A stretch of DNA of 52,112 nt, taken from contig CADDZC010000019.1 in the NCBI GenBank assembly GCA_902812365.1, forward strand, positions 1 to 52,112. Reading direction: 5' to 3'. The position numbers and the translations under genes were made by a program. The notes beneath the pieces were generated by a model, which made no database searches, was not told the origin of the DNA, and saw only the letters and a program-made list of their open reading frames with translations. This document shows, piece by piece, positions 1-52,112 of this stretch. Numbering within the stretch: the stretch's first letter is position 1; each line of letters opens with the position of its first letter. Source of the DNA: Acidobacteriota bacterium. GTDB taxonomy: Bacteria > Acidobacteriota > Terriglobia > UBA7540.

Positions 1-2
1 CC

Positions 3-575
3 GCGGCCCCGCCGCTGCCCGAGCCGCGACCGCCCGCCACGGACGCCTCCGCGCTGGCCGGTGTGTGGAGCGTGACCGTGGGGAACGGAAGCCAGCAATT
101 AGAGGAAACGGTCATTCTGTTCCCAGACGGGAGCTATCGCGTTATGGCGCCCGGCGCCCCGGCCGCCGCGGTAGGGAAGTGGCGACTGAACCGCGCTGAC
201 AACACGGTGGAGTTTTTTGGTGTCAACTTGCTCAATCTTGGGGTGCGATACCAGTGTACGATGGGGCGCACGGGCGCTTCCACCCTCAGCTATAGCGGGA
301 CATGTCAGGACGAAAGAGGTTCCGTCTGGCACGTTGCGGGGACGCGCACTGCGGCCGCCGGCAGGTCGGAGGTGGTCATTCCAGGGCTCAATCTCGAGGG
401 GCTGACCGACGCCGAAAAGGAAGCTTTCAGCGGCCTGTTGAACAATTCGCCCTGCACGTGCGGCTGCGGCAAGAATCTTCTGGCGTGCCGGCTCGATGAG
501 GCGGAGCGCTGCGGCAACAGCCTGCTCGTGGCGCGCCAAATGTTGACGCAATTCATGGCGCTGGTACGCCGATGA
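3..575 (+). CDS. 3' part of an uncharacterised protein with a C-terminal CxCxC cysteine cluster (5' end outside window)
   Basis: The reading frame is open to the left edge, so the true start lies outside; a GTG at 63 is only an internal candidate. The first visible residues are Pro/Ala-rich and look like a linker. A segment beginning LAGVWSVTVG follows and has the look of a small beta-rich 'LxGxW' domain. Near the C-terminus is the cluster PCTCGCGKNLLACR followed by a further Cys, next to a helix starting GLTDAEKEAF. I have the impression that similar CTCGC-type tails occur at the ends of other secreted or membrane-associated bacterial proteins, possibly as a metal or disulfide motif, but I cannot name a family. 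It runs convergently into the next gene with a 6-base gap. Function unknown. Confidence 0.6.
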   Translation, partial: AAPPLPEPRPPATDASALAGVWSVTVGNGSQQLEETVILFPDGSYRVMAPGAPAAAVGKWRLNRADNTVEFFGVNLLNLGVRYQCTMGRTGASTLSYSGTCQDERGSVWHVAGTRTAAAGRSEVVIPGLNLEGLTDAEKEAFSGLLNNSPCTCGCGKNLLACRLDEAERCGNSLLVARQMLTQFMALVRR

Positions 576-581
576 ACGCCG

Positions 582-1007
582 TCAGGCCGGCCGGGGCTTC
601 ACCGGCTGCTCCTGTCCGGCCGCCCATTTGGCATGCTCCTGTGACACCAGCGACTCGATCCGTTCGGCGAGCAGAGCGTGGGGGTCGGCGGCGGCGGCGT
701 AAGGTCCCGCTTTGCCCAAGTAAAGAAACTTCTCGTGCTTCAGCGATTCGCACGTCGAGCGATAGGTGATCCAATTGTGGTGATACTGCCCGAGTTGCTG
801 CAAGCCTTCCAGAACCGCGATCAGCACGCCGAGCGCCGCCGTGACCTGCCTGATATTGAAGCCTGAGAAGAGCGGCACGAGCGCCGCCGCCGCTATCGTC
901 GACGCGGTAAACCACTTGTAAATGCGCTGGTTGGCGGCGCTTTTGCGGTCGTACCAGCCGATCTGGTCTTCGAGCCGCGCCATCGTAGGATCGCTGTCGG
1001 ACATCAT
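582..1007 (-). CDS. DUF4231-family two-TM membrane protein (SLATT-like)
   Basis: A 141-residue protein with an acidic N-terminus, the segment ARLEDQIGWYDRKSAANQR, two hydrophobic helices (about residues 33-50 and 55-70), and a C-terminal helix containing YRSTCESLKHEKFLY. This layout matches DUF4231 proteins, which resemble the SLATT two-helix membrane domains seen in some nucleotide-signalling defence systems. A GGAGG lies just upstream. Two ATGs are in tandem (1007 and 1004), and the second has the better spacing of seven bases. No SMODS, cyclase or other defence partner is next to it here, so it is an orphan. The role is unknown; the family match is from motif recognition only. Confidence 0.7.
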   Translation of the reverse strand: MMSDSDPTMARLEDQIGWYDRKSAANQRIYKWFTASTIAAAALVPLFSGFNIRQVTAALGVLIAVLEGLQQLGQYHHNWITYRSTCESLKHEKFLYLGKAGPYAAAADPHALLAERIESLVSQEHAKWAAGQEQPVKPRPA

Positions 1008-1343
1008 AGGGCCTCCGCGGTACTGGAACGGCGGCGCGATTCTAACTCAAAAGTTGATCAGAAAGAAGCGGCTCCATTCGCAGCCATGCCCCCGCCACCA
1101 CATGAGTGCCGGTTAATTCGCCGCGTGACCGATTGGCGCCTCGTCCCGGGGATTTGGAAGCCAACATGCTCCGTTGGAGAATCGGACCCTTAGGTCACGG
1201 CTTGAGGACGATTGCGGTTAGAGGCCGCTAAAGATGGCCGCGCTGGCGCCGATAGAGCCTCTCGCAACCGGTCGAGCGCCCCGGGGGTCGCGGAGCCAAC
1301 GCTCGGCGTGGAGAATGAGAGTGGGGTAGCAGTGAGGACGGCG
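1008..1343. other. Intergenic region upstream of the HDOD gene
   Basis: About 336 bases separate two divergently transcribed genes, so both promoters should be here. I see no convincing -35/-10 pair. CCAAC and GTTGG arms with a seven-base loop lie near 1159-1175. The frame of the downstream gene is open back to a TTG at 1212, but the good Shine-Dalgarno sequence points to 1344. No RNA gene is visible. Confidence 0.4.
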
Positions 1344-2252
1344 ATGTCAGGGTCTCGTCAGCGCGAGGCGTCGAGCGCCGGGGCGGTGCGGGCGGCCATT
1401 CCCGTCCCTTCGCCGGTGGTGCGGCGCTGGAACGACATTCTGAGCGCCAGCCCCGTCGACCTCAACCAGTTGGGGGGCGTGATCGGCGAGAATGCACCGC
1501 TCGCCAACCAAATCCTGAAACTTGCCAACTCATCGCTTTTCAACCTGCCGCTACCCGCTTCGAGCATCGAGCAGGCCGTCGTGGCCATTGGGGCCGACAA
1601 TCTCCGCACTCTGGTTCTCGCTTGGGAGCTCGTCGAATGGGTGGCCACACGACTCCGGGCGGAGGACTCCGACGCCTTCTGGCGGCACGGTTTTCTCACT
1701 GCCTTCTTCAGCCAGCATCTCGCCCAGTGGCTTCTTCCCGCTGCCGCCGAGCAGGCGTATTTGGCCGGCTTCTTGCACGATATTGGCCGGGCTCCCCTCC
1801 TGATCGCTGCTGCGCCATCCGCGGCCACCCTCTCGCCGCTCGCCGGCGTCGAAGAGTCGCTCGACGCCGAGGAAGCGGCGCTGGGAGTTAACCATTGCGA
1901 GATCGGCGCCGATCTGGGCGCGCGGTGGGGCTTTCCGCCGCCGCTCGTTGCCGTCTTCGCCGGTCACCATGACCGGAGCCTGGCCGCGCAAGCCCCGCTT
2001 GTCCGCATCGTCGCCGTCGCGGACGCTCTCGCCCAGTCAAGACAACCGGAACTGGCAGGGGAGCGTTCGGGGGTAGCCGGAAGGACGGCGAGTGAGCGGT
2101 TGCTCGAGCGCTATTTCCCCGGACTCGACGCGCCGGCCCGCGCCGCCCTGGCCGATGCTTTAGAGTCCGCATACGCCGACGTGTCGGAGGAGCGGACGCG
2201 CGGCCTCGCCGGCTTTTTGACGCCCGCCCATCCATTACGCCTTTCCCGGTAG
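1344..2252 (+). CDS. HDOD domain signalling protein
   Basis: A 302-residue protein that is almost entirely an HDOD (HD-related output) domain. The evidence is the N-terminal segment LNQLGGVIGENAPLANQILKL, SSIEQAVVAIGADNLRTLV, the LAGFLHDIGR motif and the later FAGHHD. HDOD proteins are signalling modules often linked to motility, chemotaxis and cyclic-di-GMP networks, although this domain is degenerate relative to HD-GYP phosphodiesterases. The frame stays open to a TTG at 1212, but AGTGAGGA sits six to seven bases before ATG 1344, which decides the start. It lies just upstream of the flagellar operon on the same strand, which suggests a motility or surface-sensing role. That link is inferred from position only. 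Confidence 0.82.
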   Translation: MSGSRQREASSAGAVRAAIPVPSPVVRRWNDILSASPVDLNQLGGVIGENAPLANQILKLANSSLFNLPLPASSIEQAVVAIGADNLRTLVLAWELVEWVATRLRAEDSDAFWRHGFLTAFFSQHLAQWLLPAAAEQAYLAGFLHDIGRAPLLIAAAPSAATLSPLAGVEESLDAEEAALGVNHCEIGADLGARWGFPPPLVAVFAGHHDRSLAAQAPLVRIVAVADALAQSRQPELAGERSGVAGRTASERLLERYFPGLDAPARAALADALESAYADVSEERTRGLAGFLTPAHPLRLSR

Positions 2253-2521
2253 CATTTTCTGCCCGCCATCCGCAGTCGCCAGCCAGCTTTCGGCTGGGGC
2301 GCGGCCCGGGATGGGGCTCCACCGTGGGCCCGGCTAAGCCGACGGCCGCTCGAAATCGAGGGCGGCAACTCTTGCCGAGCGGATCGCCGCTCGCCCGGCA
2401 AGATGGGTCTGTCGCCGCTGGCGCTCACCTCTCCACTTCCCGCAACCGCCGGCCAATCAACCACTTCGCCGCCGCCGCGGTTTGGCCCGCCGCCTGCATC
2501 AGCTCAAGCGGAGTGCAAACC
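2253..2521 (+). other. Leader/intergenic region ahead of the flagellar operon
   Basis: These 269 bases lie between the HDOD gene and flgF. They are strongly GC-rich with no believable gene. Any promoter for the rod and ring genes probably lies here. The best candidate is the sigma-54-like element at 2482-2498, described separately. No sigma-28 motif is seen in this gap. Confidence 0.4.
2482..2498 (+). promoter_or_regulatory. Candidate sigma-54 promoter upstream of flgF
   Basis: TTGGCCCG, four bases, then CTGCA gives the GG-N10-GC spacing of -24/-12 promoters; the consensus is YTGGCACG-N4-TTGCW. RpoN is encoded in this window, and rod genes are sigma-54 dependent in several phyla. The predicted start site would fall near 2508, leaving a leader of only about 14 bases before the flgF ATG. 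In DNA this GC-rich, such matches occur by chance. Confidence 0.3.
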
Positions 2522-3280
2522 ATGGATAGTGGATTTTACGCGGCGGTATCGGGAGCGGTGGCCAGAACCGACGCCATCGATTTGGTGGCCAACAACATTG
2601 CCAATACCGCCACCACCGGTTACAAAGCCGAGCGCGAGTTCTACCAAACCCTGGTGGCGACCCCGCCGAGCGCCCGGATGTCGCCCTTGAATCGCGCCGT
2701 CAACAATTACGGCATTCTCGGCGGCACGGTCGTCGATCTGGCAGCCGGATCCATTCAGTTTACCGGCAACAAACTTGATCTGGCGCTGGAAGGCCCCGGG
2801 TTCATCACCGTGGAAACGCCCGCCGGCATTCGCTACACTCGCAACGGCAGCTTGCGCCTCGGAGCCCGAGGCGAGTTGCTCACCCAAGACGGCGGCAAGG
2901 TGCTCGCCGTACCGGAAAATCGCAAAGCCAAGCCGCAACCCATCGTGCTGCCCAACGGAACGATTTCGATCTCCACCGACGGAACCGTGTCCGTCAATGG
3001 GGCGATCGTGGCCCGAATGAAGCTGGTGGATTTTCCGAAAGGCACGCCCCTCCTGCCCGAGGGCAGCTCGTACTTTACGGCGCCGGCGCAGGCGGAAAGG
3101 CCCGCCGCCGGCGTGGCGGTGCGCGAAGGGGCTCTGGAATCCTCCAACTACAACCCCGTCGAGGGCACCGTGGACCTGATCACGCTGCAACGCACGAGCG
3201 AAATGCTGAACCAGGCCATTCGGATCTTTTACAACGATTTCGACCAGCCCGCGGCGCAGGAGATCCCGCGGATCGCGTGA
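2522..3280 (+). CDS. flgF: Flagellar proximal rod protein FlgF
   Basis: A 252-residue protein of the FlgF/FlgG rod-hook family. The N-terminus carries the family signature VANNIANTATTGYKAER. The middle has the beta-rich FlgE/F/G core (LALEGPGFITVETPAG, YTRNGSL). The C-terminus has the amphipathic helix LITLQRTSEMLNQAIRI, which packs with the N-terminal helix in the rod. It starts at ATG 2522, preceded by GCGGAG; an upstream in-frame extension to 2324 lacks family similarity. The position directly before flgG and its shorter length support FlgF rather than FlgG. It is built into the periplasmic rod of the basal body after export by the flagellar type III system. Confidence 0.93.
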   Translation: MDSGFYAAVSGAVARTDAIDLVANNIANTATTGYKAEREFYQTLVATPPSARMSPLNRAVNNYGILGGTVVDLAAGSIQFTGNKLDLALEGPGFITVETPAGIRYTRNGSLRLGARGELLTQDGGKVLAVPENRKAKPQPIVLPNGTISISTDGTVSVNGAIVARMKLVDFPKGTPLLPEGSSYFTAPAQAERPAAGVAVREGALESSNYNPVEGTVDLITLQRTSEMLNQAIRIFYNDFDQPAAQEIPRIA

Positions 3281-3317
3281 GCTGTAACTTTCGATCAACC
3301 CCACTGAGGAGACCGCT

Positions 3318-4109
3318 ATGTTCCGAGCTCTTTACACGGCTGCCAGCGGCATGGAAGCGCAGCAGACCAACCTGGATAACATCGCCAACAACCTGGCGAA
3401 CGCTTCGACCACCGGCTTTCGCGCCCGACGCATGCAGTTTCAGGATTTGCTCTACCAGAACGTGGTCGTGCCCGGCTCGGCGGCCACCCAGCAGACCAAC
3501 ATCCCCACCGGCCTCGAACTGGGTTTGGGCACCCGCTCCGCCAGCACCGAAATCCTCCAGACGCAAGGCGATTACGTGACCACCAACAATCCCTTGGACC
3601 TCGTCATTCAAGGCCAGGGATTCTTCCAGGTGCTGCGCGCCGATGGCACGATCGCCTACACCCGCTCCGGGGCCTTTCACCTGAACGAAACCCGCCAAAT
3701 CGTCACCGCCAACGGCGATCCGCTCCAGCCCTCCATCACCATACCTCCCGACGCTACCACCATCAGCATCGGGCAGGATGGCACCGTCTCCGTCACCGAG
3801 CCGGGACAAACCCAGGCGCAACAGGTCGGCAGCATCCAACTGGCGCTTTTCCCCAATCCGGGCGGCCTGCTGAGCCTGGGCAACAACCTGTTTTTCCCCA
3901 CCACCGCCTCGGGGCAGCCGATCGTCGGCCAGCCGGGCGGGGCGGACGGTCTCGGCTCGCTGCAGCAAGGGATGCTCGAGCAATCCAACGTCGATGTGGT
4001 CAATGAATTCGTCAACATGATCTTGACGCAGCGGTCGTATGAAGCGAACTCGCGCGTCGTCAACGCGGCCAACCAGATGTTTCAGGATCTGAACAACATT
4101 CCGAAGTAA
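3318..4109 (+). CDS. flgG: Flagellar distal rod protein FlgG
   Basis: A 263-residue protein, the usual FlgG length. It begins MFRALYTAASGMEAQQTN and continues with the signature DNIANNLANASTTGFRARR. The core LVIQGQGFFQVLRADG and the C-terminal NEFVNMILTQRSYEANS, the hallmark FlgG/FlgE C-terminal helix, are intact. TGAGGAGA lies about six bases before the ATG. It forms the distal rod that crosses the peptidoglycan and passes through the P and L rings encoded just downstream. It follows flgF after 37 bases and is very probably in the same transcript. Confidence 0.97.
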   Translation: MFRALYTAASGMEAQQTNLDNIANNLANASTTGFRARRMQFQDLLYQNVVVPGSAATQQTNIPTGLELGLGTRSASTEILQTQGDYVTTNNPLDLVIQGQGFFQVLRADGTIAYTRSGAFHLNETRQIVTANGDPLQPSITIPPDATTISIGQDGTVSVTEPGQTQAQQVGSIQLALFPNPGGLLSLGNNLFFPTTASGQPIVGQPGGADGLGSLQQGMLEQSNVDVVNEFVNMILTQRSYEANSRVVNAANQMFQDLNNIPK

Positions 4110-4123
4110 GTGGGGGGGCGTGG

Positions 4124-5140
4124 ATGGGTTCTCTTCTCGGTCGAAGAGCGGGCGCCGGATCAGGGCGCGGCGGCAATTTTCGGGCCTTGAACGCCTGCCG
4201 GGCACTTCTTTTCGCGATCGGTGTGGCCGCGGTCTCGCCCCGGGTGCTCGCTGCCCCCCCGCGCCTGCGGCTGCTGGCCGACGTCGAAGTTCGAAGCCAC
4301 GAGATCACACTCAAGGATCTGCTACCCCCGGAGGCGCCCGCGGCGCTCCTCGCCCAGGCCCTCCGGATTCGGCTGGGCAGCGCCCCGCAGGCCACCCGCA
4401 TCCGGCGCCTTTCGAAGGAGGAAATCCAGAATGCGCTCGTCGACGCGCCGGAGCTGCTGGCCGCCGTGGAGATTCCCGACGTCATCCGGGTGCGCCGCTA
4501 CCATCGCGCTCTCACCCCGACGGAGCTCGTGGCCGCCCTTGACGCCGCCCTGGGGCGCTCCGGCAGACTCGATCCCCGATCGCTCGGGCTCGATTCCCTG
4601 GCCCTTCGCGCGCCGGTTTACGTTACCACCGACGATCCTGGGCTGCAGGTGACACAGATTGAATTCGATTCGCTGCACCGGCGCACTACATTCCGGCTAT
4701 GGACGTCGAAAGAACCGCAGAATCTGCCCTTTTATATCACCCTCTCGAGCCGGTTGAAATTCCCGGCGTTGGTGGCGACGCGCGACCTGGCGCCGGGGGA
4801 GGTGGCGCGGGCGAGTGACTTCGCCGTGGCGACCCGAGCGCGGAGCGAAAACGCTTCCCTCGAACCGCCGGCCGCCGCGAGCCTGGTGGGGCTTGAAGCG
4901 CGCCAGCCGGTGCGCGCCGGTGACGTTGTCGAGCGCTCGATGTTCGCGCCGGAACTGATGGCGCAGCCGGGGCTGCCGGCCAAGCTCACCATTGCCGGAA
5001 ATGGCTTTCGGATCGAAACCACGGTGATTCCGCTCGAGCGGGGCTATTACGGGCAGCAAATCCGCGTTCGCGACCCGGACACCCGTCGGGTCATGGCGGC
5101 TGAGGTGGTGGGGAAGGGACAGTTGCGGGGAAATCTGTAG
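4124..5140 (+). CDS. flgA: Flagellar basal-body P-ring assembly chaperone FlgA
   Basis: A 338-residue periplasmic protein, longer than enterobacterial FlgA (about 220). The N-terminus has a basic stretch and a hydrophobic segment (about residues 24-42) ending VLAAPP, a likely Sec signal. The C-terminal half holds the SAF/FlgA fold: LVATRDLAPGEVARASDF, EARQPVRAGDVV, then the terminal block with RVRDPDTRRVMAAEVVGKG, typical of the FlgA C-terminus (VrN..S.r...a.V). FlgA helps FlgI polymerise into the P-ring. The middle region (about residues 60-190) is less conserved. A run of G's before ATG 4124 acts as Shine-Dalgarno. It starts 14 bases after flgG. Confidence 0.88.
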   Translation: MGSLLGRRAGAGSGRGGNFRALNACRALLFAIGVAAVSPRVLAAPPRLRLLADVEVRSHEITLKDLLPPEAPAALLAQALRIRLGSAPQATRIRRLSKEEIQNALVDAPELLAAVEIPDVIRVRRYHRALTPTELVAALDAALGRSGRLDPRSLGLDSLALRAPVYVTTDDPGLQVTQIEFDSLHRRTTFRLWTSKEPQNLPFYITLSSRLKFPALVATRDLAPGEVARASDFAVATRARSENASLEPPAAASLVGLEARQPVRAGDVVERSMFAPELMAQPGLPAKLTIAGNGFRIETTVIPLERGYYGQQIRVRDPDTRRVMAAEVVGKGQLRGNL

Positions 5141-5199
5141 AGGCCGGGTGGTTCGCGGATTTCGACGGCGCGCCCCATTTCGGCCAGACGGAGCAGGGC

Positions 5200-5922
5200 A
5201 TGAGGACCTTACAAAATCGATTCCGATTCGCCCTCGCGGGAGGGCTCGCGCTGGGACTGATCCTGTGGCTTCCGCTCGCGGCTGGTGCCCGGAAAAAACC
5301 CAAGGCGGCGCCGGCAGGCAATGAGCTCAGCCGTTACATTCAGGCGGCGGCCCAGGGAGTCCAGGTGGAGAACCCGACTCTGGGCAGCCTTTGGAATCCG
5401 CACGGTCCCTTTTCCGATGTCAGCCGCGACTATAAGGCCGAGCGCGTGGGCGACCTGGTGACGATCAACATTGCCGAAAACACCGCGGCCGCCTCTTCCG
5501 GCACCACCAAGTCGGCGCGCAACTTCACCGCCAGCTCGTCGCTGAGCGCGCTGTTCGGCCCGATCTCGAACAACCGGCTCCAGAACCTGTTCACCCCGAA
5601 TTCGAGCCACGCGCTGAGCGGTGCCGCCTCCACGGCTTCCAGCTCGGTGCTGACCACGAGCCTGACGGGAGTGGTCACCCAGGTGTTGCCGAACGGCTTT
5701 CTGGTGGTGGAAGCGGGACGCGACGTGCTCGTGGATAACCAGCGGCAGCATGTCATTCTGCGGGGCATCGTGCGTCCGGGTGATCTGGCGCCCGACAATT
5801 CCGTGCTGTCAAATCAGGTAGCCCATCTGCAGGTGGAGGTGGTGGGCAAGGGTGTGATCAGTGACGGGGATCGCCCGCCCCATATCGTCACGCGCCTGTT
5901 GCTGAAAATTCTGGGCTGGTGA
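5200..5922 (+). CDS. flgH: Flagellar L-ring protein FlgH, without a lipoprotein cysteine
   Basis: A 240-residue protein with the FlgH features SLWNPHGPFSDVSRDYKAERVGDLVTINI, split as SLWN then DYKAERVGDLVTI, and the C-terminal GVVTQVLPNGFLVVEA and LRGIVRPGDLAPDN. It forms the outer-membrane L-ring around the rod. The signal peptide (about residues 1-30: basic MRTLQNRFRF, then a hydrophobic run) ends in LAAGARKK. There is no cysteine there, nor anywhere in the protein, so the usual lipobox and lipid anchor are absent. A good ACGGAGCAGGG ribosome site precedes ATG 5200. It sits between flgA and flgI, as in many non-enteric bacteria. Confidence 0.94.
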   Translation: MRTLQNRFRFALAGGLALGLILWLPLAAGARKKPKAAPAGNELSRYIQAAAQGVQVENPTLGSLWNPHGPFSDVSRDYKAERVGDLVTINIAENTAAASSGTTKSARNFTASSSLSALFGPISNNRLQNLFTPNSSHALSGAASTASSSVLTTSLTGVVTQVLPNGFLVVEAGRDVLVDNQRQHVILRGIVRPGDLAPDNSVLSNQVAHLQVEVVGKGVISDGDRPPHIVTRLLLKILGW

Positions 5923-5928
5923 GGGACC

Positions 5929-7068
5929 ATGGGATTCTTACGGTGGTGCGGGGCTGTTCTGCTGGGTGCCAGCCTGTCCGGGGCGTCCGCGACGCCGCGC
6001 GCCGCCACCGTCGTGCCGCCCGACGCGCACATGGCGCGCCTGGGCGATGTGATGACGGTGAAAGGCGTCCGCGACAATCTGCTGATGGGCTACGGGCTGG
6101 TCGTGGGCCTGAACGGCACGGGCGACCGCCAGCAGACGATCTTTTCCATGCAGACGCTCGCCAATATCCTGCGCAAGATGGGGGTTCAGGTGCCCGGCGC
6201 CACGATCCTGGCGCGCAACGTGGGGGCGGTGTTTGTGACCGCCAACCTGCCGCCCTTTGCGCGGCCCGGCGAAAAGATCGACGTGAATTGCGCCTCGGCC
6301 GGCGACGCCAAGAGCTTGCAGGGCGGAGTTCTGCTGATGACGCCGCTTTACGGCTCGGACGGAGTGGTTTATGCCGTGGCGCAGGGTCCGTTGACGATTG
6401 CCGGCTATAGCGTGGGCACGCGCGGAAATGTGACCGAACTGAATCATCCGACGACGGGGCGAATCCCGGGAGGCGGACTGGTTGAACGCGACACGGCGAT
6501 CGATCTCGGCCAAATGCAGACCGTCTCGCTGTTGCTGCGCGACGCTGACTTCGTCACCGCCGAGAACGCCGCCGACGCCATCAACAAGACCTTGGGCAAA
6601 TCGGTGGCGACGGCCGTGGACGGCCGCCGGGTGGACGTTCCGGTGGCCGCCTCGGGGCTCGGCAGCGCCATGAACCTGTTGGCGAAGATCGAGGACGTCG
6701 AGGTGAGGGTGAATCCGAAGGCGCGCGTGGTGGTGAACGAGCGCACCGGCACCGTCGTGATGGGCAAGGATGTCACGCTGGGGGCGGCCTCGATTATGCA
6801 TGGGAATCTGGCCATCCAGATCACCACCGTCTTTCAGGTGTCGCAGCCAGCGGCGCTTTCGCCCGGCGGTCAGACCGTGGTGGTGCCCCAGACCACCGTC
6901 GAGACTAACGAGGAGGCGGCCAAGCGGGTGGAGTTGAAAGAAGGGGCGACGGTCGAGGAGCTAGTGAACGGCTTGCAAAGCATCGGGGCGACGGCGCGGG
7001 ACATTATCGCCATTCTGGAAGCTCTCAAGGCGGCAGGCTCGCTCCGCGCCGAACTGGAGGTCATCTGA
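5929..7068 (+). CDS. flgI: Flagellar P-ring protein FlgI
   Basis: A 379-residue periplasmic protein of standard FlgI length. It has a short signal peptide (MGFLRWCGAVLLGASLSG) followed by the classic block LGDVMTVKGVRDN, LMGYGLVVGLNGTGD and LANILRKMGV. Further family motifs are NVGAVFVTANLPPFARPG, RIPGGGLVERD and the C-terminal LVNGLQSIGATARDII. It assembles as a ring in the peptidoglycan layer with help from FlgA. The start has GAGGG six bases upstream and lies six bases after the flgH stop. Its stop overlaps the flgJ start (TGATG), which implies translational coupling. Confidence 0.97.
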   Translation: MGFLRWCGAVLLGASLSGASATPRAATVVPPDAHMARLGDVMTVKGVRDNLLMGYGLVVGLNGTGDRQQTIFSMQTLANILRKMGVQVPGATILARNVGAVFVTANLPPFARPGEKIDVNCASAGDAKSLQGGVLLMTPLYGSDGVVYAVAQGPLTIAGYSVGTRGNVTELNHPTTGRIPGGGLVERDTAIDLGQMQTVSLLLRDADFVTAENAADAINKTLGKSVATAVDGRRVDVPVAASGLGSAMNLLAKIEDVEVRVNPKARVVVNERTGTVVMGKDVTLGAASIMHGNLAIQITTVFQVSQPAALSPGGQTVVVPQTTVETNEEAAKRVELKEGATVEELVNGLQSIGATARDIIAILEALKAAGSLRAELEVI

Positions 7069-7424
7069 TGAAGTCGTTCTCCATGGCGGTTCCGATTCAT
7101 CCGTCCGGGTTCGCGTTGCCGGGAAGGAGCGTGGCGAGGGGGAGCCAAACGGTTGACGCGGCCGGCGAAAGTCCGCGGGCTCAGAAGCTGAGAAAATCGA
7201 CGCAGGATTTTGAGGCGCTTCTTTTGACCCAGTTGTGGCAGGAGATGGAGAAGAATCCGCTCGCCGACGACAGTTCCAATGCCGTCTTGGGGGCGGGCTC
7301 GGATACGTTGAAAATACTGGGGATGCAGGCCATGGCGGAGGCGGTGGCGCGAGGAGGCGGCATCGGGATCGGGCGAATGATCTACCGGAGCTTGGCTCCA
7401 GCCCTCAAGGGGAAGGGCGGATAA
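7068..7424 (+). CDS. flgJ: Rod-binding protein, FlgJ N-terminal domain only
   Basis: A 118-residue protein matching only the N-terminal, rod-capping half of FlgJ: LRKSTQDFEALLLTQLWQEM, an acidic stretch, then DTLKILGMQAMAEAVARGGGIGIGRMIY. The C-terminal muramidase (glucosaminidase) domain of enterobacterial FlgJ is absent. This is the common arrangement outside the gamma/beta-proteobacteria, where a separate lytic enzyme opens the peptidoglycan. Translation starts inside the flgI stop codon. It is the last gene before the AT-rich gap that carries the sigma-28 promoter, so the early transcript may end around here. Confidence 0.85.
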   Translation: MKSFSMAVPIHPSGFALPGRSVARGSQTVDAAGESPRAQKLRKSTQDFEALLLTQLWQEMEKNPLADDSSNAVLGAGSDTLKILGMQAMAEAVARGGGIGIGRMIYRSLAPALKGKGG

Positions 7425-7460
7425 TGATTTAAGTTTATTATTTACAATCAGTTATAGTGT

Positions 7461-7487
7461 TAAAGTTTTCTTCCCCCGTGCCGATGG
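7461..7487 (+). promoter_or_regulatory. Sigma-28 (FliA-type) promoter for flgM and late genes
   Basis: TAAAGTTT, then exactly 11 bases, then GCCGATGG. The sigma-28 consensus is TAAAGTTT-N11-GCCGATAA, so the -35 element is perfect and the -10 matches 6 of 8, with ideal spacing. It lies in a conspicuously AT-rich gap in otherwise GC-rich DNA, about 30 bases before the flgM start codon. It fits the known late-gene control of flgM by FliA. Confidence 0.85.
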
Positions 7488-7515
7488 GATACCGGACAGG
7501 CGAGGAGGGAGAAGC

Positions 7516-7830
7516 ATGAAGATTAACAGCACGAATGCCTATCCGGAGCTGCAACCCACTGACGCACAAAGACCTAAAGGCTCGGCGGCAGAAGAAGCTC
7601 GGGAAACTCCGGGAGCTCCCGACCCCGACGATGCCACGACCCTGGCCAGCAGCCAGCATACGGTTCAGTCACTGGCGGCTCGGCTGGCCAACGTGCCTGA
7701 AATCCGGCAACAAAAGGTCACGGCGCTCCGGCAGGCCGTTCAAAATGGGCGCTATAGGGTTTCGGATCAGCAAATTGCCCAAGCGGTTTATACGGTGATG
7801 TTGGGTCCAAATGCGGGAGGCCGGAAGTAG
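7516..7830 (+). CDS. flgM: Anti-sigma-28 factor FlgM
   Basis: A 104-residue protein with the FlgM C-terminal helical region LAARLANVPEIRQQKVTALRQAV followed by GRYRVSDQQIAQAVY, split here as the sigma-binding helices and the conserved 'G.Y.vd...iA..ml' ending. The N-terminus begins MKINSTN and is low-complexity and polar, as expected for the disordered half. FlgM holds sigma-28 inactive until it is exported through the finished hook-basal body. GAGGAGGGAGAAGC gives a strong ribosome site. The sigma-28 promoter immediately upstream means the regulator is made from the promoter it controls. Confidence 0.92.
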   Translation: MKINSTNAYPELQPTDAQRPKGSAAEEARETPGAPDPDDATTLASSQHTVQSLAARLANVPEIRQQKVTALRQAVQNGRYRVSDQQIAQAVYTVMLGPNAGGRK

Positions 7831-7910
7831 GACGGCGAGGAGCCGTAACCCATTGAATTCTCGGATCGGTCGGGGGATTTTGGGGGAGCTGCAGCGAGGA
7901 ATGATTGCTC

Positions 7911-8102
7911 ATGGCCGAGACCTCCAGCATCACAACGGTGGGTGTGCAGCCGGCCGAAGACGCCCTGGATCCTCGGCGTCTGCGGCCCGCCATGAAGGAT
8001 ACGCGGCTGAAGCGAGCGCGAAAGAGCGAATCGGAATCGAGCGGCCCGGCGGTCGCTGACAGCGCCGAGAATGACGCCCACACGCTCGACGTTAAGGCGT
8101 AA
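7911..8102 (+). CDS. Hypothetical 63-residue protein between flgM and flgN
   Basis: A small frame from ATG 7911 (after GAGGA at 7896-7900) to a TAA six bases before flgN. The product begins MAETSSITTVGVQPAED, is highly charged, has a basic central stretch (KDTRLKRARKSES) and an acidic tail. I recognise no domain. Position, strand and tight junction with flgN suggest it belongs to the flagellar late transcript, perhaps as a small rod, export or regulatory factor. It could equally be untranslated leader. An overlapping frame starts at ATG 7901, nearer the GAGGA, and looks less protein-like. Confidence 0.35.
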   Translation: MAETSSITTVGVQPAEDALDPRRLRPAMKDTRLKRARKSESESSGPAVADSAENDAHTLDVKA

Positions 8103-8108
8103 CTTGTT

Positions 8109-8537
8109 ATGCAAATTGAAGTTAACCGTATACTGGAGCTGCTCGAAACCCGCGCACGATACCTGCGCCTCCTGGCCGATCACCTCCTCGCCGGCCAGGA
8201 GGCGCTCGTGCGTTGGGAGCTCGAAGCCGCCGAAATGCACATCGCCCAGCAGGAGATGCTGTGCCGGAAGCTTCGCCAAGTCGACCTCGAGCTGTCGGAG
8301 GCCAGAGCGGAGGTTCTGTCCGACCCTGAGGTGCGCGCGCGGGTGGAGGCGGCGCTCGGCGCACTTCACGATATTAGGGATAATGTACTGCATATCAATA
8401 ATATACAAGCCGAGTTCCTGCGCCGCTCGCGCCGCTCGCTTCGCCTCCTGTCGAGCCTCGTGCAAAGCTCGCTCGGCCTCTACGAGCCCGCCATGCTCCA
8501 GCCCCAACAGATTCCTGCCGCGGGCCGGTTGGGATAA
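8109..8537 (+). CDS. flgN: FlgN-like export chaperone for FlgK/FlgL
   Basis: A 142-residue, nearly all-helical protein: ILELLETRARYLRLLADHLL, then long charged heptad-like stretches rich in Glu, Arg and Leu, then SLRLLSSLVQSSLGLYEP. This is the size and character of FlgN, the type III export chaperone that holds the hook-filament junction proteins FlgK and FlgL, which are encoded immediately downstream. FlgN sequences diverge strongly, so the call rests on length, helical pattern, the C-terminal 'SL.LY....' feature and gene order. The stop is seven bases from the flgK start. Around 8370-8409 it contains an unusually AT-rich patch with ATA and AAT codons. Confidence 0.72.
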   Translation: MQIEVNRILELLETRARYLRLLADHLLAGQEALVRWELEAAEMHIAQQEMLCRKLRQVDLELSEARAEVLSDPEVRARVEAALGALHDIRDNVLHINNIQAEFLRRSRRSLRLLSSLVQSSLGLYEPAMLQPQQIPAAGRLG

Positions 8538-8543
8538 TCCAAC

Positions 8544-9920
8544 ATGGGTAGCCTCACCGGAAGCCTTAACATCGCGCTTCAATCGCTGCTGGCCGACCAG
8601 GGCGCGTTAGACGTCACGAGTAATAATATCGCCAACGCCGCCACACCCGGCTATTCCCGCCAAGTTGCTGATTTGGTTGAAAATCCACCGCTGACTTTAG
8701 GAGCCAACCTGCAGTTTGGGCAGGGCGTCAGCTTGGCGCAAATTCAGGGCATTCGGGATCAGACGCTCGAAAATCGGATTCAACAGGAGACGCAACCCGG
8801 CGGCCAGCTCGACGCCTTCCTGGGCGGGATGAATCAGGTGCAGAGCCTGCTCAATGAGGCCCAAGGGGCGGGATTGCAAAACCCATTGAGCCAGTTTTTC
8901 AACAGTTTACAGGACCTTTCGACGGATCCGACCAACCAGAGCCTGCGGCAAGCCGTCATCAACGCGGGCCAGACGTTGGCCGGAGCCTTTAATTCGGCCG
9001 CGGCGGGGCTTAGCCAGATTCAGGCCGGGCTCAACCAGTCGGTCAGCCAGACCGTCACCCAGATCAACCAGCTCACCCAGCAGATTGCCGCCGTCAACGT
9101 TCAGGTGGGCAGTCTCCAGGCTCCTGGAGAGAACCCGAGTCCCTTCATCGATCAGCGCAACCAACTGCTCGAAAAACTGGCGAACCTGGCGGATATTCAG
9201 GTGATTCCCACCGAAAGCGGCATGGTGACGGTTACGACGGCCAGCGGCACAGCACTGGTTGTGGGCAACCAGAGCTACGCCCTGACGGCCCAGACGGTGG
9301 TTCCTTCGGGCAACACCGACGTTTTTTCCGGCGGCACGGACATCACGTCCCGCCTCAGCTCCGGCGAGCTGGGGGGGCTGATTCAGGCCCGCGATCAAGG
9401 CCTCGCAGGAGTACAGTCGAGTTTGGACACCCTCGCCTATAACCTGGCCAGCGCTTTCAATGCCCAGCATGCCGCCGGCTTCGATCTGAACGGATCGCCG
9501 GGGGGAAACTTTTTCGCGCCGCTCGCCTCCGTCACCGGAGCCGCGGCGAGCCTGGCGGTGGCCCTCAGCGATCCCTCCAAGGTGGCCGCCAGTTCCGACG
9601 GTACCCCGGGCAGCAACGGCAACGCTTTGGCGTTGGCCAACCTGGAGAACCAGAACGTGATCAGCGGCCAGACGGTCACCGGCTTCTACTCCAACCTCAT
9701 CTCGACCGTTGGGAATCAGATCGCCGATGCCAAGACCCAGCAGGCGGCACAAAGCCTGCTGTTGCAGCAGTTGCAGAACCAGCAGAGGAACGTTTCGGGG
9801 GTGTCGCTGGACGAAGAGGCGGCCAACCTCGTCAAGTACCAGATGGCCTACGACGCTTCGGCGCGGGTGGTGTCCGTCGTCAACTCGCTGCTGCAGACGA
9901 CCGTCAGCTTGGGCGGATAA
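8544..9920 (+). CDS. flgK: Flagellar hook-associated protein 1 FlgK
   Basis: A 458-residue hook-filament junction protein. The N-terminus reads LNIALQSLLADQGALDVTSNN, split from IANAATPGYSRQ, which is the FlgK signature. The central region is Gln/Ser/Gly-rich with ISPFIDQRN-like text (PSPFIDQRNQLLEKL) typical of FlgK. The C-terminus VSLDEEAANLVKYQMAYDASARVV is the conserved closing helix of FlgK proteins. It forms the first of two junction zones between hook and filament and is exported with FlgN help. Gene order flgN-flgK-flgL agrees. I see no obvious extra inserted domain. Confidence 0.96.
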   Translation: MGSLTGSLNIALQSLLADQGALDVTSNNIANAATPGYSRQVADLVENPPLTLGANLQFGQGVSLAQIQGIRDQTLENRIQQETQPGGQLDAFLGGMNQVQSLLNEAQGAGLQNPLSQFFNSLQDLSTDPTNQSLRQAVINAGQTLAGAFNSAAAGLSQIQAGLNQSVSQTVTQINQLTQQIAAVNVQVGSLQAPGENPSPFIDQRNQLLEKLANLADIQVIPTESGMVTVTTASGTALVVGNQSYALTAQTVVPSGNTDVFSGGTDITSRLSSGELGGLIQARDQGLAGVQSSLDTLAYNLASAFNAQHAAGFDLNGSPGGNFFAPLASVTGAAASLAVALSDPSKVAASSDGTPGSNGNALALANLENQNVISGQTVTGFYSNLISTVGNQIADAKTQQAAQSLLLQQLQNQQRNVSGVSLDEEAANLVKYQMAYDASARVVSVVNSLLQTTVSLGG

Positions 9921-9933
9921 GGAGATTCGGGCC

Positions 9934-10824
9934 GTGATTCGGATCGTCGAAAACGTTTTTCCTACCCTCACCAATCTGATCGAACAGGATCGCCAGAACG
10001 TCAATACGGCCATCCGAGAAATCGCGACCGGTCAGGACGTCAACCAGCTCTCGGATAACCCGTCCGCTGCCGCGCTCCTGGTGGATAATCGCGCCGAAAC
10101 GGCAGCTGTGGACCAGTTCCAGCACAGCATCACCACGATCCAGGGCCGGCTCCAAACGGCTGACTCCGCACTCAATTCCGTCATTCAGGATTTGACCCAG
10201 GCCATCGCCCTCGGTACCGAAGGCGCCAACGGAACGCTCTCCTCAGCGGAACGCAACGCCGTCGCCCAACAGGTGACGAATCTTCAGCAGGATGTTCTCG
10301 GGCTCGCCAACTCCACGTATCAAGGCAGCTACATTTTTGCCGGCACGGCGGTCACCGCAGCGCCCTACGTCGTGGACCCCACGTCGCCGTCGGGCGTGCG
10401 CTACGTGGGAAACGCCAAAGTCAACGACGTGGAGGTGGGGCTGGGGCAATCGGTTCCCGTCAACCTGCCCGGCAGCACCATCTTCAACGGCGCGGGAGCC
10501 GACGTTTTTCAGGCGTTGCATGACCTGACGACCGCCCTCCAAACAAACGGTAACATCCCCGCCGCGACGGCCGAGGTGAAAAGCGCCTTCGACAACATCA
10601 GCCAGCAGCGCACCTTCTACGGGGCCACCCTGCAGCGCCTGGACGCCGCCAGCAGCAACCTCAGCCAGGAAGCCGTCACGCTCGCGACGATCCAGAACGA
10701 CTTGATTTCCGCCGATCCTGCCCAGGCCGCGTCAGACTTGTCGCAGGCGGTCACCACTCTTGATGCCACCCTGGCCGCCTTCGGCAAGGTCACCCAAAAT
10801 ACCTTGATGGACTATATTCGCTAG
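9934..10824 (+). CDS. flgL: Flagellar hook-associated protein 3 FlgL
   Basis: A 296-residue member of the flagellin/FlgL family starting at GTG 9934, with AAGGAG nine bases upstream (the frame is open further back inside flgK but without homology). The N-terminal helix region has EIATGQDVNQLSDNPSAAALLVDNR, a FlgL 'G..i...sDdP' motif, and the middle has GTEGANGTLSSAER and YIFAGT, typical for FlgL. The C-terminal coiled helix runs from LDAASSNLSQEAVTLATIQN to the end, with DLSQAVTTLDATLAAF. It forms the second junction zone, adjacent to the filament. It starts 14 bases after the flgK stop and appears to end the flagellar operon. Confidence 0.94.
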   Translation: MIRIVENVFPTLTNLIEQDRQNVNTAIREIATGQDVNQLSDNPSAAALLVDNRAETAAVDQFQHSITTIQGRLQTADSALNSVIQDLTQAIALGTEGANGTLSSAERNAVAQQVTNLQQDVLGLANSTYQGSYIFAGTAVTAAPYVVDPTSPSGVRYVGNAKVNDVEVGLGQSVPVNLPGSTIFNGAGADVFQALHDLTTALQTNGNIPAATAEVKSAFDNISQQRTFYGATLQRLDAASSNLSQEAVTLATIQNDLISADPAQAASDLSQAVTTLDATLAAFGKVTQNTLMDYIR

Positions 10825-10918
10825 CCGGCTGGCGCCTCGGGAGCGGGGCGAAGGCCGGTCGTGCTGGCGGCGCCAATGGCCGGCGAGCCGCCCTGGCCGG
10901 GCGCGGCTCGGGGCAATC

Positions 10919-10927
10919 TGGTACACT
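10919..10927 (+). promoter_or_regulatory. Candidate extended -10 promoter for ispH
   Basis: TGGTACACT is an extended -10 (TG-N-TATAAT-like) in the short gap after flgL; no clear -35 is seen at the usual distance. The predicted transcription start, near 10934, would leave only about five bases before the ispH ATG, so translation would be almost leaderless. This is one of few AT-rich spots in the gap. Confidence 0.4.
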
Positions 10928-10938
10928 AGGATTGATCC

Positions 10939-11898
10939 ATGACGGTCAAAAAAGTACTGTTGGCAAAACCGCGAGGTTTCTGCGCCGGGGTCGAGCGGGC
11001 CATTGAGGTGGTCAATCTGGCGCTCGAATTGTTCGAGGGGCCGATCTACGTCCGCAAAGAGATTGTCCATAACAAGCACGTGATCGATCACTTTGAGGCC
11101 AAAGGGGTTATTTTCGTCGAGGAACTCGACCAAGTCCCGGGCGGAGCCACCGTCATCTTCAGCGCTCACGGTGTTTCCCCCGCCGTGCGGCGAGAAGCGG
11201 CCGCCAAGAACCTGAAAGTGGTTGACGCCACCTGCCCGCTCGTCACCAAAGTGCATTTGGAAGCGGTTCGGTTCGCCCGCGAGGCTCGCTCGATTATTTT
11301 GATCGGCCACCAAGGGCACGAAGAGGTTGAGGGCACAATGGGCGAGGCTCCCGATCACGTGCAACTGGTTGGCACCGAGCAGGAAGCCGAGGCGGTGCAA
11401 GTCCCCGACCCGGATCGCGTGGCGGTGATCACCCAGACAACCTTGGGGGTGGACGACGCGCAGAGGATCATTGACGTTTTGAAGCGGCGCTTTCCGAAGC
11501 TCGTTACCCCTCCGAGCCATGATATCTGTTACGCCACTCAGAACCGGCAAACGGCCGTCCAGCGTCTCGCCGAGCGGGCGCAGCTGGTTCTGGTGCTAGG
11601 TTCGGATAACAGTTCGAATTCCCGGCGGCTCCGCGAGGTGGCGGAAGACGCCGGAGCCCGCGCTTACCTGATCGACGATGCCTCTCAGATCGACCCCGCA
11701 TGGCTGGACGGCGTTGAATGCGTGGCGGTGACCGCTGGCGCCTCGGCTCCCGAGTATTTGGTCGAGGAAGTCATCGATCACTTCCGGGCCTTAGGGGCGA
11801 GCGATGTGGAGGAGCTGGAAGTGATCCGCGAACGGGTCACGTTTGTGGCGCCTCCGGAGCTGGCGCGGGCCATGGCGGAGCGGGAAACCGGCCGCTGA
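10939..11898 (+). CDS. ispH: 4-hydroxy-3-methylbut-2-enyl diphosphate reductase IspH
   Basis: A 319-residue iron-sulfur enzyme that makes IPP and DMAPP in the last step of the MEP pathway. The three cluster cysteines are present at about residues 15 (PRGFCAGV), 99 (VDATCPLV) and 197 (HDICYATQNRQ). The substrate-binding histidines lie in VHNKHV, SAHGVSP and GHQGHEEVEG. ITQTTLGVDD and the SSNSRRL motif near the phosphate pocket are also intact. Length and order match the family. It stands alone between the flagellar block and nth. A polyprenyl diphosphate synthase that would use the product is encoded at 17560. Confidence 0.97.
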   Translation: MTVKKVLLAKPRGFCAGVERAIEVVNLALELFEGPIYVRKEIVHNKHVIDHFEAKGVIFVEELDQVPGGATVIFSAHGVSPAVRREAAAKNLKVVDATCPLVTKVHLEAVRFAREARSIILIGHQGHEEVEGTMGEAPDHVQLVGTEQEAEAVQVPDPDRVAVITQTTLGVDDAQRIIDVLKRRFPKLVTPPSHDICYATQNRQTAVQRLAERAQLVLVLGSDNSSNSRRLREVAEDAGARAYLIDDASQIDPAWLDGVECVAVTAGASAPEYLVEEVIDHFRALGASDVEELEVIRERVTFVAPPELARAMAERETGR

Positions 11899-11951
11899 TC
11901 GGGCGCGAGGCGATCGCGGCGCGGCCCGCGGACGCCAGCCTGAGGATCTGG

Positions 11952-12680
11952 CTACACCGTCTTATCCGCCGAATCGCAAATCGGCTCGAGCGGACATTCG
12001 CCGCAACGCGGCCGGCGGGCGGTGCAGATGGTCCGGCCGAACCAGATGAGCTGGTGGCTGAAGGAAATCCAGCGGTCGCGGGGCACAATCCTCATCAAGT
12101 CCTGCTCCACCTTCTCCGGCGTGGTGGCCCGGGAAAGCTTGAGGCGCCGGGTGGCGATGCGGAAGACGTGGGTATCCACCACGATGCCGGTCGCAATCCC
12201 GTAAGCCGTGCCGAGCACCACGTTGGCCGTCTTGCGGGCGACCCCGGGAAGAGTCAAGAGTTCTTCCATGGTGCGCGGCACGCGGCCGCCGAATTCCGTC
12301 ACAATTTTTTTGGCGGCTCCGATGAGGTTGCGAGCTTTGCTGCGGAAGAATCCCGTCGAGCGAATCTCCTTTTCCAGCACTTCCGGTTCTAAAGCGGCGA
12401 AATCCTGGGGAGTGGGATATTTGGCAAACAGGCCGGGCGTCACCTTGTTCACCCGCTCGTCGGTACACTGGGCGGAGAGAATGGTGGCGACCAGAAGCTC
12501 GAAGGGGTTCGAATGGCGGAGCGCGCATTGGGCGCGGGGGAAGAGCTGATCGAGCGCCGCGAAGATTTTCTGGAGGCGTTCCGGGGAGGTGTAGTCGGGC
12601 CGGGGCGCGGCGCGGCGCTTGGCCGGGGCAGTCTTCGCGCCCGCCGAACGCTTCGGCACCGATCTGCTCTTCACGGCCAC
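11952..12680 (-). CDS. nth: Endonuclease III (base-excision repair glycosylase/lyase)
   Basis: A protein of about 242 residues. The helix-hairpin-helix LTLPGVARKTANVVLG carries the catalytic Lys, and VVDTHVFRIATRRL carries the catalytic Asp. The C-terminus holds the 4Fe-4S loop with perfect C-x6-C-x2-C-x5-C spacing (CTARRPRCGECPLEPIC). It removes oxidised pyrimidines from DNA. The frame is open to 12761, but that would overlap the upstream small gene. GTG 12680, preceded by GGAG at five bases, gives a normal short basic N-terminal tail, so I chose it; a GTG at 12698-12701 is an alternative. It probably shares a transcript with the small membrane peptide 37 bases upstream. Confidence 0.93.
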   Translation of the reverse strand: MAVKSRSVPKRSAGAKTAPAKRRAAPRPDYTSPERLQKIFAALDQLFPRAQCALRHSNPFELLVATILSAQCTDERVNKVTPGLFAKYPTPQDFAALEPEVLEKEIRSTGFFRSKARNLIGAAKKIVTEFGGRVPRTMEELLTLPGVARKTANVVLGTAYGIATGIVVDTHVFRIATRRLKLSRATTPEKVEQDLMRIVPRDRWISFSHQLIWFGRTICTARRPRCGECPLEPICDSADKTV

Positions 12681-12717
12681 CGGCGCTCCGGCCGTCACCA
12701 CGAACAGGCCAAGCCGC

Positions 12718-12861
12718 TCAGAACCAGCCACTCCGATAGGCGACCCACCAACTGACGGCAAGAATCGGGAACGTGGCGAGCAATCCCCAGACGAGAGGCA
12801 GGGCCCAATCGGCCATGAGGCTGAGGGCCACGAAAACCAGCCAGAATACCTTTCGATTCAC
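12718..12861 (-). CDS. 47-residue two-helix membrane peptide upstream of nth
   Basis: From GTG 12861 the frame encodes MNRKVFWLVFVALSLMADW and then a second hydrophobic stretch through LVWGLLATFPILAVSWWV, ending RSGWF. Two short TM segments fill nearly the whole peptide, and the basic start NRK suggests N-in topology. AGGTGG lies at a workable distance before the GTG. A perfect TATAAT is present on the same strand at 12888-12883, giving a leader of about 18 bases. I do not recognise a family. The ORF extends upstream in frame for another 600 bases, but that part is only antisense to larC and lacks protein character. Confidence 0.55.
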   Translation of the reverse strand: MNRKVFWLVFVALSLMADWALPLVWGLLATFPILAVSWWVAYRSGWF

Positions 12862-12882
12862 TCGCCACCTGACGACGCGGAC

Positions 12883-12888
12883 ATTATA
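12883..12888 (-). promoter_or_regulatory. -10 element (TATAAT) for the small membrane peptide and nth
   Basis: A perfect TATAAT on the reverse strand, rare in this GC-rich sequence. It is preceded by a short A-run; the -35 is weak, with only a TTGGCG at 13 bases. The predicted start site falls about 18 bases before the GTG of the 47-residue peptide, leaving room for its AGGTGG ribosome site. Confidence 0.5.
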
Positions 12889-13022
12889 GCCGTTTTTTGC
12901 CCGCCAATCTGCGATGCGCCCGGGCACGGCCGGTCCGGGCGCCGCGGGGCCGGGCCTTCTCGCCGGCCCGGCAGTGAGAGCGTTCTGGGTCTGCCGGGCC
13001 GTGCTCATGCTAGTTGAAGGCT

Positions 13023-13035
13023 TGGACAATGTCCA
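13023..13035. promoter_or_regulatory. Perfect 13-base palindrome upstream of larC
   Basis: TGGACA-A-TGTCCA, a perfect inverted repeat with a one-base centre, in the gap between the divergent nth-side peptide and larC. Its size fits a dimeric repressor or activator site; such a short palindrome can also arise by chance. No regulator can be assigned. Confidence 0.35.
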
Positions 13036-13113
13036 GGCCGCGCCGCGGGAGCGAAACGGGAGTGAAGCCGCGGCTCGGGAAGGCGGGGAAAAGCATGATA
13101 AGATCGAGTGCTT

Positions 13114-14334
13114 ATGGGCCTGGCCGGCAAGCTCGCCTATCTGGACTGTTCTTCCGGTATCGCCGGAGATATGTTTCTCGGAGCCTGCCTGGATGCGGGG
13201 GTTTCGGAGAAGGAGTTGTTGGGCGAGTGGAGCCGGCTGCCGGTCACCGCGTACGAGTTCAAGGCGGCGCGCGTGCTGCGCTCGGGCATCGCCGGCACCC
13301 ATGTGGAAATCAAGGTGGGGGAGCGGCAGCCAGAGCGGCATCTGCAGCAGATCGAGGAGCTGATTGAAAACAGTGCACTTTCGGCGACCGTCAAGCAGAG
13401 GTCGCAGCGCATCTTCCGGCGGCTGGCGGAAGTGGAGGGTAAGTTGCACGACCGGCCGGTGAACAAAGTCCACTTCCACGAAGTCGGGGCGGTGGACGCC
13501 ATTCTGGACATCGTCGGGGCGTGCGTGTGCCTGGAATTGCTCGGCGTGGCGGAACTCATCGTCTCGCCCTTAAACGTGGGCGCGGGGCGGGTGGCGGCCG
13601 CCCACGGATCGCTGCCCGTGCCGGCTCCGGCGACGGCGGAGCTGCTGCGCGGGGTTCCCATCTATTCGTCGGGCATCGAAGGCGAGCTCGTCACGCCCAC
13701 CGGCGCCGCCATTGTGACCACTTTGGCGGCGGGCTTCGGGCCGCTGCCGGCGATGAAGGTGGAGCGCATCGGTTACGGCGCGGGAACTCAGGACTGGCAG
13801 GGCCAGCCAAACGTAGCGCGGCTATTTTGGGGCGAGCGAGCTTCCCAGGGGGGAGGCGCGAATTTCGAAACCGTTTCGGTGATCGAAGCGAACCTGGACG
13901 ATCTGAATCCCCAGCTTTACGGCTACGTGGTGGAGCGGGCATTGGCGGTGGGCGCGCTGGACGTGACGGCCAGCGCCATTCAGATGAAAAAGAACCGGCC
14001 CGGCCTTCTTATCAGCGTGCTCTGTCCGCCCGAGCGAGCGGACGCTCTGGTTGATGTGCTGTTTGAGGAAACGACGACGATCGGAGTGCGCCTGTTTGAG
14101 GTTCGCCGCCGAGTGCTCGATCGGGAATGGGTCAGCGTCGAAACCGCGTACGGTCCGGTGCGGGTCAAGGTGGCGAAGCGGGACGGGCGGGTGATGAACG
14201 CTGCTCCCGAGTATGAGGATTGCCGGCGACGGGCGGCAGAAAAATCCGTTCCCCTTAAAGAGGTCATCCGAGCGGCGCAGGCGGCTTTTGACCTCCGGCT
14301 GGCGGCCCCCCGCCCGGCTCCCTCCCATGAGTAA
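13114..14334 (+). CDS. larC: Nickel-pincer cofactor biosynthesis protein LarC
   Basis: A 406-residue LarC (formerly DUF111). It is the nickel chelatase that inserts Ni into the pyridinium-bisthiocarboxylate mononucleotide cofactor of lactate racemase and related enzymes. Visible features are the start LAYLDCSSGIAGDMFLGACLD, the family block KVHFHEVGAVDAILDIVGA, SPLNVGAGRV with a HG following, TPTGAAIVTTLA, VIEANLDDLNPQ, and a C-terminal domain with MKKNRPG and EETTTIGVR. Many organisms encode LarC as a fused two-part protein by frameshift; here it is one continuous frame. ATG 13114 was chosen over a GTG two codons earlier. No larB, larE or lactate racemase is nearby. The stop overlaps metG by eight bases. 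Confidence 0.93.
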   Translation: MGLAGKLAYLDCSSGIAGDMFLGACLDAGVSEKELLGEWSRLPVTAYEFKAARVLRSGIAGTHVEIKVGERQPERHLQQIEELIENSALSATVKQRSQRIFRRLAEVEGKLHDRPVNKVHFHEVGAVDAILDIVGACVCLELLGVAELIVSPLNVGAGRVAAAHGSLPVPAPATAELLRGVPIYSSGIEGELVTPTGAAIVTTLAAGFGPLPAMKVERIGYGAGTQDWQGQPNVARLFWGERASQGGGANFETVSVIEANLDDLNPQLYGYVVERALAVGALDVTASAIQMKKNRPGLLISVLCPPERADALVDVLFEETTTIGVRLFEVRRRVLDREWVSVETAYGPVRVKVAKRDGRVMNAAPEYEDCRRRAAEKSVPLKEVIRAAQAAFDLRLAAPRPAPSHE

Positions 14335-16429
14335 ATTCTATATCACCACGCCGATTTACTATCCGAACGCCCGCCCCCACGTCGGCTCGGCCTATACGAC
14401 CATCGCCTGCGACGCCATCGCCCGCTATAAACGCATGTGCGGTTACGACGTGGCCTTCCTGACCGGTACGGATGAGCACGGCGAAAAGCTGCAGCGCGCG
14501 GCGGACGAGGCGGGCGTGCCGGTGGAGCAGTTTGTCGCCGAAAAGCGCGAGCTGTTCCAGGCGCTGTGGCAGAAACTGCGCATTCGCGAATACCGGTTTG
14601 TCCACACCTCGCAGAATCCCGCCCACGTGAAGTCCGTGCAGTGGATGATCCGGCAGGCGAACCAGGCGGGCTATATCTACAAGAAGCGATACGAGGGCCG
14701 CTACTGCATCTTCGACGAGCGCTACCTTTCCGACAGCGCCGAGCCGGTCAATTGCGACATTTGCGGCCGGCCGGCGGAACTGATCAGCGAAGAGAATTAC
14801 TTTTTTAAGCTTTCAGCGTTTCAGGAACGGCTGCTGGCGCACTACAAAGATCATCCCGAGTTCGTGCAGCCCGACTTTCGCATGAACGAAGTGAAGAGCT
14901 TCGTCCAAAGCGGGTTGCGCGATATCTCGATCAGTCGGAAGCGTCTGAAGTGGGGCATTCCGTGGCCGGACGACCCCGAGCAGGTGGTCTATGTGTGGTA
15001 CGACGCGCTCACCAGCTACCTGACCGGAATCGGGTTTGAGGGCGAGAGGCGAAGCGCAGACTTTGAGAAGTACTGGCCCGCCGACCTGCACATGATCGGC
15101 AAGGACATTCTGCGCTTTCATGCCGTCTACTGGCCGGCGTTTCTGTGGGCGGCCGGCTTGCCTCTGCCTAAAACCATCTTTGCCCACGGCTGGATTTATT
15201 ACGAGCAAGACAAGATGAGCAAATCCAAGGGCAACGTCGTTTACCCCGAGCCGATCATCCAGGCGTTTGAGGAATTCGGCGCGCCGGGCAGCGATGCGCT
15301 GCGCTACTACCTGCTGCGGGATACGCCGTTTGGATTGGACGGCAGCTTTTCGTATGAAGGGCTGATTCAGCGCTACAACTCGGACTTGGCGAATGACTTG
15401 GGGAATCTTGCCAATCGGACAGTTACCATGATCCGTGATTATGTTCACGGGAGCGTTCCGCAACCCCCGGGCGCCGCCGTCAGCGCCAAGGTCCCCTGGC
15501 TGCGGGAGTCTCTCAAAGCTCTGCTTCATGAGTTCCGGCAGCAAGTGGACAGCTATGACGTGTTTCGCGCCCTTGGGCGGGTCTCCGCCATCGTAGGCGA
15601 TCTGAACGGGTATCTGAATGAGAGTAAGCCCTGGGCAATTGCCGCGTCGATCGGAAGCTCTCCCTATTCAGCGGCCGACAGCGGCGTTCGGCAAGCGGGC
15701 GAGGAGCCGCGGCTGGCTTCCGAGAGCCGCGTCGGCGGAGACCAGTTAGTGAACGAGTGTTTATACGTCACGGCGGATGCCTTGCGATGCATCGCCGTGC
15801 TGGATTTTGCGTTCATCCCCGAGGGCTCACACCGGCTCTGGGAGCAGCTCGGGTGCGAAGGCAACATCGAAGATCAGAGATTGGATGACTTGAAATGGGG
15901 AGGACTCAGGTCCGGCACGAAAGTCGGCAAGCCGGAGCCCATCTTTCCCCGCCTCGACAAGCAGAAGGCGTTGGCCCGGCTGCGCGAATTGGCCCAGGAA
16001 GACCGCCTGGACGAGGAGAGAGCCAAGGAGACCCGAGTGGAATCACAACCCGTCGAAAAGCCTGCGGTCGCCCCCGGCGCCGCGCCCGAGGCGCCAGCGC
16101 CGAAGATCACCCTCGAAGACTTCGCCAAGGTCGACCTGCGGGCGGGCACCATCCGCTCGGCCGAGCCGATTCCCGGCGCCACAAAACTCCTGAAGCTGCA
16201 AGTAGATCTCGGCAGCGAAGTGCGGCAAGTGTGTGCCGGCCTTGCCGGATACTATAAGCCGGAGGAGCTGGTCGGAATGAAGGTAGTCGTGGTCGCTAAT
16301 CTTCAGCCTCGCAAGCTGCGTGGCGTCGAATCGAACGGCATGATTGTGGCTGCCTCGGTGGAGCCGACGGGCAGGCCGGTGCTCGTGACATTTCAACAGG
16401 ATGTCCCGAATGGAACGCGCCTCAAATAA
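14327..16429 (+). CDS. metG: Methionyl-tRNA synthetase
   Basis: A 700-residue class I synthetase. The HIGH-type motif is PHVGS (residues 17-21) and the KMSKS loop lies at about residues 296-300 (DKMSKSKGN). The catalytic core carries FLTGTDEHGEK and the VVYVWYDALTSYLTG block. The zinc-knuckle region has C127, C143 and C146, but the expected fourth Cys is Asp130 (CIFD). After an Ala/Pro-rich linker, the C-terminal 110 residues form a tRNA-binding OB domain (DFAKVDLRAGTIRSAEPIPGA, split; LQPRKLRGVESNGM), as in E. coli-type MetG. It starts at ATG 14327 inside the end of larC, so the two are probably co-translated. tatD follows, a common pairing. Confidence 0.97.
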   Translation: MSKFYITTPIYYPNARPHVGSAYTTIACDAIARYKRMCGYDVAFLTGTDEHGEKLQRAADEAGVPVEQFVAEKRELFQALWQKLRIREYRFVHTSQNPAHVKSVQWMIRQANQAGYIYKKRYEGRYCIFDERYLSDSAEPVNCDICGRPAELISEENYFFKLSAFQERLLAHYKDHPEFVQPDFRMNEVKSFVQSGLRDISISRKRLKWGIPWPDDPEQVVYVWYDALTSYLTGIGFEGERRSADFEKYWPADLHMIGKDILRFHAVYWPAFLWAAGLPLPKTIFAHGWIYYEQDKMSKSKGNVVYPEPIIQAFEEFGAPGSDALRYYLLRDTPFGLDGSFSYEGLIQRYNSDLANDLGNLANRTVTMIRDYVHGSVPQPPGAAVSAKVPWLRESLKALLHEFRQQVDSYDVFRALGRVSAIVGDLNGYLNESKPWAIAASIGSSPYSAADSGVRQAGEEPRLASESRVGGDQLVNECLYVTADALRCIAVLDFAFIPEGSHRLWEQLGCEGNIEDQRLDDLKWGGLRSGTKVGKPEPIFPRLDKQKALARLRELAQEDRLDEERAKETRVESQPVEKPAVAPGAAPEAPAPKITLEDFAKVDLRAGTIRSAEPIPGATKLLKLQVDLGSEVRQVCAGLAGYYKPEELVGMKVVVVANLQPRKLRGVESNGMIVAASVEPTGRPVLVTFQQDVPNGTRLK

Positions 16430-16596
16430 TTGCGCTGCCGAGCGGCCGCCCAGAGGGTGGGGACTGGCCTCGGTGTCTGGTCGAGCAGCCGCCGTCGTTT
16501 ACCGCCGATCGCTATACGGCTGGGCACGGGCGGCGAGCGGAGCTCACGGTCTGGGAGTCTCTCCGCCGCTCCGTTCGCCGACCGTCCAGACGGGCC

Positions 16597-17379
16597 ATGA
16601 CTCAATTGGTTGACTCCCACGCTCACCTCGGGGACAAGGAGTTCGACGCCGATCGTGAGGCCGTCATCGAACGGGCGCGAGCTGCGGGCTTGAAATATCT
16701 GCTCCTCATTGGCGACGCGAGCCAAACGGAGAGCTGGACTGCGGCGGCTGCCATCACGGCGTCTTACCACTGGATTTTTATGGCGGCGGGAGTACATCCG
16801 CACCAGGCCGCCGAAGTGAAGGAAGAGCACTTCGCGGGATTGCGCGATCAGGCTCGGTATTCGAAAATGTTGGCCATCGGTGAAATCGGACTGGACTCTT
16901 ATCATGATCATTCGCCGCGTGAGACACAGCAGCGAATTCTGGTCCGCCAGCTCGAGTTGGCCCGCGAGCTCAACTTGCCGGTTATCATCCATTGCCGCGA
17001 GGCCTGGAATGAGTTGCGGCCTATCCTGCACCATTGGTGGCGCCCGACCGGTCTCGGCGGGATTCTGCATTGCTTCACCGGCACGCGGGAGGACGCTTTC
17101 GATCTGATGGATATGGGATTTTACGTGTCGTTTGCGGGCAATCTGACTTTCACGAAGGCTGAACATCTGCGCGCCGTCGCCCGCGAGATTCCGCTGGACC
17201 GCCTGCTGAGTGAAACTGACTGCCCCTACCTGGCCCCGGTCCCCCATCGCGGCAAGCGCAACGAACCGGCTTACGTGCAGATCGTGATCCGCCACTTGGC
17301 GGCTCTTCGCGGGCTCGACGAGGAGGAGATGGGCCTTCTCATCATCGCGAACTTCCGACGCCTTTTCCGATTGGACTGA
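16597..17379 (+). CDS. TatD-family metal-dependent deoxyribonuclease
   Basis: A 260-residue TIM-barrel hydrolase with every TatD signature: VDSHAHL (metal ligands His8, His10), AAGVHPH, AIGEIGLD (Glu96), VIIHCREA (His132), GILHCFTG (His158) and the closing ETDCPYLAPVPHRGKRN with Asp208. TatD proteins are Mg/Zn-dependent 3'-5' exonucleases acting on DNA, and some have D-tyrosyl or other activities. The cytoplasmic paralogue next to metG is often called YcfH in enterics. No clear ribosome site is seen, although a CCGTC-CA-GACGG hairpin lies just before the ATG. The 167-base gap after metG may hold its own promoter. Confidence 0.94.
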   Translation: MTQLVDSHAHLGDKEFDADREAVIERARAAGLKYLLLIGDASQTESWTAAAAITASYHWIFMAAGVHPHQAAEVKEEHFAGLRDQARYSKMLAIGEIGLDSYHDHSPRETQQRILVRQLELARELNLPVIIHCREAWNELRPILHHWWRPTGLGGILHCFTGTREDAFDLMDMGFYVSFAGNLTFTKAEHLRAVAREIPLDRLLSETDCPYLAPVPHRGKRNEPAYVQIVIRHLAALRGLDEEEMGLLIIANFRRLFRLD

Positions 17380-17559
17380 GCATCGGGAGATTGTCATCCG
17401 GAAGTTCAGGCTTTTCTTTCGCAGCGCGTTTGTGTGACTATGGACATTCTTACTTATCGACAGCAGTCGTGCCCGAGCTAGGACGTTGGGGGCTGGCGCC
17501 ATCACGGTGATGATCTCCAGGTGGCTGGACGGGCTTTCTCGGTAGGCCGGGCGGTTATC

Positions 17560-18588
17560 ATGCCGAGGTTGAAAACGAACGAGGTTGTGTCGAGGGAACA
17601 GGCCGCGCCGATGACAGCGGTGACGGAAATCTTCGATCTGGTGCGCTCTGACCTTGCGCGAGTCGAAGAGGAGATTGGCCGGCAAAGTGTGTCGAGCGTC
17701 GAAGCCATTACGGAAATCGGCCGCTACTTGCAGGTAGGCGGGGGAAAGAGACTTCGTCCCGCGCTCTTGTTGCTGGCCTCAAAGCTGTGTGGTTACGAGG
17801 GACCAGCGGCCATCCGGCTGGGGGCGGTCGTCGAACTACTCCATACGGCTACTTTGATTCACGACGACATCATTGACGAGGCGGAGTTGCGCCGGGGGCG
17901 TCCATCCACGAATTCGCGCTGGGGCAACCATATGAGCGTTTTGGCCGGCGACTGGCTTTACATGCAGGCTTTTACGATCGCGCTGGCCGAACGCAATTTC
18001 AAGATTCTCGATGTCCTCATCGGGCTTACCCAAGTCATGGTGGAGGGCGAACTGCTGCAGCTGACTCGACTGAGGCAGATCGACTTGAGCGAGGATGATT
18101 ATCTCGAGCTTTGTTATCGGAAGACAGCGTGCCTTTTCGCAGCTTGCACGAGGTTGGGCGCCGTGCTCGGCCGTCAGAGCGAAGAAGTGGAATTAAAGCT
18201 GGCGTCGTTCGGCGCGAACTTGGGGTTGGCCTTCCAGCTCGTCGACGACCTGCTGGATTTCACGTCCTCGGAGGAGAAACTAGGCAAGCCGACAGCGAGC
18301 GACCTCCGCGAAGGCAAGATTACTCTGCCGTTGATCTACTTGCTGCCGCGGTCGCTCCCCGAAGAGCGAAAGAAGATTGCCAAGGTGCTCGAGGAAGGTG
18401 GATTTCATTCCGTCAGCTTGGAGGAGATTCAGCAGATGATCCAGCGGTACGATACTCTGACCACGGTACGAGATAAGGCGCGAGAGTTCATTAAGCTCGC
18501 CCTGGGCTCGCTTGGTCATGTTGGGGATTCCCCTTACCAGGACGCTCTGCAGGCCATCGCCGAATTTATCCTCGAGCGGCAACACTGA
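17560..18588 (+). CDS. Long-chain polyprenyl diphosphate synthase (quinone side chain)
   Basis: A 342-residue trans-prenyltransferase. The first aspartate-rich motif is HDDIID (residues 102-106 for the D's), the second is DDLLD (229-233). GGGKRLRPALLLL, RRGRPSTN and EGELLQL are also typical. It condenses IPP units onto an allylic primer to give a C35-C50 chain, probably for menaquinone, so it uses the product of IspH encoded upstream. The exact chain length cannot be read from sequence by eye. The frame opens at a GTG 17521. ATG 17560 was preferred, and ATG 17611 is also possible because homology starts around there. Confidence 0.92.
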   Translation: MPRLKTNEVVSREQAAPMTAVTEIFDLVRSDLARVEEEIGRQSVSSVEAITEIGRYLQVGGGKRLRPALLLLASKLCGYEGPAAIRLGAVVELLHTATLIHDDIIDEAELRRGRPSTNSRWGNHMSVLAGDWLYMQAFTIALAERNFKILDVLIGLTQVMVEGELLQLTRLRQIDLSEDDYLELCYRKTACLFAACTRLGAVLGRQSEEVELKLASFGANLGLAFQLVDDLLDFTSSEEKLGKPTASDLREGKITLPLIYLLPRSLPEERKKIAKVLEEGGFHSVSLEEIQQMIQRYDTLTTVRDKAREFIKLALGSLGHVGDSPYQDALQAIAEFILERQH

Positions 18589-18728
18589 CGGGAGCAAGGG
18601 GTGACCCCAGTACCATTTGCGTGCGATTTGGGGCGGCGGAAAGCATGGAAACCGCACTGGCAATCATGGCTGTTTCCACGCGGTGCCCGTGTGAGCCCCG
18701 GCGGTTGAACACCTAGCGCTGGTTGTGA

Positions 18729-19319
18729 ATGAAACAGAGATGTGAAACTGAAGTTAAGCTGCGCGTCAAGAACCTTCGCCAAATCAAACAGCGACTGAGG
18801 AAATGCGGCTTTGTGGCGGTCATCCCGAGGCATTTCGAGCGCAACGTCATCTTTGATCTGCCGGACCGGCGGCTCACCCGGGCCGGGCACCTATTACGCC
18901 TTCGGTGGGCCCGGAAAGAAGCCACGCTGACGTTTAAAGGAATGGCGCAGCGATCAGCAAGATCCAAGACGCGATTCGAGTTAGAAGCCCGCGTCCCCAA
19001 CGGCGAAGCACTTGCAGCCGTTTTCTTGCGCGCGGGATTTCAGGAGGTCTTCCGCTACGAAAAATTTCGCACCGTGTACCGCCGCCATTTGCGAAGAAAC
19101 AAGTTCGAGCGCGGCTCTGTGATGTTCGATGAAACGCCTTTGGGAGCATACCTGGAGCTCGAAGGGTCGCAAGCCTGGATTGACCGGACAGCGCACGAAC
19201 TCGGCTTTGGGTTTGCCGAGTACATTACGGCGAGTTACGGCGACCTCTACCGGGAGCGCTGCCGGGCGCGGCGCTGGCGATCCAACGAGATGACATTCCG
19301 GGAACGCAGGCAACGATAA
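18729..19319 (+). CDS. CYTH-domain triphosphate tunnel metalloenzyme
   Basis: A 196-residue protein with the diagnostic ExExK motif at residues 6-10 (ETEVK), followed by alternating basic and acidic beta strands: RHFERNVIFDLPDRRLT, HLLRLRWARKEATLTFKG, RFELEARV, KFRTVYRR and YLELEGSQAWIDRTAHELGF. These build the eight-strand tunnel of the CYTH superfamily (class IV adenylate cyclases, thiamine triphosphatases, short-chain polyphosphatases). The substrate cannot be told from sequence. A general triphosphatase or a bacterial CyaB-type protein are both possible. The C-terminus is very Arg-rich. No partner such as CHAD or a polyphosphate kinase is adjacent. Confidence 0.85.
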   Translation: MKQRCETEVKLRVKNLRQIKQRLRKCGFVAVIPRHFERNVIFDLPDRRLTRAGHLLRLRWARKEATLTFKGMAQRSARSKTRFELEARVPNGEALAAVFLRAGFQEVFRYEKFRTVYRRHLRRNKFERGSVMFDETPLGAYLELEGSQAWIDRTAHELGFGFAEYITASYGDLYRERCRARRWRSNEMTFRERRQR

Positions 19320-19453
19320 AACCGGGTCGGTCCTTTGGGGGACGACGCAGAACGCGGCGAAACTCTTCGGCGCGCCTCGAGCTGTGGCGCGAATCGCCCG
19401 GCTTGCTTTTTTAGCCGCTTTGAAACGGGAATCAACGCTCAACGGCTCGCGAG

Positions 19454-21721
19454 ATGTGCATGCTTCAGTTTCTTGACCAACTGAATTCCCAACAGCGCGA
19501 ATCCGTGGAGACGACGGAAGGGCCGCTCCTCATCCTAGCGGGAGCGGGCAGCGGCAAGACCCGAGTCATAACCTATCGTATTGTTTACCTGATCTGCCAG
19601 CGCGGCGTATCGCCGGGAAACATACTGGCGGTTACTTTCACCAATAAGGCCGCCGATCAGATGAAGGAGCGGGTGGCCAGGCTTCTGGCCGCCGGCGGAT
19701 GGACCGCTGGCGGTGCGCCCCTCCCGGTGATTTCGACGTTTCATGCGCTCGGCGTGCGAATCTTGAGGCAGGAGATCGGCCGGCTGGGCTACAGTCGGGA
19801 TTTTTCCATCTATGACGAGAGCGACCAGTTACGCTTGGTCAAATCAGTGCTTAAAGAGCTGGGAGTCAGTGACCCGACGTATTCGCCCCGTGCCGTCATG
19901 TCCCGCATCAGCAACGCCAAGAACCGCTATGGGGAGCCCCGTGGGTGGTCTCATGAAACGTCCGGCGAGGAAGACCAGAAAACGGCCATGGTTTGCGAAC
20001 GGTATGAAAAGCAGTTGCGCCAGGCGAACGCTCTTGACTTCGATGATCTGCTCTTGAAAACCATCGAGCTCTTTGGCAAGTTTCCCGATGTGCGCGAGCG
20101 ATACAACCGTCGTTTTCAGTACATTCATGTCGATGAGTATCAGGACATCAACCGGGCTCAGTACGATTTGATTCGACTGCTGACCTGCAGTCATCACAAC
20201 ATTTGTGCGGTTGGTGACGAAGATCAGTGCATCTACGGCTGGCGCGGTGCGAGCATCGAAAACATTCTCAACTTCGAAAGGGATTATCCGGGTACAAAAA
20301 TCGTACGGCTGGAGCAAAATTACCGCTCCACGCAAATGATTCTGGATGCGGCTGGCGCTGTCGTGAGCCGAAACAAGCTTCGAAAGGGCAAAGTGCTATG
20401 GACGCAGCGCAGCTACGGTCAGCGCATCGGATTGTTCGAAGCTCAAGACGCCGAGCAGGAAAGCGACTTCGTAGCCGCTCAGGTGGGTCAGGCGCTCGCG
20501 GGCGGCGGCGACCTAACGGTAGGGATTCTGTACCGCACGAATTTCCAGTCGCGGCTCTTCGAGGAGGCTCTCCGTGTGCGCGGCATCGCTTACCGAGTGG
20601 TGGGGGGGCTAAGCTTTTACGCGCGTGCGGAGATCAAAGACATACTGGCTTACGCGCGCTTCGTCATCAATCGGCAGGACAGCGTCTCACTAGCCCGCAT
20701 CATCAATACTCCAGCCCGGGGTGTCGGCAATGCCACGGTCCGGGCTTTGGAGGAGGCGGCCCGCAGCCAAAGACGAACGTTGTGGGAGGTGGTCCAGGAG
20801 GCGGCCCGCGGTTCCGGCGGCGGCCGGCAGGGAAGGCCGCACCGAGCTCTGCGAAGTTTTTGCGCCCTCATCGAGCAACTAGCGGCTGATTCCATGCGCT
20901 TGAAAATGAGTGAGTTTTTCGCGAGTATCCTGCGACGCACCGGATATCTTGATGTTCTTCAGGCTGAACATTCGTTAGAATCGGAAAGCCGGAGCGAGAA
21001 CTTGAAGGAGTTAGTTAATGCTGCAGCCGAGGCTGAAGGGCGGGGTGAAACGCTGTCCAGCTTTCTCGACCGGGCCGCGTTGATTTCCGATACCGACGAC
21101 TTTGATGAGCATGGCCGAGTTACGCTGATGACGCTTCACAGCGCCAAGGGACTGGAGTTTTCCTACGTGTTTCTGGTGGGCTTGGAGGAAGGGTTGTTAC
21201 CGCATAAATTCTCAACGCAGGACGAAGCGGAGATCGAGGAGGAACGGCGGCTCTGCTACGTGGGAATGACTCGCGCCAAAGACCGATTGACTCTGAGTTA
21301 TGCCCGGAACCGGCGCATTTTTGGTCGGGAGACCACCAGTGGAGCCGGGCCTTCCCGGTTTTTGGGCGAAATTCCTGCTCATCTTTTGGAACGACTTGGC
21401 GCGGCCGTTCTCGACAATGAACCTAAGCGTGAGAAATCGCGCCAAACTTGGCCTAATTCCGCTCACTCACCTGAGAGTGTCGATCGCTGGTTGAGACAGC
21501 ATGGCGCTGTGCTTCGCTCACAGCCGTGGACACGAGGGGAAAAGCAGACGCGAAATGAAGGTCGGTGGCGACTTGGAATGCGCGTGCGGCACCCGAAATA
21601 CGGACTCGGCACGGTCGTGGAATGCGAGGGCAGTGAGGACGAGGCCAGGGTGACGGTCAGCTTTGCGGGTTACGGAGTGAAGAAGCTGATCCAACGGTAC
21701 GCCTTGTTGGAAGAGGCCTAG
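19454..21721 (+). CDS. pcrA: ATP-dependent DNA helicase PcrA/UvrD (SF1)
   Basis: A 755-residue SF1A helicase with all motifs in order: Q-motif LNSQQRESV, Walker A LAGAGSGKT, motif Ia TFTNKAADQMKER, Walker B VDEYQDINRAQYDLI, motif III VGDEDQCIYGWRGA, motif IV LEQNYRST, motif V LMTLHSAKGLEFSYVFL with EEGLLPH, and motif VI CYVGMTRAKD. The C-terminal 50 residues, MRVRHPKYGLGTVVEC onward, form the small tudor-like domain of PcrA that binds RNA polymerase. It acts in nucleotide-excision repair and in removing recombinase filaments and stalled polymerases. ATG 19454 is followed two codons later by another ATG. A hairpin that could end transcription lies just after the stop. Confidence 0.96.
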   Translation: MCMLQFLDQLNSQQRESVETTEGPLLILAGAGSGKTRVITYRIVYLICQRGVSPGNILAVTFTNKAADQMKERVARLLAAGGWTAGGAPLPVISTFHALGVRILRQEIGRLGYSRDFSIYDESDQLRLVKSVLKELGVSDPTYSPRAVMSRISNAKNRYGEPRGWSHETSGEEDQKTAMVCERYEKQLRQANALDFDDLLLKTIELFGKFPDVRERYNRRFQYIHVDEYQDINRAQYDLIRLLTCSHHNICAVGDEDQCIYGWRGASIENILNFERDYPGTKIVRLEQNYRSTQMILDAAGAVVSRNKLRKGKVLWTQRSYGQRIGLFEAQDAEQESDFVAAQVGQALAGGGDLTVGILYRTNFQSRLFEEALRVRGIAYRVVGGLSFYARAEIKDILAYARFVINRQDSVSLARIINTPARGVGNATVRALEEAARSQRRTLWEVVQEAARGSGGGRQGRPHRALRSFCALIEQLAADSMRLKMSEFFASILRRTGYLDVLQAEHSLESESRSENLKELVNAAAEAEGRGETLSSFLDRAALISDTDDFDEHGRVTLMTLHSAKGLEFSYVFLVGLEEGLLPHKFSTQDEAEIEEERRLCYVGMTRAKDRLTLSYARNRRIFGRETTSGAGPSRFLGEIPAHLLERLGAAVLDNEPKREKSRQTWPNSAHSPESVDRWLRQHGAVLRSQPWTRGEKQTRNEGRWRLGMRVRHPKYGLGTVVECEGSEDEARVTVSFAGYGVKKLIQRYALLEEA

Positions 21722-21740
21722 CCTGGCAGGACCCACGTGT

Positions 21741-21765
21741 CGCGAGGAACTTGTTTTTCCTTGCG
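21741..21765 (+). terminator. Candidate intrinsic terminator after pcrA
   Basis: CGCGAGGAA and TTCCTTGCG form a nine-pair stem with one G-T wobble around the loop CTTGTTT. It is followed by TTCGTTT, a partial T-tract. It lies 20 bases after the pcrA stop and before the small basic protein gene. Confidence 0.55.
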
Positions 21766-21858
21766 TTCGTTTAGCGCGGGGCGGGAGGCGTCCGTTTCTG
21801 CGTGGCCAATTGCGATCCGATTCAGAAGGATACTCTTAGTCAGTTCGGGAGCTCCACG

Positions 21859-22014
21859 ATGGACACAAAGAAGATTAAGGACAAAGCTGAACGCAAGAGG
21901 CTGAAGCGAGCGGCACGCAAGGAACAAGCGCCCAAGCCCAAACGCACTGATCCACGAGGCTCGCACAAGCCCAAGGTGAAGAAGAAAGCTCCGGGCGGAC
22001 CGACTGAGCGCTGA
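21859..22014 (+). CDS. 51-residue lysine-rich small protein
   Basis: ATG 21859 follows CGGGAG at a suitable distance. The product starts MDTKKIKDKAERKRLKRAAR and about half of its residues are Lys, Arg, Ala or Pro. The N-terminal half looks helical and the C-terminal half extended and Pro/Gly-rich. It resembles small nucleic-acid or ribosome-binding tails, but I know no family. The stop codon is seven bases before the amino-acid permease ATG on the same strand, so the two are probably co-transcribed. The charge bias alone could also reflect a spurious frame, yet the ribosome site and spacing support a real gene. Confidence 0.55.
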   Translation: MDTKKIKDKAERKRLKRAARKEQAPKPKRTDPRGSHKPKVKKKAPGGPTER

Positions 22015-22021
22015 GAACTGG

Positions 22022-23620
22022 ATGAACCAACTCTTCTCAACCAAGAGCATCGATAAGCTAATGGCCCAGGCCGAAGAACCCGAACACCGCCTGCGCAAGA
22101 GCCTGGGTCCTTGGTCGCTAACGGCCCTGGGAGTGGGCGCCATTATCGGAACGGGAATTTTCATCCTCACGGGCACGGCGGCCGCCGGCCAACTCGTGGA
22201 GGTTCCTTCCGCCCTCAAGGCCCCGCTGCTTTCCCTGCTGCTGTACGGGCGTCACGCTGTCGGGATGTCGGGCCGGCCAGGCGCGGGCCCGGCGATCACG
22301 ATTTCTTTCTTCCTGGTGGCCATTGCGTGCGGGCTTGCCGGGCTTTGTTACGCTGAGCTTGCCTCGATGATCCCTATCGCTGGGAGTGCCTACACCTATG
22401 CCTATGCGATCCTGGGTGAAATCGTGGCCTGGATTATCGGCTGGGACCTGATTTTGGAGTACGCCGTTAGCAATATGGCGGTGGCGGTGGGTTTTTCAGC
22501 CTACGTGGACAGCCTTCTGCGCGGTTTCGGTTTGAACTTGCCTCGCTCACTGATGAATCCTGTGCTCAACGATTCGCTCCAGCCGACGGGCTCTTACTTT
22601 AACCTTCCTGGGTTTCTGGTGGTTGTAATTCTTACCGTCGTTTTGGTGCGTGGCATCCGCGAAAGTGCGGGCGTGAATAACGCCGTCGTCGCTGTGAAGA
22701 TCCTGGCCATTGTGATCTTCATCGTGGCTGGTTCCCGTTACATCCAGGTATCGAACTGGATGCCCTTCATGCCCAATGGCTGGCAAGGCGTGCTCACCGG
22801 CGGCGCCATCGTTTTCTTCACCTATATCGGTTTCGATTCGGTCTCAACCGCAGCGGAGGAAACGAAGGACCCGGGGAAGGACGTCCCATTCGGCATTATC
22901 GCTTCACTGGTCATCTGTACGGTTTTGTACTGCTCCGTAGCGCTCGTTCTCACGGGCATTCAGAATTGGCAGCTCTTAGGGAATGCTGCGCCCGTGGCTC
23001 GTGCTCTCCAGGCCATTCATCTTTACACTGTGGAGCGGTGGGTGACGATCGGTGCGTTGATGGGGATGTTGAGCTCGCTTCTGGTCTTCCAATTGGGCCA
23101 GGCGCGCGTGTGGTTTGCCATGTCGCGAGATGGTTTGCTGCCGCGTGTCTTTGCGAGGGTTCACAAGCGATTCCGCACGCCGCACGTTAGTACGTGGGTG
23201 GCTGGGTTTTTCGTGGCCGTCCCCGCCGGTCTGTTCGACCTCGGCACGCTCGCCGACCTTTCCAACATCGGCACACTGTTTGCGTTCGTGCTCGTCGCGT
23301 TAGGTGTCTTGGTGTTGCGCCACAAGCAGCCGGAGCGGCGGCGCGGATTTCGCACGCCCTGGGTTCCGCTTGTGCCTCTGGCAGCGATCCTCTGTTGTGT
23401 GATTCTGATGGCGAGCCTCCCGGTCGAGACCTGGTTGCGGTTTGTGGTCTGGTTGGTCATCGGCTTGGTGATTTACTTCACTTACAGTCGCTTCCACAGT
23501 GAGTTTCGGCGGTTGCCGGAACTGGAGGGGAGCGGTGCGAAGCGTGAGGCGTCGGGTCGTTCGTGGGTCGGCGATGCGAGGCAGCCCGACAAAAAATGCC
23601 TTGACCTGGTCACGTTTTGA
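22022..23620 (+). CDS. APC-family amino-acid permease (cationic amino-acid transporter type)
   Basis: A 532-residue membrane protein with about 12 TM helices. The first helix has the APC signature ALGVGAIIGTGIFILTGTAA. A soluble insertion of about 30 residues (QLVEVPSALKAP through GMSGRPGAG) precedes TM2, which carries AGLCYAELASMIPIAGSAY. FFTYIGFDSVSTAAEETKDP, the family's TM6 region and loop, and ISMSRDGLLP-like text (FAMSRDGLLPRVFA) are present. It probably imports or exchanges basic or broad-range amino acids across the inner membrane. The C-terminal tail beyond about residue 490 is polar and overlaps the next gene's start by about 47 bases. Substrate not determinable by eye. Confidence 0.92.
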   Translation: MNQLFSTKSIDKLMAQAEEPEHRLRKSLGPWSLTALGVGAIIGTGIFILTGTAAAGQLVEVPSALKAPLLSLLLYGRHAVGMSGRPGAGPAITISFFLVAIACGLAGLCYAELASMIPIAGSAYTYAYAILGEIVAWIIGWDLILEYAVSNMAVAVGFSAYVDSLLRGFGLNLPRSLMNPVLNDSLQPTGSYFNLPGFLVVVILTVVLVRGIRESAGVNNAVVAVKILAIVIFIVAGSRYIQVSNWMPFMPNGWQGVLTGGAIVFFTYIGFDSVSTAAEETKDPGKDVPFGIIASLVICTVLYCSVALVLTGIQNWQLLGNAAPVARALQAIHLYTVERWVTIGALMGMLSSLLVFQLGQARVWFAMSRDGLLPRVFARVHKRFRTPHVSTWVAGFFVAVPAGLFDLGTLADLSNIGTLFAFVLVALGVLVLRHKQPERRRGFRTPWVPLVPLAAILCCVILMASLPVETWLRFVVWLVIGLVIYFTYSRFHSEFRRLPELEGSGAKREASGRSWVGDARQPDKKCLDLVTF

Positions 23621-24461
23621 GCTCTTTTCTCGAAAGGCTAGGGCGCTTCTGGCAGCCTGGCTGACCCTCCTGGCCGTGAGCAACCTCGGTTACGCCTGGG
23701 GACCGGAAGCTCATCGTCTGGTCAACGCTTGGGCCATTCAGGTCTTGCCGGCCGACATCCGCCCGTTTTTTGAAGTCCGACGGCAGTTCCTGATCGAGCA
23801 TGCGAACGACCCCGACGAATGGATGCGCAAGGATCGCTATGAGCGGATGCGACACTATATCTACCTCGACAAGTACGGCTTGTTTCCTTATCTCGCGCTT
23901 CCTCATACATTGCGCGCGGCGCAGGAAAAGTATGGGACCGGGCACATCAATCATACCGGCCTGCTGCCGTGGCAGATCGGCTCCTACAGCCTTAAACTCA
24001 CGAACGATCTGCGGGGCCGGAAGTGGGACGACGCGCAGCTTGACGCGGCGGTCTTGGCGCACTACGTCGCCGACGCGCACGATCCGTTACATACGACGCA
24101 GAACTACGACGGTCAGTTAACCGGCCAAGCCGGCCTCGAAATGCGCTTCAGCAGCAGCCTGGTTGAGAAGTATCGGAATTTTTTCATGCTGCATCCCCGA
24201 GAAGCGGCCAAGATCGAGGATCCCACGGAATATGCGTTTCAGATGGCGCTTGAAGCGAACACCTGGGTAGATCGCATTGTGTTTGAAGATCGCCGCGCCA
24301 AGGATGATTTGATCGATTACAATGAGGATTACTTTGATCGCTTTTACACCGCCATCGGTTCGACGGCCGTGAGCGAACTCAACGAGGCCGCCCACGACGC
24401 CGGATGTTATTGGTACACGGCCTGGTTGAACGCGGGCAAGCCGGCGCCTCCGGTTCGCTGA
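23574..24461 (+). CDS. S1/P1 nuclease-like (zinc-dependent phospholipase C/P1 nuclease superfamily) secreted hydrolase
   Basis: A protein of about 295 residues. A basic start and a hydrophobic helix ending LAVSNLGYA are followed by WGPEAHRLVN. That gives an N-terminal Trp and a nearby His after signal cleavage, the hallmark of the trinuclear-zinc S1/P1 and phospholipase C fold. Further ligands are in HANDPDEWMR, RHYIYLDKY and the block LAHYVADAHDPLHTTQNYDG (H-x3-D-x-H-x3-H). It should hydrolyse phosphodiesters of nucleic acids or phospholipids in the periplasm or outside. The start is uncertain: ATG 23574 overlaps the permease, and a TTG at about 23601 would also keep the signal peptide. Confidence 0.82.
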   Translation: MRGSPTKNALTWSRFELFSRKARALLAAWLTLLAVSNLGYAWGPEAHRLVNAWAIQVLPADIRPFFEVRRQFLIEHANDPDEWMRKDRYERMRHYIYLDKYGLFPYLALPHTLRAAQEKYGTGHINHTGLLPWQIGSYSLKLTNDLRGRKWDDAQLDAAVLAHYVADAHDPLHTTQNYDGQLTGQAGLEMRFSSSLVEKYRNFFMLHPREAAKIEDPTEYAFQMALEANTWVDRIVFEDRRAKDDLIDYNEDYFDRFYTAIGSTAVSELNEAAHDAGCYWYTAWLNAGKPAPPVR

Positions 24462-24503
24462 GCGGTGTGTCGCCTGCCAGGTTTCCCTCATCGGGATTTC
24501 GTA

Positions 24504-25556
24504 ATGCTGTCCAAGTCTTTGTCTTTTCCAACTTCCGATGACTTTATCGCTAAGCTGCCAAAGGTGGAACTACACCTTCATTTAGAAGGTAGCGTCCGTC
24601 CGCGAACTCTGCGCGAACTGGCGCGCCGTAAGAGCCGCTTGCGGGAAGAAACGGAGAGTTGGATTGCCGACCGCGAGCGACTCGGATTTCGGTACCGGCA
24701 TTTTCAGGATTTTTTAGAGGCTTTCAAACTCGTGAGCCTGCTTCTGGAAACTCCGCAAGATTACGCCCTGGCTACGACTCATCTTATCGAAGCCCTTGCC
24801 GCCGAAAACGTCAGGTACGCCGAGATTACCCTGGCCGCGGGCGTGCTGTTGTGGAAGAAGCAGCCCGTCGATGCGGTGTTCGAGGCGGTGGCCGAGGCTG
24901 CTGCTGAAGCCTCGGGGCGACTTGGAGTGCGGATTGCCTGGATCATGGATGCAGTTCGCCAGTTTGGAGTCGAGCCTGCGCGGCAGGTCATAAAATGGGC
25001 GGCGCGATTTCGAGAGCACGGGGTGGTCGGATTCGGGATCGGTGGCGACGAGGGAAAGGGCCCGGCAGAGATGTATGTGGATATTTACCGGGAGGCTCGC
25101 GATCGCGGTCTTCACACGACCGCGCACGCTGGTGAGACCGTGGGTCCCCATAGCATTCGCGCGGCCGTCGAGTTGCTCGAAGCCGAACGCATCGGTCACG
25201 GAATAACCGCGGGCGAGGACGCTGGCGTCATCGCGCTGCTCGGGGAGCGCGGAATAGCACTCGAGATTTGCCCGACCAGCAATGTCGCGACGGGTCTCAT
25301 TGCGCGCTGGGCTGATCACCCCCTGCCTCAATTTTTGCAAGCTGGGCTGGCGGTCACGCTGAACTCAGATGACCCAGCCATGTTCGGCACGAGTGTTCAG
25401 GAAGAATTCAGGCGCGCAGCCCGGCAATTTGCGCTCGGTGGCGAGGACATCCTGCGGATGACCCGGGACGCGATCCGCGTCGCATTTCTGCCCGAAGATC
25501 AGAAGGCGCGGCTTTTCGAAGAGTTGCGGACTTGTTGGCAGCGGCGTTATGCTTAG
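24504..25556 (+). CDS. add: Adenosine deaminase family protein
   Basis: A 350-residue TIM-barrel deaminase. Zinc ligands are His24 and His26 in VELHLHLEGS, a third His in TTAHAGE with the catalytic Glu, and Asp in LNSDDPAMFG. The RIGHGITAGED block and EICPTSN also match. The enzyme deaminates adenosine to inosine in purine salvage. Close relatives act on adenine or other aminopurines, and the sequence alone does not settle this. The frame extends to 24465, but ATG 24504 fits the family. It follows the secreted nuclease-like gene by 42 bases. Nuclease plus deaminase could form a nucleotide-scavenging pair, an inference from context. Confidence 0.88.
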   Translation: MLSKSLSFPTSDDFIAKLPKVELHLHLEGSVRPRTLRELARRKSRLREETESWIADRERLGFRYRHFQDFLEAFKLVSLLLETPQDYALATTHLIEALAAENVRYAEITLAAGVLLWKKQPVDAVFEAVAEAAAEASGRLGVRIAWIMDAVRQFGVEPARQVIKWAARFREHGVVGFGIGGDEGKGPAEMYVDIYREARDRGLHTTAHAGETVGPHSIRAAVELLEAERIGHGITAGEDAGVIALLGERGIALEICPTSNVATGLIARWADHPLPQFLQAGLAVTLNSDDPAMFGTSVQEEFRRAARQFALGGEDILRMTRDAIRVAFLPEDQKARLFEELRTCWQRRYA

Positions 25557-25664
25557 CGAATGAAAGGCGAAGAATGTAATTGCGGACTGTCGGGTGTCGG
25601 GTGGCAGGCGCATCGGGCGGCTTCAGCAGCCAGCTCCCAGACGCTCGGATCGTAGACTACGTTC

Positions 25665-28139
25665 ATGGCGGCGATCGAGACGAGCTCTATTCTCCGCAAG
25701 AGGCCGGACACGCTTAAGGCGGCGATCGAGGAGATTCGCGAACAGTCTAGAGGCTCTCCGGGTCGGGGCGGTGTGACCGCGGTGCGGCATGTTCCGGCGC
25801 GTGCCGGCCGCTGGGTGCCTTTCCCTGCGGGCCTTGCCCCGTCTTTGGCTCAAATTCTGAAAGCCCGGGGTATCGAGCGGCTTTACGCGCATCAAGCGGA
25901 TGTTTTTGAGCTCGCCCGGAGTGGAAAGAACGTAGTGGTGGTCACACCGACGGCCTCGGGCAAGACGCTTTGCTACAACCTGCCGATTTTTAACACGCTC
26001 GTCGAGGACGCCGGCGCTTGCGCCCTGTACCTCTTCCCGACGAAAGCCCTGTCCCAAGATCAGCTGGTCGAGCTCAATCGCTGGACGGAGATTCTCGGCG
26101 GTGGAGTTCGTACGTTCACTTACGACGGGGACACGCCCCAGGACGCACGCCGGGCGATTCGGGCACGCGCCAACCTCGTCATTACGAATCCCGACATGCT
26201 CCACAAGGGCATTCTGCCCCACCACACTCGCTGGGAGCGAATTTTCGAGACCTTGCGGTACGTGGTCATTGATGAGCTCCATTTTTATCGCGGCGTCTTG
26301 GGGAGTCACTTGGCGAACGTGTTGCGGCGTCTCAAGCGCATTGCTCGGTTCTACGGAAGCCAGCCGCAGTTCATCTGCACCTCGGCGACCATCGCTAACC
26401 CGGCCGAACTAGCTTCGCGCATTCTTGAAGAAAGCGTGATCGTTGTGGACGAGAACGGCGCACCGTCGCCGGACAAATATTGGGTATTCTACAACCCTCC
26501 CGTCGCTAACCCCCAACTCGGCATTCGCCGATCTTACCTAAATGAAGCGCGCCGCGTGGCGCGGACGTTTCTTTCACGGGGCTTAGCCACCATTGTCTTT
26601 GCCAGCAGCCGCTTGGCTACCGAGATTCTCGTCACCTATCTGAAGAAGGATTTTCCCGCTGGGCCGGCGCGTCCGGACACGATTCGCGGCTACCGCGGTG
26701 GTTATCTCCCGCATGAGAGGCGTGAAATTGAACGGGATTTGCGGGACGGGCGTTTGCTAGGCGTCGTGGCGACGAACGCGCTGGAACTGGGCGTCGACAT
26801 CGGCAGCCTGGACGCCGCGATTCTGGCTGGCTACCCCGGCACGATTGCTTCCGCATGGCAGCGTGCGGGACGGGCGGGGCGCCGCCAAGGGATGTCGGCA
26901 GTCGTATTGGTGGCCTCGAGCGCGCCGCTCGACCAGTTCATCGTGCAGAATCCTGATTATTTCTTCGATCGGTCTCCGGAGCACGGCTTTGTCAATCCGG
27001 ACAACCTTCAGATACTGCTCAACCACCTGAAGTGTGCCGCTTTCGAGCTGCCGTTACGCGAAAACGAACGGTTTGGGGCGCTGGAGCTGAATCTTCTTTG
27101 CGAACACCTCGAGGAGACCGGATTCCTTCACCGTGCTGCCGACGGCTGGCATTGGATTTCCGAGAGCTACCCCGCCGACGCCGTCAGCCTTCGATCGGTT
27201 TCATCCGACAATTTTGTGATTGTTGATAACAGTAAGGCCCCCCGCGTCATCGGTGACGTGGATTTCTCGAGCGCCTTAACGACGGTGCACGAAAAGGCCA
27301 TTTACATTCAGGACGGAACTCAGTACCAGGTCGAGAAATTCGATTACGATGGCCGCAAGGCTTACGTCCACCGCGTCGAGAGCGAATATTACACAGACGC
27401 CATTTCTTACACGAAAATCAAAGTCTTGGAAACGTTCGATACGGCGGCCGTGCCACACGACGTGAGTTTAGGAACCGCCGGCGACAGTACAGGAATGAGT
27501 CCCGCGGGGCCGGAGCCTTCGACCTGCGGTTTCAGCTTTTCGACTAAGAACCACGGGGAAGTCCAAGTTAACACTCAGGTGGTGGGCTTCAAGAAGATCA
27601 AGTTCCACACTAATGAAAACGTCGGGTCTGGCGAACTGGCTCTGCCAGAGCAAGAGATGCACACGACGGCGTGGTGGCTCACACTTTCTCGCGATTTGCT
27701 CAATTCGTTGCCTTACGATTTGAGCCAGCGCATCAATGGTGTGAACGGACTGGGCAAGGCGTTCCAAGCGATAGCCACTTTGCTTTTGATGTGCGACGCG
27801 CGAGACTTGGGCGTAGCGATCGGCGAGAACCCCAGGGCCACGAATCAAGCGTTAGCAGGCGGGGAGCACCGTCTCCGAATCCCCACCCCCGATTCCCCGC
27901 GCATGGCTTTCGAGCCCAGTATCTATCTCTACGACAAGTATCCCGGCGGCATCGGATTCAGCGAGCCGCTATTCCGTATGACGGATGGTCTGCTGGCACA
28001 CACCCAGCGACTGATCGAGAATTGTCCGTGTGACTGCGGGTGTCCGTCCTGTGTGGGCCCGGTCGGTGAGGTGGGAGAGAAAGGAAAGGAGGTGGCGCGG
28101 GCAATCTTGAACAAGCTGTGCGTTAACAGTAGTGAGTAG
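25665..28139 (+). CDS. mrfA: DEAD/DEAH-box DNA helicase MrfA-like with C-terminal DUF1998
   Basis: An 824-residue SF2 helicase. The N-terminal RecA lobe has VTPTASGKTLCYNLP, LFPTKALSQDQ, TNPDMLHKG and DELHFYRGVLGSH. The second lobe has TNALELGVDIGSLDA and WQRAGRAGRR. The C-terminal third is the DUF1998 region, ending in the cysteine-rich ENCPCDCGCPSCVGP, which resembles the zinc site required in Bacillus subtilis MrfA. MrfA is a 3'-5' helicase for repair of mitomycin C damage independent of UvrABC, working with the exonuclease MrfB. An mrfB-like gene follows after 48 bases, which strongly supports the call. ATG 25665 begins MAAIETSSILRK; no strong ribosome site is seen. Confidence 0.9.
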   Translation: MAAIETSSILRKRPDTLKAAIEEIREQSRGSPGRGGVTAVRHVPARAGRWVPFPAGLAPSLAQILKARGIERLYAHQADVFELARSGKNVVVVTPTASGKTLCYNLPIFNTLVEDAGACALYLFPTKALSQDQLVELNRWTEILGGGVRTFTYDGDTPQDARRAIRARANLVITNPDMLHKGILPHHTRWERIFETLRYVVIDELHFYRGVLGSHLANVLRRLKRIARFYGSQPQFICTSATIANPAELASRILEESVIVVDENGAPSPDKYWVFYNPPVANPQLGIRRSYLNEARRVARTFLSRGLATIVFASSRLATEILVTYLKKDFPAGPARPDTIRGYRGGYLPHERREIERDLRDGRLLGVVATNALELGVDIGSLDAAILAGYPGTIASAWQRAGRAGRRQGMSAVVLVASSAPLDQFIVQNPDYFFDRSPEHGFVNPDNLQILLNHLKCAAFELPLRENERFGALELNLLCEHLEETGFLHRAADGWHWISESYPADAVSLRSVSSDNFVIVDNSKAPRVIGDVDFSSALTTVHEKAIYIQDGTQYQVEKFDYDGRKAYVHRVESEYYTDAISYTKIKVLETFDTAAVPHDVSLGTAGDSTGMSPAGPEPSTCGFSFSTKNHGEVQVNTQVVGFKKIKFHTNENVGSGELALPEQEMHTTAWWLTLSRDLLNSLPYDLSQRINGVNGLGKAFQAIATLLLMCDARDLGVAIGENPRATNQALAGGEHRLRIPTPDSPRMAFEPSIYLYDKYPGGIGFSEPLFRMTDGLLAHTQRLIENCPCDCGCPSCVGPVGEVGEKGKEVARAILNKLCVNSSE

Positions 28140-28187
28140 GCTGTTTCGTGCGCTGCTGTCCGTGCCGTCAGCAAGCCCTGAGGGATC

Positions 28188-29489
28188 ATGAATCTCGAAC
28201 AGAAACTCGCCGAGATCAAGCGCGCTGTGGAAAGCAACGCAGCCGGTCGGGAGCTGGAACGGCAGCTCGAGTCTCTCCGTCGCGTCCAACCGATCCGTCG
28301 GGACGGCGATCCGGCGAAGCCGGCATTGCCTGCGCCCCGCATGGCGCGGGGCATTGAGGAATACGTGGACGGTTGCGTGCAGGCGAACTCCCACGGCGAG
28401 TATTTCGTCACCCGCCAAGCCCTGCCTTTCGGACGCCCGTACGGAAAACTTCGGATTAGCGATGTTTCCACGGCCGATCTGAGCCCGCTGAGCCTGCTCC
28501 TTCCAGAGGGTGCTCTGCCGGATGCAACGCGACTCGTCTACCTGGACACCGAAACCACCGGACTGGCAGGCGGAACCGGCACGTGCGCATTTTTGATCGG
28601 TCTCGGCTCCATCGAAGGCTCCCAGTTTGTGATCCGCCAGTTGTTCTTGCGGGACTATCCTGAAGAAAGAGCCATGCTCGCCGCACTCACAGAAATGCTG
28701 GCGAGTTACGAGGGCGTGCTCACGTTCAATGGCAAAGCCTTTGACATACCGCTGCTCGAAACGCGTTACGCGCTGGCTCGACTGAGGTCCCCTTTCGCCA
28801 GGATGCTGCATCTTGACCTTTTGCACCCGGCTCGCCGGTTGTGGAAGTTGCGCCTCGAGAGTTGCCAGCTCACCCACCTGGAGCGTGAAGTGCTCAGGAT
28901 TCATCGACGTGGCGACGTGAACGGCTGGGAGATTCCCCAGATTTATTTTGCCTACCTGCGGACGGGAAGCGCGCGCGGCTTGCAACCCGTCTTTTATCAC
29001 AACTCGCTCGATATCATAACGCTCGCGGCCCTCACCGCGGAAATCGCCAGAGCGCTGGATGACGGCAGGTCGCTCGACTCGAGCCTGGATCTGTTCAGCC
29101 TGAGCCGCATTTTCGAGCGCTCCGGGGCTCGCGAACGGGCGGTGGGGGTTTGCCGCCGGGCGCTGGAAGCCGGCTTACCGGAATGGCTCGAGCCGCGCGC
29201 CCGATGGCATCTGGCGGCGCACCACAAGCGCCAACGGCAGTACGAGCAGGCCGCGGCGATCTGGGCGGAGCTCGCCCGCCGTCAAGACGAGATCGCCATT
29301 CAGGCGCTCGAGGAACTAGCCATGTATCACGAACATCGTCGCTACGATTTCCAGGCGGCGCTGGACGTTGTGGAAGCCGCTCTCGCCCGAATATCGAGTT
29401 TCGCCGCTGGCTCCCGTTACAACGGGCGCTTTGAGCGCCGGCGCCTGCGATTGCGAGAAAAGGTTGGGCAGCGGAAAGTTCTGCCGTGA
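28188..29489 (+). CDS. mrfB: MrfB-like RNase H-fold exonuclease with TPR tail
   Basis: A 433-residue protein of the YprB/MrfB group. An N-terminal helical region is followed by a DEDD-type exonuclease fold: LVYLDTETTGLAGGTGT (first Asp and Glu), VLTFNGKAFDIPLLETRY (third Asp) and FYHNSLDIITLAAL (last Asp). The C-terminal 150 residues contain TPR-like helical repeats (LSRIFERSGARERAVGVCRRAL, split; QYEQAAAIWAELAR; AMYHEHRRYDFQAALDVVE). In B. subtilis MrfB is the metal-dependent nuclease partner of the MrfA helicase in mitomycin repair. Adjacency to the helicase gene on the same strand gives the same pairing here. It ends near the convergent LysR gene. Confidence 0.88.
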   Translation: MNLEQKLAEIKRAVESNAAGRELERQLESLRRVQPIRRDGDPAKPALPAPRMARGIEEYVDGCVQANSHGEYFVTRQALPFGRPYGKLRISDVSTADLSPLSLLLPEGALPDATRLVYLDTETTGLAGGTGTCAFLIGLGSIEGSQFVIRQLFLRDYPEERAMLAALTEMLASYEGVLTFNGKAFDIPLLETRYALARLRSPFARMLHLDLLHPARRLWKLRLESCQLTHLEREVLRIHRRGDVNGWEIPQIYFAYLRTGSARGLQPVFYHNSLDIITLAALTAEIARALDDGRSLDSSLDLFSLSRIFERSGARERAVGVCRRALEAGLPEWLEPRARWHLAAHHKRQRQYEQAAAIWAELARRQDEIAIQALEELAMYHEHRRYDFQAALDVVEAALARISSFAAGSRYNGRFERRRLRLREKVGQRKVLP

Positions 29490-29556
29490 CGGTGGGTGGG
29501 TTCTCCGCAGATGGGCGGCGCGAATGATGATCACCCCAGGCCGTCAACTGAATCCG

Positions 29557-30474
29557 CTATGAGGGCTCGGCGCCGAACTTCGCCGCCCCCCGCTCGGCCT
29601 TCACCTGCCGCAGGACGTTCAAAAATGCGCGGAGCACCGGTGAATCCTCGTCGCGCCGCCAGACGACGGCCATTTCCACCATGGGACAAGGACGCATAAT
29701 CGGCTTATAGACCACACCCACGCGCCGGAAATTCTGGCAAGACGCCGGTACAAGGGCCACTCCAATGCCCGCTGCCACCAAGCTGACCAGCGTTTCCATC
29801 CCACTCGCCTCCTGGACGATGTCCGGGCTGAAACCTGCTTGGCGGCAGAGGCTGACCAGCAGATCATAGTAACCTGGGCCTAGCGGCCGAGGGAACGACA
29901 CAAAAGCCTCGCGCGCCAGCGATGCCAGCCGGATGCGGGCCTGCGCCGAAAGTCGGTGGGATTCGGGCAATGCCGCGACCAGGGGTTCGCGGAAGACCGG
30001 CTCGAAACTGAGGCCATCCTCTTCGGTCGGGGCACGAAAGAATCCGAGTTGAATCTTCCCGGCCTGCAGTGCCTCGACCTGATCGGCTGGCACCAGTTCG
30101 CGGAGCGTAACGTGGACAGTCGGAAAACGCCGCCGGAAGGCGCTGACGATGAGGGGGAGGATATGGTACGTCGCCGAACCCACAAACCCCACGGCCAGTT
30201 CGCCGATTTCGCCACGATTCGCGCGGCGCGCGGCCAGCACGGCTTGTTCGACCTGGGCCAGGACTTCACGAGCCTGTTTCAGAAATACCCGCCCTGCGTA
30301 GGTCAGCTCGACGTGCCGGCGCGTGCGGCGGAAGAGCTGGACTTCCAGTTCGTTCTCTAGCCTGCGAATCTGCTGGCTCAGCGGTGGCTGTGTCATACGG
30401 AGCTGTCGGGCCGCGCGGCCGAAGTGGAGATGTTCGGCGACAGCCACAAAATAGCGGAGGTGGCGGAGCTCCAT
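29557..30474 (-). CDS. LysR-family transcriptional regulator
   Basis: A 305-residue LTTR. The N-terminal winged helix-turn-helix reads MELRHLRYFVAVAEHLHFGRAARQ in two parts, with MTQPPLSQQIRRLENELEVQLF. The effector-binding domain starts near residue 90 (IGELAVGFVGSATYHILP) and resembles the CbbR/CatR/BenM branch, including SFEPVFREPLVAALPESH and EASGMETLVSLVAAGIGVALVP. It is transcribed divergently from the RND efflux operon with about 150 bases between starts. By the usual LTTR rule it probably controls that operon in response to an aromatic or other small effector. ATG 30474 is the first codon of a typical LysR start. Confidence 0.93.
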   Translation of the reverse strand: MELRHLRYFVAVAEHLHFGRAARQLRMTQPPLSQQIRRLENELEVQLFRRTRRHVELTYAGRVFLKQAREVLAQVEQAVLAARRANRGEIGELAVGFVGSATYHILPLIVSAFRRRFPTVHVTLRELVPADQVEALQAGKIQLGFFRAPTEEDGLSFEPVFREPLVAALPESHRLSAQARIRLASLAREAFVSFPRPLGPGYYDLLVSLCRQAGFSPDIVQEASGMETLVSLVAAGIGVALVPASCQNFRRVGVVYKPIMRPCPMVEMAVVWRRDEDSPVLRAFLNVLRQVKAERGAAKFGAEPS

Positions 30475-30530
30475 GATTAATATCCGCAGAATATCAACAT
30501 GCGCCCATTAATATATTGGACATTTGATCG
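30475..30530. promoter_or_regulatory. AT-rich LysR operator/promoter region between lysR and RND operon
   Basis: This stretch is far more AT-rich than its surroundings. The octamer ATTAATAT occurs at 30476-30483 and again at 30507-30514, 31 bases apart, about three helical turns. Between the copies, at 30481-30493, TATCCGCAGAATA fits the LTTR T-N11-A box with TAT/ATA ends. Positions are consistent with autoregulation and control of the divergent pump operon; no clean -35/-10 pair is obvious. Confidence 0.45.
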
Positions 30531-30623
30531 TGCTTTTTCAACAATTCTCAGTGAGCGGCTCGCCGGAGCGAACCCGGGCTCGACGGGGCTGGGAAATCGT
30601 TCCGGCCGCTCGCCTGGCGAGTT

Positions 30624-33600
30624 ATGGGGATCGTTCGGCTCGCGCTTCGCCGCCCTTACACCATCGCTGTCGTCTCGCTGTTGATCCTCGTCCTGGGGAT
30701 GCTTTCGCTTTCGCGGATGATCGTTGACATCTTTCCGCCGATCAACATTCCGGTTGTGCTCGTGGCGTGGAATTACCCGGGGTTGTCGGCGGTCGACATG
30801 GAGCGGCGCGTCGTCATTATCAGCGAGCGGGCATATTCTACCACGGTGAACGGCATCGCACGTATCGAGTCCGAATCCATTCCGGGCATCGGCCTGCTCC
30901 GTATTTATTTCCAGCCGGGTACGGACGTCGGCGCCGCCATCTCGCAGATATCCTCGGTCTCCGAGACGGTGCTGCGCATTTTCCCGCCCGGCATGCAGCC
31001 CCCAAACGTCATCCAGTTTAATGCTTCGAACGTGCCAGTGTCGCAGTTGACGATCTCCAGCCCCAACTTGTCCGAGCAGGAGCTTTATGATTACGGATTG
31101 AACTTTATCCGCGTGCGCCTGTTTACGATCCCGGGGCTTTCCACGCCCGCGCCGTTTGGCGGCAAACAGCGACAGATTATCGTCGACCTTGACCCTCCGG
31201 CTCTCGAAGCGATGGGCCTGGCTCCGACGGACGTAGTGAATGCTCTTCAGACTTCCAACGTGATTACGCCCGCCGGCACGGCGCGCATGGGGGGGACGGA
31301 ATACAATGTGCTTCTGAATTCCAGCCCCTCAGTGGTGGACGAGTTCAACCGCATTCCCATCCGGGTGGTTCACGGGGCTCCGGTGCTGGTCGGGGACGTG
31401 GCCAAGGTCTCCGACAGTTTTGCGGAGCAGACCAACATTGTTCACGTGAACGGAAAACGTGCGACTTACCTGGCCATCCTGAAACATGCGGATGCCTCCA
31501 CGCTGACCGTGGTCAACGCAGTTCGCAGGATTCTGCCGCTGGTCCGCTCCGAAGCTCCGAAGGGGATGAACCTGAAGATTGACTTTGACCAATCGACGTT
31601 TGTGCGGGGGGCGATCCAAGGCGTGGTGCGCGAGGCCGTGCTCTCCTCCCTGCTCGTCTCGCTGATGATTCTCTTCTTTTTGGGAAACTGGCGCGGCATG
31701 ATCATTGTGAGCGCATCGATTCCGCTGGCCATCTTGACATCGATTATCGGTCTCAACCTGGCGGGTGACAGCATCAACATCATGACTCTGGGCGGCCTGG
31801 CGCTTGCCATCGGGATGCTGGTCGACGATGCGACGGTAACCATCGAGGCCATCCATCGTAACCGCGAGCTGGGCAAGCCGCTAACCGTCGCTATACTCGA
31901 TGGCTCCCGAGAGATCGCCGTGCCCGCGATTGTGGCCACACTGGCGATCTGCATCGTCTTTTTCCCGGTCGTACTGCTTTACGGCGCGGCGCGATTCCTC
32001 TTCATGCCGCTGGCGTTGGCCGTGGTGCTGGCCATGCTCACCTCTTACGCTCTCTCCCGCACTCTCGTTCCGACGCTTTGCCGGAAGCTCATGACGGCTG
32101 GGAATCATTTCGCCGCCGGGCCGGCAAGGGCAGCGGAGGCGAACCGGCAGGGGTTCCTGGCCCGCCTGAATCGGGCCCGCGAACGCGGATTTGAACATTT
32201 CCGCAACGCTTACGGGCGCCTGTTGGAGGTCGTCTTGGCGCAGCGCGCGTTGACTCTGGCGGTGGCGGCCCTGGCCGCGGTGGTCAGCCTCGAGCTGCTA
32301 AGTGTGGTCGGCACGGACTTCTTTCCCAGCGCCGATGTAGGCATGATGAAACTGCACGTCCGCGCGCCCGCCGGGATGCGCATCGAGCGCACCGAGGCCC
32401 TGGTGCTCGACGTCGAGAGGCGCATCCGACAGGTCGTCCCGGCGAACGAGCTGGAGAGCGTTAACGACATGATCGGCGTCCCGATCTATTACAACCTGGC
32501 CTTCGTGCAGACGGAGAACATCGGAGGGATGGACGCTGAAATCCTCGTATCCCTAAAGCCTCACCACCACCCGACGGGTGGTTACATGCGGGCCCTGCGG
32601 GACGTGCTGCCGGCAGCTTTTCCGGGGTGCCAGTTCTGGTTCCAGCCGGCGGACATCGTCACGCAGGTGCTAAACTTCGGCCTCGCAGCCCCGATCGACG
32701 TGCAGGTGGAGGGCAACAATTTCGACATCTCCTACCGGATTGCTCGGCGACTGCGCGACGAAATGCGCGCCATTCCGGGTATCGCCGACGTTCGCATTCC
32801 GCAAGTACTGGATTATCCGGCGCTTAAGGTCGCCGTGGATCGGGTGCGGGCGGCGGAATTGGGTCTCGCCGAGCGCGACGTTGCCGACAGCCTCCTCATT
32901 TCGCTGGCCTCGAGTGCGCTAGTGGCTCCGAATTTCTTCCTGAATCCGGTCAACAATGTCAACTACACGGTGGCGGTTCGCATTCCGCTCGAGCGTATCA
33001 CGTCGGTCCAGAATTTGCTCGCCACGCCGCTCACAGCACCGACGGCCAGTGAACTGCTGCCATCGGGCCAGTCTCCCAGTCCGGCGGAGGTACCACCTAC
33101 TCCGACCGAGAGACTCGGCAACGTGGCCAACGTGCTTCCCGGCGTCACGCCGGAGCAAGTCAATCACTATACGGTCCAAAGGGTGCTTGACGTCGAAGCC
33201 GGCCTCGACGGCCGTGATCTCGGCTCCGTCGTCCGGGACGTCCGCAGCGCCATCGCGCGGCTCGGCACGCTGCCGGCCGGCATCCGCGTCTTCGTTCGCG
33301 GGCAAAGCGAAGTAATGGAAGAGTCATTTCGCAGCCTGCTGCTTGGCCTCTTGCTCGCCATCCTGCTGGTTTACTTTCTCATGGTGGTTCTGTTTCAATC
33401 CTGGATCGATCCGTTCGTGATTATGATGGCGGTGCCCGGGGCCCTCATAGGCATCCTGTGGATGTTGGCCCTGACCGGGACCACGATCAACGTCGAGTCC
33501 TTGATGGGTTCGATTATGGCCGTGGGGATCGCCGTCTCGAACTCGATTCTGCTGGTCAGCTACGCTAACGATTTGCGCGTCGAACGCGGTCTGCCAGCCA

Positions 33601-33881
33601 TCGAGGCGGTGTTCGAGGCAGGCAAAGTTCGCCTCCGCCCGGTGCTGATGACCGCGCTGGCCATGATCATCGGAATGTTACCGATGGCGCTGGCCTGGGG
33701 TGAGGCCGGTGAGCAGAACGCGCCACTCGGGCGCGCCGTCATCGGAGGGCTCGTCCTGGCCACCCTGACAACGCTGTTCGTGGTTCCCGTCGCGTATTCG
33801 TTGCTCCGGCGCCGGATGCCCGCCAAGCATGTGCTCGACGAGCGGTTTGCCAAGGAAGCGAGAGGAGAGCCGGTTTCTTGA
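30624..33881 (+). CDS. RND efflux pump inner-membrane permease
   Basis: A 1085-residue AcrB/CusA-superfamily transporter. TM1 follows MGIVRLALRRPYTIAVV, then the porter domain starts DIFPPINIPVVLVAWNYPG. After the first large periplasmic loop come TM2-TM6, with TM4 reading LALAIGMLVDDATVTIEAIHRN; the paired Asp are the proton-relay residues. The second half repeats the plan, with NVESLMGSIMAVGIAVSNSILLVS in the equivalent helix. It works as a trimer driven by proton motive force to export drugs, solvents or metabolites. It heads an operon with the adaptor and outer-membrane channel genes; pump-first is less usual than adaptor-first. The ATG start lies in a GC-rich leader after the LysR site. 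Substrate unknown. Confidence 0.94.
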   Translation: MGIVRLALRRPYTIAVVSLLILVLGMLSLSRMIVDIFPPINIPVVLVAWNYPGLSAVDMERRVVIISERAYSTTVNGIARIESESIPGIGLLRIYFQPGTDVGAAISQISSVSETVLRIFPPGMQPPNVIQFNASNVPVSQLTISSPNLSEQELYDYGLNFIRVRLFTIPGLSTPAPFGGKQRQIIVDLDPPALEAMGLAPTDVVNALQTSNVITPAGTARMGGTEYNVLLNSSPSVVDEFNRIPIRVVHGAPVLVGDVAKVSDSFAEQTNIVHVNGKRATYLAILKHADASTLTVVNAVRRILPLVRSEAPKGMNLKIDFDQSTFVRGAIQGVVREAVLSSLLVSLMILFFLGNWRGMIIVSASIPLAILTSIIGLNLAGDSINIMTLGGLALAIGMLVDDATVTIEAIHRNRELGKPLTVAILDGSREIAVPAIVATLAICIVFFPVVLLYGAARFLFMPLALAVVLAMLTSYALSRTLVPTLCRKLMTAGNHFAAGPARAAEANRQGFLARLNRARERGFEHFRNAYGRLLEVVLAQRALTLAVAALAAVVSLELLSVVGTDFFPSADVGMMKLHVRAPAGMRIERTEALVLDVERRIRQVVPANELESVNDMIGVPIYYNLAFVQTENIGGMDAEILVSLKPHHHPTGGYMRALRDVLPAAFPGCQFWFQPADIVTQVLNFGLAAPIDVQVEGNNFDISYRIARRLRDEMRAIPGIADVRIPQVLDYPALKVAVDRVRAAELGLAERDVADSLLISLASSALVAPNFFLNPVNNVNYTVAVRIPLERITSVQNLLATPLTAPTASELLPSGQSPSPAEVPPTPTERLGNVANVLPGVTPEQVNHYTVQRVLDVEAGLDGRDLGSVVRDVRSAIARLGTLPAGIRVFVRGQSEVMEESFRSLLLGLLLAILLVYFLMVVLFQSWIDPFVIMMAVPGALIGILWMLALTGTTINVESLMGSIMAVGIAVSNSILLVSYANDLRVERGLPAIEAVFEAGKVRLRPVLMTALAMIIGMLPMALAWGEAGEQNAPLGRAVIGGLVLATLTTLFVVPVAYSLLRRRMPAKHVLDERFAKEARGEPVS

Positions 33882-33893
33882 GGAAGGGCGGCC

Positions 33894-35018
33894 ATGAGTG
33901 AAGCCGATTCGCATGCCCGACGGAAGGTCATGGCGCTGGTCCTGCCCGCGGTGATCCTCCTAGCTGTAGCCGCAGGGTGGGTGCGGAAGCTGGTAGGCGA
34001 GAAGCGGTTCCGGCTGGCGCGGGAAAGTGAAGTCCGGGCATCTCGGTTAAAGAGCGGGCCGCGCGTCCGGGTGGCGGTGGTCAAAAGGGCTCCTGCGGGG
34101 CGCGCATTGAATCTCCTGGGTGAAGCGCATCCCTATTTTTCCACCACGGTATACGCCAAGGTAGCCGGTTACTTGCGAGAAGTGCGTGTTGATAAGGGCG
34201 ATTGGGTCAGGACGAACGAGGTGATTGGGGTGATCGAATCCCCCGAGCTCGAGCACCAGTATCAGTCGGCGGTCGCCGACGCCGCCAATAAGAAGCTCAA
34301 CGCCGAGCGCGCCCGCACGCTCGTCAGCCGGCACATGATCTCCCAGCAGGAGGCGGACACTGCCGAGACCGAGGCCAAGGTGGCCGCTGCCAACGTCGCC
34401 TACCTGGCGACGCTGCTCTCGTACGATACGCTGCGAGCGCCGTTTGACGGCGTGGTGACGGCGAGATTCGCCGACCCCGGGGCTTTGGTCCAGAACGCTG
34501 CGAACTCACAGACCGGTTCGTTGCCGGTGGTGACTATTGCTCAGATCGACGAGCTGCGCGTCTATGTTTATGTCCCGCAAAGAGACGCCGGTTTCATTCG
34601 GGTGGGCGACCCGGCCGAGATCACGCTCCCAGAACGGCCCGGCATCCGCGTGGCGGCACCCGTTACCCGCACGGCAGACGAGCTGGATCCGAAAACAAGA
34701 ACGCTTCTGACCGAAATTGATGTTTCAAACCGCCGGCGGCTCATCCTGCCGGGTAGCTTCGTCCAAGTCAGCCTCGGAGTTCGCTCGCTGGGCCCTCTCT
34801 GGGTTCCGGCTGAGGCGTTGGTCGTGCGCGGCGATCAGCGTTTCGTGGCCGTGGTGGAACGCGATCACCGGGTCAGGTTGAAAGCCGTCACGGTCGGCGA
34901 CGATGACGGTGAGAAAGTGATTATTCTTTCCGGCCTTCGGGGCGGCGAGCGGATTGCCCTCGATCTTGGCGACGCTCTGGCTGACGGTGACCCCGTGCAG
35001 CCCGTCGAGAATCCGTGA
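33894..35018 (+). CDS. RND periplasmic adaptor (membrane fusion protein)
   Basis: A 374-residue HlyD/AcrA-type adaptor. A single N-terminal hydrophobic helix (about residues 11-29) anchors it in the inner membrane. There is no lipobox. The barrel-sandwich halves are VYAKVAGYLREVRVDKGDWVR and LRAPFDGVVTARFADPGALVQ. A coiled-coil hairpin lies between them (EHQYQSAVADAANKKLNAER, and the ISQQEADTAETEAKVAAAN arm). A beta-barrel domain (PEITLPERPG-like) and membrane-proximal domain follow. It links the RND pump to the outer-membrane channel. GGAAGGG lies just before the ATG, 12 bases after the pump stop. Confidence 0.93.
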   Translation: MSEADSHARRKVMALVLPAVILLAVAAGWVRKLVGEKRFRLARESEVRASRLKSGPRVRVAVVKRAPAGRALNLLGEAHPYFSTTVYAKVAGYLREVRVDKGDWVRTNEVIGVIESPELEHQYQSAVADAANKKLNAERARTLVSRHMISQQEADTAETEAKVAAANVAYLATLLSYDTLRAPFDGVVTARFADPGALVQNAANSQTGSLPVVTIAQIDELRVYVYVPQRDAGFIRVGDPAEITLPERPGIRVAAPVTRTADELDPKTRTLLTEIDVSNRRRLILPGSFVQVSLGVRSLGPLWVPAEALVVRGDQRFVAVVERDHRVRLKAVTVGDDDGEKVIILSGLRGGERIALDLGDALADGDPVQPVENP

Positions 35019-35108
35019 CGTGCGGCGGACGTGAATTTTGGGAGCTCCCTCCCCTCCGAACGGGACGGCGTCCTGTGGACCGACATGCTCCGCTGAGGGC
35101 ATATCGTG

Positions 35109-36449
35109 ATGATCGAGAGGTGCATTGTGATTGGACATGATCTCCTCGCTGGCTTAGCCACCGTCCTGGCCGGAGCGCTGGCTGTAAGCGCCCCGGCCCA
35201 ATCCAACAAACCGCTCACGCTCGGCGAATGCCTGCGCCTTGCCGAAGCCGGGCATCCTGACTTGCAAGCGGCTCGAGCCCTGGTGGACGCAGCCGCGGCC
35301 CGGCTTAAGGTATCCCATGCCGCCTTTCTCCCGCGGCTCGACTTGGATGCGTCCTATATTCGGCAGACGTATAACTTTGCCGCGCAACCCGGCACCACGC
35401 CGACCCAGGTCGCGCTGTTTTCAAACGGCGAGCGCTTTTCGAACGCCCCTTACTACGACGGAGGGCTCAACCTCCACCAGACGCTTTACGACTTTGGGCA
35501 CAGGCGAGGAATCGTCAACCGCAGCGAAGCCGAGCTCGAAGCAGCTCGTGCCAATTTCTTGCGCGTCCGTGACGTAGTGGATCTGAACGTCCGCTTAGCC
35601 TACTACGGCGTCCTGGCGGCGAAGGAGTTGGTGCGCATCCGTGAGCGAGCCGTGGACAAGCAGACCCAGCACCTCGATCAAGCTCGGGCTTTCTATGAGG
35701 TCGGCACGCGGCCCAAGATCGACGTCACCGAACAGGAGGTCGCGCTGGCCGGCGCTCAGGTGGATTTACGACAGGCGCAAGAGGATTTGCAGGTGGCGCG
35801 GGCCGCCCTGGCCACCGCCATGGGCCTGCCGTTGGATCAGGCCCCGGAGCCCGTGAATCCGCTGAAGCCGGGAAGCGAACCGGACAGGCTCGATCAGCTT
35901 CTGGCTGCCGCCGAGCATAACCGTCCCGACGTCCAATCCCTCCGGGATGAATTGGCGGCCGCCGAGGCTGACATCAAGGTGGCCCAGGCCAACTTCCGCC
36001 CTACTCTCTCGCTTTCGAGTTTCTTTGATTATCGTAATTTGCGGTTTCCTCTCGTCTACAACTGGAGCGTTGGGGAATTCGTGGCGCAAAACGTCTTTTC
36101 GGGAGGGGCCAATCGCGCCACCCTGGCCGAAGCTCGCGCGCGGTGGCGGGCAGCACAAGCGAACCTGGATTCGCTGCTCGCTCGGGTGCGCCAAGAAGTG
36201 TACACCGATTTTTCCGAGCTCGAGGTGGCAAAGGACAAGATTGACCTGGCTATCCATGTGGAGGCCGAAGCGAAGGAAAATCTGGAGCTGGCCGAAGGAC
36301 GATACCAGGCCGGCTACGGCAACGTCATTGAGCTGACCGACGCTCAGACACTCGCCACCACGAGCGAGGCTCAGGAAATTATCGCCCGCTACGATTACCA
36401 AACCGCCGCGGCGCGCCTGGACGCCGCCACCGGCCGGCGCGTTCAGTAG
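35109..36449 (+). CDS. TolC-family outer-membrane efflux channel
   Basis: A 446-residue OEP/TolC protein. A signal peptide ends around VSAPAQS. LTLGECLRLAEAGHPDLQAAR begins the first OEP repeat (split here as LTLGECLRLAE and HPDLQAARALV). The second repeat has NRPDVQSLRDELAAAEADIK and the final helices LAEGRYQAGYGNVIELTDAQ. Long alpha-helical stretches alternate with beta strands that form the trimeric barrel and periplasmic tunnel. It completes the tripartite pump with the two genes upstream. The start could be ATG 35109, with GAGGG upstream, or GTG 35127, which has an excellent GAGAGG six bases before it. There is a 90-base gap after the adaptor. Confidence 0.92.
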   Translation: MIERCIVIGHDLLAGLATVLAGALAVSAPAQSNKPLTLGECLRLAEAGHPDLQAARALVDAAAARLKVSHAAFLPRLDLDASYIRQTYNFAAQPGTTPTQVALFSNGERFSNAPYYDGGLNLHQTLYDFGHRRGIVNRSEAELEAARANFLRVRDVVDLNVRLAYYGVLAAKELVRIRERAVDKQTQHLDQARAFYEVGTRPKIDVTEQEVALAGAQVDLRQAQEDLQVARAALATAMGLPLDQAPEPVNPLKPGSEPDRLDQLLAAAEHNRPDVQSLRDELAAAEADIKVAQANFRPTLSLSSFFDYRNLRFPLVYNWSVGEFVAQNVFSGGANRATLAEARARWRAAQANLDSLLARVRQEVYTDFSELEVAKDKIDLAIHVEAEAKENLELAEGRYQAGYGNVIELTDAQTLATTSEAQEIIARYDYQTAAARLDAATGRRVQ

Positions 36450-36452
36450 GCC

Positions 36453-36468
36453 CCGGCGGGCTCGCCGG
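36453..36468 (+). terminator. Candidate terminator hairpin after the pump operon
   Basis: CCGGCG-GGCT-CGCCGG, a perfect six-pair GC stem with a four-base loop, three bases past the outer-membrane channel stop codon. Only TTCT follows, so the T-tract is weak. Placement at the operon end is the main support. Confidence 0.45.
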
Positions 36469-36538
36469 TTCTGGACGTGGGAGGGCTGGCGGGGACGCCG
36501 CAGGTTTTCACTTCATCGCGGAAAATGCGAGGCCAGCT

Positions 36539-36544
36539 TATAAT
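36539..36544 (+). promoter_or_regulatory. -10 element (TATAAT) ahead of the lpt cluster
   Basis: A perfect TATAAT in GC-rich DNA, with no recognisable -35 at 16-18 bases. The predicted transcription start near 36551 is about 100 bases before the LptC/LptA start and almost at the ATG of a 33-codon leader frame. It is the only plausible promoter seen between the pump operon and the lpt-rpoN cluster. Confidence 0.5.
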
Positions 36545-36553
36545 GCTGATGGA

Positions 36554-36655
36554 ATGAGTGGCCGCGCGGCAATCAGGAATGACGCAGAGGTCGAGAGCTC
36601 CGCTTCCTCCGCGGCGAGGAGCGATGAGGGGCGGCTGAGAGCCGAAGGCGCGTGA
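36554..36655 (+). CDS. Possible 33-residue leader peptide coupled to the LptC/LptA fusion gene
   Basis: ATG 36554 starts a frame of 33 codons (MSGRAAIRNDAEVESSASSA then a Ser/Arg/Glu-rich end). Its TGA overlaps the downstream GTG start codon as GTGA. The predicted transcription start is only a few bases before the ATG, so it would be leaderless. CGGCT-GAG-AGCCG could form a hairpin just before the junction. The geometry suggests translational coupling; the peptide itself shows no domain. Chance is possible. Confidence 0.3.
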   Translation: MSGRAAIRNDAEVESSASSAARSDEGRLRAEGA

Positions 36656-39072
36656 TCGACCCGCACAACCCGCAAGCCCCAGCGGCCGGCCTTCCGCCGG
36701 TGTCCCGCGAACCACGGCGCCAGCGTTGGATACGGCGTGCCATCGGCGCGTCGCTCCTCGCAGCGATGCTCGCGGTCGTGGCAGCTTATTGGGTGAAGCG
36801 GCGGCATCGTTCCCAGCCGCTGCGCCTCGCCGAAAGCATTCCCGCCGGGGTCAACCAGCAGGTTTCAGGTTACACCTTCACGCGGTCGGAGGGCGGGCGT
36901 CAGATTTTCACCGTGCGCGCGGCGCGAACCCGGGCTTACGGCCAAGGCGGGCCGACGGTTCTCGAGGACGTCAGCATCGAGGTCTTTGGACGCAGCGGGA
37001 ACCGACACGATTGGGTTCGCGCTGAGCGCTGCCAGTACCGTGCCGATTCCGGAAGGCTATCCTGCGGGGGAAAAGTCGAGCTGCTGCTGAATTCACCGCG
37101 CCGGCAGGCGGGCGAATCCTCCCGGCTCCCCGGGGTGTCCCCCACGCTAGCGGCGGCCGCGCGCGGCGGTGCGCCGGTTCGGCTGGAAACCTCCAACGTG
37201 TCGTTCGAGCAGCCCGGGTCGCTCGTCGAAACCCGGGACGCGGTTCGGTGGGAGTTTGGGCCCGCCTCCGGCTGCGCCCTTGGCCTCGCCTACAACACCC
37301 AGGATGAATGGCTGGACTTGAAAAGGGACGTTGTGTTTGACGTGCCTCTGCCCGAGCGCCCAGCCGGCCCGCCGCTTCACGGTACCGCCGGCGGGCTCCA
37401 CTTCGCCCGAGCCGACCGAGGAATTGACCTGCGGGCGCCGGTGGCCCTGACGGAAGGCGGGAGGCACCTCGCCGCCGAGGCCGGCCGAGTGTGGCTGAAC
37501 GCCAGCTTTCGACCGGCGCGGGCGCGGCTGAAAGGAGCGCTTCGCGCCTGGGATGCCGCCACCGGCAGCGCGCTCCAGGCCGCCGCCGCCGAGGCCGATT
37601 TTGCACCAGGAGGCGAGGCGCTCGCGAAGCTGGTCTTCGCGGGGCCGGTCAAAGGCGAGTGGCGGCGGCCCGGTTCATCCGCGGTCAGCCGTTTGGCGGC
37701 GCAGGATGTGGAAGTCGACTTTGCCGGACGTCACTTTGATCCCACGACGGCCATGGCGCGAGGAGCGGTGGAGATCAGCTCCCAACCCGGCGGACTCCCG
37801 CCGGTCAAAGGCGGGCCGGTCCAAACTCCTCGTGTTCTCCGCCAGGAGGCGCTGACGGCCGCCGAGGTTGACGCCCGGTTCCGCCCCCGCGGCTCGGGCC
37901 TCGCGCAGATGCAGACCGCCGGACCGGGGAAGATCGTGCTCGTGCCCGCCGATCCCGGCCAAGGCCGGCGTATCATCACCGCGGGCCAGTTCTTGATGAG
38001 TTTTGACGCGCGCAGCCGGCTGCAGTCGGTAGAAGGACTCGCCCCCACCCAGATTGTGGCGGAACCGGTGCCCACTGCCCGAGGGGAACAGATTCCGGTC
38101 GTCAGCACGGGCGACCGCCTGCGGGCCGACCTGGAACCGGCGACGGCGGCCCTGCGATCGCTCACCCAGTCGGGCCACGTTCATCTCGTCGAGGGTGACC
38201 GCCAGGCTACGGCCGGGGAGGCCGTCTATCAGGCTGGCAGTGAGACGCTGACGCTGACCGGAGGGCCCCTCCTCTCCCAGCCGGACGCCCGATTGCGAGC
38301 CGACCAGATCATCGTGCACCTAGGGTCAGAGGTGGCGGAAGGAAGAGGCCGGGTGACTTCGACGCATTTTGGAGCCCTCGGTTCGCTGCCGGCCTCAGCC
38401 GGGTCTTCACCGCCGGACGGCGAGGCCACGCACGTGGTGGCCGACCGCGTGGTTGTCGACCGCCGCGCCCAAGTGGCCCATTACGAGGGGCATGTGCGCG
38501 CCTGGCACGGTTATGACGTGATCGAGTCGCCGGCGCTCGATATTTATTGGGGCGAGCGCCGGGTGGTTTCCGGGGCCGGCGTCGTAACCTCCGACCTGCA
38601 ACCCTCCCTGCCGCCGACGGCGAGCCGGGAGGCTCCCCGGGCGCGCGCGGCCGGCGGCCCCGTGCGCCCGGCGACGATCCGGGCTGACCGCTTGGAGTAC
38701 TTCGACCTGGAACGGAAAGCGCGCTACGAAGGGCATGTGCGTCTGAATTCCGGCGACGCCACGCTGGTGGCCGACCGCTTGGACGTCTATTTCTCGCGCT
38801 CCGGGGCGGCCGGGCCGTCCGCGATCGAGCGCGCCGTCGCCGACGGGCACGTCGTCGTCACTCAACCGGAGCGGCGGGCGACGGGCGAACACGCCGAATA
38901 CCTGGCCGCCGCCGGCAAAGTGGTTCTGACGGGCGGGCCGCCGACCCTCTCCGACACCGACCGCGGCTTCATTACCGGCCAGAGTTTGACTTTCTTCCTT
39001 CACGATGATAGCCTGATCGTTGAAGGGGGCGCACAATCACCCACGATCTCCCAGCATCGCGTCCGGCGCTGA
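36652..39072 (+). CDS. LptC-LptA fusion-like LPS transport bridge protein (OstA-repeat protein)
   Basis: An 806-residue protein. Residues about 28-48 form one TM helix after a basic stretch (RRQRWIRRAIGAS), as in LptC. Downstream, TFTRSEGGRQIFTVRAARTRAYG and LEDVSIEVFG look like the first LptC jellyroll strands. The C-terminal 350 residues contain several OstA/LptA-type repeats: SGHVHLVEGDRQATAGEAVY, ATHVVADRVVVDRRAQVAHYEG in parts, ATIRADRLEYFDLERKARYEG in parts, and ERAVADGHVVVTQPERRATGEHAEY in parts. LptC (about 190 residues) and LptA (about 185) are normally separate; here one chain could span much of the periplasm. lptB follows by six bases, which fixes the pathway. GTG start with GAAGG upstream. 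The middle region (about 200-480) is less clear. Confidence 0.82.
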   Translation: MIDPHNPQAPAAGLPPVSREPRRQRWIRRAIGASLLAAMLAVVAAYWVKRRHRSQPLRLAESIPAGVNQQVSGYTFTRSEGGRQIFTVRAARTRAYGQGGPTVLEDVSIEVFGRSGNRHDWVRAERCQYRADSGRLSCGGKVELLLNSPRRQAGESSRLPGVSPTLAAAARGGAPVRLETSNVSFEQPGSLVETRDAVRWEFGPASGCALGLAYNTQDEWLDLKRDVVFDVPLPERPAGPPLHGTAGGLHFARADRGIDLRAPVALTEGGRHLAAEAGRVWLNASFRPARARLKGALRAWDAATGSALQAAAAEADFAPGGEALAKLVFAGPVKGEWRRPGSSAVSRLAAQDVEVDFAGRHFDPTTAMARGAVEISSQPGGLPPVKGGPVQTPRVLRQEALTAAEVDARFRPRGSGLAQMQTAGPGKIVLVPADPGQGRRIITAGQFLMSFDARSRLQSVEGLAPTQIVAEPVPTARGEQIPVVSTGDRLRADLEPATAALRSLTQSGHVHLVEGDRQATAGEAVYQAGSETLTLTGGPLLSQPDARLRADQIIVHLGSEVAEGRGRVTSTHFGALGSLPASAGSSPPDGEATHVVADRVVVDRRAQVAHYEGHVRAWHGYDVIESPALDIYWGERRVVSGAGVVTSDLQPSLPPTASREAPRARAAGGPVRPATIRADRLEYFDLERKARYEGHVRLNSGDATLVADRLDVYFSRSGAAGPSAIERAVADGHVVVTQPERRATGEHAEYLAAAGKVVLTGGPPTLSDTDRGFITGQSLTFFLHDDSLIVEGGAQSPTISQHRVRR

Positions 39073-39078
39073 ACCTTC

Positions 39079-39807
39079 ATGCCGATTCTGTCCACCATCG
39101 ACCTCACGAAATCGTACCAAGGCCGCAAGGTTGTTGACGATATTAGCCTTAACATCGCCCGCGGAGAGGTGGTCGGGCTGCTGGGGCCGAACGGTGCCGG
39201 CAAGACGACCACCTTTTACATGCTCGTCGGTCTGACCACGCCCGACTCCGGCCAGGTGCTCCTTGACGGCGTGGAGATCACCCGCTTCCCGATGTACCTG
39301 CGGGCCCGCCACGGCATCAGCTACCTGCCCCAGGAACCGTCCGTCTTTCGCAAGCTCACCGTGGAAGAGAATATCCTGGCGGTGCTTGAGACCTTGCCCT
39401 TCAGCGCCCACGAACGGCGCCAGCGCCTGGAGGCGCTGCTTGAGGAGTTAGGGTTGCAGCCGATCCGGCACAGTTACGGGTACCAGCTCTCGGGCGGAGA
39501 GCGCCGGCGAGTGGAAATCGCCCGCGCCCTGGTGATCTCGCCGTCCTTTATCCTGCTGGATGAGCCCTTCTCGGGCATCGATCCGCTCACCGTGATTGAC
39601 ATCCAGAAGATCATCCTGCAGTTGAAAGGTTCCGGTATCGGCGTTCTGTTAACCGATCATAACGTGCGCGAGACTTTGCAGGTGACGGACCGCGCGTATA
39701 TCATTAATAACGGCCGGATTTTCCGCGCGGGAACTCCGGCCGAGTTGGGGAACGACGCGGAAGTGAAGCGGATTTATCTCGGCGACAACTTCCGCCTGGC
39801 GATTTGA
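39079..39807 (+). CDS. lptB: LPS export ABC transporter ATPase LptB
   Basis: A 242-residue ATPase of exact LptB length and style. Walker A is [20 protein letters not shown]. The Q-loop region reads [19 protein letters not shown], the signature is [17 protein letters not shown], and Walker B is [36 protein letters not shown] includes the H-switch, and the ending [18 protein letters not shown] is characteristic of LptB. It powers extraction of LPS from the inner membrane with LptFG, which are not in this window, and hands it to the LptC/LptA bridge encoded just upstream. The rpoN gene follows immediately, as in E. coli. Confidence 0.97.
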
Positions 39808-39848
39808 GCGGGCGCGCCGCCGGCCGCCGGGATCGGGAGCAGGGGTTC

Positions 39849-41309
39849 ATGGATCGGCCGCAACCCAAACTCGGACTCAACGTCAAGCTGGCTCAAAAGC
39901 AGATTTTGACGCCCGGGCTCGTGCAGATGGTGACCGTGCTCGCGCTCAACAAGCTCGAGCTGCGCGAGATGATCAACCAGGAGATGATCGAAAATCCGGT
40001 GCTCGAAGAGCTGCCCGAGGAGATGAGCCTGGCCGAAGAAGCGCGCGAGAAGGTCGAGTCGGAGGGCGAGATTCCGCTCGCCCGCCAAGACGGGCAGCCC
40101 GCCGACCCGGACGGGAAGGCCGACTCGTTTGAGCAGGTCGATTTTGGCGAGTTCTTTCACGACTATCTCGACCCCGGCTACAAGTCGCCGGCGGCGGAGA
40201 TCATCGAGAGGCCGTCCTTTGAAAACTTCCTTTCCAAGCCGGCTTCCCTGGCCGACCATCTGGAGTGGCAGTTGAATCTTTCCGTGGCCTCCGATCCGGT
40301 TCGGGAGGCGGCTTATTCGATCATCGGCAATCTCAACGAGGACGGTTACTTGACGGCCACGCTCGAGGAAATCGCCCAGACGGGCGAGCACCGCCTCGAA
40401 GACGTCGAGGAAGCGCTCCGGCTCGTTCAGCAGTTCGATCCCTTGGGGGTGGCGGCGCGCGACGTCCGCGAGTGCCTGCTGATCCAGCTCCGCACGCTGG
40501 CTCCGGAAAACACGCTGGCCCAGCGGGTGGTTTCCGACTTCCTTCCCCAACTCGAGGCCAAGCAGCTCAAGGAGATTGCCAAGGCGCTCGACCGTCCCCT
40601 GCCGGTGATCGAGCGCTGCCTGGAGACGATTCGCGCCCTCGATCCGCGGCCCGGCCAGCGCTACAACGCCACCGAGCCCCGCCTGATTGAACCCGACGTG
40701 GCCTTCGTGAAGATCGGCGACGCGTACCACGTGGTGATGAACGAGGACGGCCTGCCGCAGTTGCGCCTGAGCCATCACTACCGCCGGATGCTCGAGGAGA
40801 ACACCACCAGCCGCGACGTGCGCAATTATGTGAAGGAGCGCTTCACCTCCGCCCTGCAGCTGCTGAAGAACATCGAGCAGCGCAAGCAGACCATCACCAA
40901 GGTGTGCGAAGCGATCATTCGCCGCCAGACCGAGTTTCTGGATAAGGGGATTGACTACCTGCGGCCGATGATGATTAAGGAGGTGGCCGAGGAGGTAGGC
41001 GTTCATCCCTCCACCGTCAGCCGCGCCGTGGCCAACAAGTATGCTCATACGCCCCAGGGCGTTTACGAGTTGCGCTATTTCTTTTCCGAAGCCGTGCAGG
41101 GCCCTTCCGGCAGTTCCACCTCGCTCATCAACTTGAAGCGCACCGTCAAGAAGATGATCGAGGAGGAAGATCCGGCTCACCCGCTGACGGATCAGGAGAT
41201 CACGAATCGCTTGCGGGCGATGGGGATCTCTGTCACCCGCCGGACGGTGGCCAAGTACCGCGAAGACATGAAGATTCCGAGCACTCATCAGCGCCGGAAG
41301 AAACCATGA
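39849..41309 (+). CDS. rpoN: RNA polymerase sigma-54 factor RpoN
   Basis: A 486-residue sigma-54. Region I begins with the Gln/Leu-rich KLGLNVKLAQKQILTPGLVQ and LELREMINQEMIENPVLEEL. An acidic region II (about 60-110) follows. Region III has the core-binding domain (ADHLEWQLNLS, NLNEDGYLTA, QQFDPLGVAARDVRECLLIQL) and the HTH VAEEVGVHPSTVSRAVANKY. The RpoN box appears as VTRRTVAKYRED near the end. It directs transcription from -24/-12 promoters with enhancer-binding activators. The open frame begins at 39804 over the lptB stop, but ATG 39849 fits the family. A -24/-12-like element occurs ahead of flgF in this window. Confidence 0.96.
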   Translation: MDRPQPKLGLNVKLAQKQILTPGLVQMVTVLALNKLELREMINQEMIENPVLEELPEEMSLAEEAREKVESEGEIPLARQDGQPADPDGKADSFEQVDFGEFFHDYLDPGYKSPAAEIIERPSFENFLSKPASLADHLEWQLNLSVASDPVREAAYSIIGNLNEDGYLTATLEEIAQTGEHRLEDVEEALRLVQQFDPLGVAARDVRECLLIQLRTLAPENTLAQRVVSDFLPQLEAKQLKEIAKALDRPLPVIERCLETIRALDPRPGQRYNATEPRLIEPDVAFVKIGDAYHVVMNEDGLPQLRLSHHYRRMLEENTTSRDVRNYVKERFTSALQLLKNIEQRKQTITKVCEAIIRRQTEFLDKGIDYLRPMMIKEVAEEVGVHPSTVSRAVANKYAHTPQGVYELRYFFSEAVQGPSGSSTSLINLKRTVKKMIEEEDPAHPLTDQEITNRLRAMGISVTRRTVAKYREDMKIPSTHQRRKKP

Positions 41310-41361
41310 CGCTCCCGAGCCCGCGCGACGTCCCTCTCGGGGATTCCGAGGAGGTGCATCC

Positions 41362-41901
41362 ATGCAGATCGAGTACACCGGGCGGCAAATGGAAGTCACT
41401 CCGGACTTGCGACAGTACACCGAGGAGCGGCTCGGCAAACTTCAGCGCCTCTTGCGCGACCGCTGCTCCCTGAAGGTCATTTTGACGGCGGAACGCCACC
41501 GCCGGATCGCCGAGGTTACCCTCCAATTCCGTGACCACACGCTGGTGGCCGTGGAAGATACCACGGACCCGCGCAGCTCCATCAACACCTGCCTGGACCG
41601 GCTGGAGCGGCAAGTGGTCAGCCTGTTCGAGAAGAAGCGGACCCGAAAGCGCCGGCCGAAGCCCACCTCCGCCGTGTTGCTGAACGTCTTGGGAGCCCCG
41701 GGCGGCGACCATGAAGAGCGCGCCGTGCTCGAGACCGAGCGGATTCCCATCAAGCCGCTGAGCGTCGATGAGGCTTTGGATTCTCCCGACTTTGTGCGGA
41801 ACGGAGTGGTGGTGTTCCGCAACAGCGAGACCGAGCGCGTGAACGTCATCTATCGGCGGGCCGACGGTAACCTGGCGCTGATCGAGCCGGAAGAGCAATA
41901 G
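41362..41901 (+). CDS. hpf: Long ribosome hibernation promoting factor HPF
   Basis: A 179-residue long-form HPF. The N-terminal 100 residues have the S30AE fold: MQIEYTGRQMEVTPDLRQYTE, RLGKLQRL, ILTAERHRRIAEVTLQFRDHT. After a basic linker, the C-terminal dimerisation domain contains RIPIKPLSVDEAL, VVFRNSETERVNVIYRRADG and NLALIEP. It binds the 30S decoding site and the long form joins two ribosomes into inactive 100S dimers. GAGGAGG lies six to eight bases before ATG 41362, the strongest ribosome site in the cluster. It sits between rpoN and rapZ, the order conserved in Proteobacteria. Confidence 0.95.
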   Translation: MQIEYTGRQMEVTPDLRQYTEERLGKLQRLLRDRCSLKVILTAERHRRIAEVTLQFRDHTLVAVEDTTDPRSSINTCLDRLERQVVSLFEKKRTRKRRPKPTSAVLLNVLGAPGGDHEERAVLETERIPIKPLSVDEALDSPDFVRNGVVVFRNSETERVNVIYRRADGNLALIEPEEQ

Positions 41902-41993
41902 CCGGTGGGCGGGAGCGTGCTGTTCAGATGCCAAGCCAAGGGCGCCGGATCCGCCGCCCCCGGCGGGCCGCCGGCGAGGGCGGCGCAACCCGT

Positions 41994-42893
41994 ATGAAGA
42001 ACTCCGCCGGCCGGAAGTCATCCAAACCCTTTCGCCAACTGGTCGTGATTACCGGGCTGAGCGGGTCGGGCAAGGGTTCGGTGCTGAAGGCCTTTGAGGA
42101 CCTGGGCTTTTACTGCGTGGATAACTTGCCGGTCGGGCTGATCCCGAAGTTTGCGGAAATCTGTTCGCTGCAAAGCGACGGCATTGAGCGCGCGGCGGTC
42201 GTCGTGGACATCCGCGAAGGCGAGTCGCTCAGCCAGCTTCCTGCCGTCTACCAGCAATTGGCCCAGCGGCATCCCAAACCGTCTCTGGTTTTCCTGGAAG
42301 CGTCCGACCAGGCATTGATTCGCCGCTTTGAAGAAACGCGGCGGCCCCATCCCCTGGGGCGGCATCTGCCGGTGCGGGAGGGCATTCGCCTCGAGCGGAT
42401 GCTGCTGAAGCCGATGCGCCGCCTGGCCGACGTTGTGATCGACACGACGCGCATGAACGTCCACGAGCTGCGGGAGCTGGTTCAGGCGCGGTTCGGAGGC
42501 GTTGAGGCGCGGAAGATGATGCTGATCTCCGTGGTCTCCTTCGGGTTCCGCTTCGGAGTGCTGCCGGAGGCGGACCTGGTGTTCGACGTCCGCTTCCTGC
42601 CCAATCCCAATTACCTCCCGCAGTTGAAAAATAAGACGGGCCGCGACCGCGCCGTCCAGCGGTACATGGAAAAATATCCGCAAACTCGTGAATTTGTCGC
42701 CCGGGTGACCGATTTACTGGTTTACCTGTTGCCGCACTACATTCGCGAAGGCAAGAGTTACCTGACCATCGGCTTTGGCTGCACCGGCGGACGCCACCGC
42801 TCCGTGGCGATTGCCGAGCGCATTGGCAAAGCTTTGGCCGGGGAAGGGTACCGGACCAAAATCGTGCACCGAGACGCCGAGCGGCAGGTTTAA
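41994..42893 (+). CDS. rapZ: RapZ (YvcJ) nucleotide-binding RNase adapter
   Basis: A 299-residue P-loop protein. Walker A is VVITGLSGSGKGSVLKAFED (residues 17-36), then FYCVDNLPVGLIPKF and a Walker B-like VVVDIREGE. The C-terminal domain has SFGFRFGVLPEADLVFDVRF, LPNPNYLPQLKNKTGRD and SYLTIGFGCTGGRHRSVAIAE in parts, the RapZ hallmark. In enterics RapZ senses GlcN6P and directs RNase E to the small RNA GlmZ; in other phyla it is less defined. The frame opens at ATG 41928 with an Arg-rich extension, and ATG 41994 gives the usual N-terminus. It follows hpf with no ptsN between. Confidence 0.94.
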   Translation: MKNSAGRKSSKPFRQLVVITGLSGSGKGSVLKAFEDLGFYCVDNLPVGLIPKFAEICSLQSDGIERAAVVVDIREGESLSQLPAVYQQLAQRHPKPSLVFLEASDQALIRRFEETRRPHPLGRHLPVREGIRLERMLLKPMRRLADVVIDTTRMNVHELRELVQARFGGVEARKMMLISVVSFGFRFGVLPEADLVFDVRFLPNPNYLPQLKNKTGRDRAVQRYMEKYPQTREFVARVTDLLVYLLPHYIREGKSYLTIGFGCTGGRHRSVAIAERIGKALAGEGYRTKIVHRDAERQV

Positions 42894-42896
42894 GAT

Positions 42897-43586
42897 ATGG
42901 AGTCGAAAAGCAGCCGGCGGCAGAGCGCCGGGGGCGAAAGCCGGGGCTCGAGCCGGCCGGCGGCCCCCATCGAGTCAACCAGCGGGGTCGAGGGCCGCAG
43001 CGCCGGCTCGGCAGGCTGCGAGACTGCGCCGGATACGGAAGCTATGGACACGAGCGACCAGCTTTTTGTGGACGAGCGTTGGGTGTTCTCGGCCGGAACG
43101 GCGGCGAGATTGCTCCGAATGAATGAGAGCCGGGTTCGCCGCTTGTTACGGCAAGCCAAGATGAAGGCGCGGAAGACGGCCGACCAATGGGAGATTCCGG
43201 TCAGCGAGATCGAGCGCTGGTCGAGGTATCAGGCCATCCAGAAGTCGGAAAAATTTTTGACCCCGGCCAGCGCCGCCCGGGAGTTGGGCGTCAGCCGGCA
43301 GGCGGTGCATCAGATGCTGCGTGACGGCCGGCTCCCGTCTCGGACGGTCGGATTTCGGCGATTGATTCCCAGAAAAGCGGTGGAGGAAGCGCTTCGGCGC
43401 CGCCGCCATGAGGGTTTATGGACCCTGAGGAAGGCGGCGCACGCGCTGGGCCTGAGCTATCCCCAGGTGTATGATCTGGTGAAGTCCGGCAGTTTGAAAG
43501 CCACCAAGATCGGCTCTTATTACTTTGTGCCGATCGATGAGGTGAAGGCCTTCAAGAATGCCAGGCCGGCGGAACGGGCCAGGTAA
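42897..43586 (+). CDS. Protein with three tandem excisionase-type helix-turn-helix units
   Basis: A 229-residue protein. A disordered, Ser/Gly/Glu-rich N-terminus (1-55) is followed by three clearly related units of about 47 residues at about 63-108, 120-166 and 174-219. Each has the pattern hSxxxAAxxLxxxxxxVxxhhxxGxL...h.P..xV: VFSAGTAARLLRMNESRVRR, LTPASAARELGVSRQAVHQM and LWTLRKAAHALGLSYPQVYD. This is the MerR/Xis-like winged HTH (helix_turn_helix_17 type), usually found once or twice per protein. It probably binds DNA at an extended site. It starts four bases after rapZ and ends before a hairpin, so it likely shares the rpoN-hpf-rapZ transcript. ATG 43044 is an alternative start that would drop the disordered part. 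Function unknown. Confidence 0.85.
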   Translation: MESKSSRRQSAGGESRGSSRPAAPIESTSGVEGRSAGSAGCETAPDTEAMDTSDQLFVDERWVFSAGTAARLLRMNESRVRRLLRQAKMKARKTADQWEIPVSEIERWSRYQAIQKSEKFLTPASAARELGVSRQAVHQMLRDGRLPSRTVGFRRLIPRKAVEEALRRRRHEGLWTLRKAAHALGLSYPQVYDLVKSGSLKATKIGSYYFVPIDEVKAFKNARPAERAR

Positions 43587-43611
43587 CCGGACGGCCAGCG
43601 CGTCCGTCCGG
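43587..43611 (+). terminator. Terminator-like hairpin after the triple-HTH gene
   Basis: CCGGACGG and CCGTCCGG form a perfect eight-pair stem around a nine-base loop, starting directly after the TAA stop codon. GTTGATT follows, so there is only a partial T-tract. It is a credible 3' end for the lptCA-lptB-rpoN-hpf-rapZ-HTH transcript. The rest of the 225-base gap up to the ABC transporter is GC-rich with no gene. Confidence 0.55.
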
Positions 43612-43775
43612 GTTGATTGACGCCGGGGTGGCGCCGCCACTACTTGAGCCGGCGATCGTGCCGCGCCAGCGAAAGTGAGCGCCGCCGGAAGGCCGCCCCA
43701 GCTCGTCCGCGCTATTCCCTTGGGCGGCCAAGCGTTCCCCGCGGGCCCGGCCGCGCCGGCGGGCGGGATGAGAGC

Positions 43776-43796
43776 ACGTGGCGCAGGATACCACGT
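43776..43796 (+). promoter_or_regulatory. ACGTGG/CCACGT inverted repeat before the MsbA-like gene
   Basis: ACGTGG, nine bases, CCACGT, then TTTTGG: a perfect six-base inverted repeat centred about 25 bases before the start codon. It could be an operator, or a leader hairpin in the mRNA. The following Ts also allow a weak terminator. No regulator can be assigned. Confidence 0.35.
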
Positions 43797-43811
43797 TTTG
43801 GTTGAGGCCGA

Positions 43812-45623
43812 ATGAGCGACGTTCGACGCCTTCTAGGATTCGCCAAACCGTACCGGTTGCGCTTTGGGATGGCGATCGTCCTGATGGCGGTGGTCGGTGC
43901 CTGCGAAGCGCTGATGGCGCTGCTCATTAAACCGGTCTTCGACGTGGTCCTGAAACCGGCTTCGCCCGCCAGCCGCATCCTGCTGTTCAACTGGCCGTTC
44001 GATCACCACCCCATCTACCTTGAAGACTTTATGCCACACTCCGTTCATAACGTGTGGACGGTCATGGCGTTAGCGATTATCGCCGTGACTATTGTCAAGG
44101 GTTCAGCGGAATTTTTCGCCACCTATTTCATCAGTTACGTGGGCCATTCGGTGGTGAAAGACCTGCGGAATCTGCTTTATACCAAAATCATCGAGCAATC
44201 GATGGCGTTTTTCGCCCAGCACCCCACCGGCAAGCTGATGTCCTCGGTGACCAGCGACATCGAGAAGGTCCAGGATGCGGTTTCCCGGGTGTCGGCGGAC
44301 TTCCTGCAAGAGAGCTTTACACTCATCGGCTTGCTGGTTGTTCTGTTCTATTACGACTGGCGGCTGGCGATTGCGTCGCTGGTCAGCGTTCCGTTTGTGG
44401 TGTTTCCATCCTCGACCATCGGTCGCTATATCCGCGCCGCCAGCCGCTTCAGCCAGGAACGGATGGCCGATCTGAACCATATCTTGCAGGAGACCTTCTC
44501 GGGCATCCGGATTGTCAAGGCGTTTGGCATGGAACTGTTTGAGACGCTGAAGTTTAGGGCTGCCAACAAGCGGTTGCTCAAGGTGAACTTGCGCTGGGTG
44601 CGGGCGCAGGCCGCTACCGGCCCGATCATGGAGCTGCTCGGAGCTGTCACGATCGCTGCCTTATTGCTTTACGCGCGCAACGAGATCCAGCACCAGGCTC
44701 AGACGCTGGGCGGTTTCGTAGGATTCCTGTATGCCCTGATCAAAATGTACGAGCCTATTAAGCGCCTAACCGGCGTCAACAACTCCTTCCAGCAGGCGGT
44801 CGGGGCCTCCGAACGGGTTTTTCACTATCTGGATGTGCGTTCGGAGATACATGATCGCCCAGGGGCCATTGTTTTGCCGCGTTTCGAGCGGGAGATCGTT
44901 TTCGAGAATGTGGATTTCGAGTATGACGCCGAGACGGCGATTCTGCGCGGGGTCAACCTGCGGATCCGCAAAGGCGAGGTGGTGGCCATCGTCGGCTCGA
45001 GTGGCGCGGGGAAGAGCACCCTCGCCAATCTCATCCCGCGCTTTTTCGACGTCACGCGAGGGCGTATCTTAATGGACGGACATGACATCCGCGACGTATC
45101 GGTGAAATCGCTCCGGGCTCAGATTGGGATGGTGACGCAGGAGACAATTTTGTTTAACGACACTGTTTTCAATAACATAGCTTACGGACTGGAGAACCAG
45201 AGTCCGCAGGCGGTGGAAAACGCCGCCCGCGCCGCGCTGGCCCACGATTTCATCGTCGAGATGCCCCGCGGCTACCAGACGTTAATTGGTGAGCGGGGTC
45301 AAAGGCTCTCGGGCGGACAGCGGCAGCGGATTGCGATTGCGCGGGCTCTGTTGAAAAACCCGCCGTTGTTGATCCTCGACGAAGCCACGTCGGAATTGGA
45401 CACCGAGTCTGAGTTATTGGTACAAAAGGCTTTAGCTAACCTCATGGCCGGCCGGACGGTGCTGGTGATCGCTCATCGACTGTCGACGGTTCGCCGCGCG
45501 GACCGGATTGTGGTGCTCGACCGAGGGACGATCTCGGAGGTGGGCACCCACGAGGATTTGGTCAATCGCGGCGGTATCTATCAGCGGTTGCACGAGTTAC
45601 AATTTGTAGACGCTGAGCCTTAA
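43812..45623 (+). CDS. MsbA-like lipid-flippase ABC exporter
   Basis: A 603-residue type I ABC exporter with a membrane domain of six TM helices (about residues 1-330) fused to an ATPase. The ATPase has VAIVGSSGAGKSTLANLIPR (Walker A), QETILFNDTVFNNIAYGL (Q-loop region), LSGGQRQRIAIARALL (signature), LLILDEATSELDTESE (Walker B) and VLVIAHRLSTVRRAD (H-loop). It fits the MsbA/lipid A export group by length and by the EFFATYFISYVGHSVVKDLR-type coupling region. Its place beside the LPS transport genes supports lipid-A flipping, though a general multidrug or lipid exporter is possible. ATG 43812 has GAGG five bases upstream. Confidence 0.88.
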   Translation: MSDVRRLLGFAKPYRLRFGMAIVLMAVVGACEALMALLIKPVFDVVLKPASPASRILLFNWPFDHHPIYLEDFMPHSVHNVWTVMALAIIAVTIVKGSAEFFATYFISYVGHSVVKDLRNLLYTKIIEQSMAFFAQHPTGKLMSSVTSDIEKVQDAVSRVSADFLQESFTLIGLLVVLFYYDWRLAIASLVSVPFVVFPSSTIGRYIRAASRFSQERMADLNHILQETFSGIRIVKAFGMELFETLKFRAANKRLLKVNLRWVRAQAATGPIMELLGAVTIAALLLYARNEIQHQAQTLGGFVGFLYALIKMYEPIKRLTGVNNSFQQAVGASERVFHYLDVRSEIHDRPGAIVLPRFEREIVFENVDFEYDAETAILRGVNLRIRKGEVVAIVGSSGAGKSTLANLIPRFFDVTRGRILMDGHDIRDVSVKSLRAQIGMVTQETILFNDTVFNNIAYGLENQSPQAVENAARAALAHDFIVEMPRGYQTLIGERGQRLSGGQRQRIAIARALLKNPPLLILDEATSELDTESELLVQKALANLMAGRTVLVIAHRLSTVRRADRIVVLDRGTISEVGTHEDLVNRGGIYQRLHELQFVDAEP

Positions 45624-45920
45624 CTCCGATTCGTGGTAATATAACTACGGAGCGCTGAAATTGTTCAAGAATCATGGGAAAAGCCTGCCGGCCAGCGACC
45701 CCGCGAACCGTCGGATCGGCTGGCCCGGGCGATGGCCGCCCCGCAGTCGAAAATTGACCGCCCGGACATGAGGCTCTGCTGCTCGGCCGGAAGCAGAAGA
45801 TCGGCTCCGGCGGAAGCCGCTAGATCCTTTGTTGTTGAAAATAAATAACTTGTACAGATCTAAGGGCGCCGATTTCAACACCTTCGAGCGCTCAAAATAG
45901 TGCCCCGTGGCGACTGATTC
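45624..45920 (+). other. Intergenic region between the ABC exporter and yicC
   Basis: About 297 bases without a believable gene. GGCCAGC and GCTGGCC form a seven-base inverted repeat with a 22-base spacer near 45692-45727. An AT-rich patch follows at 45828-45863, with TTGTTGTTGAAAATAAATAA, probably the promoter area for the yicC-gmk-rpoZ-coaBC operon, although no clear -10 is found at the right distance. No tRNA or riboswitch fold is recognisable. Confidence 0.4.
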
Positions 45921-46829
45921 ATGATCTGCAGCATGACCGGTTACAGCATGGTCCGGGTGGAGGAGCCGGAGTATTCGCTCGCGGTCAGCATTAAGAGCAT
46001 CAATCATCGATTTCTCGACCTCCAGATGCGGCTTCCGCCCGGCTTCGATGCCTTTGAGCCGATGGTGCGGCGGCTGGTGAAGGAGCACATGAGTCGCGGT
46101 CACGTTGAGGTGACGGTAGGCCTGGAGCGGGCGGCGCGGGGTGAGTTACAATTGAATCGCTCGCTGCTCGAGGCCTATCTGGCGGCTTGCGAGCGCCTGC
46201 GGAGCCAGTTTGGCTACACGTCGGATCCGGATCTGGTTGCTTTGCTTAGAGTTCCAGGGATTGTCGAGGGTGCCAACGGCGCCCTTTCACCGGGCGAGCT
46301 CGACCGCTTTCGGCCGGTGCTCGAAACGGCGGTCGCCGAGGCGCTGCGGCGTCTCAACGAGATGCGGGCCCAGGAAGGTGTGGCCCTCGAGCGCGACCTG
46401 CGCTCGCGCCTGGAGCGGCTGGAGCGGCTGCGGGATGAGATTGAAGCCAACGCGCGGCGCGTCCCGCAGTTGTACCGCAAACGTCTGGAGGCCCGGCTCC
46501 GCGAGCTGCTCGAGGGCGCGGCCGGGGCGGGGGAGCTGGATTCCGGCCGCCTCCACCAGGAGGTCGCTTACTTGGCCTCGCGCTCGGACGTGACCGAAGA
46601 GTTGACGCGCCTGCGGAGCCATCTCGAGCAGACTGAGCGCCTGCTCGGGGAAAGCTCGGAAGTGGGTAAGAAGCTGGACTTTCTGTTGCAAGAGATGAAC
46701 CGCGAGGCGAACACCGTGCTGTCGAAGACCACCGATGTGCCGGAGGTCGGACCGCTCATGGCGCGCCTGGCGCTCGACATGAAGGCCGAGATCGAAAAAC
46801 TGCGTGAACAGACGCAAAATATCGAGTAG
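45921..46829 (+). CDS. yicC: YicC-family endoribonuclease
   Basis: A 302-residue protein with the YicC N-terminal block SMTGYSMVRVEEPEYSLAVSIKSINHRFLD (shown in parts), then LRLPPGFDAFE-like text. The C-terminal DUF1732 region has YLASRSDVTEELTRLRSHLEQ and GKKLDFLLQEMNREANTVLSK, split. A long charged helical middle (about 150-220) resembles a coiled coil. YicC proteins were long unassigned; E. coli YicC is now described as an RNase acting on small RNAs. The gene is regularly found upstream of gmk, as here, with six bases between them. It starts at ATG 45921 after a weak ribosome site. Confidence 0.94.
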   Translation: MICSMTGYSMVRVEEPEYSLAVSIKSINHRFLDLQMRLPPGFDAFEPMVRRLVKEHMSRGHVEVTVGLERAARGELQLNRSLLEAYLAACERLRSQFGYTSDPDLVALLRVPGIVEGANGALSPGELDRFRPVLETAVAEALRRLNEMRAQEGVALERDLRSRLERLERLRDEIEANARRVPQLYRKRLEARLRELLEGAAGAGELDSGRLHQEVAYLASRSDVTEELTRLRSHLEQTERLLGESSEVGKKLDFLLQEMNREANTVLSKTTDVPEVGPLMARLALDMKAEIEKLREQTQNIE

Positions 46830-46835
46830 GAGCCG

Positions 46836-47537
46836 TTGAGTCCACCCCATCCGAAGACCGCCGTCGCGCCGCAGCGCGGGGCTGTGATTGTGATTTCCGC
46901 GCCCTCGGGCACCGGGAAGTCGACGCTGATCCGGCGGCTCCTCAGAACGGTTTCCGGGTTGACGTTTTCGGTGTCGCACACCACGCGCCCGCCGCGGCCC
47001 GGGGAGCGCGACGGCCGCGAGTACTTCTTTGTCGGCCGCGCCGAATTTCGCCGGCTCATTCGGGCGGGCGAATTTGTGGAGTGGGCGAGGGTTTTCGGCC
47101 ATTATTACGGCACTTCGCGCCGGCAGATCGAGCAGGCGCAAGCGCAAGGGCGGGACGTGGTGCTGGATATCGACGTGCAAGGACACCGCCAAGTGCGCCG
47201 AAGCCTGCCCGACGCGGTGAGCATTTTCATCCTGCCGCCTTCGTACAGCGAACTGGAGCGCCGGCTGCGCCGCCGCCACTCCGAGGAGCCGCAAGTCATC
47301 GCCCGGCGCCTGGCGGCGGCCCGCCGGGAGGTTCGGTGCTGGAAAGAGTACGACTATCTCGTTGTCAACGACTCTCTGGACCGGGCTGCCCGCGCCTTGC
47401 GAGTCATCGTCGAAGCCACCCGCTACCGTCGCCAAAGTCAGCAGCCGCGCATCCAAGCGATTAGGAAGACCTTTGTTGGAGGAAAAACTGAATGGAAGTG
47501 CCACCGGGCATCGACAGCAAGTTTCGCTTCATTTTGA
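46836..47537 (+). CDS. gmk: Guanylate kinase
   Basis: A 233-residue kinase converting GMP to GDP with ATP. The P-loop reads VISAPSGTGKSTLIRRLL, then the GMP-binding VSHTTRPPRPGERDGREYFF in parts, EFVEWARVFGHYYGTSRRQIE, DIDVQGHRQVR and VVNDSLDRA. The start appears to be TTG 46836 with AGGAG just upstream; no ATG exists before the P-loop. The C-terminal 25 residues after about 205 are non-homologous extension, and the coding frame overlaps the rpoZ start by 46 bases, so translation of the two is likely linked. Confidence 0.94.
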   Translation: MSPPHPKTAVAPQRGAVIVISAPSGTGKSTLIRRLLRTVSGLTFSVSHTTRPPRPGERDGREYFFVGRAEFRRLIRAGEFVEWARVFGHYYGTSRRQIEQAQAQGRDVVLDIDVQGHRQVRRSLPDAVSIFILPPSYSELERRLRRRHSEEPQVIARRLAAARREVRCWKEYDYLVVNDSLDRAARALRVIVEATRYRRQSQQPRIQAIRKTFVGGKTEWKCHRASTASFASF

Positions 47538-47698
47538 TTGCGGCGAAGCGAGCGCGGCAATTGCAAGCGGGCGCAAAACCGCTCGTCCAGTCGACGAGCA
47601 AGAAACCAACCCGAATCGCCCAGCAGGAAGTAGCCGCCGGCCTCGTCCCCTTTGAGCTGTTGGCCCCGTCCGGGGACGGGAGCCGGCCCAAGGCTTAA
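47492..47698 (+). CDS. rpoZ: RNA polymerase omega subunit
   Basis: A 68-residue omega subunit with the conserved core SKFRFILIAAKRARQLQAGAKP and the later KPTRIAQQEVAAGLVPFEL. Omega helps fold and keep the beta-prime subunit in RNA polymerase and forms part of a ppGpp site in Proteobacteria. GGAGG lies nine bases before ATG 47492. The start lies inside the 3' end of gmk in another frame. The gmk-rpoZ-coaBC order is common across bacteria. Confidence 0.93.
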   Translation: MEVPPGIDSKFRFILIAAKRARQLQAGAKPLVQSTSKKPTRIAQQEVAAGLVPFELLAPSGDGSRPKA

Positions 47699-47772
47699 GC
47701 GGCGGGTTGGCCGCGAAGGGGAGTCAAGCGCCGGCGGTGGAAGCGGGCAAATCGGGGCCGTTCGACTCGGCT

Positions 47773-48999
47773 ATGCGGATCGCACTCGGAGTGACGGGAG
47801 GAGTGGCCGCTTACAAGGCGGCGGAGCTGGTGCGCCTCCTGCAGGACCGCGGGCTCGACGTCCAGGTGATCATGACCCGGAACGCCTGCCAGTTTGTGCG
47901 GCCGCTCACCTTCGCCGCCCTCTCCGGGCATCGCGTCATCACGGAGATGTTCGGGGAAGAGGGCCGGGAGGCGAACGTCGAGAGCGCCATCGAGCATATC
48001 GCCGTCGCCGAGAGTTTGGACGCGCTGCTGGTGGCCCCGGCAACCGCCGACGTCGTGGCTAAGATTGCCCACGGGCTGGCCGACGATTTCCTGACCACGC
48101 TGGTGCTGGCCACCCGGGCTCCCCTGATTGTCGCCCCGGCCATGAATGTGAACATGTGGGAGAGCGCCGCCACGCGGCACAACATCGCCGTGCTGCGAGA
48201 GCGCGGCGTTCGGGTAGTCGAGCCGGAAGCCGGGCCTCTGGCCTGCGGCATGACGGGGCCCGGCCGGTTGGCTTCGCTTGAGGCGATCACCGCCGCCGTG
48301 CTCGCGGCTCTCGGCATCGCCGGCGATCTCAAGGGGGAGACCATCCTGGTGACGGCGGGCCGCACGGAAGAGCCTCTGGATGCCGTGCGCTACCTCGCGA
48401 ATCGCTCTTCCGGCAAGATGGGGTATGCCGTTGCCGAAGCCGGCCGCCGGCGAGGGGCGCGGGTGATCCTGGTGAGCGGGCCCACCCATCTTGAGGCGCC
48501 TGCCGGCGTCCAAATCGAGCGCGTCCGCACGGCGGAAGAGATGGCCGAGGCGGTCTTGCGGCATGCCGGGGAGGCGAGCGTGGTGGTGATGGCGGCCGCC
48601 GTCGCCGACTTTCGCCCGGCGGAGGTGGACTCAGGCAAGATCAAGAGGGGCAACGGGCCGCCGATCCTCCGCCTGGAACCGACCCGCGACATCCTGGCGG
48701 AAATCTCTCCCCGCCGCCGCCCGGGCCAATTGATTGTGGGGTTCGCGGCGGAGACCGATCATGTGGTGGAAAACGCCGCCGCCAAACTGCGGCAGAAGAA
48801 CCTGGACTTGGTCGTTGCCAACGACGTGACCCAAGCGGGAGCCGGTTTCGACGTCGATACCAATATCGTGACGCTCGTCTTTCCGGACGGCACCGTGAAG
48901 CCCCTGGCCAAGATGAGCAAGCTCGAGGTGGCCGCCCGGATTTTGGATGAAGTGGCCGCCATCCGCGCCCGCACCGCGCCCAGGGAGGTTGCCGGCTGA
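47773..48999 (+). CDS. coaBC: Bifunctional CoaBC (PPC synthetase/decarboxylase)
   Basis: A 408-residue fused enzyme of coenzyme A synthesis. The N-terminal CoaC flavoprotein domain has LGVTGGVAAYKAAELVRLL, the active-site His in SAIEHIAVAESLDALLVAPA (in parts), PAMNVNMWESAATRHNI and LACGMTGPGRLA with the catalytic Cys. The C-terminal CoaB domain has ILVTAGRTEEPLDAVRYLAN, RSSGKMGYAVAEA, VVMAAAVADFRPA, KIKRG and VANDVTQAGAGFDVDTN. It joins cysteine to 4'-phosphopantothenate, then decarboxylates the product. The frame is open to a TTG at 47707, but ATG 47773 matches the family start. Confidence 0.96.
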   Translation: MRIALGVTGGVAAYKAAELVRLLQDRGLDVQVIMTRNACQFVRPLTFAALSGHRVITEMFGEEGREANVESAIEHIAVAESLDALLVAPATADVVAKIAHGLADDFLTTLVLATRAPLIVAPAMNVNMWESAATRHNIAVLRERGVRVVEPEAGPLACGMTGPGRLASLEAITAAVLAALGIAGDLKGETILVTAGRTEEPLDAVRYLANRSSGKMGYAVAEAGRRRGARVILVSGPTHLEAPAGVQIERVRTAEEMAEAVLRHAGEASVVVMAAAVADFRPAEVDSGKIKRGNGPPILRLEPTRDILAEISPRRRPGQLIVGFAAETDHVVENAAAKLRQKNLDLVVANDVTQAGAGFDVDTNIVTLVFPDGTVKPLAKMSKLEVAARILDEVAAIRARTAPREVAG

Positions 49000-49033
49000 G
49001 GCTTGGCCCTCCCTTGCGGCCTTCCGAGGAGCA

Positions 49034-49909
49034 ATGGACGAACGGCTTCGAGAAGAGATCGCCGCCTGGCTCGAGTTCTATCGCGACCTCGGGATTGAGA
49101 GTTTTTATTTGCAGCGGAGCGGCGCCGCCGAAACGCCGGGAAGGCCGAAGGAAGCCGCTCTTTCCAGCTCCGCCGTCTCAACCGAGTCCAAAGCGGCGCG
49201 CGCTGAACTGCCCATTCTGGTGGCCGGTGCTGCGGCCTCATCCTCTTCTGCTTACGGGTTCGGGCGAGCGGCCGGGGGCCATGGGGTTCTGGTGCCGCCG
49301 GTCCAGACCTTGAGCCTGTTTGAGTCGGCTCCGGCCGCGCGCCGCGAGCGGGAAACGCTCGAACAGATTCGGGAGGATTTGGGGGATTGCCGGCGGTGCA
49401 AGCTGGCGGCGGGACGCCGGCATATTGTGTTTGGCCAGGGGAATCCGCGGGCGGAGGTGGTGTTGGTGGGCGAGGGGCCGGGCGCGGACGAAGACGAGCA
49501 AGGCTTACCGTTCGTGGGGCGCGCGGGGCAGTTGCTGAACAAGATGCTGCAACTGGTGGGCATTGAGCGCGAGGAGGTCTACATTTGCAACGTGGTCAAG
49601 TGCCGACCGCCAGGGAACCGCACGCCCGAGCCCGACGAAGTCGAAACCTGCTCGCCGTTCTTGTTTCGGCAACTGGAGGCGATTCAGCCGCGTCTGGTCT
49701 GCTGTCTGGGAGCGCCGGCGGCGCGCACGGTGCTGGGCTTGAAGGAGGGTATTCTAAAAGTGCGGGGGCGCTTCTACAATTTGGGCCAGGCGAAGGCTCT
49801 GGCCACGGTGCACCCCGCGTACGTGCTCCGTAACCCGCGGGAGGAGAAGATTCTGCGCGAGGATTTCGAGAAGATTCGGGAGTTTTTGGGCCGGCGGAGT
49901 CAGGGTTGA
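49034..49909 (+). CDS. Family 4 uracil-DNA glycosylase (iron-sulfur)
   Basis: A 291-residue protein. The first 110 residues are low-complexity and poorly conserved, rich in Ala/Ser with a short helix ERLREEIAAWLEFYRDL. The catalytic domain begins near LEQIREDLGDCRRCKLAAGR. The 4Fe-4S cysteines are the C-x2-C in CRRC and a C-x16-C pair (ETCSPFLF ... PRLVCC). The active-site motif GEGPGADEDEQGLPFVGRAG and the second motif ATVHPAYVLRNP are intact, as is NVVKCRPPGNR. It removes uracil from DNA. ATG 49034 follows GAGGAGCA and is preferred to the frame opening at 48947. Its 3' end overlaps the convergent ddl gene by ten bases. Confidence 0.94.
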   Translation: MDERLREEIAAWLEFYRDLGIESFYLQRSGAAETPGRPKEAALSSSAVSTESKAARAELPILVAGAAASSSSAYGFGRAAGGHGVLVPPVQTLSLFESAPAARRERETLEQIREDLGDCRRCKLAAGRRHIVFGQGNPRAEVVLVGEGPGADEDEQGLPFVGRAGQLLNKMLQLVGIEREEVYICNVVKCRPPGNRTPEPDEVETCSPFLFRQLEAIQPRLVCCLGAPAARTVLGLKEGILKVRGRFYNLGQAKALATVHPAYVLRNPREEKILREDFEKIREFLGRRSQG

Positions 49910-51045
49910 TAGGTATAGCGATTCCGCTGGCGGTCGCGGTGGCGTTCGAGGGCGAGCTCCACCAGGCGGTCAATCAGGCGGGGGTAAGGGAGTCCGCTGG
50001 CTTCCCAGAGTTTGGGATACATGCTGATGGGGGTGAAGCCGGGAATGGTGTTGATTTCGTTGACGTAAAGCGCTCCGCTGCGGCGGTCGAGCAGAAAATC
50101 GACACGGGCCATCCCGGCCCCATCCACCGCCTGGAAAGCGCGCCGGGAGAAATCCTGAACCTGGCGGGTTTGCCGCCGCGTGAGCGGAGCGGGAATCATC
50201 AGCTCGGAGCCTTTTTTAACATATTTGGCCTCGTAATCGTAAAACTCATTGACCGGTATGACCTCGCCGGGCACGGAAGCTTCGGGGTGGTCGTTGCCGA
50301 GCACGGCGCACTCGATTTCCCGGGCCGCGACGGCCTTTTCCGCCAAAATCTTCCGGTCGTACTGGGCGGCAAGATTTAAGGCCGGGGCTAGCTCGGCCGC
50401 CCCATGAACCTTGCTGATGCCGACCGATGAGCCCAGGTTCGCGGGCTTGACGAAGAGCGGGTAGCGAATCTTTCGGGCGATGGCGGCGGCGATGCGCTTC
50501 GGCTCCCGCTCCCAATCGCTCCGCAACACCCGCACCCAGTCGACAACTGGAAGACCGGCGTCGCGGAACAGCCGCTTCATCACATCCTTGTCCATGCCAG
50601 CGGCCGAGGCCAGCACGCCCGCCCCGACGTAGGGAATGCCCGCCAGGTCGAGCAATCCCTGTACGGTGCCGTCTTCTCCGAACGTTCCGTGCAGAACCGG
50701 GAAGATGACATCGGGCGCGGGAATATCCTCCTGGGGGCCGGGGGAGCCGGCGGCGCGCGGCGACGCCGGCTCGAGCGGGATGAGCCGCGGGCCCGCGGGG
50801 TCGACGGAGACCGTCACCGGGCAGCCGCTCGCCAGGGTGGCGGACAGCCAACGGCCGGCATCGGCGGGCGGGAGGCGGTCCGGAGCCAGACCGACCATCC
50901 AGCGTCCATCGCGGGTGATACCGATCAGCGCCGGTTCGTAGCGGTTGGGGTCAAGCGCCGCCAGCAGGGAGGCCGCCGAGGTGAGCGAGACTTCGTGCTC
51001 GCCGGAACGGCCGCCAAAAAGAATCCCGAGACGAAGCTTCTTCAT
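49900..51045 (-). CDS. ddl: D-alanine--D-alanine ligase
   Basis: A 381-residue ATP-grasp ligase that makes D-Ala-D-Ala for peptidoglycan. The N-terminal domain begins KKLRLGILFGGRSGEHEVSL, and VIFPVLHGTFGEDGTVQGLL contains the first substrate contact. The ATP-grasp part has YPLFVKPANLGSSVGISKVH, REIECAVLGND, a VPGEVIPVNEFYDYEAKY block and the metal-binding MARVDFLLDRRSGALYVNEIN followed by TIPGFTPISMYPKLWEASG, both in parts. The length exceeds E. coli DdlB because of loops around residues 75-110. ATG 51045 was preferred to a TTG three codons earlier. It is convergent with the glycosylase gene and shares strand with arginase. Confidence 0.96.
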   Translation of the reverse strand: MKKLRLGILFGGRSGEHEVSLTSAASLLAALDPNRYEPALIGITRDGRWMVGLAPDRLPPADAGRWLSATLASGCPVTVSVDPAGPRLIPLEPASPRAAGSPGPQEDIPAPDVIFPVLHGTFGEDGTVQGLLDLAGIPYVGAGVLASAAGMDKDVMKRLFRDAGLPVVDWVRVLRSDWEREPKRIAAAIARKIRYPLFVKPANLGSSVGISKVHGAAELAPALNLAAQYDRKILAEKAVAAREIECAVLGNDHPEASVPGEVIPVNEFYDYEAKYVKKGSELMIPAPLTRRQTRQVQDFSRRAFQAVDGAGMARVDFLLDRRSGALYVNEINTIPGFTPISMYPKLWEASGLPYPRLIDRLVELALERHRDRQRNRYTYQP

Positions 51046-51132
51046 GGTCGTCAATGGCTGTGAGGCGGGGCGCGCGTCGCGGCGTTTTCGGCCGCCCCCG
51101 GAAAAGCGGACGGCCGCCGCGCCCGCCGCCTT

Positions 51133-52038
51133 TTAGAGAATCTTCTTGCCGAGCGCTGAACTGGCCAGCCCCACCGCGAGGGCGGCGGTGCGATTGTGGG
51201 TGTCAAGGATCGGATTCACTTCGACGATTTCGAGCGACACCATCTTTTTGCTGTCGGCGATGATCTCCATGGCCAGGTGGGCTTCCCGAAATGTGATTCC
51301 GCCGGGCACGGGCGTTCCGACGCCGGGAGCTTCGTCGGGATCGACGACATCCATATCCAGGGAGACGGCGAAGCCGCCCGTGCCGCGCGTGGCCAGCTCG
51401 ATGCTCTTTTCCATGACCGCGCGCATGCCCTGTTCGTCGATATCCCTCATGGTGAAGACGTGGACGCCCGACTCCCGCACCTGCTGGCGCTCCCCGGCGT
51501 CAAGGTCCCGCGCCCCGATCAACACCGCGTTCTTGGCCTGGACCTTGGGCGAATCGCCGAACACATTCGTCAGGACCTCGGGGCCGAAGCCGAGAGCGGC
51601 CGCGAACGGCATGCCGTGAACGTTTCCGCTCGGGCTGGATTCCGGCGTGTTCATATCGGCATGGGCGTCGATCCAGAGGCAGCCGATCGTCTGACCCCGG
51701 TGGCGATAAAATTTCGAGACGCCGGCCAGGGTTCCTACGGCGATGGAATGGTCACCGCCAAGCGAGAGCGGGAAGAAGCCGAGCTCCAGGGTGTGGTAGA
51801 CGCGTTCAGCCAGTTCCCGGCAAGTCTCGGCGATCTCTTTCAGGTACTTGGCGCGGCGGTCGCCATAATGCTGCTCCTCGGCCAGCTTCACATGGATGTT
51901 GCCCGAGTCCTCGACCTGATGCCCGAGCTCCCGGAGCGCCGCGTTGAGACCGGCGGCCCGAACCGCCGACGGGCCCATATCGACGCCACGCCGCTCTTGC
52001 CCCAGATCGAGGGGTACGCCTAGAATGCGGATTTTCAT
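51133..52038 (-). CDS. rocF: Arginase
   Basis: A 301-residue ureohydrolase. Manganese ligands lie in PLSLGGDHSIAVG, LWIDAHADMNTP (the DAHAD cluster) and VSLDMDVVDPDEAPG. The SGNVHGMPFAAALG segment matches arginase (substrate loop), with GVGTPVPGGITFREAH beyond. The N-terminus MKIRILGVPLDLGQERRGVDMGP is typical. It converts arginine to ornithine and urea, and agmatinase or formimidoglutamase are less likely given the SGNVHG motif. ATG 52038 was chosen over an extension to 52065. GGGTGGGGG precedes it. The gene is separated from ddl by 87 bases. Confidence 0.95.
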   Translation of the reverse strand: MKIRILGVPLDLGQERRGVDMGPSAVRAAGLNAALRELGHQVEDSGNIHVKLAEEQHYGDRRAKYLKEIAETCRELAERVYHTLELGFFPLSLGGDHSIAVGTLAGVSKFYRHRGQTIGCLWIDAHADMNTPESSPSGNVHGMPFAAALGFGPEVLTNVFGDSPKVQAKNAVLIGARDLDAGERQQVRESGVHVFTMRDIDEQGMRAVMEKSIELATRGTGGFAVSLDMDVVDPDEAPGVGTPVPGGITFREAHLAMEIIADSKKMVSLEIVEVNPILDTHNRTAALAVGLASSALGKKIL

Positions 52039-52065
52039 AACGCCCCCACCCGAGGTTGAAGGCAA

Positions 52066-52112
52066 CCTCCTACGGTATCATAGCTGAGGGTGGGGGCGGC
52101 GCGGCCTAGGGG
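52066..52112 (-). promoter_or_regulatory. Partial upstream region of arginase gene
   Basis: Reading on the reverse strand, TATGAT (a -10-like hexamer) precedes the inverted repeat AGGTTG-CCTT-CAACCT, which lies 8-25 bases before the arginase ATG and extends slightly inside 52065. The window ends before a -35 could be assessed. Confidence 0.3.

Follow-up and report, generated by a model that had tools for sequence, protein, structure and literature searches.

Several small winged helix-turn-helix (wHTH) proteins of the excisionase and BldC type, among them BldC, lambda Xis, Pukovnik Xis and RdfS, carry one unit per chain; the multi-unit arrays that they build on DNA are assembled from separate molecules and not covalently linked (PMC5859096, PMC11963761). 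BldC protomers are arranged head to tail on 9-bp direct repeats (PMC5859096), and the filaments of RdfS are likewise head to tail (PMC11963761). In the literature consulted, TraN of plasmid pIP501 (4p0y, 4p0z, 4pm3), whose binding site lies upstream of the transfer origin of the plasmid (PMC4981023, PMC10877727), is the sole well-described case of two such units joined in one chain; its units form an internal two-fold pair and are not placed head to tail (PMC4981023). Three linked HTH domains in one chain are present in Cbp1, the CRISPR repeat-binding protein of the Sulfolobales, where they are connected by short linkers and aligned in order along one repeat (PMC10883916).

Here we analyzed an open reading frame at positions 42897..43586 (forward strand; 229 amino acids plus stop) of a 52,112-nucleotide stretch of Acidobacteriota DNA, referred to as the window. 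Like TraN, the encoded protein combines several excisionase/MerR-like wHTH units in one small chain without an effector domain, but it has three of them instead of two and is chromosomal, and no conjugation genes were seen in the window. With BldC, the Xis proteins and RdfS it shares the single wHTH fold, whereas its units are covalently joined; as the BldC family consists of single wHTH chains, a protein with three units per chain was not assigned to it. The likeness to Cbp1 is confined to the three linked HTHs, since Cbp1 is archaeal and belongs to another HTH family, and membership was rejected at an NCBIfam HTH_Cbp1 score of 15.6 bits (E 0.011) against an equivalog cut-off of 140.

Three Excisionase-Type Units Fill the Protein

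An earlier note on this DNA had read the protein as three tandem excisionase-type HTH units. Profile searches bear this out: over the full protein, Pfam HTH_17 (PF12728) scored 92.9 bits (E 1.4e-26; cut-off 27) and NCBIfam TIGR01764 'excise' 83.6 bits (E 8.8e-24; cut-off 28.8), both in three stretches, and the same pattern appears three times in the AlphaFold model described below. When each unit was scored singly against the genome, unit 2 (residues 117-171; 43245..43409, forward strand, as are the other two) gave the strongest HTH_17 match with 42.7 bits, followed by unit 3 (residues 172-222; 43410..43562) with 34.3 bits. Unit 1 (residues 61-112; 43077..43232) is the most degenerate of the three; with 25.5 bits (E = 6.5e-5) it falls just below the 27-bit Pfam cut-off. 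The glycines of the turn and the wing are absent from unit 1, which may not bind DNA.

Comparison of the units with each other gave shuffle z-scores of 4.6 (units 1 and 2), 9.3 (1 and 3) and 9.1 (2 and 3); their repetition is therefore not due to chance. However, the pairwise likeness among them is only ∼25-30%, which rules out a recent internal triplication, and unit 2 reached an alignment score of 100 with the single-unit protein of a relative, compared with 51 with unit 3. The segments corresponding to the recognition helices also differ across the units (NESRVRRLL, SRQAVHQML and SYPQVYDLV, respectively).

The wHTH units fill the chain, and the protein contains neither a further domain nor a long coiled coil. 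Residues 50-229 are strongly basic, with a pI of 11.0 and a net charge of +18.8. Assignment to the MerR family regulators was rejected, because both the dimerising coiled coil and the effector domain are missing. Likewise, the MADS defence protein Mad1 was discarded as a candidate (NCBIfam MADS1, 18.6 bits versus a cut-off of 80), and a PADLOC match to mad1 (69 bits, three stretches) was taken as a generic HTH_17 match.

Translation Start and Flanking Sequence

Residues 1-49 (42897..43043, forward strand) form a low-complexity stretch. If translated, it would be a disordered tail; otherwise it would be a leader outside the coding sequence. The GC content at the second codon position of this stretch is 0.755, close to that of the spacer at 43587-43811 (0.77), while the neighbouring genes range from 0.38 to 0.52. 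Since this base composition is spacer-like, M50 (43044) may be the true start, which would yield a 180-amino-acid protein consisting almost entirely of the three wHTH units. The ATG at 42897, on the other hand, is preceded by an AGG at a distance of eight bases and lies 3 nucleotides past the rapZ stop codon, so that either start is plausible. The RNA of 42894-43043 folds somewhat better than shuffled sequences (z -2.7; 3 of 200 shuffles were equally good), and the stretch before M50 could be a leader and not coding.

Immediately 3' of the stop codon, a perfect 8-bp inverted repeat (CCGGACGG/CCGTCCGG) with a 9-nucleotide loop was found at 43587..43611 (forward strand). The resulting hairpin lacks a U-tract and is possibly a weak terminator.

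Predicted Fold and Proposed Arrangement of the Units on DNA

An AlphaFold model of residues 50-229, built on a thin alignment of 8 rows, reached a pLDDT of 78.5 and a pTM of 0.50. All three units fold as winged HTHs in this model, each consisting of a helix-turn-helix, a two-strand wing and a closing helix in identical order, as the earlier note's reading implies. The relative placement of the units is unreliable, because the pTM is only 0.50. An alignment-free run gave a pLDDT of 62, and its Foldseek matches were left out of the evidence.

Comparisons with solved structures place the individual units close to the single-unit proteins. In the Foldseek search, TraN was followed by SoxR, Pukovnik Xis, RdfS, HiNmlR, RacA and BldC, amid some unrelated winged-helix proteins, and the single-domain proteins Xis, RdfS, BldC and RacA were matched with a Foldseek probability of 1.00. 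BldC and Xis are the nearest solved folds of unit 3, which in VIA-align was superposed on the BldC-DNA structure 6ama with Z 9.0 (rmsd 2.0, 53 aligned) and on Pukovnik Xis 4j2n with Z 8.6 (rmsd 2.2, 53 aligned), while unit 2 aligned to MerR-type domains with Z ∼6-6.6. A sequence search of the PDB revealed no relative, the listed matches being at chance level. BFVD yielded the predicted phage proteins A0A8S5MI40, A0A889ISK3 and A0A1C9EI55 (126-188 amino acids), which align across more than one unit of the model and are possibly tandem wHTH proteins themselves.

From the fold, the charge and the composition of the chain we infer, at about an even chance, an effector-free basic DNA-binding regulator that would lay three joined Xis/BldC-type units along one extended site. 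By analogy with BldC, RdfS and Cbp1, the units would be placed head to tail on DNA, with one unit per ∼9-10 bp and a whole site of ∼27-30 bp, so that a single chain would do what BldC, RdfS and lambda Xis achieve by cooperative assembly of separate molecules. The differences among the recognition helices would make this site composite and asymmetric, as opposed to a series of three equal repeats. The protein might act as a repressor or bend DNA as an architectural factor, and its own operon is a possible target. Against such a serial array speak the lack of direct repeats at 9-11 bp spacing in the flanking sequence, the pTM of 0.50, the two-fold pairing in TraN and the degenerate unit 1; as an orphan known from a single genome, the gene lends the array no support from conservation. 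A more specific version, in which the protein is a one-chain, fixed-length equivalent of the BldC/Xis filament (a chromosomal regulator with three non-identical units, a directional composite site of ∼30 bp, no dimerisation and an origin in a single lineage), is put forward only tentatively and is somewhat doubtful.

The units could alternatively be arranged as in TraN, with two of them forming an internal pseudo-dimer whose site would be inverted or mirrored; the remaining one, probably the degenerate unit 1, would be an add-on for protein contact or a weak DNA contact, and the protein would still be a DNA-binding regulator. In the Foldseek search of the PDB, TraN ranked first (E 3.7e-4 over 116 alignment columns), and its standing as the one well-described two-unit protein in the literature consulted, together with the degeneracy of unit 1, points in the same direction. 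However, superposition of two units on TraN gave an rmsd of 8.3 over 88 residues, as opposed to 1.6-1.7 for single units, and the inter-unit geometry of the model to which this figure refers is itself uncertain. We regard a TraN-like geometry as unlikely.

Distribution and Genomic Context

No ortholog of the triple wHTH protein was found in any of 38 other genomes of the family, nor in samples of 398 other genomes of the class and 395 other genomes of the phylum, these sets partly overlapping and the genus being sampled by one genome. The gene is thus a lineage-specific orphan. The HTH_17 domain as such is widespread (232 of 247 phylum genomes); its best 30 HTH_17 loci, a biased sample obtained with a profile into which the units of the window protein had been built, included no three-unit protein, and a second stretch was seen in two of them at most. 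A GTDB contig scan with exact 8-residue patterns, which is weak for distant relatives, recovered only a single-unit Synergistaceae protein; IMG/VR likewise contained no relative with the patterns used, and tblastn against phages gave no match at E 1e-3.

The gene lies between rapZ (41928..42893, forward strand; NCBIfam PRK05416, 342.9 bits) and a gene for an msbA-like ABC exporter (43812..45623, forward strand; TIGR02203, 589.8 bits, just below the 602-bit equivalog cut-off). Upstream on the same strand are an lptC/lptA-like gene, lptB, rpoN, hpf and rapZ, while msbA is followed downstream by yicC, gmk, coaBC and a uracil-DNA glycosylase-like gene; the rapZ, msbA and yicC assignments were checked by profile score, and the remaining ones come from reading the translations. 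Co-transcription with rapZ is plausible, since the ORF begins 3 nucleotides after the rapZ stop codon. Rfam gave no match over 41000-46000, and the spacers flanking the gene contain no operator-like sets of direct repeats at 9-11 bp spacing.

In relatives, a ROK-family gene directly follows rapZ in 18 of 29 rapZ loci, often with msbA next; one such ROK protein scored 224.8 bits with Pfam. There is no ROK match in the window, and the three ROK genes compared from the same genome are at most 33% identical to the relatives' post-rapZ ROK protein. In the lineage of the window, the slot is thus occupied by the triple wHTH gene and not by a ROK gene. Since a ROK gene holds the slot in so many relatives, the position says little about the targets of the protein. 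An assembly artefact seems unlikely, because the rapZ and msbA flanks keep the order seen in relatives and the composition fits.

The orphan distribution and the occupation of the ROK slot would also fit a mobile-element remnant, or an RDF or plasmid protein gained by chance, that now does little or nothing at its present location. The top PHROGs match (phrog_66, an excisionase/regulator family, 76.4 bits) and the existence of multi-unit HTH_17 proteins on a plasmid, and perhaps in phages, agree with such an origin. However, the contig carries no Phage_integrase match and the window no tRNA, no phage homolog was detected by tblastn and no IMG/VR relative with the patterns used, the frame is intact and the fold is kept in all three units. 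Moreover, the GC content at third codon positions of the wHTH region (0.77) lies within the range of the neighbours (0.74-0.84), which argues against a recent foreign composition. A remnant is therefore considered quite unlikely. Function as an excisionase was rejected, given the absence of a tyrosine recombinase (Phage_integrase) on the contig and the housekeeping neighbours; together with the lack of a phage relative, this agrees with the earlier note's view that the protein is not a phage factor.

That note had further proposed a conserved regulator of the envelope and sigma-54 block lpt-rpoN-hpf-rapZ-msbA, for which the adjoining, same-strand rapZ and msbA genes and the 3-nucleotide distance to rapZ speak, but this is very unlikely, as the relatives run the same block without an ortholog of the gene, whether beside rapZ and msbA or elsewhere, an outcome that the note itself had named as a refutation, and the spacers lack an operator-like repeat.

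Tandem HTH Arrays in Other Proteins

The triple wHTH protein is probably a transcription regulator with an unusual layout, located between two conserved housekeeping genes. Both HTH_17 domains and their joining in tandem are already known; the triple array is moderately unusual and not a new kind of system. If the units bind in series, the protein would represent a naturally occurring covalent array of a small wHTH module that is very common in phages and plasmids. As such it would be useful for understanding how these modules define the length and direction of a site without oligomerisation. As a single orphan from a single genome, it is of limited broader importance.

According to the earlier note, no protein with three units is well described. 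For HTH_17 arrays of this single fold this holds in the literature consulted, but related arrays do occur, with ∼six units in a Campylobacter protein, three HTHs in Cbp1 (PMC10883916) and two in TraN (PMC10877727). Tandem arrays of the HTH_17 module are thus uncommon, yet exist.

Among plasmid proteins, the best match to the three-unit core (89% coverage, 27% identity) is the 1127-amino-acid protein WP_253697285.1, encoded at 1612-4995 of the 5.1-kb Campylobacter jejuni plasmid pFORC_084_2 (NZ_CP029055.1). It resembles the window protein in its array of HTH_17 units and differs in having ∼six of them, a long additional C-terminal part and a plasmid location. By eye, its C-terminal half looks like a tyrosine recombinase, with no such Pfam match at E 0.01. 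Within the phylum, one member encodes a 499-amino-acid protein (631-2130 of its locus) without a catalytic domain, in which units of the HTH_23/HTH_28 type, as found in IS630 transposases, are followed by two HTH_17 units.
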